Shown here: piece by piece, positions 1 to 40,964 of the stretch | Layout of the letters: each line of letters starts with the position of its first letter | Position numbering within the stretch: the stretch's first letter is position 1 | IMG/VR virus record: IMGVR_UViG_3300037149_000045 | Coordinates: 1-40,964 of that record | Source: a virus | Length of the DNA: 40,964 nt | Direction: 5' to 3' (one strand) | The notes under the pieces: model-generated | The model's database searches: none | Seen by the model: only the letters and a program-made list of their open reading frames with translations | Told to the model about the DNA's origin: nothing | Position numbers and translations under genes: made by a program

Positions 1-127
1 ATCAAGAACTTCCTTCTGATAATTTAGGAAGCACTTATACTTCTTTAGGCTATTATTATAATCAAAGTAACGAGTATTATACATGTTATGCTGTTATTTC
101 CTCTTCCGGAACATTAAATATAACTCC
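1..127. repeat. Left copy of 127-bp terminal direct repeat (contig closure)
   Basis: These 127 bases are identical to 40838-40964. The offset is 40,837, and the tail-protein reading frame is kept across the join. The simplest reading is an assembly overlap on a circular or circularly permuted genome, not a biological repeat, because 127 is a common maximum k-mer size. A true short terminal repeat cannot be ruled out from sequence alone. Confidence 0.95.
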
Positions 128-2420
128 TAATTCTACTCCATTTACTTCAACTATTCTTTCAGTAGCCATAATTTCAGGATGCTCTGGATATTTAACCTCT
201 ACTTCTGCCTGGAATGGAAGTGCTGCTGCTGGAACTTATTATACTCCTGCCGTATCTGTAACACAATACTTTGAATATGCCGTTTCTGTATTATATGTAG
301 CTTATTTAACTAGTGCTACCTCTAATGGTTGGAGTGCCTTACCTTCCTATTCAATGTATAATTATTATAATCCTCCATTAGGAACTAGTAATTTTACACA
401 GGAAATTATAACAAGTTCTACGGGATATTTAGGAGAAGTTTTAGCTACTTTCTCTAATGCCTCTACACAAGTTCCTATAACTATTTCAGGAACTTCTATA
501 GGATACATAAATACTATAGGAACATCTACTGGTTCTTTAGTTATATCAGCTTCTGAAACTGATATGGGACAAGTAGCAGTTGCAGGAACATCTACTGGTT
601 CTTTAGTCATCTCTGGTAATATCTCTGCGACTCTTGTAGTATCTGGAACGTCAAAGTCTAACCCTATTGTATATCCAATAACAACAACTAAATCAACTTT
701 ATGGACAGATAGAACTTTCCGTAGAAATATAGACATTTATCAAGGAACAACACCATCAGAAGAAGTTGCTGGTTTCTTTTTCTGGCCAACTTCTTATACA
801 ATAACCCAAGCTGGTGGACTTGTAATTAATGGACAAAGTAATATATCCATTATAACTAATTATTCACAAGGTTCTATATCTATTTCTGGTACCGCTTCTG
901 GAAATGTTACTATTTCAGGAGTTTCTGGGACAAGTAATGGTTCCCTATCTATTTCAGGACAGGCTGCTGGAACCTTTACTTCTTTAATATCCGGAACATC
1001 TAATGCTTCCATATCTATTTTAGGACAAGTTGTAGGAGCTTTAGGTGAAACTGGAATAAGTAATGGGGTTTTATCTATTACTGGACAAGGAATAGGTAAT
1101 AGGGGTGAATCTGGAACATCTACTGGCTCTCTATCTCTTTCGGGGCAAGTTGTAGGAGCTTTAGGTAATACTGCTTCTTCTAATACTTCCCTACTTATTT
1201 CAGGACAAGTAGTAGGAGTTTTGGGCGAATCTGGAACATCTAATGCTTCCATATCTCTTTCGGGGCAAGTTGTAGGAGCTTTAGGTAATACTGCTTCTTC
1301 TAATGCCCTATCTCTATCTATAACTGGTGCTGCTTCTGGAAATTGGTTTTCTGGTGTTAGTGGAATAAGTAATGGTTCTATATCTATTACTGGTTCTTCA
1401 AATGGTAATATAATAGATTATGTAGGAACAAGTAATGGAACTTTATCTATTATTGGAAATATTAATGCTGCTATTAAGATAATTGGAACAAGTAGTAATA
1501 CACTTAATATAGCTGGTTCTTCTACTGGTTCTATAATAGATTATGTAGGAACAAGTAATGGAAGCTTATTACTTTCTGGACAAGTTATAGGTAATAGAGG
1601 CGTTAATGTTTTATCCTCTAATAATGCTTTAAATATAACCGGTTCAGCAAATGGCAATCTAATAGACTATATAGGAACAAGTAATGCGATTCTATCTATT
1701 ACTGGTAATATTAATGCTGTAAGAGGTGTTAATGTCCTATCTTCTAATAATACAATTGCTATAACTGGTTCTTCAAATGGTAATATAATAGACTATATAG
1801 GAACAAGTAATGCGATTCTATCTATTACTGGTAATATTAATGCTGTAAGAGGTGTTGTTGCTTCTTCTATAGGCGAAGCCCTTTCTCTTGCTGGTTTTGT
1901 TTATGCTAATATAGGTAATGGTGGGCATAGTAATGGAAGTATAAGTATAACAGCAGTATCTTCTGGAAATGTAATAAACTTTATAGGAGGAAGTTCTAAT
2001 ACCCTTCCCATTATTACAGGTTCAGGTAATGGGGCTCTGGGAAATAATGCTTCTTCTAATGATACTTTATTTATTACAGGTTCTATTACTGGCTATTTTA
2101 TTCCTCCTGTTCTTGGTTCTTCTTCGGCTTCTCTTCCTTCTATTTCAGGACAAATAACCGCTTATCTTGTTTCAGCAGGATATTCTAATTGCTATATCTT
2201 TATAACAGGCTCTAGTGAAGGATTAACAGCAGGAACTTATGTAGAAGTAAACTGGACTTATGTAGTTAATCCTCCTGCTCGTTCATGGGTAGCAGAAGAA
2301 CCCGTAATAATTTACTTAATGAATCCAAAGGCTCGTTCTTGGATAGTTTCTCCGGAAATTACTCGTAATTTTATAGTTAATCCACCATCAAGGAGTTTTA
2401 ATGTCCTTACTGTCATATAA
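1..2420 (+). CDS. Tandem-repeat tail fibre/adhesin-like protein, C-terminal part (gene begins at 40090)
   Basis: This is the 3' part of a gene that starts at 40090 and crosses the contig ends; codons are in phase from base 3. The complete protein would be 1,055 residues. An ATG at 354 is only an internal methionine, since the frame is open all the way to base 3. From about base 480 onward the protein is a run of 20-22-residue repeats, roughly (T/S)SNxSLSITGxxxGxxxxxG, likely a repetitive beta structure. The C-terminus has three similar motifs, NPPARSW, NPKARSW and NPPSRSF. Its stop overlaps the next gene, a fibre-tail adaptor-like protein. Role as a receptor-binding or fibre protein is inferred from position at the end of the tail genes and from the repeats. 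No enzymatic domain is recognised. Confidence 0.85.
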   Translation, partial: QELPSDNLGSTYTSLGYYYNQSNEYYTCYAVISSSGTLNITPNSTPFTSTILSVAIISGCSGYLTSTSAWNGSAAAGTYYTPAVSVTQYFEYAVSVLYVAYLTSATSNGWSALPSYSMYNYYNPPLGTSNFTQEIITSSTGYLGEVLATFSNASTQVPITISGTSIGYINTIGTSTGSLVISASETDMGQVAVAGTSTGSLVISGNISATLVVSGTSKSNPIVYPITTTKSTLWTDRTFRRNIDIYQGTTPSEEVAGFFFWPTSYTITQAGGLVINGQSNISIITNYSQGSISISGTASGNVTISGVSGTSNGSLSISGQAAGTFTSLISGTSNASISILGQVVGALGETGISNGVLSITGQGIGNRGESGTSTGSLSLSGQVVGALGNTASSNTSLLISGQVVGVLGESGTSNASISLSGQVVGALGNTASSNALSLSITGAASGNWFSGVSGISNGSISITGSSNGNIIDYVGTSNGTLSIIGNINAAIKIIGTSSNTLNIAGSSTGSIIDYVGTSNGSLLLSGQVIGNRGVNVLSSNNALNITGSANGNLIDYIGTSNAILSITGNINAVRGVNVLSSNNTIAITGSSNGNIIDYIGTSNAILSITGNINAVRGVVASSIGEALSLAGFVYANIGNGGHSNGSISITAVSSGNVINFIGGSSNTLPIITGSGNGALGNNASSNDTLFITGSITGYFIPPVLGSSSASLPSISGQITAYLVSAGYSNCYIFITGSSEGLTAGTYVEVNWTYVVNPPARSWVAEEPVIIYLMNPKARSWIVSPEITRNFIVNPPSRSFNVLTVI
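860..2230 (+). repeat. Degenerate 60-66 bp tandem repeats inside the tail protein gene
   Basis: About 20 to 25 tandem units of 20-22 codons lie here. Some are almost identical at DNA level: 1661-1730 equals 1787-1856 exactly (70 bp, period 126), and about 1133-1184 equals about 1253-1304 (period 120). Near-identity at synonymous sites points to recent duplication or gene conversion among units. Confidence 0.9.
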
Positions 2421-2712
2421 AGATCCGTCAGAAATAATACCCGTTACTTTTTTGCTTGGAAATGAGCAACAAACTGGTGATAATATTGTTTCTTGTGTGG
2501 TTTCTGCTTCTACTTATTCTGGAACCGATCCTAATCCAGAGGCCATAATTTTTGGTTCTCCTGATTTTATTGATAATCCTCCTGCTGTCCTACAAAGAAT
2601 TATTGGTGGTATTGCTGGTGTTTCATATTTAATAAGAGCAGTAATAACACTTGCCTCTGGAGAAGTATTAGTTAGACAAGGAATCTTACCTGTTCAAACC
2701 TGTCCTTACTAA
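2401..2712 (+). CDS. Fibre-tail adaptor-like phage structural protein
   Basis: The product has 103 residues. The motif KDPSEIIPVTF near the start, the central SGTDPNPEAI and the C-terminal GVSYLIRAVITLASGEVLV match, from memory, a small conserved phage family called fibre-tail adaptor proteins. The ATG lies inside the end of the repeat protein gene (20-base overlap) and is preceded by AAGGAG, so the two are probably translationally coupled. The likely role is joining the long repeat protein to the baseplate or tail. No signal peptide or membrane segment is seen. Confidence 0.7.
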   Translation: MSLLSYKDPSEIIPVTFLLGNEQQTGDNIVSCVVSASTYSGTDPNPEAIIFGSPDFIDNPPAVLQRIIGGIAGVSYLIRAVITLASGEVLVRQGILPVQTCPY

Positions 2713-2778
2713 TAAAACAATTTACTATATGAAGAATTGTTAATATTAATAATAACAAACTTATCTAAAGGAAATAAT

Positions 2779-2964
2779 ATGTTATCAGCTTGTGTTTGTT
2801 TAATTATAGGGTTTATTATTGGTCTATTAGTTGGTCTTAATAATAAAAAGACTGCTACTGCTGTTTCTACTACTATTTCTGCTGATGCTTCTGCCGTAAA
2901 AGCAAAGGAAAGTGAAGTAGAAAAAATTGTAGAAGATGTGAAGAAAGATGTAAAAGACCTATAA
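2779..2964 (+). CDS. Small membrane protein with charged tail (lysis region)
   Basis: The start at 2779 is chosen over an upstream in-frame codon at 2737 because AAAGGA sits just before it and the hydrophobic segment then begins at the N-terminus. The 61-residue protein has one membrane helix (about residues 3-20, rich in Gly, Ile and Leu) followed by a Lys/Glu/Val-rich helical tail. It is the first of several single-helix proteins between the tail genes and the lysin candidate, so a role in lysis (holin, antiholin or spanin type) is possible, but no family is recognised. Confidence 0.6.
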   Translation: MLSACVCLIIGFIIGLLVGLNNKKTATAVSTTISADASAVKAKESEVEKIVEDVKKDVKDL

Positions 2965-3000
2965 AACTATAAAAAGATATACAATATAAGGATAAAAAAT

Positions 3001-3237
3001 ATGTCTCATACTTCTTCTGATACTGTTTTATCCTTATTACAGAATATAGATTTATTAGAGATGGATATAGCAGAGAAATGTAAAATTATAGCCTCTTTTC
3101 AACATAATGAAAGTAATAATACGGCTGAAGATACTATTGAAGTTCAAAAATTATTAAATACATTTATAGAATTAGAAGAATTACAACTTGAAATGGATAC
3201 TAAAAGAGAGTTAATAAAGTATCTTCAGAATTATTAA
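3001..3237 (+). CDS. Small coiled-coil protein, unknown function
   Basis: The product has 78 residues, is acidic, and is predicted by eye to be largely helical, with Leu/Ile/Glu heptad-like spacing. It has no membrane segment and no cysteine pair. It lies between two small membrane protein genes in the lysis region, all on the same strand with short gaps, so it is probably co-transcribed. The ATG is preceded by AAGGATAAAAAAT. I do not recognise a family. Confidence 0.6.
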   Translation: MSHTSSDTVLSLLQNIDLLEMDIAEKCKIIASFQHNESNNTAEDTIEVQKLLNTFIELEELQLEMDTKRELIKYLQNY

Positions 3238-3253
3238 ATTAAGGGGCTTTATA

Positions 3254-3559
3254 ATGGGTAAGATAACAGCTAATGGTAAAGAGTTTTCTTGGAGTTTTCT
3301 CGGCACTGTTCTTGGGGCATTAGTTCTACTTGGTGGGTGTCTTGGATTTACGGTTCATAGTTATATACAAACAGACACAGCAGAATTATCTAAAACAGTA
3401 GCCGTTCATGAAAGTAGAATAACCAAGGTAGAGCAACAGGTTCAGCAAAATAATGAAGATACCAAAGACCAATTGAACAGAATCGAAAGCCAACTACAAA
3501 GTCAAAATGATAAAAGTGATAAAATATTAACTTTGATGATTACTAACAAAACAAAATAG
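3254..3559 (+). CDS. Membrane-anchored coiled-coil protein, XhlA- or spanin-like architecture
   Basis: The product has 101 residues. A hydrophobic segment (about residues 14-34, GALVLLGGC) is followed by a Gln/Glu/Lys-rich coiled coil to the C-terminus. This layout is seen in haemolysin XhlA-type holin helpers and in inner-membrane spanins. The LGGC sequence resembles a poor lipobox, so an outer-membrane lipoprotein is a weaker alternative. AAGGGG lies before the ATG. The next gene is the two-helix holin candidate. Confidence 0.6.
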   Translation: MGKITANGKEFSWSFLGTVLGALVLLGGCLGFTVHSYIQTDTAELSKTVAVHESRITKVEQQVQQNNEDTKDQLNRIESQLQSQNDKSDKILTLMITNKTK

Positions 3560-3599
3560 AACAGAATAGAATAAAACAGAACAAACTTATAGGTAATAT

Positions 3600-3875
3600 A
3601 TGCTAACTTGGATTAAACAAGTATTATCCTCAAATGAAGATGCTAGTTTTGGGCGGATTTTATCTGGTGCCTCATTTTTTATTCTTGTTATTATACATCT
3701 TCTTGTTTTATATAACCCCTACTCCCTTATTAAAAATCCTTCTTTTATTCCCCTATTAACAGATAAATTATTTTATTTAGCTTCTTTGGCATATGGTTTT
3801 ACAAAAATTAGTGACATAAGTAAAACAATTTTTGGTCATATGGATAAGAGCGATAAGGATGATACAAATGGCTAA
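3600..3875 (+). CDS. Putative holin (two membrane helices)
   Basis: The product has 91 residues. Two hydrophobic helices are visible, about residues 20-45 and 55-75, with a charged Lys/Asp-rich C-terminus. Size and topology fit class II-type holins, which form the membrane lesion that releases or activates the lysin. The gene overlaps the next start codon (ATGGCTAA, 3868-3875), the L,D-transpeptidase-fold lysin candidate. Such tight coupling between holin and lysin genes is common. No specific holin family is identified, so the call rests on topology and position. Confidence 0.6.
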   Translation: MLTWIKQVLSSNEDASFGRILSGASFFILVIIHLLVLYNPYSLIKNPSFIPLLTDKLFYLASLAYGFTKISDISKTIFGHMDKSDKDDTNG

Positions 3876-4278
3876 TATAACTTTTAAGATTAGCACTGGA
3901 ACTATTACTTTGGATGGTAGTTCTGTTATCTTATCTACTACTTCCTATGCCGGTAATGATAAGAGAATGCCGCAAAATCCTACACACATACAAGGTAAGA
4001 ACAATCCAGATAAGATTAGTATACACTGTATTGGCCCTTTACCTACTGGAACATATAAGATTGGGATGTGGGGACAGCATGATGTAGGTGCTAATAGTGC
4101 TCAATTAACTCAATTAACCGGTAAGACTTATGGTCGTGATGGTTTTTATATACATGGCCAAGAAGAACCAGGAGGCCCTAATTATTTAGAAGAATCAGAA
4201 GGATGTGTTGTAGTCCCTCACTTTGATAGGTTAAAGATATCAGAACTTAAACCAGATATACTAACTGTTGTAATATAA
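3868..4278 (+). CDS. L,D-transpeptidase-fold (DUF2778/tlde1-like) peptidoglycan enzyme, probable endolysin
   Basis: The start at 3868 is favoured over 3832: AAGGAT precedes it, and it overlaps the holin stop by eight bases. The 136-residue product carries GRDGFYIHG (residues 89-97) and SEGC (110-113). His96, Ser110, Gly112 and Cys113 match the YkuD-type active site, in which a cysteine attacks peptidoglycan cross-bridges. The nearest family from memory is DUF2778/tlde1, known from type VI effectors that cleave or exchange L,D cross-links. There is no signal peptide, so export would depend on a holin. No other lytic enzyme (lysozyme, amidase, peptidase) is visible in the genome, which makes this the endolysin candidate. 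Confidence 0.75.
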   Translation: MANITFKISTGTITLDGSSVILSTTSYAGNDKRMPQNPTHIQGKNNPDKISIHCIGPLPTGTYKIGMWGQHDVGANSAQLTQLTGKTYGRDGFYIHGQEEPGGPNYLEESEGCVVVPHFDRLKISELKPDILTVVI

Positions 4279-4289
4279 AGGAATGTATC

Positions 4290-4457
4290 TTGATTACTCT
4301 ATTTCTATTTTTATTTGGAATTGGCCTTGGTGTTCTTATAGGAACATATTATATCAAACCTTATATAATAGAATCATTAGAGGTTACAATAGATGATTTA
4401 AGAGATGAAGTAGAGCAATTAAAAGATAAATTAAAAACATTAAAACATAAAAAGTAA
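4290..4457 (+). CDS. Small single-helix membrane protein, spanin-like (TTG start)
   Basis: A 55-residue frame starts at TTG 4290 with AAAGGA seven bases upstream and ends at TAA 4455-4457. The N-terminal 20 residues are hydrophobic (ITLFLFLFGIGLGVLIG), followed by an acidic and lysine-rich coiled-coil tail (EVEQLKDKLKTLKHKK). A membrane anchor plus a periplasmic helix is the pattern of small inner-membrane spanin subunits. It lies directly behind the lysin gene, where spanins are usual. No ATG start fits this frame. Confidence 0.55.
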   Translation: MITLFLFLFGIGLGVLIGTYYIKPYIIESLEVTIDDLRDEVEQLKDKLKTLKHKK

Positions 4458-4530
4458 TTCCTATTAAAAATAGATAAGAATATAATAAAATAATAATATA
4501 GAGAGTAGAAAGTGGGAAAAGGTAAGAACA

Positions 4531-5172
4531 ATGGCCATGACAAAATTAGAAATAGGATTGATAGTGGGAGTTGGACTTCTGATAACTGGGATGGGTTTGG
4601 AGTATCACTTATTGAAGACGAAGAAAGTTCCTATTCAAGTTCAAGCACAATCTCAAATAATACAAAAAGACAAAAGTGTAGAAGCAGCAATAAATCCAGT
4701 AAAGAATCTAACCTCAATAGTTCAGGTCCCACAAAAGACAAAGTTAAAAGCAAGCGGAACAATTACAATCTCCCCAGCTGCACAAGAGGAGAAGGCAAAA
4801 ATCAGTGGGAAAGACCAAAAAACAGACGAGAAGACAGCAATGAACCTCCCAAATACAAGCCAGAGTAGCGAGAAAAGTGAAAAAAGCGAGAAATTAGATT
4901 ATAGTATTGTTAAAGAATCAGATAATGTAGACAGACTAATTGTTAAAAGTGAAGATGGAAAAAATATAATAGTTTCAGAAGATGTAGAAGCAACCCAAGA
5001 AGTTAAAAAAGAAAACTCAAAAAAGGAAATACTGGGATTATATGGTTATTCTATTTCTCAACACAAACAGGTATTTGGAACTCAATTTAACTATCATTTA
5101 ACCGAGCATCTTACTGTTTCTACTGGCTTTATTGGAGACACTATTTTTATTGGTGGAGGCATTAGTTGGTAA
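4531..5172 (+). CDS. Membrane-anchored periplasmic protein, inner-spanin-like with C-terminal beta domain
   Basis: The product has 213 residues. A membrane helix (about residues 6-25) is followed by a long polar linker rich in Lys, Glu, Gln and Ser, with SEKSEKSEK around residue 113. The C-terminal 45 residues look like beta hairpins (YHLTEHLTVSTGF, then IFIGGGISW). The layout resembles phage DUF6808-type inner-membrane spanin proteins, whose C-termini act near the outer membrane. AAAAGG precedes the ATG; the ATG at 4537 is an alternative. An overlapping frame at 4512-4868 is basic and low-complexity and looks spurious. Confidence 0.65.
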   Translation: MAMTKLEIGLIVGVGLLITGMGLEYHLLKTKKVPIQVQAQSQIIQKDKSVEAAINPVKNLTSIVQVPQKTKLKASGTITISPAAQEEKAKISGKDQKTDEKTAMNLPNTSQSSEKSEKSEKLDYSIVKESDNVDRLIVKSEDGKNIIVSEDVEATQEVKKENSKKEILGLYGYSISQHKQVFGTQFNYHLTEHLTVSTGFIGDTIFIGGGISW

Positions 5173-5174
5173 GA

Positions 5175-5411
5175 ATGAAATTACTATATATACCCAAAGG
5201 TGAATATATACTCTTCTATAAATATGCTAGCTTTATTCCTACAGAAAATATAGAAGAAACAATTTTTGGCCTATTTTTAGATACTTTAGATTATTCAATT
5301 TCACCTGATGCTATTATAGATAAATTATTACCTGGATTATATAGAGAAGTATGGAATAGTTCTGAAATTAATTTTCCTATATTAAAAAATGAATTAGAGT
5401 TAATATATTAA
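5175..5411 (+). CDS. Small KLLYIP-motif protein, unknown function
   Basis: About 78 residues starting MKLLYIPKGEYI. ATG 5175 is chosen because a second protein in this genome (10605-10790) starts MTKLLYIPDAHYI, so the shared N-terminal block marks the start. A TTG at 5166 would add three residues and has better spacing from GGAGG at 5155-5159, so it remains possible. The remainder is rich in Ile, Leu and aromatic residues with no recognised domain. A strong intrinsic terminator follows at 5451-5482, making this the last gene of the tail-lysis transcription unit. Confidence 0.6.
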   Translation: MKLLYIPKGEYILFYKYASFIPTENIEETIFGLFLDTLDYSISPDAIIDKLLPGLYREVWNSSEINFPILKNELELIY

Positions 5412-5450
5412 GTTTTATTAATAAGAACATCCAAGTTAATTATTATTATA

Positions 5451-5482
5451 GGAATAGCTGGCGTAAAACCCAGCTATTTTTT
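5451..5482 (+). terminator. Rho-independent terminator after the lysis genes
   Basis: AATAGCTGG (5453-5461) pairs perfectly with CCAGCTATT (5470-5478) around an eight-base loop and is followed at once by TTTT. Two G-U pairs could extend the stem. It sits between 5411 and the ribosome site of the gene at 5497, and probably ends transcription of the tail and lysis genes. Confidence 0.85.
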
Positions 5483-5496
5483 AAAGGAGCCAATAA

Positions 5497-5862
5497 ATGA
5501 TTAAAAAAATTATATTTATGTTAGTATTAATGTTTCTATTTGCTCCTTTATATTCTCCTTTATATGCCTCTAAACCTATACCAGAATATAGAAAAGAGGC
5601 CATATTAAATAGTATAAGACCTTTAATTTATTCACTTATTTCACAAATAGATAGTGAACTATATTATAAGGGAGTTAGTATTACACCATTAGAAGATTTA
5701 AAATATAACAAGAAGAGCCAGAAAAATAGTATACCCTTTACATGTGTTATTAGAATTTTATCAGAATACTATCAGAGACAAGGATTTCAAGTAACAATAA
5801 AAAAGGACCCCTCAAATGAAAGGATCCTTATATTAACTGTTTTAGGAAATATAGTGGTGTAG
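5497..5862 (+). CDS. Exported small protein with signal peptide, unknown function
   Basis: The product has 121 residues. A classic signal peptide is visible: MIKKI, then a hydrophobic stretch, then LYASKP, with cleavage likely after the Ala or Ser around residue 24-25. The mature part has no cysteine pair or catalytic motif I recognise; it ends in a beta-like stretch (RILILTVLGNIVV). AAAGGAG precedes the ATG. The gene follows a strong terminator and faces a converging minus-strand gene, so it may have its own promoter or be read through at low level. Periplasmic host-modifying or superinfection roles are possible but unproven. Confidence 0.65.
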   Translation: MIKKIIFMLVLMFLFAPLYSPLYASKPIPEYRKEAILNSIRPLIYSLISQIDSELYYKGVSITPLEDLKYNKKSQKNSIPFTCVIRILSEYYQRQGFQVTIKKDPSNERILILTVLGNIVV

Positions 5863-5871
5863 GTAAGTTAG

Positions 5872-6282
5872 TTAATTAGATAGCATTTCAGTATATTTGC
5901 TTACATTATTTGGAACCATTTTTTCAAGTTCCTTATATAAACCTTCTTCAAGAGTAGCAACTAATTGTCTACCATCCTTAAACTTGGCATAAAATAAAAC
6001 TTCCTTTTTCTTGCCTCCCAAAATTAAACCACCTAAAGCTCCCAATCCGCCAAACAGTAAGCCACCAACTAATCCAGCAGCAATTCCAAGATGCTTTACA
6101 TTCTCTTCTGACACTTCTTGTAATTCTGCTATTTCACCAGCCTCTAATTTTTCTGCTCTAAATGCCTTACTATTTTTATCCTTTAACATAAAAAAGCACG
6201 AACCTTTAATGAATAGGCAAGACTTACTAAATGTAAAATTACCTTCTGTAAAATCACCAGCTTGAATCTTTAGGGTAGACAT
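5872..6282 (-). CDS. Glycine-zipper membrane protein, unknown function
   Basis: The product has 136 residues. A Gly/Leu/Ala-rich hairpin of about 25 residues (around 66-90, GLVGGLLFGGLGALGGLILGG is its core) is followed by GKKKEVLFYAKFKDGRQL. Glycine-zipper hairpins of this kind insert into membranes, and similar small proteins with a FKDGR motif after the hairpin occur in bacteria and mobile elements. No signal peptide is seen. Upstream on its strand are GGAG and four copies of a 12-bp repeat. It converges with the gene at 5497-5862. Confidence 0.7.
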   Translation of the reverse strand: MSTLKIQAGDFTEGNFTFSKSCLFIKGSCFFMLKDKNSKAFRAEKLEAGEIAELQEVSEENVKHLGIAAGLVGGLLFGGLGALGGLILGGKKKEVLFYAKFKDGRQLVATLEEGLYKELEKMVPNNVSKYTEMLSN

Positions 6283-6300
6283 TTTTATTTCTCCGGGTAG

Positions 6301-6348
6301 TTGCTTAATTAGTTGCTTAATTAGTTGCTTAATTAGTTGCTTAATTAA
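6301..6348. repeat. Four tandem copies of a 12-bp unit TTGCTTAATTAG
   Basis: Three exact copies (6301-6312, 6313-6324, 6325-6336) and a fourth with one changed final base (6337-6348). The repeat lies between two minus-strand genes, covers the stop codon of the upstream one, and ends about 19 bases before the start codon of the downstream one. Each unit contains the self-complementary TTAATTA core. Confidence 0.95.
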
Positions 6349-6814
6349 TAGGGGCAGAAGTATAAGCAGTTAAGGCAATATGAATACCAGGAAAAGCCCT
6401 ACTATTTAATACATAAGCACTATCGGTCATATCAATATAACAATCTGTATGATTCCATATTGTAGGAACTGGTTCTGCTAGGGAAAAATAAAGACCTCCG
6501 TAAGTGAACCAGAATAAAGAATTATGAATAGTAAAAAGATAAGGAGTAAGATAAAAAGCGTGAGAGGGACCATAAAACCGAATAAACATATCTTCTGGAA
6601 TTATATATCCTTTATATCCCTCCCTGTAACCTTCCTTATACCCTTCTCTATATTCTCCATTAAATAACCTAGGAGTCATCACAGAGCCCTCAAAATGCTG
6701 ATGAGGTGTAGTTAGAGGGGCTGGATGAGAAAGGGCACTAAAGGCCACAGAACCCATGGAAAGAGATGAAATGATTAGGAAGGAAGTAATGGTACCTGTA
6801 ATTGTGGTTGTCAT
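6341..6814 (-). CDS. Exported protein with GY(R/K)EGYK repeats, unknown function
   Basis: The start at 6814 is chosen because GAGGAG lies just upstream and the product then begins with a signal peptide (MTTTITGTITSFLI, then AFSALS). A start at 6856 would put 14 extra residues before it. The mature part has a short GYREGYK/GYKEGYR repeat, then an aromatic-rich region (RFYGPSHAFYL, FTYGGLYFSL). It is about 157 residues long. The RBS region overlaps the 3' end of the HNH endonuclease gene, so both are probably co-transcribed. I recognise no enzyme; a periplasmic or outer-membrane location is inferred. Confidence 0.65.
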   Translation of the reverse strand: MTTTITGTITSFLIISSLSMGSVAFSALSHPAPLTTPHQHFEGSVMTPRLFNGEYREGYKEGYREGYKGYIIPEDMFIRFYGPSHAFYLTPYLFTIHNSLFWFTYGGLYFSLAEPVPTIWNHTDCYIDMTDSAYVLNSRAFPGIHIALTAYTSAPIN

Positions 6815-6815
6815 G

Positions 6816-7376
6816 TTAATTTTCTCCTCTGACTGTAGTATTATCGGCAGATTCATTTTTAATTTGAGAGTTTAAATAGGCGTATTCAGGGCCAAAGTAA
6901 GAAAGGGCAGCATCGTCATAGGCTTTACTGGCTTCTTCAAGGGTATCAAACAGGCCCAAATATTTACGGCCTTCAAGAGTTCCTAACTGGGCATGAAACT
7001 TACCAACGCTCTTCTGAAAGTAAACACCCTTAATTCCAGTCTTACTATTCTTATTTAGCTTTCTATTAGCCTGATTAGCAGTTTTAGTAACAAAGCGTAA
7101 GTTATTTTTTCTATTATCAGTAATATTTCGATTAATGTGATCTACTACCATTCCTTTTGGGGCCTTTCGCTTCATAACTAACTGATGAAGAAGAACTACA
7201 CCAGAAACATTACGTGCCTGAAAATAACCTTCCTTACTTATACACCATTGATATCCAAAAATCAACGGAGCATCTTCTAAATCAATTAAAGAGCGACCAA
7301 GTTCTATTCCATTGTCTATATCATGAATTATAAGATAGGTTTTTGTGTCTTGTTCTATTGAATTTGAGAATTTCAT
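6816..7376 (-). CDS. HNH homing-type endonuclease with AP2 domain
   Basis: The product has 186 residues. The HNH motif is visible as His64, the DH pair at 79-80 and Asn residues near 88-92 (VVDHINRN, then NNLR). The C-terminal 115-168 has GIKGVYF, then WLG-type LGLFDTLEEASKAYDDAA, which is a typical AP2 DNA-binding domain. Such proteins are free-standing homing endonucleases that copy themselves between related phages. AAAGGAAG precedes the ATG. A second gene of the same type lies at 8937-9461, so the two flank the origin-like region and initiator gene. Confidence 0.9.
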   Translation of the reverse strand: MKFSNSIEQDTKTYLIIHDIDNGIELGRSLIDLEDAPLIFGYQWCISKEGYFQARNVSGVVLLHQLVMKRKAPKGMVVDHINRNITDNRKNNLRFVTKTANQANRKLNKNSKTGIKGVYFQKSVGKFHAQLGTLEGRKYLGLFDTLEEASKAYDDAALSYFGPEYAYLNSQIKNESADNTTVRGEN

Positions 7377-7452
7377 AATACTGCTTCCTTTAAAATGGAG
7401 GGTTATATTTCCCTCTCTATATTTAATTATAAAATTATTTTCGTTTTTGGAG

Positions 7453-7497
7453 ATATAAAGTAAATTATATTTAAAAAAATGTAAATATACTTTATAT
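7453..7497. repeat. Inverted repeat ATATAAAGTA / TACTTTATAT
   Basis: The arms at 7453-7462 and 7488-7497 are perfectly complementary over 10 bp. Inside them, TATTTA and TAAATA can add six further pairs after a bulge. It could be a protein-binding site or a cruciform near an origin; no T-tract follows, so it is not a typical terminator. Confidence 0.6.
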
Positions 7498-7603
7498 AGA
7501 AAAAGAAGGCCACAAAAAATATTTTAAAGTTTTTTTAAAAAAAGTTAAGAAAAGCCCAAAACTGCCGATAATAAATGTGAATTACTTTATAGAGGGTTCT
7601 GTT

Positions 7604-7615
7604 TCTTGGCCAAGA
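7604..7615. promoter_or_regulatory. Perfect palindrome TCTTGGCCAAGA upstream of the initiator gene
   Basis: A 12-bp perfect palindrome, extending imperfectly to 18 bp with GT and AC at the ends, sits 28 bases before the initiator start codon. Its GC-rich centre stands out in AT-rich surroundings. It could be an operator for autoregulation or an initiator binding site. Confidence 0.45.
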
Positions 7616-7643
7616 CACTACCCAAAACACAGGGAGTGAAGAA

Positions 7644-8903
7644 ATGGAATCCTTAAAGTATACAGAACAACAGCCTCATTCACTTGAGGCTGTCTCTGTC
7701 TTACCTACTTTTACACCAGCCCTTCAAACTCGTACAGGTGCATTTCTGAAATATGATTACACCTACATAAAGTTGAAAGACGGCATTAAGAAAACTTATA
7801 TGCTTGCCACAGATAGATTTAAGCAGGCATTATTAGAAACAAATAAGGAAAAGCTGCCAAGAATTGATTTACGTGCTGGAACTATTTCAGGGGTATTCGC
7901 AGATTTCGATGACTTAAAAGGAACTATAGCTGTTATACCTGCTGCCTTTGGTGCTAAAACTTGGGCAGATGTTAGAAGGTATTTTTCTTGCTTCTTTTGG
8001 AATGGCTGTATTTTTAAATCTTTCTCGGGAAGAGCAAAAATCTTCTTCCCAGTTTCAATTCCAAAACTGACTACAACTAAATCAGAAAAAATATTAGAAG
8101 AGTTGCTTGGTCAATATATGAGAGCCTTAAATATAGATACAGATAAAAGTGGATTAAGATATTCCTTCATAAATAAAGAAAGTTACCCCATTCTATCAGC
8201 TTGGTTACTTTCTTCTGACTTTGATACAGCATTACAATACAACAATATGATATGTAAAAAGTATATATCAGCAGGTATGGAAACAGGTAAGCAATATGGG
8301 GGAGAAGGTAGAGATATAGGTATCACTTCATACCCCATAAAATCTGATTATAAGTGGAGAATAAATAATGAAGTTGAGATACCAGAGAATATGCTCAATA
8401 ATCTTAAAACAAAAAATAAAAATATTTCTGGTCTTATTCGATATGCCCTTGGTTCATCTTTTTGTGTTTCCTCGGGGGTTGCTATTCCAGTAGATTTATT
8501 AGCTACCGCCTTAAATATAACTAAACCATCTGCCAGTAGATTGATAAGAAATGGCATAAATCTTGGAATAATAAAAAAGGTTTCTGAATATATACCTCAC
8601 GTAAAGGCGGCTTCTTACTGTTTTACTGGTTTCTGGTGTAGTTGGGCCAAGCAAGTTATTAAGACAGCTCCTAGGGCCTCTACAACAGGAATAAAGACCA
8701 TTTTAGATACCATTAAAGACGGTAACTGGAATATGCCTCTGTTCAAGTTAACTAATTTCTTTGATTTAGAAGAAAAGTATATGGCCTTTGTCTTAACTAT
8801 ACCCAATATTCATGCCAAGACAGAGAGGGAGAAGCAAGCTAAAAATGCCTGGAAGAGTCATTTAAAACGTGACATAAATAAAAATATTAAAAAAGTGGCA
8901 TAG
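7644..8903 (+). CDS. Putative replication initiator with primase-like (AEP) domain and winged helix
   Basis: The product has 419 residues. FADFDD (residues 85-90) resembles the DxD metal motif of archaeo-eukaryotic primases. SGRAKIFFPV (128-137) and NIDTDKSGLRYSF (163-175) resemble their second and third motifs, in which an Asp and an Arg follow. A helix-turn-helix is likely at about 283-330 (NITKPSASRLIRNGI). Primase plus winged helix is the layout of plasmid and phage replication initiators. The gene lies right behind the origin-like region, with GGGAG before its ATG. It is the only replication-type protein seen, so the phage would borrow host helicase and polymerase. The match is by motif pattern only; an unrelated DNA-binding protein is possible. 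Confidence 0.5.
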   Translation: MESLKYTEQQPHSLEAVSVLPTFTPALQTRTGAFLKYDYTYIKLKDGIKKTYMLATDRFKQALLETNKEKLPRIDLRAGTISGVFADFDDLKGTIAVIPAAFGAKTWADVRRYFSCFFWNGCIFKSFSGRAKIFFPVSIPKLTTTKSEKILEELLGQYMRALNIDTDKSGLRYSFINKESYPILSAWLLSSDFDTALQYNNMICKKYISAGMETGKQYGGEGRDIGITSYPIKSDYKWRINNEVEIPENMLNNLKTKNKNISGLIRYALGSSFCVSSGVAIPVDLLATALNITKPSASRLIRNGINLGIIKKVSEYIPHVKAASYCFTGFWCSWAKQVIKTAPRASTTGIKTILDTIKDGNWNMPLFKLTNFFDLEEKYMAFVLTIPNIHAKTEREKQAKNAWKSHLKRDINKNIKKVA

Positions 8904-8936
8904 TATTAAAAATAAATCTCAATTATAAGGAAAAAA

Positions 8937-9461
8937 ATGATTAAATATAGATCAAAAGTCCATGTTTGTAAAAATAGTTATATAACAGTTATTGATATAG
9001 AAAGTGATAAAGAAGTTGCTAGGGCCTTTATTGATGCCGAAGATGCTTATAGAGCAGCTCAATATAGATGGGGATTAGATAAACATAGTTATTTATACAC
9101 GGGTATTGGATGTAAAATGGTAGGATTACATAGATTCTTACTTAATTTAGAAGTTGGTGATAGTAAAATAGTAGATCATATAGATAGAAATCCACTTAAT
9201 AACACAAAAGTTAATTTAAGATTATGCTCTGGGGCACAAAATCAAGGTAATAGAAAGATAAATAAAAATAATACTTCTGGATATAGAGGAGTTTCTTGGG
9301 AAAAGACAAACCAAAAATGGAAGGCATGTGTATATAAAAATAATAAACAAATTTGGTTAGGATTATTTGATTCGAAAGAAAAAGCAGCTATTGCTTATAA
9401 TGATGCTGCTATTATTTATTTTGGGGATTTCGCAACTTTAAACTTTGTTAAGGAGATATAA
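8937..9461 (+). CDS. HNH homing-type endonuclease with AP2 domain (second copy type)
   Basis: The product has 174 residues. His65, the DH pair at 80-81 and NN at 88-89 form the HNH site (VDHIDRNPLNN), followed by NLRLCSGAQNQGNRK. The AP2 domain covers about 115-170 (GYRGVSW, LGLFDSKEKAAIAYNDAA). It is clearly related to the minus-strand gene at 6816-7376 but diverged, so the pair did not arise by a very recent duplication. AAGGAAAAAA precedes the ATG. The stop overlaps the next start by one base. Confidence 0.9.
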   Translation: MIKYRSKVHVCKNSYITVIDIESDKEVARAFIDAEDAYRAAQYRWGLDKHSYLYTGIGCKMVGLHRFLLNLEVGDSKIVDHIDRNPLNNTKVNLRLCSGAQNQGNRKINKNNTSGYRGVSWEKTNQKWKACVYKNNKQIWLGLFDSKEKAAIAYNDAAIIYFGDFATLNFVKEI

Positions 9462-9664
9462 TGTTTAAATATCAGTTTAAGAATATGACAGAAGATAAAA
9501 TGTTATCTATTATCAATAAGCTAATACATAAAAAAGCTCCAAAATTACATATGGTATTTAGTAGAGACCTTACAACAAAACAAATATTATTAAATGATGA
9601 GCCTATATCTGAAAATGAATTACAAGAATTATTAAAGGAATTAACTACAATTAACTACAATTAA
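9461..9664 (+). CDS. Small protein of unknown function
   Basis: The product has 67 residues. The ATG overlaps the endonuclease stop by one base and is preceded by AAGGAGATATA, a strong ribosome site. The protein is Lys- and Leu-rich with no membrane segment. Its 3' end contains an 11-bp tandem duplication (TTAACTACAAT twice, around 9641-9662), which adds the last few residues. No family is recognised. Confidence 0.55.
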   Translation: MFKYQFKNMTEDKMLSIINKLIHKKAPKLHMVFSRDLTTKQILLNDEPISENELQELLKELTTINYN

Positions 9665-9681
9665 ATTAGAAGGGAAATAAT

Positions 9682-9963
9682 ATGATTAAGTTGCTTGATT
9701 TAGTTAATGGGACTTTTTTAGAATTACCTGATGTTGTTTGGTCTTGTTATTGGGGAACTGATTTATATGGATTACAGATGGATACTTTAAGTTTCTTTTG
9801 GAATGGCCCTTTAGAGTATCGTAAGTTCATAAATTGTTATAGTGGAAGATTTAATACTTATGGTAGTGGAGAAAGACATGCTCAACCAATATATCTGTGT
9901 ATTGATAAGTTGGCTGATATTGTCCTAAATGATAATAGATGGGAAATTATAAATGAGCAGTAA
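9682..9963 (+). CDS. Small protein of unknown function, aromatic-rich
   Basis: The product has 93 residues, starts MIKLLDLVNGTFLELPD and is rich in Trp and Tyr (WSCYWGTDLYGL, FFWNGPLEYRKF). It has no obvious signal or membrane helix. AGAAGGGAAATAAT precedes the ATG. It belongs to a cluster of small same-strand genes between the endonuclease and the methyltransferase, a place where phages often keep early host-interaction genes. I recognise no family. Confidence 0.6.
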   Translation: MIKLLDLVNGTFLELPDVVWSCYWGTDLYGLQMDTLSFFWNGPLEYRKFINCYSGRFNTYGSGERHAQPIYLCIDKLADIVLNDNRWEIINEQ

Positions 9964-10051
9964 GAAATAGTTAAAAATACAGCCAAAAAGGCATATAAAA
10001 TTAAAAATAAAATAGAATTAAATAATAGAAAGGTAATAAAAGGCAATTAAT

Positions 10052-10210
10052 ATGGCACGATTAACCTCCTATCAAAGATTTATTAGAAAGCAGGAACGTA
10101 TAAAGAGGGAAGAAAAGAGAAAGGAAGAATTAGAAAGTTTTATTAATTTGATACAGTCAGTAATAAAAGAGCATAATGAAGAAACCTTAAAGAACAAAAA
10201 GGACAATTAA
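10052..10210 (+). CDS. Tiny charged coiled-coil protein
   Basis: A 52-residue frame from ATG 10052 to TAA 10208-10210, with AAAGG upstream. The product is very basic and acidic at once (RIKREEKRKEELESF), probably one long helix. It ends two bases before the next ATG, and that tight packing supports it as a real gene. Function unknown. Confidence 0.5.
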   Translation: MARLTSYQRFIRKQERIKREEKRKEELESFINLIQSVIKEHNEETLKNKKDN

Positions 10211-10211
10211 A

Positions 10212-10397
10212 ATGCGGCCTACCTTTGATGAGAATGCAGTAATATCAGATTATGTGCATTGTATTAAAACATATAGAAATAGAAATGGCAAACCTTGGAT
10301 GTGTTTTAACAATTATGAGAAAGAGGCTTGTATCATATTAGGAATAGAATATGAATTATATCAACCAACTCATGACAGATGGAAAAGGATAGTATAA
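10212..10397 (+). CDS. Small protein of unknown function
   Basis: The product has 61 residues starting MRPTFDENAVISDYVHC. It contains two cysteines (in VHC and ACII) and several Trp and Tyr residues. The start follows the previous stop by one base, and its stop overlaps the next ATG (TAATG at 10395-10399), so it sits in a tightly coupled run of small genes. No family is recognised. Confidence 0.55.
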   Translation: MRPTFDENAVISDYVHCIKTYRNRNGKPWMCFNNYEKEACIILGIEYELYQPTHDRWKRIV

Positions 10398-10573
10398 TGA
10401 GTAATACAATTTTTATGATTTCTTTTATTTTTATATTCTTATTAGGATATTGTATTGGAGGAATTAGTTTCTGTATTAGACTTATTTTCTGCCCCGATAA
10501 AAAGTTTAAACAAATTATAATCACTACTTTAAAAGCAAGAAAAGAAATTGACGATTATATAAACAAAGATTAA
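10397..10573 (+). CDS. Small single-helix membrane protein
   Basis: The start at 10397 is preferred to 10379 because AAAAGG lies eight bases before it and it overlaps the preceding stop. The 58-residue product is a membrane protein: residues 3-30 are hydrophobic with a GYCIGGISFCI core, followed by a Lys-rich tail. Function unknown; small membrane proteins in early phage regions can affect host membrane or superinfection, but nothing here shows that. Confidence 0.55.
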   Translation: MSNTIFMISFIFIFLLGYCIGGISFCIRLIFCPDKKFKQIIITTLKARKEIDDYINKD

Positions 10574-10604
10574 TAGAAACTAATAGAAAGTAATAAAACC
10601 TACT

Positions 10605-10790
10605 ATGACTAAATTATTATATATTCCAGATGCTCATTATATAAAATGGTATACTACGTGTAATGATAAAACAGATGTATGGGAAGATAGTTTCCTTGCT
10701 GAATATAGAAGTATAGAAGAATATGTATCTATTTATAAAGATACTATTAATAGTTATGAAATTATATATGATAATATAATAAGCAACTAA
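10605..10790 (+). CDS. Small KLLYIP-motif protein, paralogue of 5175-5411
   Basis: The product has 61 residues starting MTKLLYIPDAHYIKWY. The N-terminal block matches MKLLYIPKGEYILFY of the protein at 5175-5411, while the remaining sequences differ. The rest is acidic with SIEEYVSIYKDTI, probably helical. It is the last tiny gene before the methyltransferase. No function is known to me for this block. Confidence 0.55.
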   Translation: MTKLLYIPDAHYIKWYTTCNDKTDVWEDSFLAEYRSIEEYVSIYKDTINSYEIIYDNIISN

Positions 10791-10808
10791 CCAATAAGGA
10801 TAAGAATA

Positions 10809-12506
10809 ATGACCTATAATATATTACAAGGTGATGTAAAGGAAGTATTAGCTACTATACCAGATAATTTTTATGATGGTTGTTTCTGCGACCCTCCGTA
10901 TGGATTACACTTTATGGGTAAGAAATGGGATTATGATGTTCCAAAGAAGGATACATGGCAGGAGGTTTATAGGATATTAAAACCAGGAGCATATCTATTA
11001 GCTTTCGGAGGGCCAAGAACCTATCATCGGCTGGTATGTGAAATTGAAGATGCTGGATTTATTGTAAGGGATTCTCTAACATGGCTTTTTGGGTCGGGAT
11101 TCCCAAAATCTCATAATATTTCAAAAGATATGGATAAAAGAGGAGGAAATAATCATATTAGTAAAGAGATAGGAATAAAAATTAAGGAAGCAAGAGAAAG
11201 TAGAGGATTAACAATAAAAGAATGTGATGATAAGTTTTGTAATTCTTCTACTAATTGGTCTTGGTTTGAAGGAAGACCTGCCGGACAAAGAATACCCTCA
11301 GATGAACTTTTTAGTTTATTATGTGAAGAATGGCCAGAACTATTGCCTTATTTTGAGCAAGTTAAAGAAGTTAATAGAGAAATTATAGCTGTGGGTAAAA
11401 GAGTAGTAAAAGAAAGCACTGTAATGTTTCATTCTGTTGGTGAAGAGTATGATATAACAACCTCTACAACAGATCCAGCTAAAGTATGGGAAGGATATGG
11501 AACTGCAATAAAACCTGCCTACGAGCCTATTGTATTATGTCAGAAGCCAATAGAGGGAACATATGCTGCTAACTGTTTAAAGTGGGGTTGTGGAGCATTA
11601 AATATAGATGGTTGTAGAATTGGTATAGAGGAAATACATATTAATAATGGTCCTGGACAATGGGCTGTTGGTAATCATGGTGCTGAAGAGAAGATGTTAG
11701 AAAGAAGCGGTGGTATTAGAACTCCTGGAAATGTATTACCGGGATTAGCAGGAAAAAATAACAAGGAATGGAAACCAGAAAAAATAAGCACACATCATGC
11801 CCCTTCTGGAACTTTTGCTGGTGGTGAGGAAGGAAGAGGCTCTGATACAACAACATATGAGGAGCATGTAGGTAGATTTCCAGCTAATTTAATACTGGAT
11901 GATGAAAGTGCTGAACAATTAGATTTACAAGTTGGTATTAAAAAATCTGGGCATATGAAGAAGGGAACTAAAACAAAGGGTGGACAAGGTAATGCTCTAG
12001 GAACCTTTAATCCTGGTGAAATAAAGAATGAAATAGAAGCAAGTATAGGTGGTGTATCTCGTTTCTTTTACTGTGCCAAGGTTAATGCCAAGGAACGTAA
12101 TGCTGGCCTTGAAGATGCTCCTGATTCTATTTTGGCTCGTTCTGGTGGTGCTCAAAATGCTGTAAATGAGGATAAAGATTATACAGAATGTCAAGGAATT
12201 GGATTAAATCATGTCTCCTCTGTTAAGAACAACCATCCAACAATGAAGCCTATTTCCTTATGTCAGTATCTATCACGTCTAATATTACCTCCTGATAGAC
12301 ATGATAAGAATAATTTAAGAAAGATATTAATTCCTTTTGCTGGCTCTGGTTCTGAAGTTATAGGTGCTCTATTATCTTCCTGGGATTATGTAGAAGGTAT
12401 TGAGATGGAAGAAACCTATGTAAATATAGCAAGACAGAGATGTGAATATTGGGAGAATAAAAATAAAAAAGAGAATAATGAGAATAAGGAGAAGAATAAT
12501 GAATAA
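10809..12506 (+). CDS. DNA (adenine or cytosine-N4) methyltransferase with inserted helix-turn-helix
   Basis: The product has 565 residues. DPPY at 28-31 is the catalytic motif of amino-methyltransferases, and FAGSGS at 510-515 is the AdoMet-binding motif. Catalytic motif first and AdoMet motif last is the beta-class order. NHPTMKP shortly before the AdoMet motif is also typical. Between them, about residues 115-200, is an insertion resembling an Xre-type helix-turn-helix (IGIKIKEARESRGLTIKECD, then IPSDELFSLL). The enzyme probably marks phage DNA against host restriction; no cognate restriction gene is seen. The 3' end overlaps the RusA gene by eight bases. Confidence 0.88.
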   Translation: MTYNILQGDVKEVLATIPDNFYDGCFCDPPYGLHFMGKKWDYDVPKKDTWQEVYRILKPGAYLLAFGGPRTYHRLVCEIEDAGFIVRDSLTWLFGSGFPKSHNISKDMDKRGGNNHISKEIGIKIKEARESRGLTIKECDDKFCNSSTNWSWFEGRPAGQRIPSDELFSLLCEEWPELLPYFEQVKEVNREIIAVGKRVVKESTVMFHSVGEEYDITTSTTDPAKVWEGYGTAIKPAYEPIVLCQKPIEGTYAANCLKWGCGALNIDGCRIGIEEIHINNGPGQWAVGNHGAEEKMLERSGGIRTPGNVLPGLAGKNNKEWKPEKISTHHAPSGTFAGGEEGRGSDTTTYEEHVGRFPANLILDDESAEQLDLQVGIKKSGHMKKGTKTKGGQGNALGTFNPGEIKNEIEASIGGVSRFFYCAKVNAKERNAGLEDAPDSILARSGGAQNAVNEDKDYTECQGIGLNHVSSVKNNHPTMKPISLCQYLSRLILPPDRHDKNNLRKILIPFAGSGSEVIGALLSSWDYVEGIEMEETYVNIARQRCEYWENKNKKENNENKEKNNE

Positions 12507-12963
12507 CTTAACCTTTGTGTTATCTGGATTACCAATTTCTGTTAATTGCTCTACTATTGTTCGTTGGGGTAGAAAAATTAATAGTAAAGATATGAATCAT
12601 TATAAAAAGCACTCAAAAGAAGCTATATTAACTTATTTTTCTACTTTAAATGAAGAGGAATTAAATAATTTTATTATGTCCCTTAAAGAAAAAGAATTAC
12701 ATTTATCCTTAACTTTTGGTAGTTCTTGGTATACTAAAAAAGGTAAAATTAAGAAGCAAGATAGTTCAAATCTCTTAAAGTCAGTAGAAGATACACTTAT
12801 AGAAAGTTTAAATTGCTGGTCCAAAGACAAAGAATTAGACATAGAACTTGATGATAGACAAATATTCACTCATACTCTGCATAAAATAGAGGTATCAGAA
12901 GAGATTACTATAATAACATTGGAGGTAATTAATGGAAATAAAGAAGTTAAAGAAATTATCTAA
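12499..12963 (+). CDS. rusA: RusA-type Holliday junction resolvase
   Basis: The start at 12499 is chosen over 12442 because AAGGAG lies directly before it and the RusA fold then begins at once (NNLTFVLSGLPISVN). In the 154-residue product Asp88, Asn91, Lys94 and Asp98 (KKQDSSNLLKSVEDTL), then Asp118-Asp119 (LDDRQIF), match the acidic resolvase site. RusA enzymes cut four-way junctions and help to resolve replication or packaging intermediates. It overlaps the methyltransferase gene by eight bases, and the next tiny gene starts inside its 3' end. Confidence 0.85.
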   Translation: MNNLTFVLSGLPISVNCSTIVRWGRKINSKDMNHYKKHSKEAILTYFSTLNEEELNNFIMSLKEKELHLSLTFGSSWYTKKGKIKKQDSSNLLKSVEDTLIESLNCWSKDKELDIELDDRQIFTHTLHKIEVSEEITIITLEVINGNKEVKEII

Positions 12964-13093
12964 AAATTATAAAAAATTATTATCAAAACTTTCGGGTAGA
13001 CAAAGAATAGAACATCATACAAGAATAGTTGAACAGAAATATAAAGAGATAAGAGAAAAAGAAATAGCAAAAGAAATGTTAAATTATGATTAA
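12932..13093 (+). CDS. Tiny basic protein overlapping the rusA end
   Basis: A 53-residue frame from ATG 12932 to TAA 13091-13093. GGAGG lies six bases upstream. The product is Lys- and Glu-rich, probably two helices, starting MEIKKLKKLSKNYKK. It overlaps the last 32 bases of rusA in another frame. A minus-strand hydrophobic frame over the same bases is a shadow of Lys codons. Function unknown. Confidence 0.5.
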   Translation: MEIKKLKKLSKNYKKLLSKLSGRQRIEHHTRIVEQKYKEIREKEIAKEMLNYD

Positions 13094-13177
13094 AAAAATA
13101 TAAAAAGAGTATAAAAAAGAAATAAAAGATATAATTAAGTATATAGACAAGAAAGAATAAACAAGAAGGAATATAAT

Positions 13178-13321
13178 ATGATAACAGAAAATATAACAGA
13201 AGAGATGATAAGAGAATTAGAACAAAAAATAATAGAACTTGAAACCGAATTACAAGCACTAAAAGATATAAATAATACTTCCCTTCTTAATACAGTTGAT
13301 AATTTTATAGAGCAAGTATAA
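13178..13321 (+). CDS. Tiny acidic coiled-coil protein
   Basis: A 47-residue frame with AAGGA before ATG 13178 and a TAA at 13319-13321. The sequence is a regular coiled coil (MIRELEQKIIELETELQAL). It lies between tiny same-strand genes ahead of the sigma-like gene. Function unknown; it may oligomerise or bind a partner. Confidence 0.5.
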   Translation: MITENITEEMIRELEQKIIELETELQALKDINNTSLLNTVDNFIEQV

Positions 13322-13343
13322 GAAAGTATAATAAGGTATAATA

Positions 13344-13640
13344 ATGAATAACACAATTCCTTCTGTATCATATTCTTATTCTGGTATTCCTTCTTATTTA
13401 GATTCTTATATTGACGCAAGTATTCTTACAGCCCTTCAAATTGTAGAAAGCAAGGTAAATAGAAACTTCTTAAAGGAAATGATATACACTTTATCAGAAG
13501 AGGACAGTAAAAAAATAGTAGAGTTAATAGTAAACAATATACAAGCAGATAGAGAAGAGAGAAGTAAAAAAGGAAGTTTTAAATTATCAGAATCAATAGA
13601 AACAGAAATATTAGAACATTTTATACAAGAGGCTATATAA
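13344..13640 (+). CDS. Small helical protein of unknown function
   Basis: The product has 98 residues. The N-terminus is Ser/Tyr-rich (VSYSYSGIPSYLDSYI), followed by amphipathic helices rich in Glu and Lys. No membrane segment, cysteine cluster or catalytic motif is seen. The upstream sequence AAGGTATAATA is a moderate ribosome site. Its end is two bases from the next gene, so it is part of the same operon as the sigma-like gene. Confidence 0.55.
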   Translation: MNNTIPSVSYSYSGIPSYLDSYIDASILTALQIVESKVNRNFLKEMIYTLSEEDSKKIVELIVNNIQADREERSKKGSFKLSESIETEILEHFIQEAI

Positions 13641-13642
13641 TT

Positions 13643-13816
13643 ATGAGTAATACAGTAATAAAATATAAATTATCAGATAAATATATATCTAAATTACAGA
13701 AATTAGGCTATTCTGATATTTTAATAGAAAAAGAATTAGATAACTTAATAGAACGTAAGAGAGTTAATAAGTTAATCCCAATAAACACATTAGAAGTTAT
13801 CATAGAGCACATATAA
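13643..13816 (+). CDS. Tiny protein of unknown function
   Basis: A 57-residue frame from ATG 13643 to TAA 13814-13816. It fills the gap between two genes exactly: two bases after one stop and one base before the next start. The product is Lys-, Ile- and Leu-rich (KYISKLQKLGYSDILIEKEL). Gap-filling and spacing are the main support. Confidence 0.5.
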   Translation: MSNTVIKYKLSDKYISKLQKLGYSDILIEKELDNLIERKRVNKLIPINTLEVIIEHI

Positions 13817-13817
13817 A

Positions 13818-14528
13818 ATGACTTCAATTTTACCCTTTGATTTGTCGGAAGTCTTACAGTTAGAACAAAACACTATGCAAATTCTCGGTTTAAAAAAGGA
13901 GAACTATAAAACAACAGACTACTTTAAGAATGAAGTAGCTTTGTATCTGTATAATAAATGGATATTAGATAATGATAATAGAAATTTAATAGTTTATTGC
14001 TTTCCTCTAATCAATTCCTTAATAGTAAAAAATTATGGGCTAGTAAAACAGCTCAATAAATATAATATAACACAAGATGAGGTATTTAATGAGTTAGTCT
14101 TATTTTTAATCTCATATCTGCCAAAAATAGATTTAAAGACATTAAATAAACAAGGAAAGGTGAGAAAGATATATTCCTACTTTACCTTTATATTAGGTTA
14201 TCGTATTTTATATATGCGAAATAAGGAACAAAATAAATACGAAGATAGAGAGTTTGTTGAGATAGATATAAGAGATTATCCTATTGATGATGAGAAATTA
14301 CATGAATTAAACTATTTTATGGACTTTTTATCCGATAGTTTTAATCCATTAGCAGAACCATTACTTGCTCTATTAAAAAATAATAGGGATAGCAATAGAC
14401 GAATAATTGCTCAAAATAATGACAGCCTTATTAAAGAATTAGTTATAAAAACAGGTTTCCATTTAAAAGAAGTTAAAGAAGCCTATAAAAACTTGATTGA
14501 TGAATACATTTTTTTATCTAATTACTAA
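13818..14528 (+). CDS. Putative phage sigma-like transcription factor
   Basis: The product has 236 residues. Residues 54-140 follow the pattern of sigma-70 region 2: a helix with NRNLIVYCFPLINSLIV, then ITQDEVFNELVLFLISYLPKID, then KIYSYFTFILGYRILYMRNK. The last part resembles T4 gp55, where a phenylalanine-rich helix precedes basic residues. Residues near 200-230 (ELVIKTGFHLKEVKEAYKNL) could be a region 4-like helix-turn-helix. It sits just before the terminase and virion genes, so it could turn on late transcription. This is motif resemblance only, and other helical DNA-packaging factors are possible. Confidence 0.4.
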   Translation: MTSILPFDLSEVLQLEQNTMQILGLKKENYKTTDYFKNEVALYLYNKWILDNDNRNLIVYCFPLINSLIVKNYGLVKQLNKYNITQDEVFNELVLFLISYLPKIDLKTLNKQGKVRKIYSYFTFILGYRILYMRNKEQNKYEDREFVEIDIRDYPIDDEKLHELNYFMDFLSDSFNPLAEPLLALLKNNRDSNRRIIAQNNDSLIKELVIKTGFHLKEVKEAYKNLIDEYIFLSNY

Positions 14529-14531
14529 TAT

Positions 14532-15128
14532 ATGGAAAGAAGTATGCCCATGCCTAAAGCTAACAATTCTGATAAAATTAGTAAGAAAATTAATAAGCTA
14601 ACGGCAAAAGAAGAACTATTTTGTCAGGAATATGTAAAAAATAAACAAAACGTAATTGCTGCTCTTGATATTGCCTACCCATGTAAAGTAGCCAATCCAA
14701 GTAAACATTCAAGAGAGATTTATGGTTATAGTATATTAGATAGACCACAAGTAATAGCACGAATTCATAAATTACAAACTACTATTATTAATAAAGCTGC
14801 CATTTCTGTTACAAGAAGTGTAGAAGGTATATTAGCAAAGTTAGATGAAGTTATTAAATTAGGCATGGAAACAGGAAAATTAAATGCTGTAAATCAAAGT
14901 TTAACACTTATGGCAAAAATATTAGGCTATACAAATGATAATATTAATGTCAATGTTATGAATAAGACTAATAATGTTATCTATGATTTTACAAAGTTTA
15001 ATATAGAAGAAAGAAAGGAAATGTTACTTAAAATGAGTGTTATAAAGACAATACAAGAACCATCTATTATATCCCTTCCCACCCTTTCTGATAATACAAT
15101 TGATGGTGATATAACTAATGAAATATAG
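14532..15128 (+). CDS. terS: Terminase small subunit
   Basis: The product has 198 residues. LTAKEELFCQEYVKNKQNV followed by AALDIAYP and DRPQVIARIHKL is the standard N-terminal helix-turn-helix region of terminase small subunits, which recognise phage DNA for packaging. The C-terminal half would carry oligomerisation and large-subunit contacts. ATG 14532 has no clear ribosome site; ATG 14544 or 14550 is a possible alternative. The large subunit follows 101 bases later. Confidence 0.85.
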   Translation: MERSMPMPKANNSDKISKKINKLTAKEELFCQEYVKNKQNVIAALDIAYPCKVANPSKHSREIYGYSILDRPQVIARIHKLQTTIINKAAISVTRSVEGILAKLDEVIKLGMETGKLNAVNQSLTLMAKILGYTNDNINVNVMNKTNNVIYDFTKFNIEERKEMLLKMSVIKTIQEPSIISLPTLSDNTIDGDITNEI

Positions 15129-15229
15129 CAGTTATTCAGCAGCTTTTATTAAAATTATTTATGAGAATGGGTTATAAGCGTCTTCAATAAAAAGTTTTAT
15201 CATAGTTATAAAAATAAAGAGATAAAAAT

Positions 15230-16801
15230 ATGAGTTATATAGACCATAAAAAATATAAAGCTTCTAACATGCCCTCACAACAAGAAACAGCAAAGTTTGA
15301 GCATGAATTAAGAAAAAGCATCTATCTGGATTCTTTTTATGAGTTTGTATTAGCTTCTTGGCCTATAATAAATCCTTCTATGCCTCTAACAACTGGCTGG
15401 CATATAAAGATGATTGCTGATAGTCTACAAGCATTATATGAGGGCAAATTAAATAAGAAAAGATTAGTTATATCAGTTCCTCCAAGAAGTCTTAAAACAA
15501 CTATAACTTCTATTTGCTTCCCTTGTTGGATTTGGCTACATAATCCTTCTGAATCTATATTAAGTATTGCTGGCTCTGATAGGATTTTAAGTAGCACATC
15601 AGTAGCCTCACATGATTTACTATCTTCTTCTTGGTTTAAATCTACCTTTGATATTTCTTGGGCATTCAATAAGAAGCAGGATAATAATAATATATTTCAG
15701 AATACAAAAAAGGGCACAAGAACAAGTATAACAATCACAGGTAGTATTCAAGGTGCTGGTGGTAATGTATTAATTTTAGATGATATAACACAAAGTAATA
15801 TAGTAAACAGTAATGTGTCTCTTGATGAAATTAATAGGTTATATCAGACAATAGCAAGTAGAATGAATGACCCTAAAAAGGCTATAATAGTTTTAATAGC
15901 CCAGAGAAACCATGAGAAGGATTTAACTGGACATGTATTAGCAGAAGAAGGAACATTATGGCAGCATTTATGTTTGCCAATGGAATATGACTTAAATAGA
16001 AAAGCTATATTATATGATAGGGAAGGAAAGAAACTTATAGAAGACCCGAGAACTCATGATAAAGAATTGCTATTATCTGATAGATGGGGCATAAAAGAAA
16101 TAGAAGCATTAAGAAATGGTGTTGGTGGTTCTGCTTATTTCTCAACTCAATATAATCAATTACCAGTAGACAGTAGGGGAGAACTATTTAAAAAAGAGTT
16201 TGTAAGTCTTTATTCAAATACTGCATTAAATTATCAAACTTTTTCTCGTATATTTATCAGTTGTGACCCAGCATTTCATAAGGGTGAGAAGAATGACCCT
16301 TGTGGTTTACAGGTTTGGGGAGAAACTGATACAGATGGCTATTGGTTATTAGAATGTGCCACAGAAAAACTATCATATACAGAAGTGGAAGATAAGATTA
16401 AAGTATTATATGCTTCTTATCCTAAAACAAGTAAGATAATTATAGAAAAAAATGCCCATGGTGATGTATTAGTTCAAAGATTACAAGAAACGACTAATCT
16501 ACCAGTTTGTCCAGTATATAAGGATAAAGATAAAGTGTTTTATGCTAATCAACATTCTGTGCCTTTATGGGAAATTAAAAAAATTAAATTACCAGATTTT
16601 AAACCTTGGACTAATAACCTAATTAATGAGATTTGTGCTTTTCCAAATGGGACACATGATGATAATATAGATTGTATGAGCCAATGTTTAAATGCCTTTG
16701 CTGAATCTAATGGTAAGCCTGTTGTAATTCCACAAGCCTTATTAAATATGTTAGGTTCTGGACGAGGAATAGGGGCAGGATTAGGATTGGGCTACAGATA
16801 A
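15230..16801 (+). CDS. terL: Terminase large subunit
   Basis: The product has 523 residues, a usual size. SVPPRSLKT (82-90) is the Walker A-like ATP site and VLILDD (180-185) the Walker B. FISCDPAF (342-349, with Asp346) begins the RNase H-like nuclease, and THDDNID near the C-terminus supplies further acidic residues. The enzyme pumps DNA into the prohead and cuts the concatemer. The translated ATG at 15230 follows AAAGAGATAAAAAT. The portal gene follows after 41 bases. An antisense frame at 15337-15669 is a shadow. Confidence 0.95.
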   Translation: MSYIDHKKYKASNMPSQQETAKFEHELRKSIYLDSFYEFVLASWPIINPSMPLTTGWHIKMIADSLQALYEGKLNKKRLVISVPPRSLKTTITSICFPCWIWLHNPSESILSIAGSDRILSSTSVASHDLLSSSWFKSTFDISWAFNKKQDNNNIFQNTKKGTRTSITITGSIQGAGGNVLILDDITQSNIVNSNVSLDEINRLYQTIASRMNDPKKAIIVLIAQRNHEKDLTGHVLAEEGTLWQHLCLPMEYDLNRKAILYDREGKKLIEDPRTHDKELLLSDRWGIKEIEALRNGVGGSAYFSTQYNQLPVDSRGELFKKEFVSLYSNTALNYQTFSRIFISCDPAFHKGEKNDPCGLQVWGETDTDGYWLLECATEKLSYTEVEDKIKVLYASYPKTSKIIIEKNAHGDVLVQRLQETTNLPVCPVYKDKDKVFYANQHSVPLWEIKKIKLPDFKPWTNNLINEICAFPNGTHDDNIDCMSQCLNAFAESNGKPVVIPQALLNMLGSGRGIGAGLGLGYR

Positions 16802-16842
16802 TAAATATACCTATAAAATTACTTTACAGGAAGATATAAAAT

Positions 16843-19224
16843 ATGATTAATCCAAGTAAGTCAATAAGAAACTATTTTAAAAGGCTTTCTGATAATAAAT
16901 ATGTTGAGAGAAAGCGTAAAGAGCAAAATGAGAATAATACTAAAGCTATTAAAGCCAGAGAAGAGGCTCTACAGAAAAACTCTGGCAAAATATCAGAAGT
17001 ATTATCTCTTATGAACCAATCTTCTGTTCCTGTTATTACCCCTCAATATTCTAATAAGCCTTATATTCCCCCCTCTAAAATATGTTCAGATTCTGCAGCT
17101 ATAAAAAATAATAATATAGCCTTTGATGATTATTTATCTGGGGAATTTGCCTCAACTGCTACTCTATTTAGTGGATTAGGTTTTCCTGGATTTCCTTATT
17201 TGACAGAACTTACACAAATTACAGAATATCGTGATTTATCTGAACGAACTGCTAAAGAAATGACAAGAAAGTGGATTAAATTTAGAACTTCAAGCAAGGA
17301 AGATAGAGGAGAACAAATATATAAAATAGAGGCCAAACTAAAACAATTAAAGGCTAGGGATTTATTTCAATCTGCCGCAGCTATGGATGGTTTTATGGGC
17401 CGTTGTCAGATATTTATGGATTTAGGAGATTCAGGAGGTAATATATCTACTGAAGTTAGTCAAGAATTAGAAACTCCTTTAACCCTATCCCCATTAAAGA
17501 TTAAAAGAGATAGCATTAAGGCTTTGAAACTTATTGAGCCTATTACAACTTATCCTGCTTCTTATAATGCTTCTTGGCCACTCAAACAAAATTACTATGT
17601 TCCTGAAGCTTGGTGGGTATATGGTCAGAAGGTTCATCGTTCTCGCCTATTAACCTTTGTGTCTCGTCCTTTACCTGATTTATTAAAGCCAGTATATAAT
17701 TTTTCTGGCATGTCTCTATCTCAATTAGCACAGCCTTATGTAGATTATTGGCTATCTACTCGTAATGCTGTTGGAAAATTACTTAAAAATTATTCTACTA
17801 CAACTCTAAAAATTAATCTACAAATGCTCTTACAGGGAAATAGATATCAGGAGATTTTAGATAAGGCCCGTTTCTTTACTGGAATGCAAGATTCTCAAGG
17901 TATATTTTTATTAGATTCTTCAGAGGAATTGGAGAAAATACAGACTAATTTATCCGGTCTTGAAAAACTACAATCACAGGCACAGGAACATATGGCTGCT
18001 GTTGCTAAAACTCCTCTAACTATTCTATTAGGTATTACTCCTTCTGGGCTAAATCCAACTAATGAGGGTGATTTAAAAGTTTATTATTCTTATATTCATG
18101 ATATGCAAGAATGTCTTTTTAGAGAGAATTTAGAACATCTTATCAAAGTAATCATGCTTTCTGAATTTGGTGAGATACTGGAAGATTTAACTTTTGATTT
18201 TGAACCCCTCTTTGAAATAACTGGTAAAGAACAGGCAGCTATTCGTAAGAGTGATGGAGAAACTGATTCTGTATATGCTCAAACACAAGTATTTACTCCA
18301 CAGGAAATCAGAGAAAAGGTAGCATCTGATCCAACTTCTGGTTATAACAATATAGATGTTTCTAATCCTAAAGGTGGTTTCTTACAGGGTGGCAAATTAG
18401 GACAAACAGCAGAACCAACAGAACAAGCACAGACCACCCAACCAGAAGAGGAAGGAGAAGGGGAAGAAGAATCAGATGAGCCCGATACTGATAATGCTAC
18501 TGATTCTAATATTGCTTCTGATAAATCTTTAGATAATGTCAAATTAAATAGAGCCGAAGAGAAGATTTATAATATAGTAATGGACCATCTATCTTCTGAA
18601 TTATCCTCATTAACTTCTCAAATAAGAAAAAGTGGACATTATAAAGATTTAAATTATGGCTTAAATATAGACAAGCTAAATATAATTACTGATAAATTAA
18701 AACAGCCACTTTCTAAACTGTATTTTAATGGATATCAAAGCGCAGAAGCTAAATTAAGACTCCCAGAACAAGTTAAACAGAATATAACTGGTGATTCTAT
18801 TTATACAGAACAGGCAAGAAAAGAAAGTATTAATTGGGCTAAAAATAATGCCGCTAAATTAATAACAGGTATAGATCAAACAACCAAAGATAATATTAAT
18901 ACAACTATAACCAAGGCTATGACTCAAAACTGGTCTGTTGATAAATTAGCCACTACTTTATCTTCTTCACATGCCTTTTCTGCTTCAAGAGCTCGTATGG
19001 TTGCTTTAACAGAATCAAGAGCAGCTAAAAGTAATGGTCAGATAGATAGTTATAGATTACATGGCATTACAAAAAAATCTTGGTTAGCTGCTTCTGATGC
19101 TTGTGATGAATGTGCCAGTAATGAAGCAGACGGACCAATAGATATTAATACCTCATTCTCTTCTGGTGATGATGTTCCGCCACTTCATCCTAACTGTAAT
19201 TGTAGTTGTGAACCAGAAATATAA
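16843..19224 (+). CDS. Portal (DUF1073-like) fused to Mu F-like minor head protein
   Basis: The product has 793 residues. Residues 100-450 match the DUF1073-type portal (LSERTAKEMTRKWIKF, YPASYNASWPL, TPLTILLG). An acidic linker at about 530-556 joins this to a C-terminal domain with SASRARMVALTESRAAKSNG around 715-732. Two cysteines at 754 and 757, then PPLHPNCNCSC near 780-788, form the conserved Mu F/SPP1 gp7 end. In many phages portal and F-like protein are separate genes. The portal is the ring through which DNA enters, and the F-like part is a minor head protein. Only the short 16802-16842 gap separates it from terL. Confidence 0.88.
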   Translation: MINPSKSIRNYFKRLSDNKYVERKRKEQNENNTKAIKAREEALQKNSGKISEVLSLMNQSSVPVITPQYSNKPYIPPSKICSDSAAIKNNNIAFDDYLSGEFASTATLFSGLGFPGFPYLTELTQITEYRDLSERTAKEMTRKWIKFRTSSKEDRGEQIYKIEAKLKQLKARDLFQSAAAMDGFMGRCQIFMDLGDSGGNISTEVSQELETPLTLSPLKIKRDSIKALKLIEPITTYPASYNASWPLKQNYYVPEAWWVYGQKVHRSRLLTFVSRPLPDLLKPVYNFSGMSLSQLAQPYVDYWLSTRNAVGKLLKNYSTTTLKINLQMLLQGNRYQEILDKARFFTGMQDSQGIFLLDSSEELEKIQTNLSGLEKLQSQAQEHMAAVAKTPLTILLGITPSGLNPTNEGDLKVYYSYIHDMQECLFRENLEHLIKVIMLSEFGEILEDLTFDFEPLFEITGKEQAAIRKSDGETDSVYAQTQVFTPQEIREKVASDPTSGYNNIDVSNPKGGFLQGGKLGQTAEPTEQAQTTQPEEEGEGEEESDEPDTDNATDSNIASDKSLDNVKLNRAEEKIYNIVMDHLSSELSSLTSQIRKSGHYKDLNYGLNIDKLNIITDKLKQPLSKLYFNGYQSAEAKLRLPEQVKQNITGDSIYTEQARKESINWAKNNAAKLITGIDQTTKDNINTTITKAMTQNWSVDKLATTLSSSHAFSASRARMVALTESRAAKSNGQIDSYRLHGITKKSWLAASDACDECASNEADGPIDINTSFSSGDDVPPLHPNCNCSCEPEI

Positions 19225-19272
19225 CTTTATTATAGGAATTAAAGGATAAAAGGAATATAAAAGGAATATAAA

Positions 19273-20115
19273 ATGATTAGTAAAATGATTACTTATAAAA
19301 ATGAACGATTAACCTACGATAAACTTACCTCACGTTCCTATGATACTAATGGTTTTTTACATGTATCAGGTTGTAATATTTCAAAAAATCAAATATCTCC
19401 TTATAATGGTTATGAAATTCCTGACTGGGAACAATTAGCATTAGAAAGTAATAGAGTTTATTATATTTTAAGACCAGCAGATGAATTGGCGAAGGCGGCT
19501 TCTACCTTTAATAATCTTCCACTAATGGATGTTCATATTCCTCTATCTTCTTTTAATCTTGAAAATACCAATATTAAGGCCCATCAAATAGGTGCCACAG
19601 GTTCTTTATGTAGATTTGAAGAACCTTATCTTGTTAATGATTTAGTTATTTTTACTGCCGGAGCTATTGCAGCAATTCAAACAGAAGAGCAGAAGGAGAT
19701 TTCTTGTGCTTATGCTTATGATATAGTATTAGAATCTGGCGAATTTAACGGAGTTCATTATGATGGTATAATGACAAATATTAAAGGAAATCATGTTGCT
19801 ATAGTTCCAGAAGGTAGAGCAGGACATGATGTGTGTGTAGCAGATAACAAGCCAGATAATTTAAAAATAGCTAAAAAAATTGCTGATTTACTTTATCCAA
19901 TTTGCTCCATTTCTGAAACTATTAACACCTCTGATAAAATTAAAAATATGCTAACTCCATTAATTACTTCTGATACAATTATTCATGAACCTGGAGAGAA
20001 TGGTCCTTGGTCAATTCGTTCAGAAAAGACAGGGAAGAAAATATGGTCAGGTAAAAGTAAGGAGGAGGCTAAAAAAGCATTAAAAAGAATGGCAATGTTT
20101 AAGCATACTAAATAA
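19273..20115 (+). CDS. DUF2213 head protein, N-terminal part (putative prohead protease)
   Basis: The product has 280 residues. The N-terminal 200 residues match the DUF2213 family from memory: RSYDTNGFLHVSGC, LPLMDVHIP, QKEISCAYAYDI and NHVAIVPEGRAG. This family is common between portal and capsid genes and is thought to include the prohead protease. The C-terminus carries GPWSIRSEKTGKKIWSGKS, a small module found on other phage proteins. It lacks the usual C-terminal half, which appears as the next gene. RBS AAAGGAATATAA precedes the ATG and is itself doubled. Confidence 0.8.
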   Translation: MISKMITYKNERLTYDKLTSRSYDTNGFLHVSGCNISKNQISPYNGYEIPDWEQLALESNRVYYILRPADELAKAASTFNNLPLMDVHIPLSSFNLENTNIKAHQIGATGSLCRFEEPYLVNDLVIFTAGAIAAIQTEEQKEISCAYAYDIVLESGEFNGVHYDGIMTNIKGNHVAIVPEGRAGHDVCVADNKPDNLKIAKKIADLLYPICSISETINTSDKIKNMLTPLITSDTIIHEPGENGPWSIRSEKTGKKIWSGKSKEEAKKALKRMAMFKHTK

Positions 20116-20178
20116 AAGTCGCAAAAAGAATTAATTTACTTAATAGTTTGAGATTATACTCTACATGGAGTTTTTAAC

Positions 20179-21174
20179 ATGACAATAAAGAAACAAAAAT
20201 CAATTCAGCCAATTCAGCCGTTAGGTCATCGAGTAGTTGGGTGTCTTGCTACTTATCTTGCTCCTAAAATGGCAGCTGATTCTAAAATTAAGCCGGAAGA
20301 ATTAGATTCAATAGCCCGTAAAATTAATACTGCCAAGTTTAATAAGCAGATTAATGGTATTGCTGGTTCTGTAAAAGATTTATTTGGCTCACGTTTAGTT
20401 GGTGATGCTGACCTATCTGATCTTCCTGACATTCTTGGTGCTCTAACTGGTCCTACTTCTCTAGCTCCTGAATGTGATGAAGATGAAGATAGTGATGAAG
20501 ATACTGATGCCCTTCCAGTTAATCTTAAGGACAAGGATAAGGAATCAAAGAAGGTAAAAGCTAAAGAAATGCCTGAACCTGCTGCTGACGAAGATGAAGA
20601 TGAAGATGAAGATAGTGATGAAGATTCTGACAGTGACGAAGATGAGGATTCTGATGCTGGTGCCGATTCAGATAAAGATGCTCCTGCTGCCAAACTAATG
20701 AATAAACTTGGAACACTTAATCTTCCAAAAGATACTATGGATGAGATTAGCGGTCTTATAGATGAAATAGGTAAAGCCCCTAAAGCTGTTCCTGCTCCTG
20801 CTTCTGATGATGATGATGATGATGAGGACGATGAAAAAGAAACCCCAATTGGTAAACCTGCTATGGATGCTATGATTAAGAAAATAGAAAATAGAATGGC
20901 AGCTCATTATCAGGCAGCTAAAGAAGTAATGCCAGTTGTTGGTGATATTGATGTTAATGCTAAAGGTGCCTCAACTCTTGCCATCTATAAAATGGGTTTA
21001 GATGCCATGAACGTAGATTTAACAGGTATTTCAGCGGATACAAAAACTTATCGTGCTATTTTTAAGCTTCAATCTAAAAATAATGCTTCTAATATAGCAA
21101 AAGATTCTAAACTTACTAATAAAGATAAAGCAAGTATGGAATCTCTATTTCCTTCAGCACCAAAATTAGGTTAA
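20179..21174 (+). CDS. Acidic scaffold-like protein carrying the DUF2213 C-terminal region
   Basis: The product has 331 residues. Long Asp/Glu/Ser tracts lie at residues 92-105, 133-165 and 210-225, coded by repetitive GATGAA triplets. The C-terminus has AMDAMIKKIENRMAAHYQAA, then NVDLTGISADTKTYRAIFKL and FPSAPKLG, which in related phages form the C-terminal end of the DUF2213 protein. The likely role is capsid scaffolding or support of the protease. The start is at ATG 20179 behind ATGGAGTTTTTAAC. An antisense Ser-rich frame is a shadow of the acidic codons. Confidence 0.7.
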   Translation: MTIKKQKSIQPIQPLGHRVVGCLATYLAPKMAADSKIKPEELDSIARKINTAKFNKQINGIAGSVKDLFGSRLVGDADLSDLPDILGALTGPTSLAPECDEDEDSDEDTDALPVNLKDKDKESKKVKAKEMPEPAADEDEDEDEDSDEDSDSDEDEDSDAGADSDKDAPAAKLMNKLGTLNLPKDTMDEISGLIDEIGKAPKAVPAPASDDDDDDEDDEKETPIGKPAMDAMIKKIENRMAAHYQAAKEVMPVVGDIDVNAKGASTLAIYKMGLDAMNVDLTGISADTKTYRAIFKLQSKNNASNIAKDSKLTNKDKASMESLFPSAPKLG

Positions 21175-21212
21175 TAAATATACATATCCTTTTCTTTCTT
21201 ACGGAGAATTAA

Positions 21213-22178
21213 ATGTCATTTCAGAGTCAAGTTTATAATTATCTTCCAAAAGGTAATGTGGGTTCCAAGGCTTCCCTAAATCCTCTTTACACTGTTAAAG
21301 CTGGTCAGGGTAATCTAACTGCCGGTTCACAAGGTGCCGTCATTGGTAAGTTTGGATGGATGAGCTATGCTGTTTCCACAGAAGCTGCTGTTGTAAATAA
21401 CTTCAGCTCACTTCCTCCTGTTGCTCCTACTGGCTTTATTGCTAATGAGATGCAGGCATTAAATGTTACCTTCCTTCAGCAGTCTGGTCTAACTATTCCT
21501 GCTGGTTATGGTGTTACACTTTTTGATCGTGGTGATTTCTTTGTAGTTAACCCTTACAATGAAACCGTTATAGGTAATAAGGTATTTGCTAACCTATTCA
21601 CCGGTGATATTTTTGCTGGCGTTGCTGGAAGTTTTAACACTAATAGTTTTGGTTCTGCCTCTGCTATTACTGGCACTATTTCAGCGGGTTCTTTCTCACT
21701 AAATATTACTGCTGTGGCTTCTGGTGTTCCTGCCATTGGTCAGCAAGTATTTGGCACTAACATTCCTCTTAATACCTTCATTGATCAGATTGGAACCTTT
21801 AATGGCTCTACTGGAACTGTTATTCTTACCCAGGCTCCTTTATATAGCATTACTGCTGGTTCTCTAACTACCACAACTCCTACTGGTATTGGTGGTGGTG
21901 TTGGCACTGCGTCATTTGCTACCAATGTTATGACTGTTACTGCTACTACTTCTGGAACCTTTGCTGTTGGTCAGATAATTTCTTCAGCTAGTGTTGCTGC
22001 TGGAACCTATATTACTTCATTAGGCACTTATAATGGTTCTACTGGCACTTTAAATCTTTCCACTACACCTGGAACCATTGCTGCACAGGCTGTAACCTCA
22101 ACTGCCTTTATTGAAACTCCCTTCTATTTCACAAGTGCTGGTAATGTTGGTGATTTAGTTACTATTAGTCTTCACTAA
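21213..22178 (+). CDS. Capsid cement/decoration protein (Gp24-like) with two inserted beta modules
   Basis: The product has 321 residues. Residues 1-140 (YNYLPKGNVGSKASLNPLY, MQALNVTFLQQSGLTIPAG) and the C-terminal FIETPFYFTSAG match the phage structural cement Gp24-like family from memory; it stabilises the capsid lattice just upstream of the capsid gene. Between them, residues 149-297, are two tandem repeats, each with GQ, a Gly-rich turn and GTxNGSTGT (at 194-202 and 271-279). These beta-rich modules are probably surface-exposed additions. AGAATTAAATG follows CGGAG as the start. Gln is mostly CAG here, unlike nearby genes. Confidence 0.8.
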   Translation: MSFQSQVYNYLPKGNVGSKASLNPLYTVKAGQGNLTAGSQGAVIGKFGWMSYAVSTEAAVVNNFSSLPPVAPTGFIANEMQALNVTFLQQSGLTIPAGYGVTLFDRGDFFVVNPYNETVIGNKVFANLFTGDIFAGVAGSFNTNSFGSASAITGTISAGSFSLNITAVASGVPAIGQQVFGTNIPLNTFIDQIGTFNGSTGTVILTQAPLYSITAGSLTTTTPTGIGGGVGTASFATNVMTVTATTSGTFAVGQIISSASVAAGTYITSLGTYNGSTGTLNLSTTPGTIAAQAVTSTAFIETPFYFTSAGNVGDLVTISLH

Positions 22179-22213
22179 ATTTTAATTTTATAACATCTCA
22201 AGGAGAATTACAC

Positions 22214-23323
22214 ATGTCTAAATTAACCAGCCCAACCTTGGAAGAACTTACTGCCCAGGCTCAGGCTAATCCACGTGAATTTGTGGATTTTGCAAGAAAT
22301 CGTTATGGCCTAGTTACTGGTGCCATATCTACTACCAATTCAACTGTTGGTATGGATGCCGGTAAAAAGATAATGGCATTTGATGCTACTGCTCCAACCA
22401 ATCCTATTCAGTCTGGTGCTGTTCTACAGGGTAATGCTGGTATTCCTGCTTATCTTTCACAGTATCTTGATCCTGAAATGGTTCATGTTGTTACTGCTGT
22501 ATTAGCTGCTGTTGATATAGTAGGTAGTGAAGTTAAGAAGGGTGATTGGACTACTGATTCTGCCCTCTTCCCAGTGAATGAAGCTCTTGGTGAAACTTCT
22601 GTTTATGGAGATTTTGCTAAAAGCGGTCGAGCAACTACTAATACAAACTGGGAGCCTCGCCAAGCATTCCGTTATCAGATTTTTACTGAATGGGGTGATC
22701 TGGAACTAGAAAAGGCTGCTCTGGGCAAGATTAATCAGGCTGCTGAAATCAATCGTTCTGCTGCCCTGGCTATGAACATCTTCCAGAATGAAACTTATTT
22801 TTATGGTGTATTAGGTCTGGAAAATTATGGTCTTCTTAATGACCCCTCTCTAACTGCTCCACTAACTCCTCTTGCTGGTGCTTGGTCTGCTTCTACTATT
22901 ACTGGTGTTCAGATTCTAGCTGATGTAAAAGCTATGTTTGCCCAGCTACAGTTCCAGTTACAGGGTAATGTTAGAATGGATTCACCAATGACACTTGCTA
23001 TGTCAACTCTAACTGAAGCTGTTTTAGCTACCTCAATGCAGAATGTTTATGGCACTGCTTCCATTAAAGAATATCTGCAGAAGGTATTTCCAAAGATGGT
23101 ATTTAAAGTTGCTCCCCAGTATTCCACAAGTTCTGGCAATCTTGTTCAGCTAATTCTTGATGAAGTTCAGGGTCAGAAAACTGCTATTTGTGCCTTTACT
23201 GAAAAGTTAAGAGCTCATGCCATTGTTCGTGAAACTTCTAGCACTCATCAGAAGAAGAGTGGTGGAACTTTTGGAACTGTTATTAAGTTCCCTGCTGGTA
23301 TTGTTCAGCTGCTTGGTGTTTAA
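22214..23323 (+). CDS. Major capsid protein (DUF2184 family)
   Basis: The product has 369 residues, usual for the family. GIPAYLSQYLDPEMV, FAKSGRATTNTNWEPRQAF and MNIFQNETYFYGVLGLENYG are hallmark blocks of DUF2184 capsid proteins, which form the HK97-fold shell. AAGGAG seven bases before the ATG is one of the strongest ribosome sites in the window. Codon use is distinct: almost every Gln is CAG, while in tail genes CAA dominates. That fits very high expression. The gene follows the cement gene by 36 bases. Confidence 0.93.
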   Translation: MSKLTSPTLEELTAQAQANPREFVDFARNRYGLVTGAISTTNSTVGMDAGKKIMAFDATAPTNPIQSGAVLQGNAGIPAYLSQYLDPEMVHVVTAVLAAVDIVGSEVKKGDWTTDSALFPVNEALGETSVYGDFAKSGRATTNTNWEPRQAFRYQIFTEWGDLELEKAALGKINQAAEINRSAALAMNIFQNETYFYGVLGLENYGLLNDPSLTAPLTPLAGAWSASTITGVQILADVKAMFAQLQFQLQGNVRMDSPMTLAMSTLTEAVLATSMQNVYGTASIKEYLQKVFPKMVFKVAPQYSTSSGNLVQLILDEVQGQKTAICAFTEKLRAHAIVRETSSTHQKKSGGTFGTVIKFPAGIVQLLGV

Positions 23324-23404
23324 TAAAGTTATAAAAGTATTAAAATAATAAAACTGATTAATAAAACAAAAGCCCACTACCCAGAAATTAAAGGAGTTAT
23401 TTAA

Positions 23405-23869
23405 ATGGCTGATTCAGTTATCGTAATGTGTTCTCTTCCTCATGGTTTAGTTTGTCGTCTTGCAAAAACAGGGCAGCGATTTAAATTGGATGGTGCTGCC
23501 CATTATTGCATTCCAAATAAAGATCGTAAGTTTAAGGGCACTCCATATGAGAATATGGTTCTTGATAGAAGTATTAATGTAGTTGATAAAGAACTTTGGG
23601 ATGCTTTTGTAATTCAGCAAAATGAATTATATAAAGATATTCCAGTTCCTAATACCGATCCAAATAATCCTGAATGTGGTTTTCCTCCCTTCATGAATAA
23701 AAGTATTACCTGGACTAAAAATGATCGAAGTTATGCTGCTTCTAAAGCCAAAGAATTAGAAGGAACTAAAAACGGTTTAGAACAAATTAATCCAGATAGA
23801 GTTAGGTCAATAGAACCCGATTCAAAAGATGGTAAAAAGAGAGATGACTCACCTGTCATCAGAATGTAA
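23405..23869 (+). CDS. Conserved virion-region protein of unknown function
   Basis: The product has 154 residues. The first half contains PHGLVCRLAKTGQRFKLDG, IPNKDRKFKGTPY and VDKELWDAFV. The second half is polar and ends SPVIRM. It lies between capsid and connector genes, where related phages have a small unassigned structural gene. No signal peptide or membrane helix is seen. AAAGGAG lies before the ATG. Involvement in the capsid or head completion is inferred from position only. Confidence 0.7.
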   Translation: MADSVIVMCSLPHGLVCRLAKTGQRFKLDGAAHYCIPNKDRKFKGTPYENMVLDRSINVVDKELWDAFVIQQNELYKDIPVPNTDPNNPECGFPPFMNKSITWTKNDRSYAASKAKELEGTKNGLEQINPDRVRSIEPDSKDGKKRDDSPVIRM

Positions 23870-23877
23870 AGGATGTA

Positions 23878-24300
23878 ATGAGTGTTGTTACTTTTAACCA
23901 AGGAATGTTTTTAAGTCGCTATCCAGAATTCACAAGGGTTAGTGCAAATCTTCAATCATGCTTTAACGAAGCTCAAATATATTGTAATAACACTAACAAT
24001 AGTCCGGTAATTGACACTAATTATCGGGCTTTATTGTTAAATATGTTAACTGCACATATAGCCTTTATCTATTTTGGTGCCAGTGATGAACCTGCAAGCC
24101 AGTTAGTAGGTCGTATAACAGATGCTAAACAAGGTAGTATTGAAGTTAAGTCTGAAATGTCTAAAAATATAAGCGATTATGAAGCTTGGTTTATGCAGAC
24201 TAAATATGGTGCTTCTTTTTGGCAAGCTTCTGCTGGTTTCCGTTCTTTCTTTTATGTTGGTCCTCCTCAACCAATTCCTACTTACGTGCCCAAAGGTTAG
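23878..24300 (+). CDS. DUF4054 head-tail connector protein
   Basis: The product has 140 residues. VTFNQGMFLSRYPEF at the start, MLTAHIAFIYFG in the middle, and GRITDAKQGSIEVKSE with YGASFWQASAGFR match the DUF4054 family from memory. These are head-completion or adaptor proteins bound under the portal. GGATGTAATG gives the start. It ends two bases before the next start, so head-neck genes are coupled. Confidence 0.85.
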   Translation: MSVVTFNQGMFLSRYPEFTRVSANLQSCFNEAQIYCNNTNNSPVIDTNYRALLLNMLTAHIAFIYFGASDEPASQLVGRITDAKQGSIEVKSEMSKNISDYEAWFMQTKYGASFWQASAGFRSFFYVGPPQPIPTYVPKG

Positions 24301-24302
24301 TT

Positions 24303-24746
24303 ATGGTTATGAAAGCACCCCAATTCGATAAATTAACTCATAAATTACGAGATATTGGTAAAAAAGCAGGAGCTAAATTAGAAATTGGTTTTTTAGAGGG
24401 TAGCACAGCAGGAGATAATGGAGAAAGTGCCGCAGAAATAGCTGCTTATCAAGAATATGGCACATCTAATATACCTGCTAGACCTTTCTTTTCTACTTGT
24501 GTTAATCAAAATCGTAAAAATTGGACTACACTTTTAGCACCAGCATTAAAAAATGCCAAGTTTGATGGAGAAAAAGCATTAGATATTATAGGAAATCAAG
24601 CCAAGGGTGATTTACAAGAGACTATGAGAGAATGGGATACTCCACCAAATGCCCCCTCTACTGTTAAGGCAAAAGGATTTAATGATCCACTTATAGATAC
24701 TGGTAATTTATTAGATGCGGTATCCTTTAAAGTAACTAAAAAATAG
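24303..24746 (+). CDS. Neck/tail-completion protein, HK97 gp10-like
   Basis: Start 24303 (or the ATG two codons on at 24309) is chosen because the preceding gene ends at 24300; a start at 24219 would overlap it heavily. About 147 residues. GAKLEIGFLEG, AYQEYGTSNIPARPFFS and PLIDTGNLLDAVSFKV are characteristic of the gp10-like tail-completion family, which joins the tail to the connector. The C-terminal LIDTGxL motif is well conserved. Confidence 0.8.
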   Translation: MVMKAPQFDKLTHKLRDIGKKAGAKLEIGFLEGSTAGDNGESAAEIAAYQEYGTSNIPARPFFSTCVNQNRKNWTTLLAPALKNAKFDGEKALDIIGNQAKGDLQETMREWDTPPNAPSTVKAKGFNDPLIDTGNLLDAVSFKVTKK

Positions 24747-24780
24747 GTGTGGTATAATATAATAAAAAGAAGGATATAAC

Positions 24781-25152
24781 ATGAACTTACAAAGTATAGC
24801 TTCCTCCTCAATAGCTTCTGTAAATGCTAATAGAATAGTTAATATAAGTATTTCAAATGGATATTCTGTAAATCCAGATGGAACTCAAATACCTAATTAT
24901 TTACCTTCCTATATCCAAAAAGCACAAGTTCAAGAATTAAGCTCTTCAGATTTACAACATATAAATGGACTTAATCTATCTGGAATAATTAGAAAAGTAT
25001 ATATAAATGGACAATTAAACACTGTAATAAGAAGTAGAGGATTAGGTGGAGATAAATTATATTTTGATGGCTTTACTTGGCTTGTAGTTCATATACTAGA
25101 AAGTTATGATGCTTGGTCCTGTGTAGTTATTAAACAACAATTGGATACCTAA
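24781..25152 (+). CDS. Small neck or head-closure protein
   Basis: The product has 123 residues. The N-terminal SIASVNANRIVNISI and IPNYLPSYIQKAQVQEL, with a C-terminal GGDKLYFDGFTWLVVHIL, resemble phage collar and head-closure proteins that follow gp10-like genes. AAGGATATAACATG sets the start. No membrane segment is present. Its exact place in the neck is uncertain because the family is short and divergent. Confidence 0.65.
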   Translation: MNLQSIASSSIASVNANRIVNISISNGYSVNPDGTQIPNYLPSYIQKAQVQELSSSDLQHINGLNLSGIIRKVYINGQLNTVIRSRGLGGDKLYFDGFTWLVVHILESYDAWSCVVIKQQLDT

Positions 25153-25155
25153 AAT

Positions 25156-25866
25156 ATGTATACTCTTTCAATTACAGATACTAATATCTTTACTGCTCTG
25201 TCTTCTTGGATACAGTCTGTTTTACCTGTGTCTCAAAATCAAGTTGTCAAAGAAATGATTAATAGGGTATCTACTCCAAAGCCACCTTATATACAATTAA
25301 ATCATCTAAATAAAACAAGATTAGCCACAACAACTAATACTTATGCCGATATATCTACTACAATAACAGGCTCTATTTCTGGCACAATTTTAACAATTAT
25401 ATCAGGAACTGGAATAATGCCCGGAATGTGGATAAGTGGTGAAGGAATTGCGTTAAATACCAATATATTATCAATTGGAGAAGCGACTAATACCTTTAAT
25501 TTAAATATTGATAATGGAACTATACCTTCTACTTCTGTATTTGGTTATTATAATGGTGAAACTTTACAAGATAGTATAGATTATGTTTTACAGATAGATT
25601 GTTATGGGGAAATTGGTTCAGATTGGATAAGTATGTTAGAGCTTGCCTATCGTTCTACACAGGCTGTTGATTTTTTCTCACCTTACCTCTTTGCTCCATT
25701 ATATAGTGAGGCTCCTGTTCATATTCCTTTTCTAAATAGAGAAGGTCAATGGGAAGAAAGATGGATAATGAGACTACATCTACAATATAATCCAACACTT
25801 ATTTCATACAATCAATCAGCAACTTCTTGTAAGATTGTTCTTGATAGAGTTCAAAATACTCAATAA
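25156..25866 (+). CDS. Neck terminator-like protein with inserted beta module
   Basis: The product has 236 residues. Flanking parts (IFTALSSWIQSVLP, then KPPYIQLNHLNKTRLATTTNTY and later YVLQIDCYGEIGSDWISML) match the phage neck terminator LIC_12616-like family, placed at the top of contractile tails. At residues 69-130 is an insert TITGSISGTILTIISGTGIM with GMWISGEGI and NTNILSIG, related to modules in the cement, sheath and baseplate J proteins. ATG 25156 is three bases after the preceding stop. Confidence 0.75.
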   Translation: MYTLSITDTNIFTALSSWIQSVLPVSQNQVVKEMINRVSTPKPPYIQLNHLNKTRLATTTNTYADISTTITGSISGTILTIISGTGIMPGMWISGEGIALNTNILSIGEATNTFNLNIDNGTIPSTSVFGYYNGETLQDSIDYVLQIDCYGEIGSDWISMLELAYRSTQAVDFFSPYLFAPLYSEAPVHIPFLNREGQWEERWIMRLHLQYNPTLISYNQSATSCKIVLDRVQNTQ

Positions 25867-25938
25867 TTTATTGAATAGAGACACTCAAATATAACTTACT
25901 ACTATATGAATAATTTTTTCTTAAAAGGATTAAAATAA

Positions 25939-27696
25939 ATGTCAACCATACCAGTTAATACACTTATTTCTGTGACTCCTTCAGTATTACAGGCAAGTGG
26001 TCAAGCATTAGCATTAAATGGTCTTATTCTTTCTGAATATGCCTATCTGCCTTTTGGTGCTCCTGTTAGTTTTCCTACATATGCCAGTGTAGCAGCTTAT
26101 TTTGGAGCAACTTCTTTGGAAGCAGAAATGGCCCAAGTTTATTTTAGTGGTTTTACTACTGCTACAATGCTTCCTACTGCTCTTCTTTTTAGTCGTTATC
26201 CAGTTTCTCCAATTGCTGCCTTTATTATAGGAGGCACTCAAGCTTCTCTAACTACTCTTGCTAATTTAAATGCTATTAAAGGTAGTTTAACTCTAACCAT
26301 TGATGGAACAGTATATACCTCTTCAGCTGATGTTTCAACTGTATTTGCTACTGCCACTTCTCCATCTTCTGCAGCCTCTTCTCTAACTTCTCTATTTACA
26401 TTTACAAGTGGAGCTACTGGAACTACTATTACTTGGTCTTCACAATATAATGCTTTTGTTGTAACTACTCCTACTGGAACTGGTCTTAATACAGTGGCCT
26501 ATGCTTCTGGCTCTGCTACCACTGCTTCTGCTTCTTCTGGTGGAACTTGCACTTTAACTGCCGGTTCTCCTGGTGTTATGACTCTTGTTAGTGCTCCTAC
26601 TTCTGGAACTATTACTTTAGGTTCTACACTTTCTGCTACTGGTGTTACTGGATCTGTTGTAATTTCTGCTCTTGCTTCAGGTGTTCTAAATACTCCTGGT
26701 TCTACTTATACTTTAACTGGTGGAACTACTTCTCTGGAAGCTACCACAATCTCCTTCTCTACTTCTGGTATTCCTATTGCTTTAAGTCAAGCTACTGGTG
26801 CAACTCTTTCACAGGGTTCAGCTAATGTTGATCCAGTAACTTTTATGGATACTCTACAGAATTACAACTCTGATTGGGCAGCTTTTACTAGTGCTTTTGA
26901 ACCTTCTTTAACCTTAAAAGAAGGATTTGCACAGTGGGTTAATGGAACTGATTTAGAATTTTTATATGTATGTTATGATACTGATATTACTGCGACTGAA
27001 AATCCTTCTAATTTTATAGGTTTTGGTAATTATTTAACGGTTAATGAAACTAATGGTGTTTGTGTAGTATATAAGGATCCCCTTGTAGCTGCCTTTGTAT
27101 TAGGAATGGCTGCTTCTACTAATTATAATGCTATTAATGGTCGTATTTCTTATGCCTATAGAACTGGTTCTGGTATAACTCCTTCAGTCACAGATGCTAT
27201 AAGTGCTGCCAATTTAATTACTAATGGATATAATTATTATGGGGCTTATGCCACTGCTGCTCAACCTTATAATATTTTCTATAATGGTCAGGTATCAGGA
27301 GAATTTAATTGGGTAGATAGTTATGTTAATCAGATTTGGCTTAATAGTAATCTTCAGCTTGCTCTAATAACTCTCTTTACCAGTGCTAATAGTTTACCCT
27401 ATAACAATATTGGTTATGGTTTAATTAAAGCTGCTTGTCAGAGTATTTTAACCCAGGCAGTATCAAATGGAGTTATTTCAAAGGGTGTGTCACTTTCATC
27501 TACACAAGCAGCTCTTGTAAATTCACAGGCTGGAACAAATATAGCTAATACTCTTTATTCTGCTGGTTATTATCTTCAGATATTAGATGCCACAGCTACT
27601 TCACGTGGAAATAGAACCACCCCTCCCTGCACTCTTTGGTATATGGATGGTGGAAGTATTAATACTCTAAATCTTGCCTCCATTGATATAGAATAA
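25939..27696 (+). CDS. Tail sheath protein (DUF3383) with inserted beta module
   Basis: The product has 585 residues, longer than many members. PVNTLISVTPSVLQASG, LPFGAPVSFPTYASVAAYFG and MAQVYFSGF are standard N-terminal DUF3383 blocks. The conserved C-terminal part includes FNWVDSYVNQIWLNSNLQ. It forms the contractile outer tube. An insertion at about residues 195-274 (GGTCTLTAGSPGVMTLVSAP, then ATGVTGSVVISALASG) has the same design as modules in other virion proteins. AAAGGATTAAAATAAATG sets the start. Confidence 0.9.
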   Translation: MSTIPVNTLISVTPSVLQASGQALALNGLILSEYAYLPFGAPVSFPTYASVAAYFGATSLEAEMAQVYFSGFTTATMLPTALLFSRYPVSPIAAFIIGGTQASLTTLANLNAIKGSLTLTIDGTVYTSSADVSTVFATATSPSSAASSLTSLFTFTSGATGTTITWSSQYNAFVVTTPTGTGLNTVAYASGSATTASASSGGTCTLTAGSPGVMTLVSAPTSGTITLGSTLSATGVTGSVVISALASGVLNTPGSTYTLTGGTTSLEATTISFSTSGIPIALSQATGATLSQGSANVDPVTFMDTLQNYNSDWAAFTSAFEPSLTLKEGFAQWVNGTDLEFLYVCYDTDITATENPSNFIGFGNYLTVNETNGVCVVYKDPLVAAFVLGMAASTNYNAINGRISYAYRTGSGITPSVTDAISAANLITNGYNYYGAYATAAQPYNIFYNGQVSGEFNWVDSYVNQIWLNSNLQLALITLFTSANSLPYNNIGYGLIKAACQSILTQAVSNGVISKGVSLSSTQAALVNSQAGTNIANTLYSAGYYLQILDATATSRGNRTTPPCTLWYMDGGSINTLNLASIDIE

Positions 27697-27757
27697 TAAG
27701 AATAACAGAAATAAATAATAAAAGATAGATATAAAATAATAACAGGAGTTTACTAAA

Positions 27758-28201
27758 ATGGCAATACCGATTCAATCAATTACCTCCATCAATTCAGTTC
27801 TGGCGATTCAGATTCCAGGAGTTTATGATTCTCCTGTTCAAATTTCCCGCTTTTCTGTAGATGATATGTTTGACCTAGATCCAGCAGCCCATGTAGAACA
27901 TCGTATGGGTGTTGATGGTCATCTGTCTGGGGGCTTTGTATATAAAGAACGAACTATGAAAGTTAAATTAGAGGCAGATTCTCCTTCCAGACAAATTTTT
28001 GATGACTGGTATTCTGGTATGGCCACTATAGGAAATGTTATCTTTGCCCAAGCTACTATAACAATGGCGGATAATGGTTCTGTATATACTCTTACTAATG
28101 GTCTTTTAACTTCTTATATGGATATGCCTGCTGCTAAACGAACTTTACAGCCTGTTGAATACACTATCGTTTGGGAAAGTGTTATTAAGAGTAATCTATA
28201 A
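27758..28201 (+). CDS. Tail tube protein
   Basis: The product has 147 residues and follows the sheath by 61 bases, the usual tube position. VDDMFDLDPAAHVEHRMGVD, LSGGFVYKERTMKVKL and TLQPVEYTIVWESV match the DUF3277-like phage tail protein family from memory, thought to form the inner tube. No signal peptide or unusual insertion is present. A strong AACAGGAG lies before the ATG. It is probably made in many copies. Confidence 0.8.
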   Translation: MAIPIQSITSINSVLAIQIPGVYDSPVQISRFSVDDMFDLDPAAHVEHRMGVDGHLSGGFVYKERTMKVKLEADSPSRQIFDDWYSGMATIGNVIFAQATITMADNGSVYTLTNGLLTSYMDMPAAKRTLQPVEYTIVWESVIKSNL

Positions 28202-28221
28202 TTACATTTTAGGGTAATAAC

Positions 28222-28680
28222 TTGAGAAAAACTAAATTAGTTACAATTGATGCTGAAAATCGTGATAAGGGAAAAACTTATCTTATTACTGAAATGGGTG
28301 CTGCTAAAGCTGAAAAATGGGCAATGAGGGCTCTATTAGCTCTCATGAAAAGTGGTATTGAAGTTCCAGAAGATGCTGCTCAACAAGGTATAGCTGGATT
28401 GGCCAATGTTAATTTATCTAGTTTGGGTTCTATTCCTTTTGAATTAGCTGAACCCCTACTTGATGAAATGATGGAGTGTGTTAAAATTGCTCCTGCTGCC
28501 ATGCCTCAAGGAAGAGCATTAATGGAAGAAGATATAGAAGAAATTAGCACCCGATTAAAATTAAGAAAAGAAGTATTAGATTTACATATTGGTTTTTTTT
28601 ACACTGGCAACCAATCAGAATCAGCAGCTATTCCGGCGAAGAAAATCTCGCGGAGTATCAAAATACAACCTCAAGAATAG
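28222..28680 (+). CDS. Tail assembly chaperone, short form (TTG start)
   Basis: The product has 152 residues. The frame begins at TTG 28222, with AGGGT nine bases upstream; no ATG lies near. KGKTYLITEMGAAKAEKWAMR and LLDEMMECVKI are typical of the chaperone in DUF3383 phages. It coats the tape measure during assembly. GGT TTT TTT TAC at 28591-28602 contains eight T residues, where a -1 shift opens the extended form. The zero-frame stop is TAG. Confidence 0.85.
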   Translation: MRKTKLVTIDAENRDKGKTYLITEMGAAKAEKWAMRALLALMKSGIEVPEDAAQQGIAGLANVNLSSLGSIPFELAEPLLDEMMECVKIAPAAMPQGRALMEEDIEEISTRLKLRKEVLDLHIGFFYTGNQSESAAIPAKKISRSIKIQPQE

Positions 28681-28832
28681 GGATTGTAATAAGTAAAAAA
28701 TTAGCAAGTCTTCAAGAGTTGCAGGAAATATACTCTCTTGAAGACTTGTTTCTTTTATTAGAAATTATACAGGTAGATAACTATAACGAATACTTGATTT
28801 ATAAGAGAAAGCAAGCAGCAAATCAAGACTAA
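28222..28832 (+). CDS. Tail assembly chaperone, -1 frameshift extended form
   Basis: The -1 frame is open from 28548 to TAA 28830-28832 and overlaps the short form. A shift on T8 (28593-28600) gives join(28222..28599,28599..28832), 203 residues. The extension contains LAEYQNTTSRIGI, ASLQELQEIYSLEDLFLLLE and DNYNEYLIYKRKQ, which resembles the C-terminal domain of G-T type chaperones; without a shift this frame has no good start. Lambda G/GT-like frameshifting is known in tailed phages. It lies directly before the tape measure gene. Confidence 0.75.
28593..28600 (+). promoter_or_regulatory. Slippery T8 site for programmed -1 frameshift
   Basis: Eight T residues in the codon context GGT TTT TTT TAC let two tRNA-Phe molecules slip back one base. 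This is the only long homopolymer in the 28548-28680 overlap of the two frames. No strong downstream hairpin was noticed by eye. Confidence 0.75.
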
Positions 28833-28882
28833 ATTACTTAATATACATGTTAAAAGATTAAAAGATTGAAGGAAATTAAATA

Positions 28883-30538
28883 ATGGCTACTATAGTTGAT
28901 ATACTAATTGCTGAACTTGATTTAGACCATAAAAAGTATGATGAAGGTTTAGAGAAGGCAGGAGAAAAGGGTAAAGAAACCTTTTCAGAGTTAGCTAAAG
29001 GAGCTCTTGAGTTCTTTGGAATTATGGCTTCTGCTGCCGGTATATATAAATTTATAGAATCTACTAATGCTGCTGCCCTTTCTGCTAAAAGATTGGCAGA
29101 TGAAGCACACACCTCTATGGAAGAAATAGAAGCCTTTAGAGGAGTAATAAAAGATGCTGGTGGAACTTCAGAAGAGGCTGATGCTGCTATTAAGGGTGTA
29201 GGAGAAGCTATAGCTGTTGTAGGGACCAAATTAAGAGGCGCAAAACAAGCAGAAATAGCCCTTGCCGCATTGGGGATTAGTAAGTCTCAAATTAAACAGG
29301 AAGATCCTACAGAACAGTTATCTACTATTGCTGCGGGTTTAAAAAATTTACATGACAAAGGACAGGATTTTAAAGCTATTAAATTGGGCGCTACTTTTGG
29401 TTTGTCAGAAGCTGTAGTTAGATCATTACAAGAAGGTGGAGAAGCTACTAAAAAAGCAATAGAGGAACAATTAAAATTAGGAGTGGCTCATGAACAAGAT
29501 GCAGAGAATGCCGAAAAATTAGAAAAGGGCATGAATCATCTTAAAACAACAATAACTGCTGCAGCTCTTCCTATAGTCGAAGTTATGGTTCCTGCTTTAA
29601 CTGCGGTTGCTAATGGTTTAATAAAAGTTGTTCAATGGATAGAAGGACACAAATCTATTGTTATAGATGCCTTACTTGCAATAGCTACTACCTTTACTGT
29701 TATAGGTATTAATGCTCTTATTGCTTCTGCTGCTACTTGGTCTTTGGCTGGAGCTCTTGCTGCTATTGGTGGACCTATTACATTAATTGTTATTGGAGTA
29801 GCTGCTTTAGGGGCTGCTATAGGTTGGGCATATGAAAAATGGAAAGAGTGGATGTCTGGAAGTAAGACCAGTTTAGATTCTTTCTTTAATTTCTTTAAGG
29901 TGATATGGGATAATATAAAAACAGTAGTAATGGATGTCTTTGTTACATTAAAAGATATAGTAATGACCTATTTAGATACTTGGAAACAGGCTTGGAATCT
30001 ATTAGTTGCCATTTTTACAGGTAATGGAGATAAGATTAAAGAAGCATGGTCTAAATTATGTGGTGATATTAACCGTATTTTATCAGAAGCATTAGTCTTA
30101 TTAATTTATGGAATATTAATTTTTTATTTTAGAGCCCAAAAAATATTTAAAGATATATGGTCAAGTTTTAAAACGAGTGCTGAAGCTCCTTTCATGTGGG
30201 TAGAAAATAAACTTAAAAATATAGGAAATATGCTAAAAGATTATTATTCTATTTTTGGAAAATTATTAACTGGTGATTTTAAAGGCTCAATTCAATCTGG
30301 TATTAAAGTAATAGGCGATATAAAGAATATTACTGGTTCTGGGGTTAATGCAGGACAAGCCCTATCACCTTCTATATCTAATAAAGCAGTTAATAATACT
30401 TCTCATAAGGAAGTTAATATACAGCAATTAAATGTTAATGCTCCTCAAGCTACTGATGCCTCTGGGATAGCTAATGGAATGCATGGAGCTATACAAAATC
30501 ATTCTCTTGTTGATCAAAGTGATGGAGGTTTATTCTAA
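28883..30538 (+). CDS. Tail tape measure protein
   Basis: The product has 551 residues, short for a tape measure. Helical N-terminus (LDLDHKKYDEGLEKAGEKGK) followed by Ala/Gly-rich helices. Strong hydrophobic segments at about residues 258-310 (IVIDALLAIATTFTVIGI, ITLIVIGVAALGAAIGW) and a Ser/Asn-rich end. Position after the chaperone is diagnostic. Tape length sets tail length; using the usual 0.15 nm per residue this would give a tail of about 80 nm. Its stop overlaps the next ATG (TAATG). Confidence 0.92.
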   Translation: MATIVDILIAELDLDHKKYDEGLEKAGEKGKETFSELAKGALEFFGIMASAAGIYKFIESTNAAALSAKRLADEAHTSMEEIEAFRGVIKDAGGTSEEADAAIKGVGEAIAVVGTKLRGAKQAEIALAALGISKSQIKQEDPTEQLSTIAAGLKNLHDKGQDFKAIKLGATFGLSEAVVRSLQEGGEATKKAIEEQLKLGVAHEQDAENAEKLEKGMNHLKTTITAAALPIVEVMVPALTAVANGLIKVVQWIEGHKSIVIDALLAIATTFTVIGINALIASAATWSLAGALAAIGGPITLIVIGVAALGAAIGWAYEKWKEWMSGSKTSLDSFFNFFKVIWDNIKTVVMDVFVTLKDIVMTYLDTWKQAWNLLVAIFTGNGDKIKEAWSKLCGDINRILSEALVLLIYGILIFYFRAQKIFKDIWSSFKTSAEAPFMWVENKLKNIGNMLKDYYSIFGKLLTGDFKGSIQSGIKVIGDIKNITGSGVNAGQALSPSISNKAVNNTSHKEVNIQQLNVNAPQATDASGIANGMHGAIQNHSLVDQSDGGLF

Positions 30539-31119
30539 TGGCAAATGGTTGGGGTATTTATTATGCGGTTGGTTCAAATGCAGGAAATCCAGGATCATTA
30601 GTTTTTAATGTAGACTCCTTTTCTGATTTAAAATATACGGGTTCATCAAAAGTCAGTGATTTTCCAGTAGAGCAGGGGTCATTTGCATCATATAACAAAG
30701 TTGTAGAACCTTTTAAAGTTAATATAACCTTAACTGCCAATGGAACAGATAAAACTATTCCCTTTTTAGCTCAATTGGAAATAGAAAAATCAGCTGCTAA
30801 TTTATATAATATAGTAACTCCTGCTATAACTTATATTAATGCTACTTTAGAGTCTTATGATTATAGCAGAACGGCAAGTAATGGTGTTTCTATGATTACT
30901 GCTGTTTTATCCTTTATTGAAATAAGACAAATAACTCCAGCATATACTACAATTGCTTTAAAAAATTCAAAGAATCCTACTTCTAAAGGAAAGACAATTC
31001 AAGGCAAATCACAAACACAGTCCCCCTCTTCTGCTAATTCAACTGGTTCTACTGCTGTTTCAGAACCATTAAGTTTAAGTAATGTAGCAGGAAGAGCTCA
31101 TGCTGCTGCTGGTGCTTAA
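30538..31119 (+). CDS. Baseplate Dit-like distal tail protein
   Basis: The product has 193 residues. VGSNAGNPGSLVFNVDSF and DFPVEQGSFASYNKVVEPF are typical of Dit-like N-terminal domains that cap the tube and nucleate the baseplate. Two thirds of the length is the domain; the C-terminal 50 residues are Ser/Gln/Thr-rich and low-complexity. The ATG overlaps the tape measure stop by one base. Confidence 0.8.
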   Translation: MANGWGIYYAVGSNAGNPGSLVFNVDSFSDLKYTGSSKVSDFPVEQGSFASYNKVVEPFKVNITLTANGTDKTIPFLAQLEIEKSAANLYNIVTPAITYINATLESYDYSRTASNGVSMITAVLSFIEIRQITPAYTTIALKNSKNPTSKGKTIQGKSQTQSPSSANSTGSTAVSEPLSLSNVAGRAHAAAGA

Positions 31120-31142
31120 TATAATAAAATATAGAGGTTATT

Positions 31143-31508
31143 ATGGTTAATAGTTTATTTATGGATTTAATAGTTAATGGAATTACAATATATACTGGAA
31201 TGCCTTGTGATAATTTAATAGGTATAGGTAATTATATTAGCTTTCCTTTTAATGGTATTCTTTATTTTAATGATAGTATGGATGGTGCTAATCCAACCTA
31301 TGATGGATTAGGATCAGAATATTTTTTATATTATTATCAAACAGGAGTAGATGTATTATTAGTTCCTCTTCAGGCAATTCCCTCACAACAATTTGATATA
31401 ACTTTGGGGGGACAAAGCTGCACTATTTCTTTATATACATGTCCTTATGCTCCTTCAACTACTTCTGGACAACTGTTACAGATTCCTAACTCCATATTAA
31501 ATGTTTAA
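31143..31508 (+). CDS. Baseplate plug-like protein
   Basis: The product has 121 residues. MDLIVNGITIYTGMPCDNL, then GILYFNDSMDGANPTYDGL and YFLYYYQTG match the small baseplate plug family I know from cyanophage Pam3-type baseplates. The plug sits between hub and spike. GAGGTT lies before the ATG. Genes on both sides are baseplate parts, which supports the call. Confidence 0.78.
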   Translation: MVNSLFMDLIVNGITIYTGMPCDNLIGIGNYISFPFNGILYFNDSMDGANPTYDGLGSEYFLYYYQTGVDVLLVPLQAIPSQQFDITLGGQSCTISLYTCPYAPSTTSGQLLQIPNSILNV

Positions 31509-31519
31509 AAGGTATAATA

Positions 31520-32398
31520 ATGTCTAATTTAACTTCCTATACCATTAAAGAATTACAGATAAATTTCACATTAGAGAGTGGAACTTTTGCTAATGGATCT
31601 AATACTTTATCTTTATCTGGATTAAGAGCCGAAGTTGAAATTGTTAAGGCAGGTCATCCAAGTAAAAATCAAGCTAAAATAAAAGTATTTGGTATGACAC
31701 AATCTGATATGAATAGTTTAACCACTTTACCAGCTAAATCTGAAAAACCATTAGCAATACATAAAAGTAGAATTAGTATTCTAGCGGGAGATACTACATC
31801 ACCATTAAAAGTGGCTTTTGGAGGAGAAATTAGTGGTGCATGGACTTCTTATGAAAGTTCTGACCAAATATATTTTCATGTTGAGGCTTTAGCTGGGTTT
31901 TATCCTGCTATTGCTCCTGCTTCACCTACAGGATATAATGGTGGAGTTTCTGTAGCAAATTTAATGTCAGGATTAGCTGCTCAAATGGGATATACCTTTG
32001 AAAATAATGGGGTTAATTCTTTTTTACATAATCAATATATTTCTGGTTCTTCTTATCAACAAGCTTCTCAAATTGCTGAAGCTGCTAATATAGAATTTGG
32101 TATAGATGATGATATATTATTTATTGCTCCAAGAGGTGTAGCAAGAAAGGGTACAAGTCCCGTAATTTCTCCTAATACTGGATTAAAAGGTTATCCTATA
32201 TTTGATAAAAAAGGATTAAAATTTACTTGTTTATATAATAATGGACTTAAATTAGGTGGATTAGTTACCATTTCAAATAGTGTAGTATCAGTAGCTAATG
32301 GAACTTGGAGAATTAATAAATTAGAGCATAAATTATCATCTTTAATGCCTAATGGAGCTTGGTTTTCACAAGTTAGTGCTTCTTGGGAAGGTAATTAA
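31520..32398 (+). CDS. Baseplate hub protein
   Basis: The product has 292 residues. Pattern KAGHPSKNQAKIKVFGM in the first third, ISGAWTSYESSDQIYFHVEA in the middle and GWLVTISN-like GGLVTISNSVVSVANGTWRI near the end match the hub family of short baseplates, the counterpart of T4 gp27 or P2 gpD. It attaches the spike to the tube. The start follows AAAAGGTATAATA. The spike gene begins three bases after its stop. Confidence 0.78.
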   Translation: MSNLTSYTIKELQINFTLESGTFANGSNTLSLSGLRAEVEIVKAGHPSKNQAKIKVFGMTQSDMNSLTTLPAKSEKPLAIHKSRISILAGDTTSPLKVAFGGEISGAWTSYESSDQIYFHVEALAGFYPAIAPASPTGYNGGVSVANLMSGLAAQMGYTFENNGVNSFLHNQYISGSSYQQASQIAEAANIEFGIDDDILFIAPRGVARKGTSPVISPNTGLKGYPIFDKKGLKFTCLYNNGLKLGGLVTISNSVVSVANGTWRINKLEHKLSSLMPNGAWFSQVSASWEGN

Positions 32399-32400
32399 TA

Positions 32401-33144
32401 ATGGCAAATACAGACAATCCCGTATATGGTAAACAAGATATAGCATCTGGAAATTCTGACTTTAATCAAATGTCTTTTTTTATGAAAATGATGTTGTCAA
32501 AAGTTCATACTTCAACATTAGTAAAAGTTATTTCCTCTACGTCTTCTGGAACTTCTCCTGTTGGCACTGTAACTATTCTTCCATTAGTAAATCAGGTGGA
32601 TGGTGCTGGAAATTCTGTTTCTCATGGTAAGATATATAATGTACCTTATTTCAGATATCAAGGTGGAGATAATGCTGTAATAATAGACCCAAAAGCAGGA
32701 GATATCGGCTTTTGTATGTTTGCAGAAAAGGATATAAGTTCCGTAAAAGTTAGTGGAAGTCAGAGTATGCCTGCTTCTTCAAGAACTTTTGACTATTCTG
32801 ATGCTCTGTATATTGGAGGGTATAACTTTACAATAGCTCCTACTAACTATATTCAGATTAGTGATAGTGGAATAAATGTAATCAGTCCTAATCCAATTGC
32901 TATAACTACATCATCTACTTGTAATGTCACTGCTTCTACTGTAACAGTAACAGCTCCTACAACTAATGTTACTGGTAATCTTATAGTTGCTGGAACAATA
33001 GCAGTAAATGGTAGTGGCACATCAACTATGTCAGGTTCCTTGACAACTACTGGACAAATAACTTCTGGAACTATTACTCTTACCACACACACTCATACTG
33101 GTGTTACTACTGGCTCTGGTTCTACTGGTGGTCCTCAAGGTTAA
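32401..33144 (+). CDS. Gp138-like membrane-puncturing spike protein
   Basis: The product has 247 residues. The OB-fold part includes TLVKVISSTSSG, VGTVTILPLVNQVDG and AGDIGFCMFAEKDISS, matching gp138-type spikes. The C-terminal 80 residues are Thr/Val/Ser-rich repeats (TVTVTAPTTNVTGNL) and end THTHTGVTTGSGSTGGPQG, a typical spike beta-helix tail. The His pairs could bind a metal at the tip, as in known spikes. It pierces the outer membrane during injection. Confidence 0.85.
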   Translation: MANTDNPVYGKQDIASGNSDFNQMSFFMKMMLSKVHTSTLVKVISSTSSGTSPVGTVTILPLVNQVDGAGNSVSHGKIYNVPYFRYQGGDNAVIIDPKAGDIGFCMFAEKDISSVKVSGSQSMPASSRTFDYSDALYIGGYNFTIAPTNYIQISDSGINVISPNPIAITTSSTCNVTASTVTVTAPTTNVTGNLIVAGTIAVNGSGTSTMSGSLTTTGQITSGTITLTTHTHTGVTTGSGSTGGPQG

Positions 33145-33183
33145 TTTGCCTGATTAAAGTATAGAAAGGACAATTACTATTAT

Positions 33184-33555
33184 ATGAATACGCTTGCCTT
33201 ACAAACTTCTGATTGGGACCTATATGCTAACGCATCAGGTAATATAGCACTATTATCTGATTCTTCAGCTATTGCTCAAGATGTTGCTTCTGCTATATCT
33301 ACATTTCTAGGAGAAGTTTATTATGATACTACTTTGGGTATTCCTTATTTAAGTGAAATATTTGGACAATCTTATTCTTCTTCATTAATATCCTCTCTTC
33401 TACAAACTACTGCTCTAACTGTTCCTGGAGTTGTATCTGTTCAAATTAGTAATCTTTCTTTTGAATATGCTTCAAGGGCACTTTCTGCAGATGTTATGAT
33501 AATAGATACTACAGGTGCTGCTACTGGAATTACTTTTTCTCAAGTATTAACATAG
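33184..33555 (+). CDS. Baseplate wedge protein, gp25/gpW-like
   Basis: The product has 123 residues. ASGNIALLSDSSAIAQDVAS, then FLGEVYYDTTLGIPYL and VPGVVSVQISNLSFEY match the T4 gp25 lysozyme-like wedge family in its non-enzymatic form. It links the sheath start and wedge. Order (spike, gp25, J-like) is the standard one. AAAGGA lies 9 bases before the ATG. Confidence 0.85.
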   Translation: MNTLALQTSDWDLYANASGNIALLSDSSAIAQDVASAISTFLGEVYYDTTLGIPYLSEIFGQSYSSSLISSLLQTTALTVPGVVSVQISNLSFEYASRALSADVMIIDTTGAATGITFSQVLT

Positions 33556-33565
33556 GTTTAATAAT

Positions 33566-35032
33566 ATGACACTCGTAACTACTTCTGTTCCTATTCCTAC
33601 TCTTTCTCCTACTGGATACACTATTCCAGAGGAGAATCAAATACTTTCTGGTGTTCAAACAGATATAAATAATGCCTTTGGTGGAGGTTTAAATTCTTCA
33701 TTAACTACTCCACAAGGTCAATTAGCTTCTTCTATGGCTGCTATTATTTCTGATTGTAATTCTCAATTTTTAAATATAGTTACACAAGTAGATCCTCAAT
33801 ATGCTCAAGGATTTATGCAGGATGCCATTGGCTCTATTTATTTTCAAACCAGAATACCCGCCACTTCAACTACTCTTTCTGTGGTTTGTCAGGGCTTAAA
33901 TGGAACTGTATTGGCTGCTAATACTCCATTAGCTGTAGATGGTGCTGGAAATCTATATGAGTGTTCTGGGGCCACTATTGGCTCTACAAATACTACTATA
34001 ATATTTAATAATGTATCTACTGGGCCAATTGCTTATACTGCACCATTAAATATTTATCAAACAACTCCAGGATGGGACTCTATTGTATCAGTATCTACGC
34101 AGGCTCTTGGTTTAGCAATAGAAACTCAACAGGCCTTTGAAGTAAGAAGACAAGCCAGTGTAGCAGGTAATGCTGTTGGTATACTACAAAGTATGAAAGC
34201 TGCTGTTCTCTCTTCTGGATCTTCTTTAAATCCTCCAACAGTTCCAGTTTCTGCTTATCTATATGAGAATAATACTTCTGTTAATGTAACCTTTGGCGGA
34301 ATAACTTTAATACCAAATTCAATTTATGTAGCAGTTAATGGTGGAGATAGCTATTCAATAGCTAATGCAATATGGACAAAAAAAGCTCCTGGGTGCAACT
34401 ATACTCCTTCTGCTATTTTTACAGGCTCTTCTTCAACTACTACCTTAACTGTTACTTCTATTTCTTCTGGTTATATAGCTCCTGGACAAAGTTTAATAAA
34501 TTCTACCTCGCAACAACCCTATAATGTTACTATTTCAAGTCAAACTAGTGGAACAACTGGAGGAGTTGGAGTGTATGTATTAAGTGGTAATCTTACCCTA
34601 TCTTCTAGCACTATATACTCAAGCACTTTATATACTATTTATGATACTAATTATCCAGTAGGAAATCAACCCTCATACAATATATGCTACACAGTTCCAC
34701 AGCAAATTCCAATTTATATTGCTGTAACATTAGCTGCTGCCTCTAATCCCCCCACAAATGCTCTAACCTTATTACAGAATAGTATTACAGGTTTAAATAT
34801 GGCCTTTTTAGGAACTGATGGTGCTGCCTCTATAAGTAATATAGGTGCTACTATTTATGCCTCTCGTTTCTATACCACTATTTCTCAAATACTTCCTACA
34901 GCAACTATATTAAATGTATCAATAGGAACTTCAGCTTCCCCTACTGCCTCTCAATTAGCAATGAATATAAATCAGATACCTTATTTGCCTTCTCCTCTTT
35001 TAACTAATGAAATCACTTTAATTTTGGCTTAA
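33566..35032 (+). CDS. Baseplate J-like wedge protein with inserted beta module
   Basis: The product has 488 residues. Family blocks are visible: GFMQDAIGSIYFQTRIPA, ETQQAFEVRRQASVAG, VYVAVNGG-like IYVAVNGGDSYSIANAIW, and KKAPGCNYTP just before an insert. In other family members this loop continues directly to the TVYDTNYP-type strand; here residues 283-356 (STTTLTVTSISSGYIAPGQS, GTTGGVGVYVLSG) are added before YTIYDTNYPVG. The role is wedge assembly around the hub. The ATG is ten bases behind the gp25-like stop. Confidence 0.88.
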   Translation: MTLVTTSVPIPTLSPTGYTIPEENQILSGVQTDINNAFGGGLNSSLTTPQGQLASSMAAIISDCNSQFLNIVTQVDPQYAQGFMQDAIGSIYFQTRIPATSTTLSVVCQGLNGTVLAANTPLAVDGAGNLYECSGATIGSTNTTIIFNNVSTGPIAYTAPLNIYQTTPGWDSIVSVSTQALGLAIETQQAFEVRRQASVAGNAVGILQSMKAAVLSSGSSLNPPTVPVSAYLYENNTSVNVTFGGITLIPNSIYVAVNGGDSYSIANAIWTKKAPGCNYTPSAIFTGSSSTTTLTVTSISSGYIAPGQSLINSTSQQPYNVTISSQTSGTTGGVGVYVLSGNLTLSSSTIYSSTLYTIYDTNYPVGNQPSYNICYTVPQQIPIYIAVTLAAASNPPTNALTLLQNSITGLNMAFLGTDGAASISNIGATIYASRFYTTISQILPTATILNVSIGTSASPTASQLAMNINQIPYLPSPLLTNEITLILA

Positions 35033-35036
35033 TAAT

Positions 35037-35708
35037 ATGCTAAATCTTGAATCTACTATAATTGCCCAATATGCTAATTCTCCCATATTATTAACTTTAA
35101 TTAATAATATGAATGCTTACATTGATCCATCTACAAATATGAATAATTTTTATAGCCAAATATGGAACATAAATACAGCACAAGGATATGGATTAGATGT
35201 TTGGGGTAGAATTCTTGGTATTAATAGATATATAACAATTCCTCCCACAACTACCTATTTTGGATTTGCAGAGGCCATTCTTTCAGGAACGTATAGTTGG
35301 GAAGGATGGAGTCAAGCCCCTTTTTGGAATGGTGCTGATGCTTTATCTGGCTCTTCTACTGAAACATTAACTGATAATGCCTTTAGAACTCTACTTTTAG
35401 CTAAAGCATTATTAAATATAACTTCTTGTTCTAGTCAATCGATTAATGTTCTTTTAACTACTCTTTTTGCTGGTTATGGAAATGCTTATGTTAAAGATAC
35501 TGGAAATATGACAATGACTGTATATTTATTCTTTCAGCCAACCATTCTTCAGTTAGCAATTCTACAAACTTCTGGTATTATTCCTATTCCTACTGGTGTT
35601 TCTTTGTCTCTTTCCCCAGGATATGTGCCTGCAACAACTATTGGTTTTAATGGTTCTGGATTAAGCACATGGAATCAAGGAACTTTCTGGAATGATAATT
35701 TAGTATAG
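35037..35708 (+). CDS. DUF2612 baseplate protein (tail protein I-like)
   Basis: The product has 223 residues. IWNINTAQGYGLDVWGRILG near residue 43 is the hallmark of DUF2612, followed by FGFAEA and TDNAFRTLLLAKALLNIT. These proteins join the J-like wedge to tail fibres. The C-terminus ends WNQGTFWNDNLV. It starts five bases after the J-like gene. No insertion module is seen. Confidence 0.85.
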   Translation: MLNLESTIIAQYANSPILLTLINNMNAYIDPSTNMNNFYSQIWNINTAQGYGLDVWGRILGINRYITIPPTTTYFGFAEAILSGTYSWEGWSQAPFWNGADALSGSSTETLTDNAFRTLLLAKALLNITSCSSQSINVLLTTLFAGYGNAYVKDTGNMTMTVYLFFQPTILQLAILQTSGIIPIPTGVSLSLSPGYVPATTIGFNGSGLSTWNQGTFWNDNLV

Positions 35709-35744
35709 TTATAAATTCATTTACTAATAATAGGACTTCAATAT

Positions 35745-36680
35745 ATGGCTATTTCTGTTCCAAATACATCAACATTAATTCAACTTCCTTGGAGAGGTTT
35801 AACTGGACCAAATGCCGGTTTATTATCTCTTCCCTCTATAACTTCTGCCGGTAATGAAATTGCTTCCTTCGCGGATGGATTTCCTGTAGCTACTATGACA
35901 TCAGAGGCTGCTGGTGGAACTCCTCCTCGTGGACAAGATATTAATGGAATATTAAATCAAGTAACAACCCTTTTACAATATATTAATGCTGGCGGTATAT
36001 GGTATTTCAATGCCACCCTTGCTGCTGCTATTGGCGGATTTCCTATTGGTTGTGTTGTTTTATTGAATGATGGACAAACATTAGTTCAAAGCACTATTAC
36101 AGCTAATTTACAAGATCCTAATATATCTCTAACTGGATGGAGATATCTTCAAGCAGGTTATGCCACAAGTGCAGGTAACGCAGCAACAGCAACTTTAGCT
36201 ACCACTGCTGTAAATGCTACTAATGCTGTAAATGCCACAACAGCAGCTAATGGAGTTCCTCCTGGAACTGTAATATCTTTTGCTGGACCTGGAACTCCTT
36301 CTGGTTATCTTTTTTGTAATGGTGGTGGGTATAGCACTTCCTCATTCCCTAATCTTTTTTCTGCTATTGGTTATTATTGGGGTGGAAGTGGGAGCACTTT
36401 CTATGTTCCTAATATGATTAATAATGTGGCTGTTGGTGCCGGTGGAAATTGGGGAGTAGGCGCTTCTGGTGGTGAAGTAACTCATACCTTACAAATTGGT
36501 GAAATGCCAAGCCATAATCACCAAAACCCCCATGCTGGATCTCCTTCTGGAAATGGTGCAATTATTGGAGGAAATAGTCCTTCTTTTGATGGAACTATGA
36601 ATAGTAGTTATACAGGTGGTGGTGCTCCTCATAATAATATGCAACCTTTCTTGGCTATGTATTATTTCATAAAGTATTAA
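35745..36680 (+). CDS. Tail collar-domain fibre protein
   Basis: The product has 311 residues. The N-terminal 130 residues include NEIASFADGFPVATM and PRGQDINGILNQVTTL, a baseplate-attachment domain also found in the next gene. The C-terminal part is a phage tail collar domain: PPGTVISFAGPGTPSGYLFC, then FPNLFSAIGYYWG and IGEMPSHNHQNPH, with conserved His residues. The final GGGAPHNNMQPFLAMYYFIKY is the common collar end. Probably a short fibre or fibre tip. Confidence 0.88.
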   Translation: MAISVPNTSTLIQLPWRGLTGPNAGLLSLPSITSAGNEIASFADGFPVATMTSEAAGGTPPRGQDINGILNQVTTLLQYINAGGIWYFNATLAAAIGGFPIGCVVLLNDGQTLVQSTITANLQDPNISLTGWRYLQAGYATSAGNAATATLATTAVNATNAVNATTAANGVPPGTVISFAGPGTPSGYLFCNGGGYSTSSFPNLFSAIGYYWGGSGSTFYVPNMINNVAVGAGGNWGVGASGGEVTHTLQIGEMPSHNHQNPHAGSPSGNGAIIGGNSPSFDGTMNSSYTGGGAPHNNMQPFLAMYYFIKY

Positions 36681-36703
36681 TTTTATAGATAGGAAAGCAT
36701 TAA

Positions 36704-38326
36704 ATGTCCCAAACATATCCAAATATACCGATTTATCAGCCTTTTGCTACTAATACTACAGGAACAGCGGGAGGCAGAAACTCTATACCAGTATCTGCTA
36801 CTGGTTCTAATTTAGCTTCTCTTGCTGATGGCTTTCCTTTAGTATGCTCACAGCCAGTTGCTCCTAATGGTTCTGGTATTCCTCCCCAACTTGCCGATTT
36901 AAATGGAATACTTTATGAGATTACTTCTTATACAGCTTGGCAATATTTAGGAGGTTTACCACAGTTTGATGCCTCTATTCCTGGTGGTTATCCTTTATAT
37001 GCCTGTATACAAAAAACTAATGGTGATGTAGTTATTAATCAAAGTGCCAGAAATACCAATAATCCTAATACCTTAATGACTGGTTGGGCTGTAGCTTATG
37101 GTGTAAATACTAATAATAAAGTGCCTCTACATGGTTTCTGGTATGATACAACTAATTTGGTATATGAAACTACTTTATCGTATAATATAGGAACTTTAAC
37201 ATTAACTATAACACCTACTAGTTCTTCCTTTAGAATCTGGAATCAGGGGACTCTATATACCTTTACTGGGGCACAAACAGTAACTCATACAGCTACTCAA
37301 GGTGTATGGTATTTTTATTATACTTCTTCTGGTATTTTAACTTCCTCACAAACTGCTTGGAATCCATTAGGTAATACATTAGTAGCTGCCTTATATTATG
37401 ATGCTGTAACTCCAAGTTATATTATGTTTGATAAGAGGCATCATTTTGATAGTTCTCCAGAATGGGTGCTTTCTGAATATTTTGCTAATGGAACTTTCGT
37501 TAAAAACTTATTAACTGATTTTCCTATAAGTGGTTATACTTTAAGCACGTATTCTAATGCTGCTAATCAATGGGCTCTTGGTTCTGGAACAGTTTATGCT
37601 GAAGATATAAATGTATTAACTACAGCTGTTCCTTCTGCTGGTCCTTATAATGTTGTCCATTTAGCAACCTCTGCAAATAATTTTGTTATGGGTTCTGCTT
37701 ATACTGTGCCTTTTATATATAATACCAGCACTTCGTATATTCAATATAATCAATATACTGGAGGTGCTTGGCAAATGACAGATGCAGCTACCAGTTCCTT
37801 TGTAAACTATTATATTGTTGCCACTACTGGATTAACTGGTCAACAAATTATAGCAATTCCTGGTCAAACTACTTATACTAATTTAGCTGCGGCTCAAAGA
37901 GAACAGTTTGCTAATTTATCTCTACAACTTTTCTTTGGTATTGAATATGTTGTCCTCTATCAGATAAACTATCAAGTATTATCTTCTGCTTCCAATAGTG
38001 GTAAATGTCAGATAGTTGGTGTAAATAAATTATTTTTAAATAGAATACAATCACAAGTTCCTACTATTGTTAGTATGTCTAATCCTATGACTGCTTTAGG
38101 AGATGTAATTATAGGTGCTACTGGTGGTTCTCCTTTAAGATTAGCTGGTCCAACTGCTGCTACTACTGCCCTTCTAACAAGCACTGGAACTGGTTCAGCA
38201 GCTAATGAACCTTCCTGGACTAATTTAGCAGTAACTACAAGCTCTTCTAATACTGTTACAAATAAAGTTTCTATTGTTCTTGGTGGAGTAACTTATTATT
38301 TACTTGCTTCAACTTCTGCTACTTAA
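36704..38326 (+). CDS. Tail fibre protein
   Basis: The product has 540 residues. Residues 1-130 share LASLADGFPLVCSQ, PQLADLNGILYEIT and NTLMTGWAV with the N-terminus of the preceding collar protein, so both attach at the same type of site. The middle is rich in Tyr, Thr and Ser and likely beta-structured. The end (STGTGSAANEPSWTNLAVT) resembles fibre linkers. A receptor-binding role is inferred. GATAGGAAAG precedes the ATG, and the 3' end is followed by another structural gene. Confidence 0.75.
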   Translation: MSQTYPNIPIYQPFATNTTGTAGGRNSIPVSATGSNLASLADGFPLVCSQPVAPNGSGIPPQLADLNGILYEITSYTAWQYLGGLPQFDASIPGGYPLYACIQKTNGDVVINQSARNTNNPNTLMTGWAVAYGVNTNNKVPLHGFWYDTTNLVYETTLSYNIGTLTLTITPTSSSFRIWNQGTLYTFTGAQTVTHTATQGVWYFYYTSSGILTSSQTAWNPLGNTLVAALYYDAVTPSYIMFDKRHHFDSSPEWVLSEYFANGTFVKNLLTDFPISGYTLSTYSNAANQWALGSGTVYAEDINVLTTAVPSAGPYNVVHLATSANNFVMGSAYTVPFIYNTSTSYIQYNQYTGGAWQMTDAATSSFVNYYIVATTGLTGQQIIAIPGQTTYTNLAAAQREQFANLSLQLFFGIEYVVLYQINYQVLSSASNSGKCQIVGVNKLFLNRIQSQVPTIVSMSNPMTALGDVIIGATGGSPLRLAGPTAATTALLTSTGTGSAANEPSWTNLAVTTSSSNTVTNKVSIVLGGVTYYLLASTSAT

Positions 38327-38374
38327 TATATAAATTACTACATAGATACTTACCTTTCTTCAGGAGATTATTTA

Positions 38375-38956
38375 ATGTCTTTAACAATAGCAATGGCTTC
38401 ACGTGAAACTGAACTTAATGATTATGCTGCTCAATTTGGTGCTGCTGCCCAGTTAGCTATTTTTTCTGGAACTGCTCCTACTAATGCTGATACCGCTCTA
38501 TCCAGCAACGTCATTTTAGCTAATGTTCCCTTCTCTTCAACACCTTTTAGTTCTGCTACTGCTGCTACTCCTTCTGTAATTACTGCCAATACTATTACCC
38601 AGGAGAACGCAATAGCCACAGGAACGGCCTCATTTTTTAGAGCCTATTCTGCTGGAACTACTGGCGGTATTTCAACTTCTGGTTTTATAGTAGGCAATGT
38701 ATACAATATAGCTACTCTTGGCACTTCAACTTCTGCTAACTGGATTTCTATTGGTCTGCCCTCTGGAACTACTGCTGCTGCTGGTCAAATGTTTGTTGCT
38801 TCTGCTACTACCTTAACTGGAACTGGAACAGCTACTTTAATGACAACTCTTGAGCAGGGTTTAGTTGGAACTTCTGGATCAGATTTAAACTTGAACACTA
38901 CTTCTATTGTGGCTTCAGGTCCTTTGGCTGTGACATCCTTTACCCGGCAGATGTAG
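38375..38956 (+). CDS. Conserved phage tail-region protein with inserted beta module
   Basis: The product has 193 residues. The outer parts (ELNDYAAQFGAAAQLAIFSG, then TASFFRAYSAG and SGSDLNLNTTSIVASGPLAV) match a common but unnamed phage protein. Residues 101-155 form an insert, FIVGNVYNIATLGTSTSANW and AGQMFVASATTLTGTGTATL, of a repeat type known on many phage tail proteins. The strong AGGAG lies before the ATG. It is probably a fibre or tail accessory protein. Confidence 0.65.
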   Translation: MSLTIAMASRETELNDYAAQFGAAAQLAIFSGTAPTNADTALSSNVILANVPFSSTPFSSATAATPSVITANTITQENAIATGTASFFRAYSAGTTGGISTSGFIVGNVYNIATLGTSTSANWISIGLPSGTTAAAGQMFVASATTLTGTGTATLMTTLEQGLVGTSGSDLNLNTTSIVASGPLAVTSFTRQM

Positions 38957-38983
38957 TAAAAACAGAAAGAATAGGTATAAGAT

Positions 38984-39175
38984 ATGTCAATAGCTGTTGG
39001 AAATACAGTAACTATTTTACCACCTTTTACTGCTTTCTATCCAGGCAGCTATACAGTGGTTTCTATATTTGATCCTAATGGAAGTAGCACACCCTCTACG
39101 GCTATATTAAATGACAGTAATGGAAATGCTGTAATTAGTGCTTTTAGTTTTTCTTATCTACAAGTGGTGAGTTAA
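38984..39175 (+). CDS. Small beta-rich tail-region protein
   Basis: The product has 63 residues: IAVGNTVTILPPFTAFYPGS, then YTVVSIFDPNGS. It is polar and beta-like, without signal peptide. It begins 27 bases after one tail gene and ends with TTAATATG before the next. The pattern of alternating hydrophobic residues suggests one small beta barrel. I do not recognise the family. Confidence 0.6.
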   Translation: MSIAVGNTVTILPPFTAFYPGSYTVVSIFDPNGSSTPSTAILNDSNGNAVISAFSFSYLQVVS

Positions 39176-39176
39176 T

Positions 39177-40010
39177 ATGACAGATTTTGCTGTTCCTGGG
39201 GATATTATTACTGGATTAGCCGGTGCTGGTAATGGCTCTGCTGGATGTAGACAATTTGGTGCCAAAGGGTCTATAACCACAGTAGCCTCTTTTTATTATT
39301 CTGGATGGACTTGTGGTGGAACTGGTGGAACTGGTGCTACTCCGGGTGCTTGGGCTATTTGTAATCAATCTACAGTTGGTTGTTGGGCTCCTCAATTAGT
39401 GGATGAAACATTAGGAACAACTAATAGATTACTTTATACTTCTTATACAGCATCAAACGTAACAAATCTAATATTATATGATAGAATTGGTCATATGGGT
39501 GGTTTATCAGGAACCGTAGCAACCCTTCAGTCAGTAGGTTCTTCTTTAACTACTCCTGCTGCTTCTGGAAGATGCCAATCAAATGGGTCTGATGTAATGT
39601 GGGGCCTTGAATGGTATACAGCAACGGGCTCTACTGCTGTTACTGCTACAATAACTTATACAGATCAATTAGGTAATACAGGTAATACAACTACAGTTTC
39701 TATTCCTGCTTCTGTTCCTGCTGCCCGTGTTTATCCAATTATAAGTCTTGCTTCTGGTGATACTTCTATTATGGCTATTACAGGAGTTACATTAAGCGCA
39801 ACTACCGGAACTGCTGGAAATTTTGGAATAACTGCTGGAAAAATAATACAGGCCACATGTATTCCAGTAGCCAATACCACAGTTGAAAATGATTGGGCTG
39901 CTTGTGCTATGCCTCTAATTGCTCCTCAATGCTGCATGTCTACCTTTCAATACACTACAACCACTACTTATGGTTCTATAAGTTATAATATAGTTGTTGG
40001 AACTCACTAA
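39177..40010 (+). CDS. Conserved tail-region structural protein, cysteine-containing
   Basis: The product has 277 residues. MTDFAVPGDIITGLAG, GAKGSITTVASFYYSGW, LLYTSYTASNVTNLILYDRI and GLSGTVATLQSV match a conserved but unnamed family in tails of related phages. Here it has added cysteines (WTCGG, GCWAP, GRCQS, ATCIP, QCCMS), which may be paired in the virion. It starts two bases after the previous stop. The 80-base gap to the next gene holds an imperfect hairpin. Confidence 0.65.
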   Translation: MTDFAVPGDIITGLAGAGNGSAGCRQFGAKGSITTVASFYYSGWTCGGTGGTGATPGAWAICNQSTVGCWAPQLVDETLGTTNRLLYTSYTASNVTNLILYDRIGHMGGLSGTVATLQSVGSSLTTPAASGRCQSNGSDVMWGLEWYTATGSTAVTATITYTDQLGNTGNTTTVSIPASVPAARVYPIISLASGDTSIMAITGVTLSATTGTAGNFGITAGKIIQATCIPVANTTVENDWAACAMPLIAPQCCMSTFQYTTTTTYGSISYNIVVGTH

Positions 40011-40039
40011 TAGGGGAGGGTTAGATGGCCACCCTATTA
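40008..40039. other. Inverted repeat after 39177-40010
   Basis: TAATAGGG (40008-40015) pairs with CCCTATTA (40032-40039) around a 16-base loop; an alternative inner stem AGGGT/ACCCT (40017-40021 and 40031-40035) competes. No T tract follows, so a terminator role is not clear. It overlaps the stop codon of the preceding gene. Confidence 0.45.
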
Positions 40040-40089
40040 ATAAGTGATAAAATGATAATCTCTATTAAAATTATGGAGGTTATTAAATT

Positions 40090-40964
40090 ATGTCCACTGT
40101 AACAGGGTATAGTTCTTCTGGTTTAACTCAATATACATCTGGAACAAGCATTAGTGTAAATGCTGGTAATCTTATATATGTATTTTTAAACAGTGGTTTT
40201 AGCAATTCTTATGCTCCTACAGATAGCCAAGGAAATACTTATACATCAGTTGGAACTATTGCAAATACCTCTACTGGATCTTGGGGGGGATATCCCTATA
40301 TTTATCTTTGGTCAACTATAGCTTCTACTGCTGGAACTATAACTATTTCAGGAAATAGTTCTCCTCCAACCTCTATTGTTTTAGTATATGTTTTATCTAA
40401 TGCTTCTCTTATTTCCTATACTTCAGGATCGGTCAGCACTGCAGGAAATTATACAACTACTCCAACAACTATTACATCAGCAAATGAATTATCTATAATT
40501 TTTATATATAACTCTTCTAGTAGTTCTTATCTTACTATTACTGGAACTAATTATACTTATCAAAATAATGCCTACCTTCTATACAATCCATCAATAGGCT
40601 CAACTTCATTAGCCTTTACTCAAACAATATCAGGACCAAATACCGCTTATGAAACTTTAACTTTTGCATTTAATCCAGTAGAAGGATTAGGAATATCTGG
40701 CAATGCCTCTGGATATACTATTAATGAAGGAACTAGTGGAGTAGTAACACCAACCATATCTCAATATTCTACTGGAACTGGAATTGCAGTTACAGCAGGT
40801 CAAATAGTATGGGTAAGTTTATCTGGAGTTACTGGGCATCAAGAACTTCCTTCTGATAATTTAGGAAGCACTTATACTTCTTTAGGCTATTATTATAATC
40901 AAAGTAACGAGTATTATACATGTTATGCTGTTATTTCCTCTTCCGGAACATTAAATATAACTCC
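40090..40964 (+). CDS. Tandem-repeat tail fibre/adhesin-like protein, N-terminal part (continues at 1-2420)
   Basis: ATG 40090 follows GGAGG at 40075-40079. The frame stays open to the contig end and continues in phase at base 3, so this part and 1-2420 form one gene of 3,168 bases. The N-terminal 250 residues are Ser/Thr/Tyr-rich and beta-like, start MSTVTGYSSSGLTQYTSGTS, and contain no repeats of the later type. No signal peptide is seen. It is the last and longest tail gene, just before the adaptor-like protein. Confidence 0.85.
   Translation, partial: MSTVTGYSSSGLTQYTSGTSISVNAGNLIYVFLNSGFSNSYAPTDSQGNTYTSVGTIANTSTGSWGGYPYIYLWSTIASTAGTITISGNSSPPTSIVLVYVLSNASLISYTSGSVSTAGNYTTTPTTITSANELSIIFIYNSSSSSYLTITGTNYTYQNNAYLLYNPSIGSTSLAFTQTISGPNTAYETLTFAFNPVEGLGISGNASGYTINEGTSGVVTPTISQYSTGTGIAVTAGQIVWVSLSGVTGHQELPSDNLGSTYTSLGYYYNQSNEYYTCYAVISSSGTLNIT
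40838..40964. repeat. Right copy of 127-bp terminal direct repeat (contig closure)
   Basis: These bases repeat 1-127 exactly. Joining the ends at this repeat makes a 40,837-bp circle and restores the tail gene 40090 to 2420. Confidence 0.95.

Follow-up and report, generated by a model that had tools for sequence, protein, structure and literature searches.

Replication gene content of the phage genome

How might a phage that encodes neither a helicase nor a polymerase begin to copy its DNA? This question is raised by IMG/VR record IMGVR_UViG_3300037149_000045, which was analyzed over its full 40,964 nucleotides (the window). A sequence-only reading had singled out the gene at 7644–8903 as a possible AEP primase–winged helix protein and the sole replication factor of a contractile-tailed phage with a plasmid-like strategy. 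The two ends of the record share 127 identical bases, and this terminal repeat indicates that the genome is complete and circularly closed at 40,837 bp. The contractile tail is borne out by the morphogenesis genes, which include a portal (PF06381), a DUF3383 sheath (E = 2e-100) and TerL (phrog_38). The absence of a helicase and a polymerase was likewise found to be correct: among ORFs of at least 60 aa, no canonical helicase Walker A/P-loop is present save for a single fortuitous match in a protein of the tail region, and the ORFs scanned have no match to polymerase or helicase families. An HUH nickase was ruled out as the initiator, as ORFs of at least 60 aa contain no HUH motif. No multi-copy repeat array that could represent iterons is observed, and PADLOC gave no match. 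The claim of a sole replication gene stands only in part. The genome also encodes a RusA-like resolvase (12442–12963) and an N6/N4 methyltransferase; the 419-aa early protein encoded at 7644–8903 is the sole initiator or primase candidate of this complete genome, not its sole DNA-metabolism gene.

Several additional features of the genome were observed. The 793-aa polypeptide encoded at 16843–19224 is composed of a portal (PF06381, aa 128–475), an acidic linker and a Mu gpF-like head protein (PF04233, aa 683–788, slightly below the cut-off), unlike the arrangement in Aeromonas phage 56, where two genes encode the portal and the head protein. In the N6/N4 methyltransferase (10809–12506), an internal region (aa 110–193) weakly matches phrog_3, a family of phage repressors, which gives the impression of a helix-turn-helix inserted mid-enzyme. 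Ahead of the terminase genes, 13818–14528 encodes a 236-aa protein that appears sigma-region-2-like by eye, without library support, and that has a relative with 29% identity (L047:13540–14331) in an otherwise different phage. Adjoining the contig join, 354–2420 encodes a 688-aa protein of degenerate SNGSLSISGQ-type repeats, probably a fibre or surface protein. Finally, a 30.4-kb contig (L002/L003, IMGVR_UViG_3300049728_000029) shares 99.99–100% identity with the present phage over the stretches fetched; this contig lacks the 419-aa protein and appears to be an incomplete assembly of the phage analyzed here.

An orphan gene flanked by endonuclease genes

The gene and its surroundings contain the following features:

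6816–7376, minus strand: homing-type HNH endonuclease on one side of the gene (phrog_99, E 2e-40)
7377–7643, no strand: 267-bp leader of 26% GC between divergent genes; candidate origin or promoter
7644–8903, plus strand: orphan 419-aa protein with a putative AEP-like primase domain and a winged helix, candidate replication initiator (ORF reading; no library or collection matches)
7658–7704, plus strand: strong hairpin in the first codons (−22.1 kcal/mol, z −6.4)
8937–9461, plus strand: HNH_3/AP2 endonuclease on the opposite side of the gene (PF00847, 9e-10; PF13392, 3e-7)

The ORF is real: it starts with ATG, and the AGGGAG upstream is a good ribosome-binding site. The two flanking endonucleases are 36% identical to each other. 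Of the four TACTTTATA 9-mers in the window, three lie in the leader (at 7454 on the minus strand and at 7488 and 7583 on the plus strand). The hairpin, which has a perfect 9-bp inner stem (7670–7678/7685–7693), could serve as an operator, a primer site or an element of translational control. The detrended circular GC-skew minimum is located at 7,771, inside the ORF; gene direction confounds GC skew, so this position is at most compatible with an origin there.

Searches of Pfam, PHROGs, NCBIfam and PDB sequences with the 419-aa protein gave nothing of note save a weak MarR-type winged helix, and no match supporting an AEP was found in these libraries up to E 10. Relatives were sought without success in 50,697 phages and 72,556 plasmids (tblastn), among IMG/VR and GTDB contigs (peptide patterns), in the complete records of 72 related phages (which share the terminase, sheath or capsid with the window) and in 558 bacterial genomes, some of them drawn twice. 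Matches to custom motif patterns were rejected as homologues: these are unrelated ORFs, and the match in L152 lies antisense to a gene. Two single-sequence AlphaFold models, calculated without homologues, have pLDDT values of 34 and 42 and pTM values of 0.21 and 0.35 and are unusable. Foldseek and VIA-align searches with the better of these low-confidence models yielded generic α/β folds only, with no AEP among the matches listed, and results from so poor a model were counted neither for nor against an AEP.

Motifs of the N-terminal domain

The published AEP motifs are hhhDhD/E, sxH (His being replaced by Gln, Lys or Arg in some families) and hD/E (PMC5862659). In the 419-aa protein, the following counterparts are observed:

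7845–7865, plus strand: KxLP counterpart, KEKLPRI (aa 68–74), found upstream of motif I in BT4734-type AEPs; aligned to KKRLPMA
7893–7913, plus strand: motif I, VFADFDD (aa 84–90), with D87 and D89 as predicted metal ligands; direct reading
8019–8054, plus strand: motif II, SFSGRAKIFFPV (aa 126–137), with Lys132 where BT4734-type AEPs read SxSGxGxK; from hhalign
8133–8168, plus strand: motif III region, IDTDKSGLRYSF (aa 164–175), with D165 and R172; from hhalign

The three peptides on which the sequence-only reading was based are all present, FADFDD at aa 85–90 with its two aspartates at 87 and 89, SGRAKIFFPV at aa 128–137 and DTDKSGLRYSF at aa 165–175. VFADFD (aa 84–89) conforms to motif I; motif I alone occurs in 160 of 4,268 ORFs and is therefore weak by itself. 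Motif II is matched in its Lys variant only, with Lys132 aligned to the BT4734 Lys, and the Ile-Asp pair at aa 164–165 conforms to motif III, in register. KEKLPRI was matched to the family KKxLP element in a separate hhalign sub-alignment, on the expected side, and this element is present in many family members. KxLP, hhhDhD (D87, D89), SxSGxxK (K132) and hD...R (D165...R172) thus follow one another in the order of BT4734/VirE_N-type AEPs. An expression for these ordered motifs matches this ORF alone among 4,268 and 9 of 100,000 shuffles, although it was written post hoc, with the ORF in view, and catches just 4 of 15 BT4734 members.

Comparison with AEP profiles

BT4734/VirE_N-type AEPs were gathered with a consensus that served as a search query only. 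Its matches are annotated BT4734/BF3469 proteins, VirE-N primases and CRISPR-associated primase-polymerases, and 15 fetched members make up the BT4734 alignment. Many of these carry SPSGxGLK as motif II, with Lys for His, and hDxS...R as motif III; the counterparts in the 419-aa protein are SFSGR-AK and IDTDKSGLR. Comparison of the BT4734 core profile with aa 31–230 in hhalign gave a score of 22.09, which ranks first of 401, the best of 400 real-ORF decoys having scored 21.87. Since four independently fetched RepB-family AEPs are among the runners-up, together with a contig that a motif-I-like pattern had brought in, the hhalign score does track AEP-ness. Motifs II and III are placed in the family register by hhalign unprompted, and HMMER gives the same register. 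The alignment does not reach motif I, owing to a spacer to motif II that is ~12 residues longer. With the full BT4734 alignment, 2 of 400 decoys outscore the N-terminal domain, none of 150 shuffles reaches the observed score and the reversed sequence scores 11. The hhalign probability is only 7–9%, with E-values that refer to a single comparison, and the HMMER score against the BT4734 core is negligible (−0.0 bits). A rank of 2 of 4,268 for the full BT4734 model in HMMER was discarded, as the alignment sat in the C-terminal tail.

The Pfam cut-off of 22.4 bits for PF08800 (BT4734-like_N) is not reached, and up to E 10 the protein matches neither this profile nor RepB_primase (PF16793) nor the ColE2 Replicase (PF03090). 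The RepB profile performs no better than on shuffles, 82 of 200 of which reach the score of the protein. As all family profile tests failed, the protein was not filed under PF08800, PF16793 or PF03090. The profile search against AEP and RepB-like families that had been suggested at the outset is favorable only for the BT4734/VirE_N-type core. Taken together, the motifs and profile ranks make it likely, but do not prove, that the protein is an AEP, since homologues, a confident model and a significant library match are lacking; the earlier assignment is retained to this extent. It is best described as a probable AEP whose family is uncertain, with ColE2 Rep as its functional analogue.

The winged helix and relation to known systems

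One feature is found C-terminal to the motifs:

8436–8618, plus strand: winged helix-turn-helix, about aa 265–325 (MarR_2 match; MEP301 gp55 similarity)

The helix-turn-helix claimed to follow the motifs is present, if weakly. MarR_2 matches aa 285–314 with an E value of 0.22 when the whole protein is searched and 0.069 when the search is confined to the C-terminal part, and the winged helix of gp55 from Methylophilales phage MEP301 shares 38% identity over 54 aa. This similarity, which covers the winged helix only, is the sole external similarity of the 419-aa protein.

The closest known system is the BT4734/VirE_N-type AEP (PF08800), which includes the CRISPR-associated primase-polymerase type B and the primases of Flavobacterium and Cellulophaga phages. 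The order and style of the motifs are shared: KxLP, hhhDhD, SxSG..K (Lys for the usual His) and hD.s...R. In contrast to this type, the 419-aa protein falls below every profile threshold, has a longer spacer between motifs I and II and a motif II turn that is one residue shorter, and carries a winged helix instead of a PriCT or VirE/D5 helicase domain. In several PF08800-type members inspected, a helicase is fused or adjoining, whereas the present phage has none. The RSF1010 RepB-prime (PF16793) is likewise a helicase-free AEP primase with a similar spacing between motifs II and III, but it shows no profile similarity to the 419-aa protein, and RSF1010 encodes a helicase and an initiator of its own, each a distinct protein (PMC4538821). 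By analogy, the protein also resembles ColE2 Rep (PF03090), a single Rep with no helicase or polymerase of its own, although the two have no sequence match. The slot ahead of the terminase genes holds a different replication protein in the related DUF3383-sheath phages L043 and L037; the L043 protein (17664–19286) is typed as a DUF3854–DUF5906 primase-helicase. This enzyme occupies the slot in phages that share the capsid/portal/sheath module with the present phage, is unrelated to the 419-aa protein and carries a D5-type helicase domain.

Discussion

The reading that we favor, and consider reasonably probable, is that the 419-aa protein is the replication initiator of the phage: a very diverged AEP-type primase, nearest to BT4734/VirE_N in motif style, fused to a C-terminal winged helix. 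It draws on the ordered motifs and the profile rank, the weak winged helix, the lack of another initiator candidate in a complete genome that has no helicase or polymerase, the AT-rich leader and the hairpin at the start of the gene, the GC-skew minimum and the primase-helicase encoded upstream of TerL in relatives. The main competing account retains an initiator but not a primase. As for lambda O or other phage initiators, the protein would bind the origin via its winged helix and recruit the host helicase, its N-terminal domain would not be a catalytic AEP, and the DxD and SGR motifs would be coincidental or relics. The weakly detected winged helix and the statistical weakness of the AEP similarity are in agreement with this account, as is the location of the most similar outside winged helix, in an MEP301 gene that lies a short distance upstream of genes for RusA and ssDNA binding. 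An origin within the initiator gene is also a lambda-type feature. To accept it, however, chance must have placed KxLP, hhhDhD, SxSGxxK and hD...R in order and ranked the N-terminal domain first of 401 against an AEP profile, and we regard such an initiator as unlikely, though worth keeping in view.

A replication role could also be absent altogether, with the protein acting as a transcription regulator or another early DNA-binding protein and the host replicating the genome without a phage initiator. The winged helix, which is MarR-like, is the only part with a library signal, and the strong hairpin at the start of the gene could be an autoregulatory site. A length of 419 aa with a large extra domain, a complete 40.8-kb genome with no other initiator and a GC-skew minimum inside the gene all argue against a regulator, which is improbable. 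Descent from a plasmid, as a RepB-prime (RSF1010) or ColE2 Rep family primase proper, would preserve the same functional logic, and an AEP and a winged helix in one protein without a helicase do resemble ColE2 Rep; yet neither PF16793 nor PF03090 gives a match up to E 10, the RepB profile is equalled by shuffles and tblastn finds nothing in plasmids, which leaves this origin very improbable.

For the favored diverged AEP initiator, a mechanism can be proposed whose steps beyond motif recognition are inferred. The winged helix would bind an origin in or beside the 5′ end of the gene, and the AEP domain would then make a short primer there, with D87, D89 and D165 holding two metal ions and K132 and R172 serving the nucleotide. 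Extension of this primer may fall to the host helicase and DNA polymerase. The model for such a handover is ColE2 Rep: once it has bound its origin and synthesized a short primer with its AEP domain, host DNA polymerase I takes over (PMC4538821). It is established that some duplodnaviruses encode hardly any replication genes and depend on the host (PMC11348598); the surprise here is therefore the protein and not the absence of a polymerase. The proposed plasmid-like strategy is apt as an analogy with ColE2 Rep, but phages with a single initiator that borrow the host replisome are common. What is new is the extreme divergence of the protein and the combination of a BT4734-like AEP and a winged helix without any helicase.

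A more specific proposal is that the protein represents an unrecognized AEP family, in which a helicase-free BT4734-like primase with a winged helix is the only replication protein and carries out origin-specific priming in the style of ColE2 Rep, from an origin in or beside its own gene. This proposal is tentative, and we think it somewhat doubtful as a whole. If right, it would extend the AEP primases of mobile elements by a highly diverged branch and provide a phage case of single-protein origin priming, which is known mainly from small plasmids. It would also document a swap of replication modules, with a primase-helicase in close structural relatives and a helicase-free protein in this phage.
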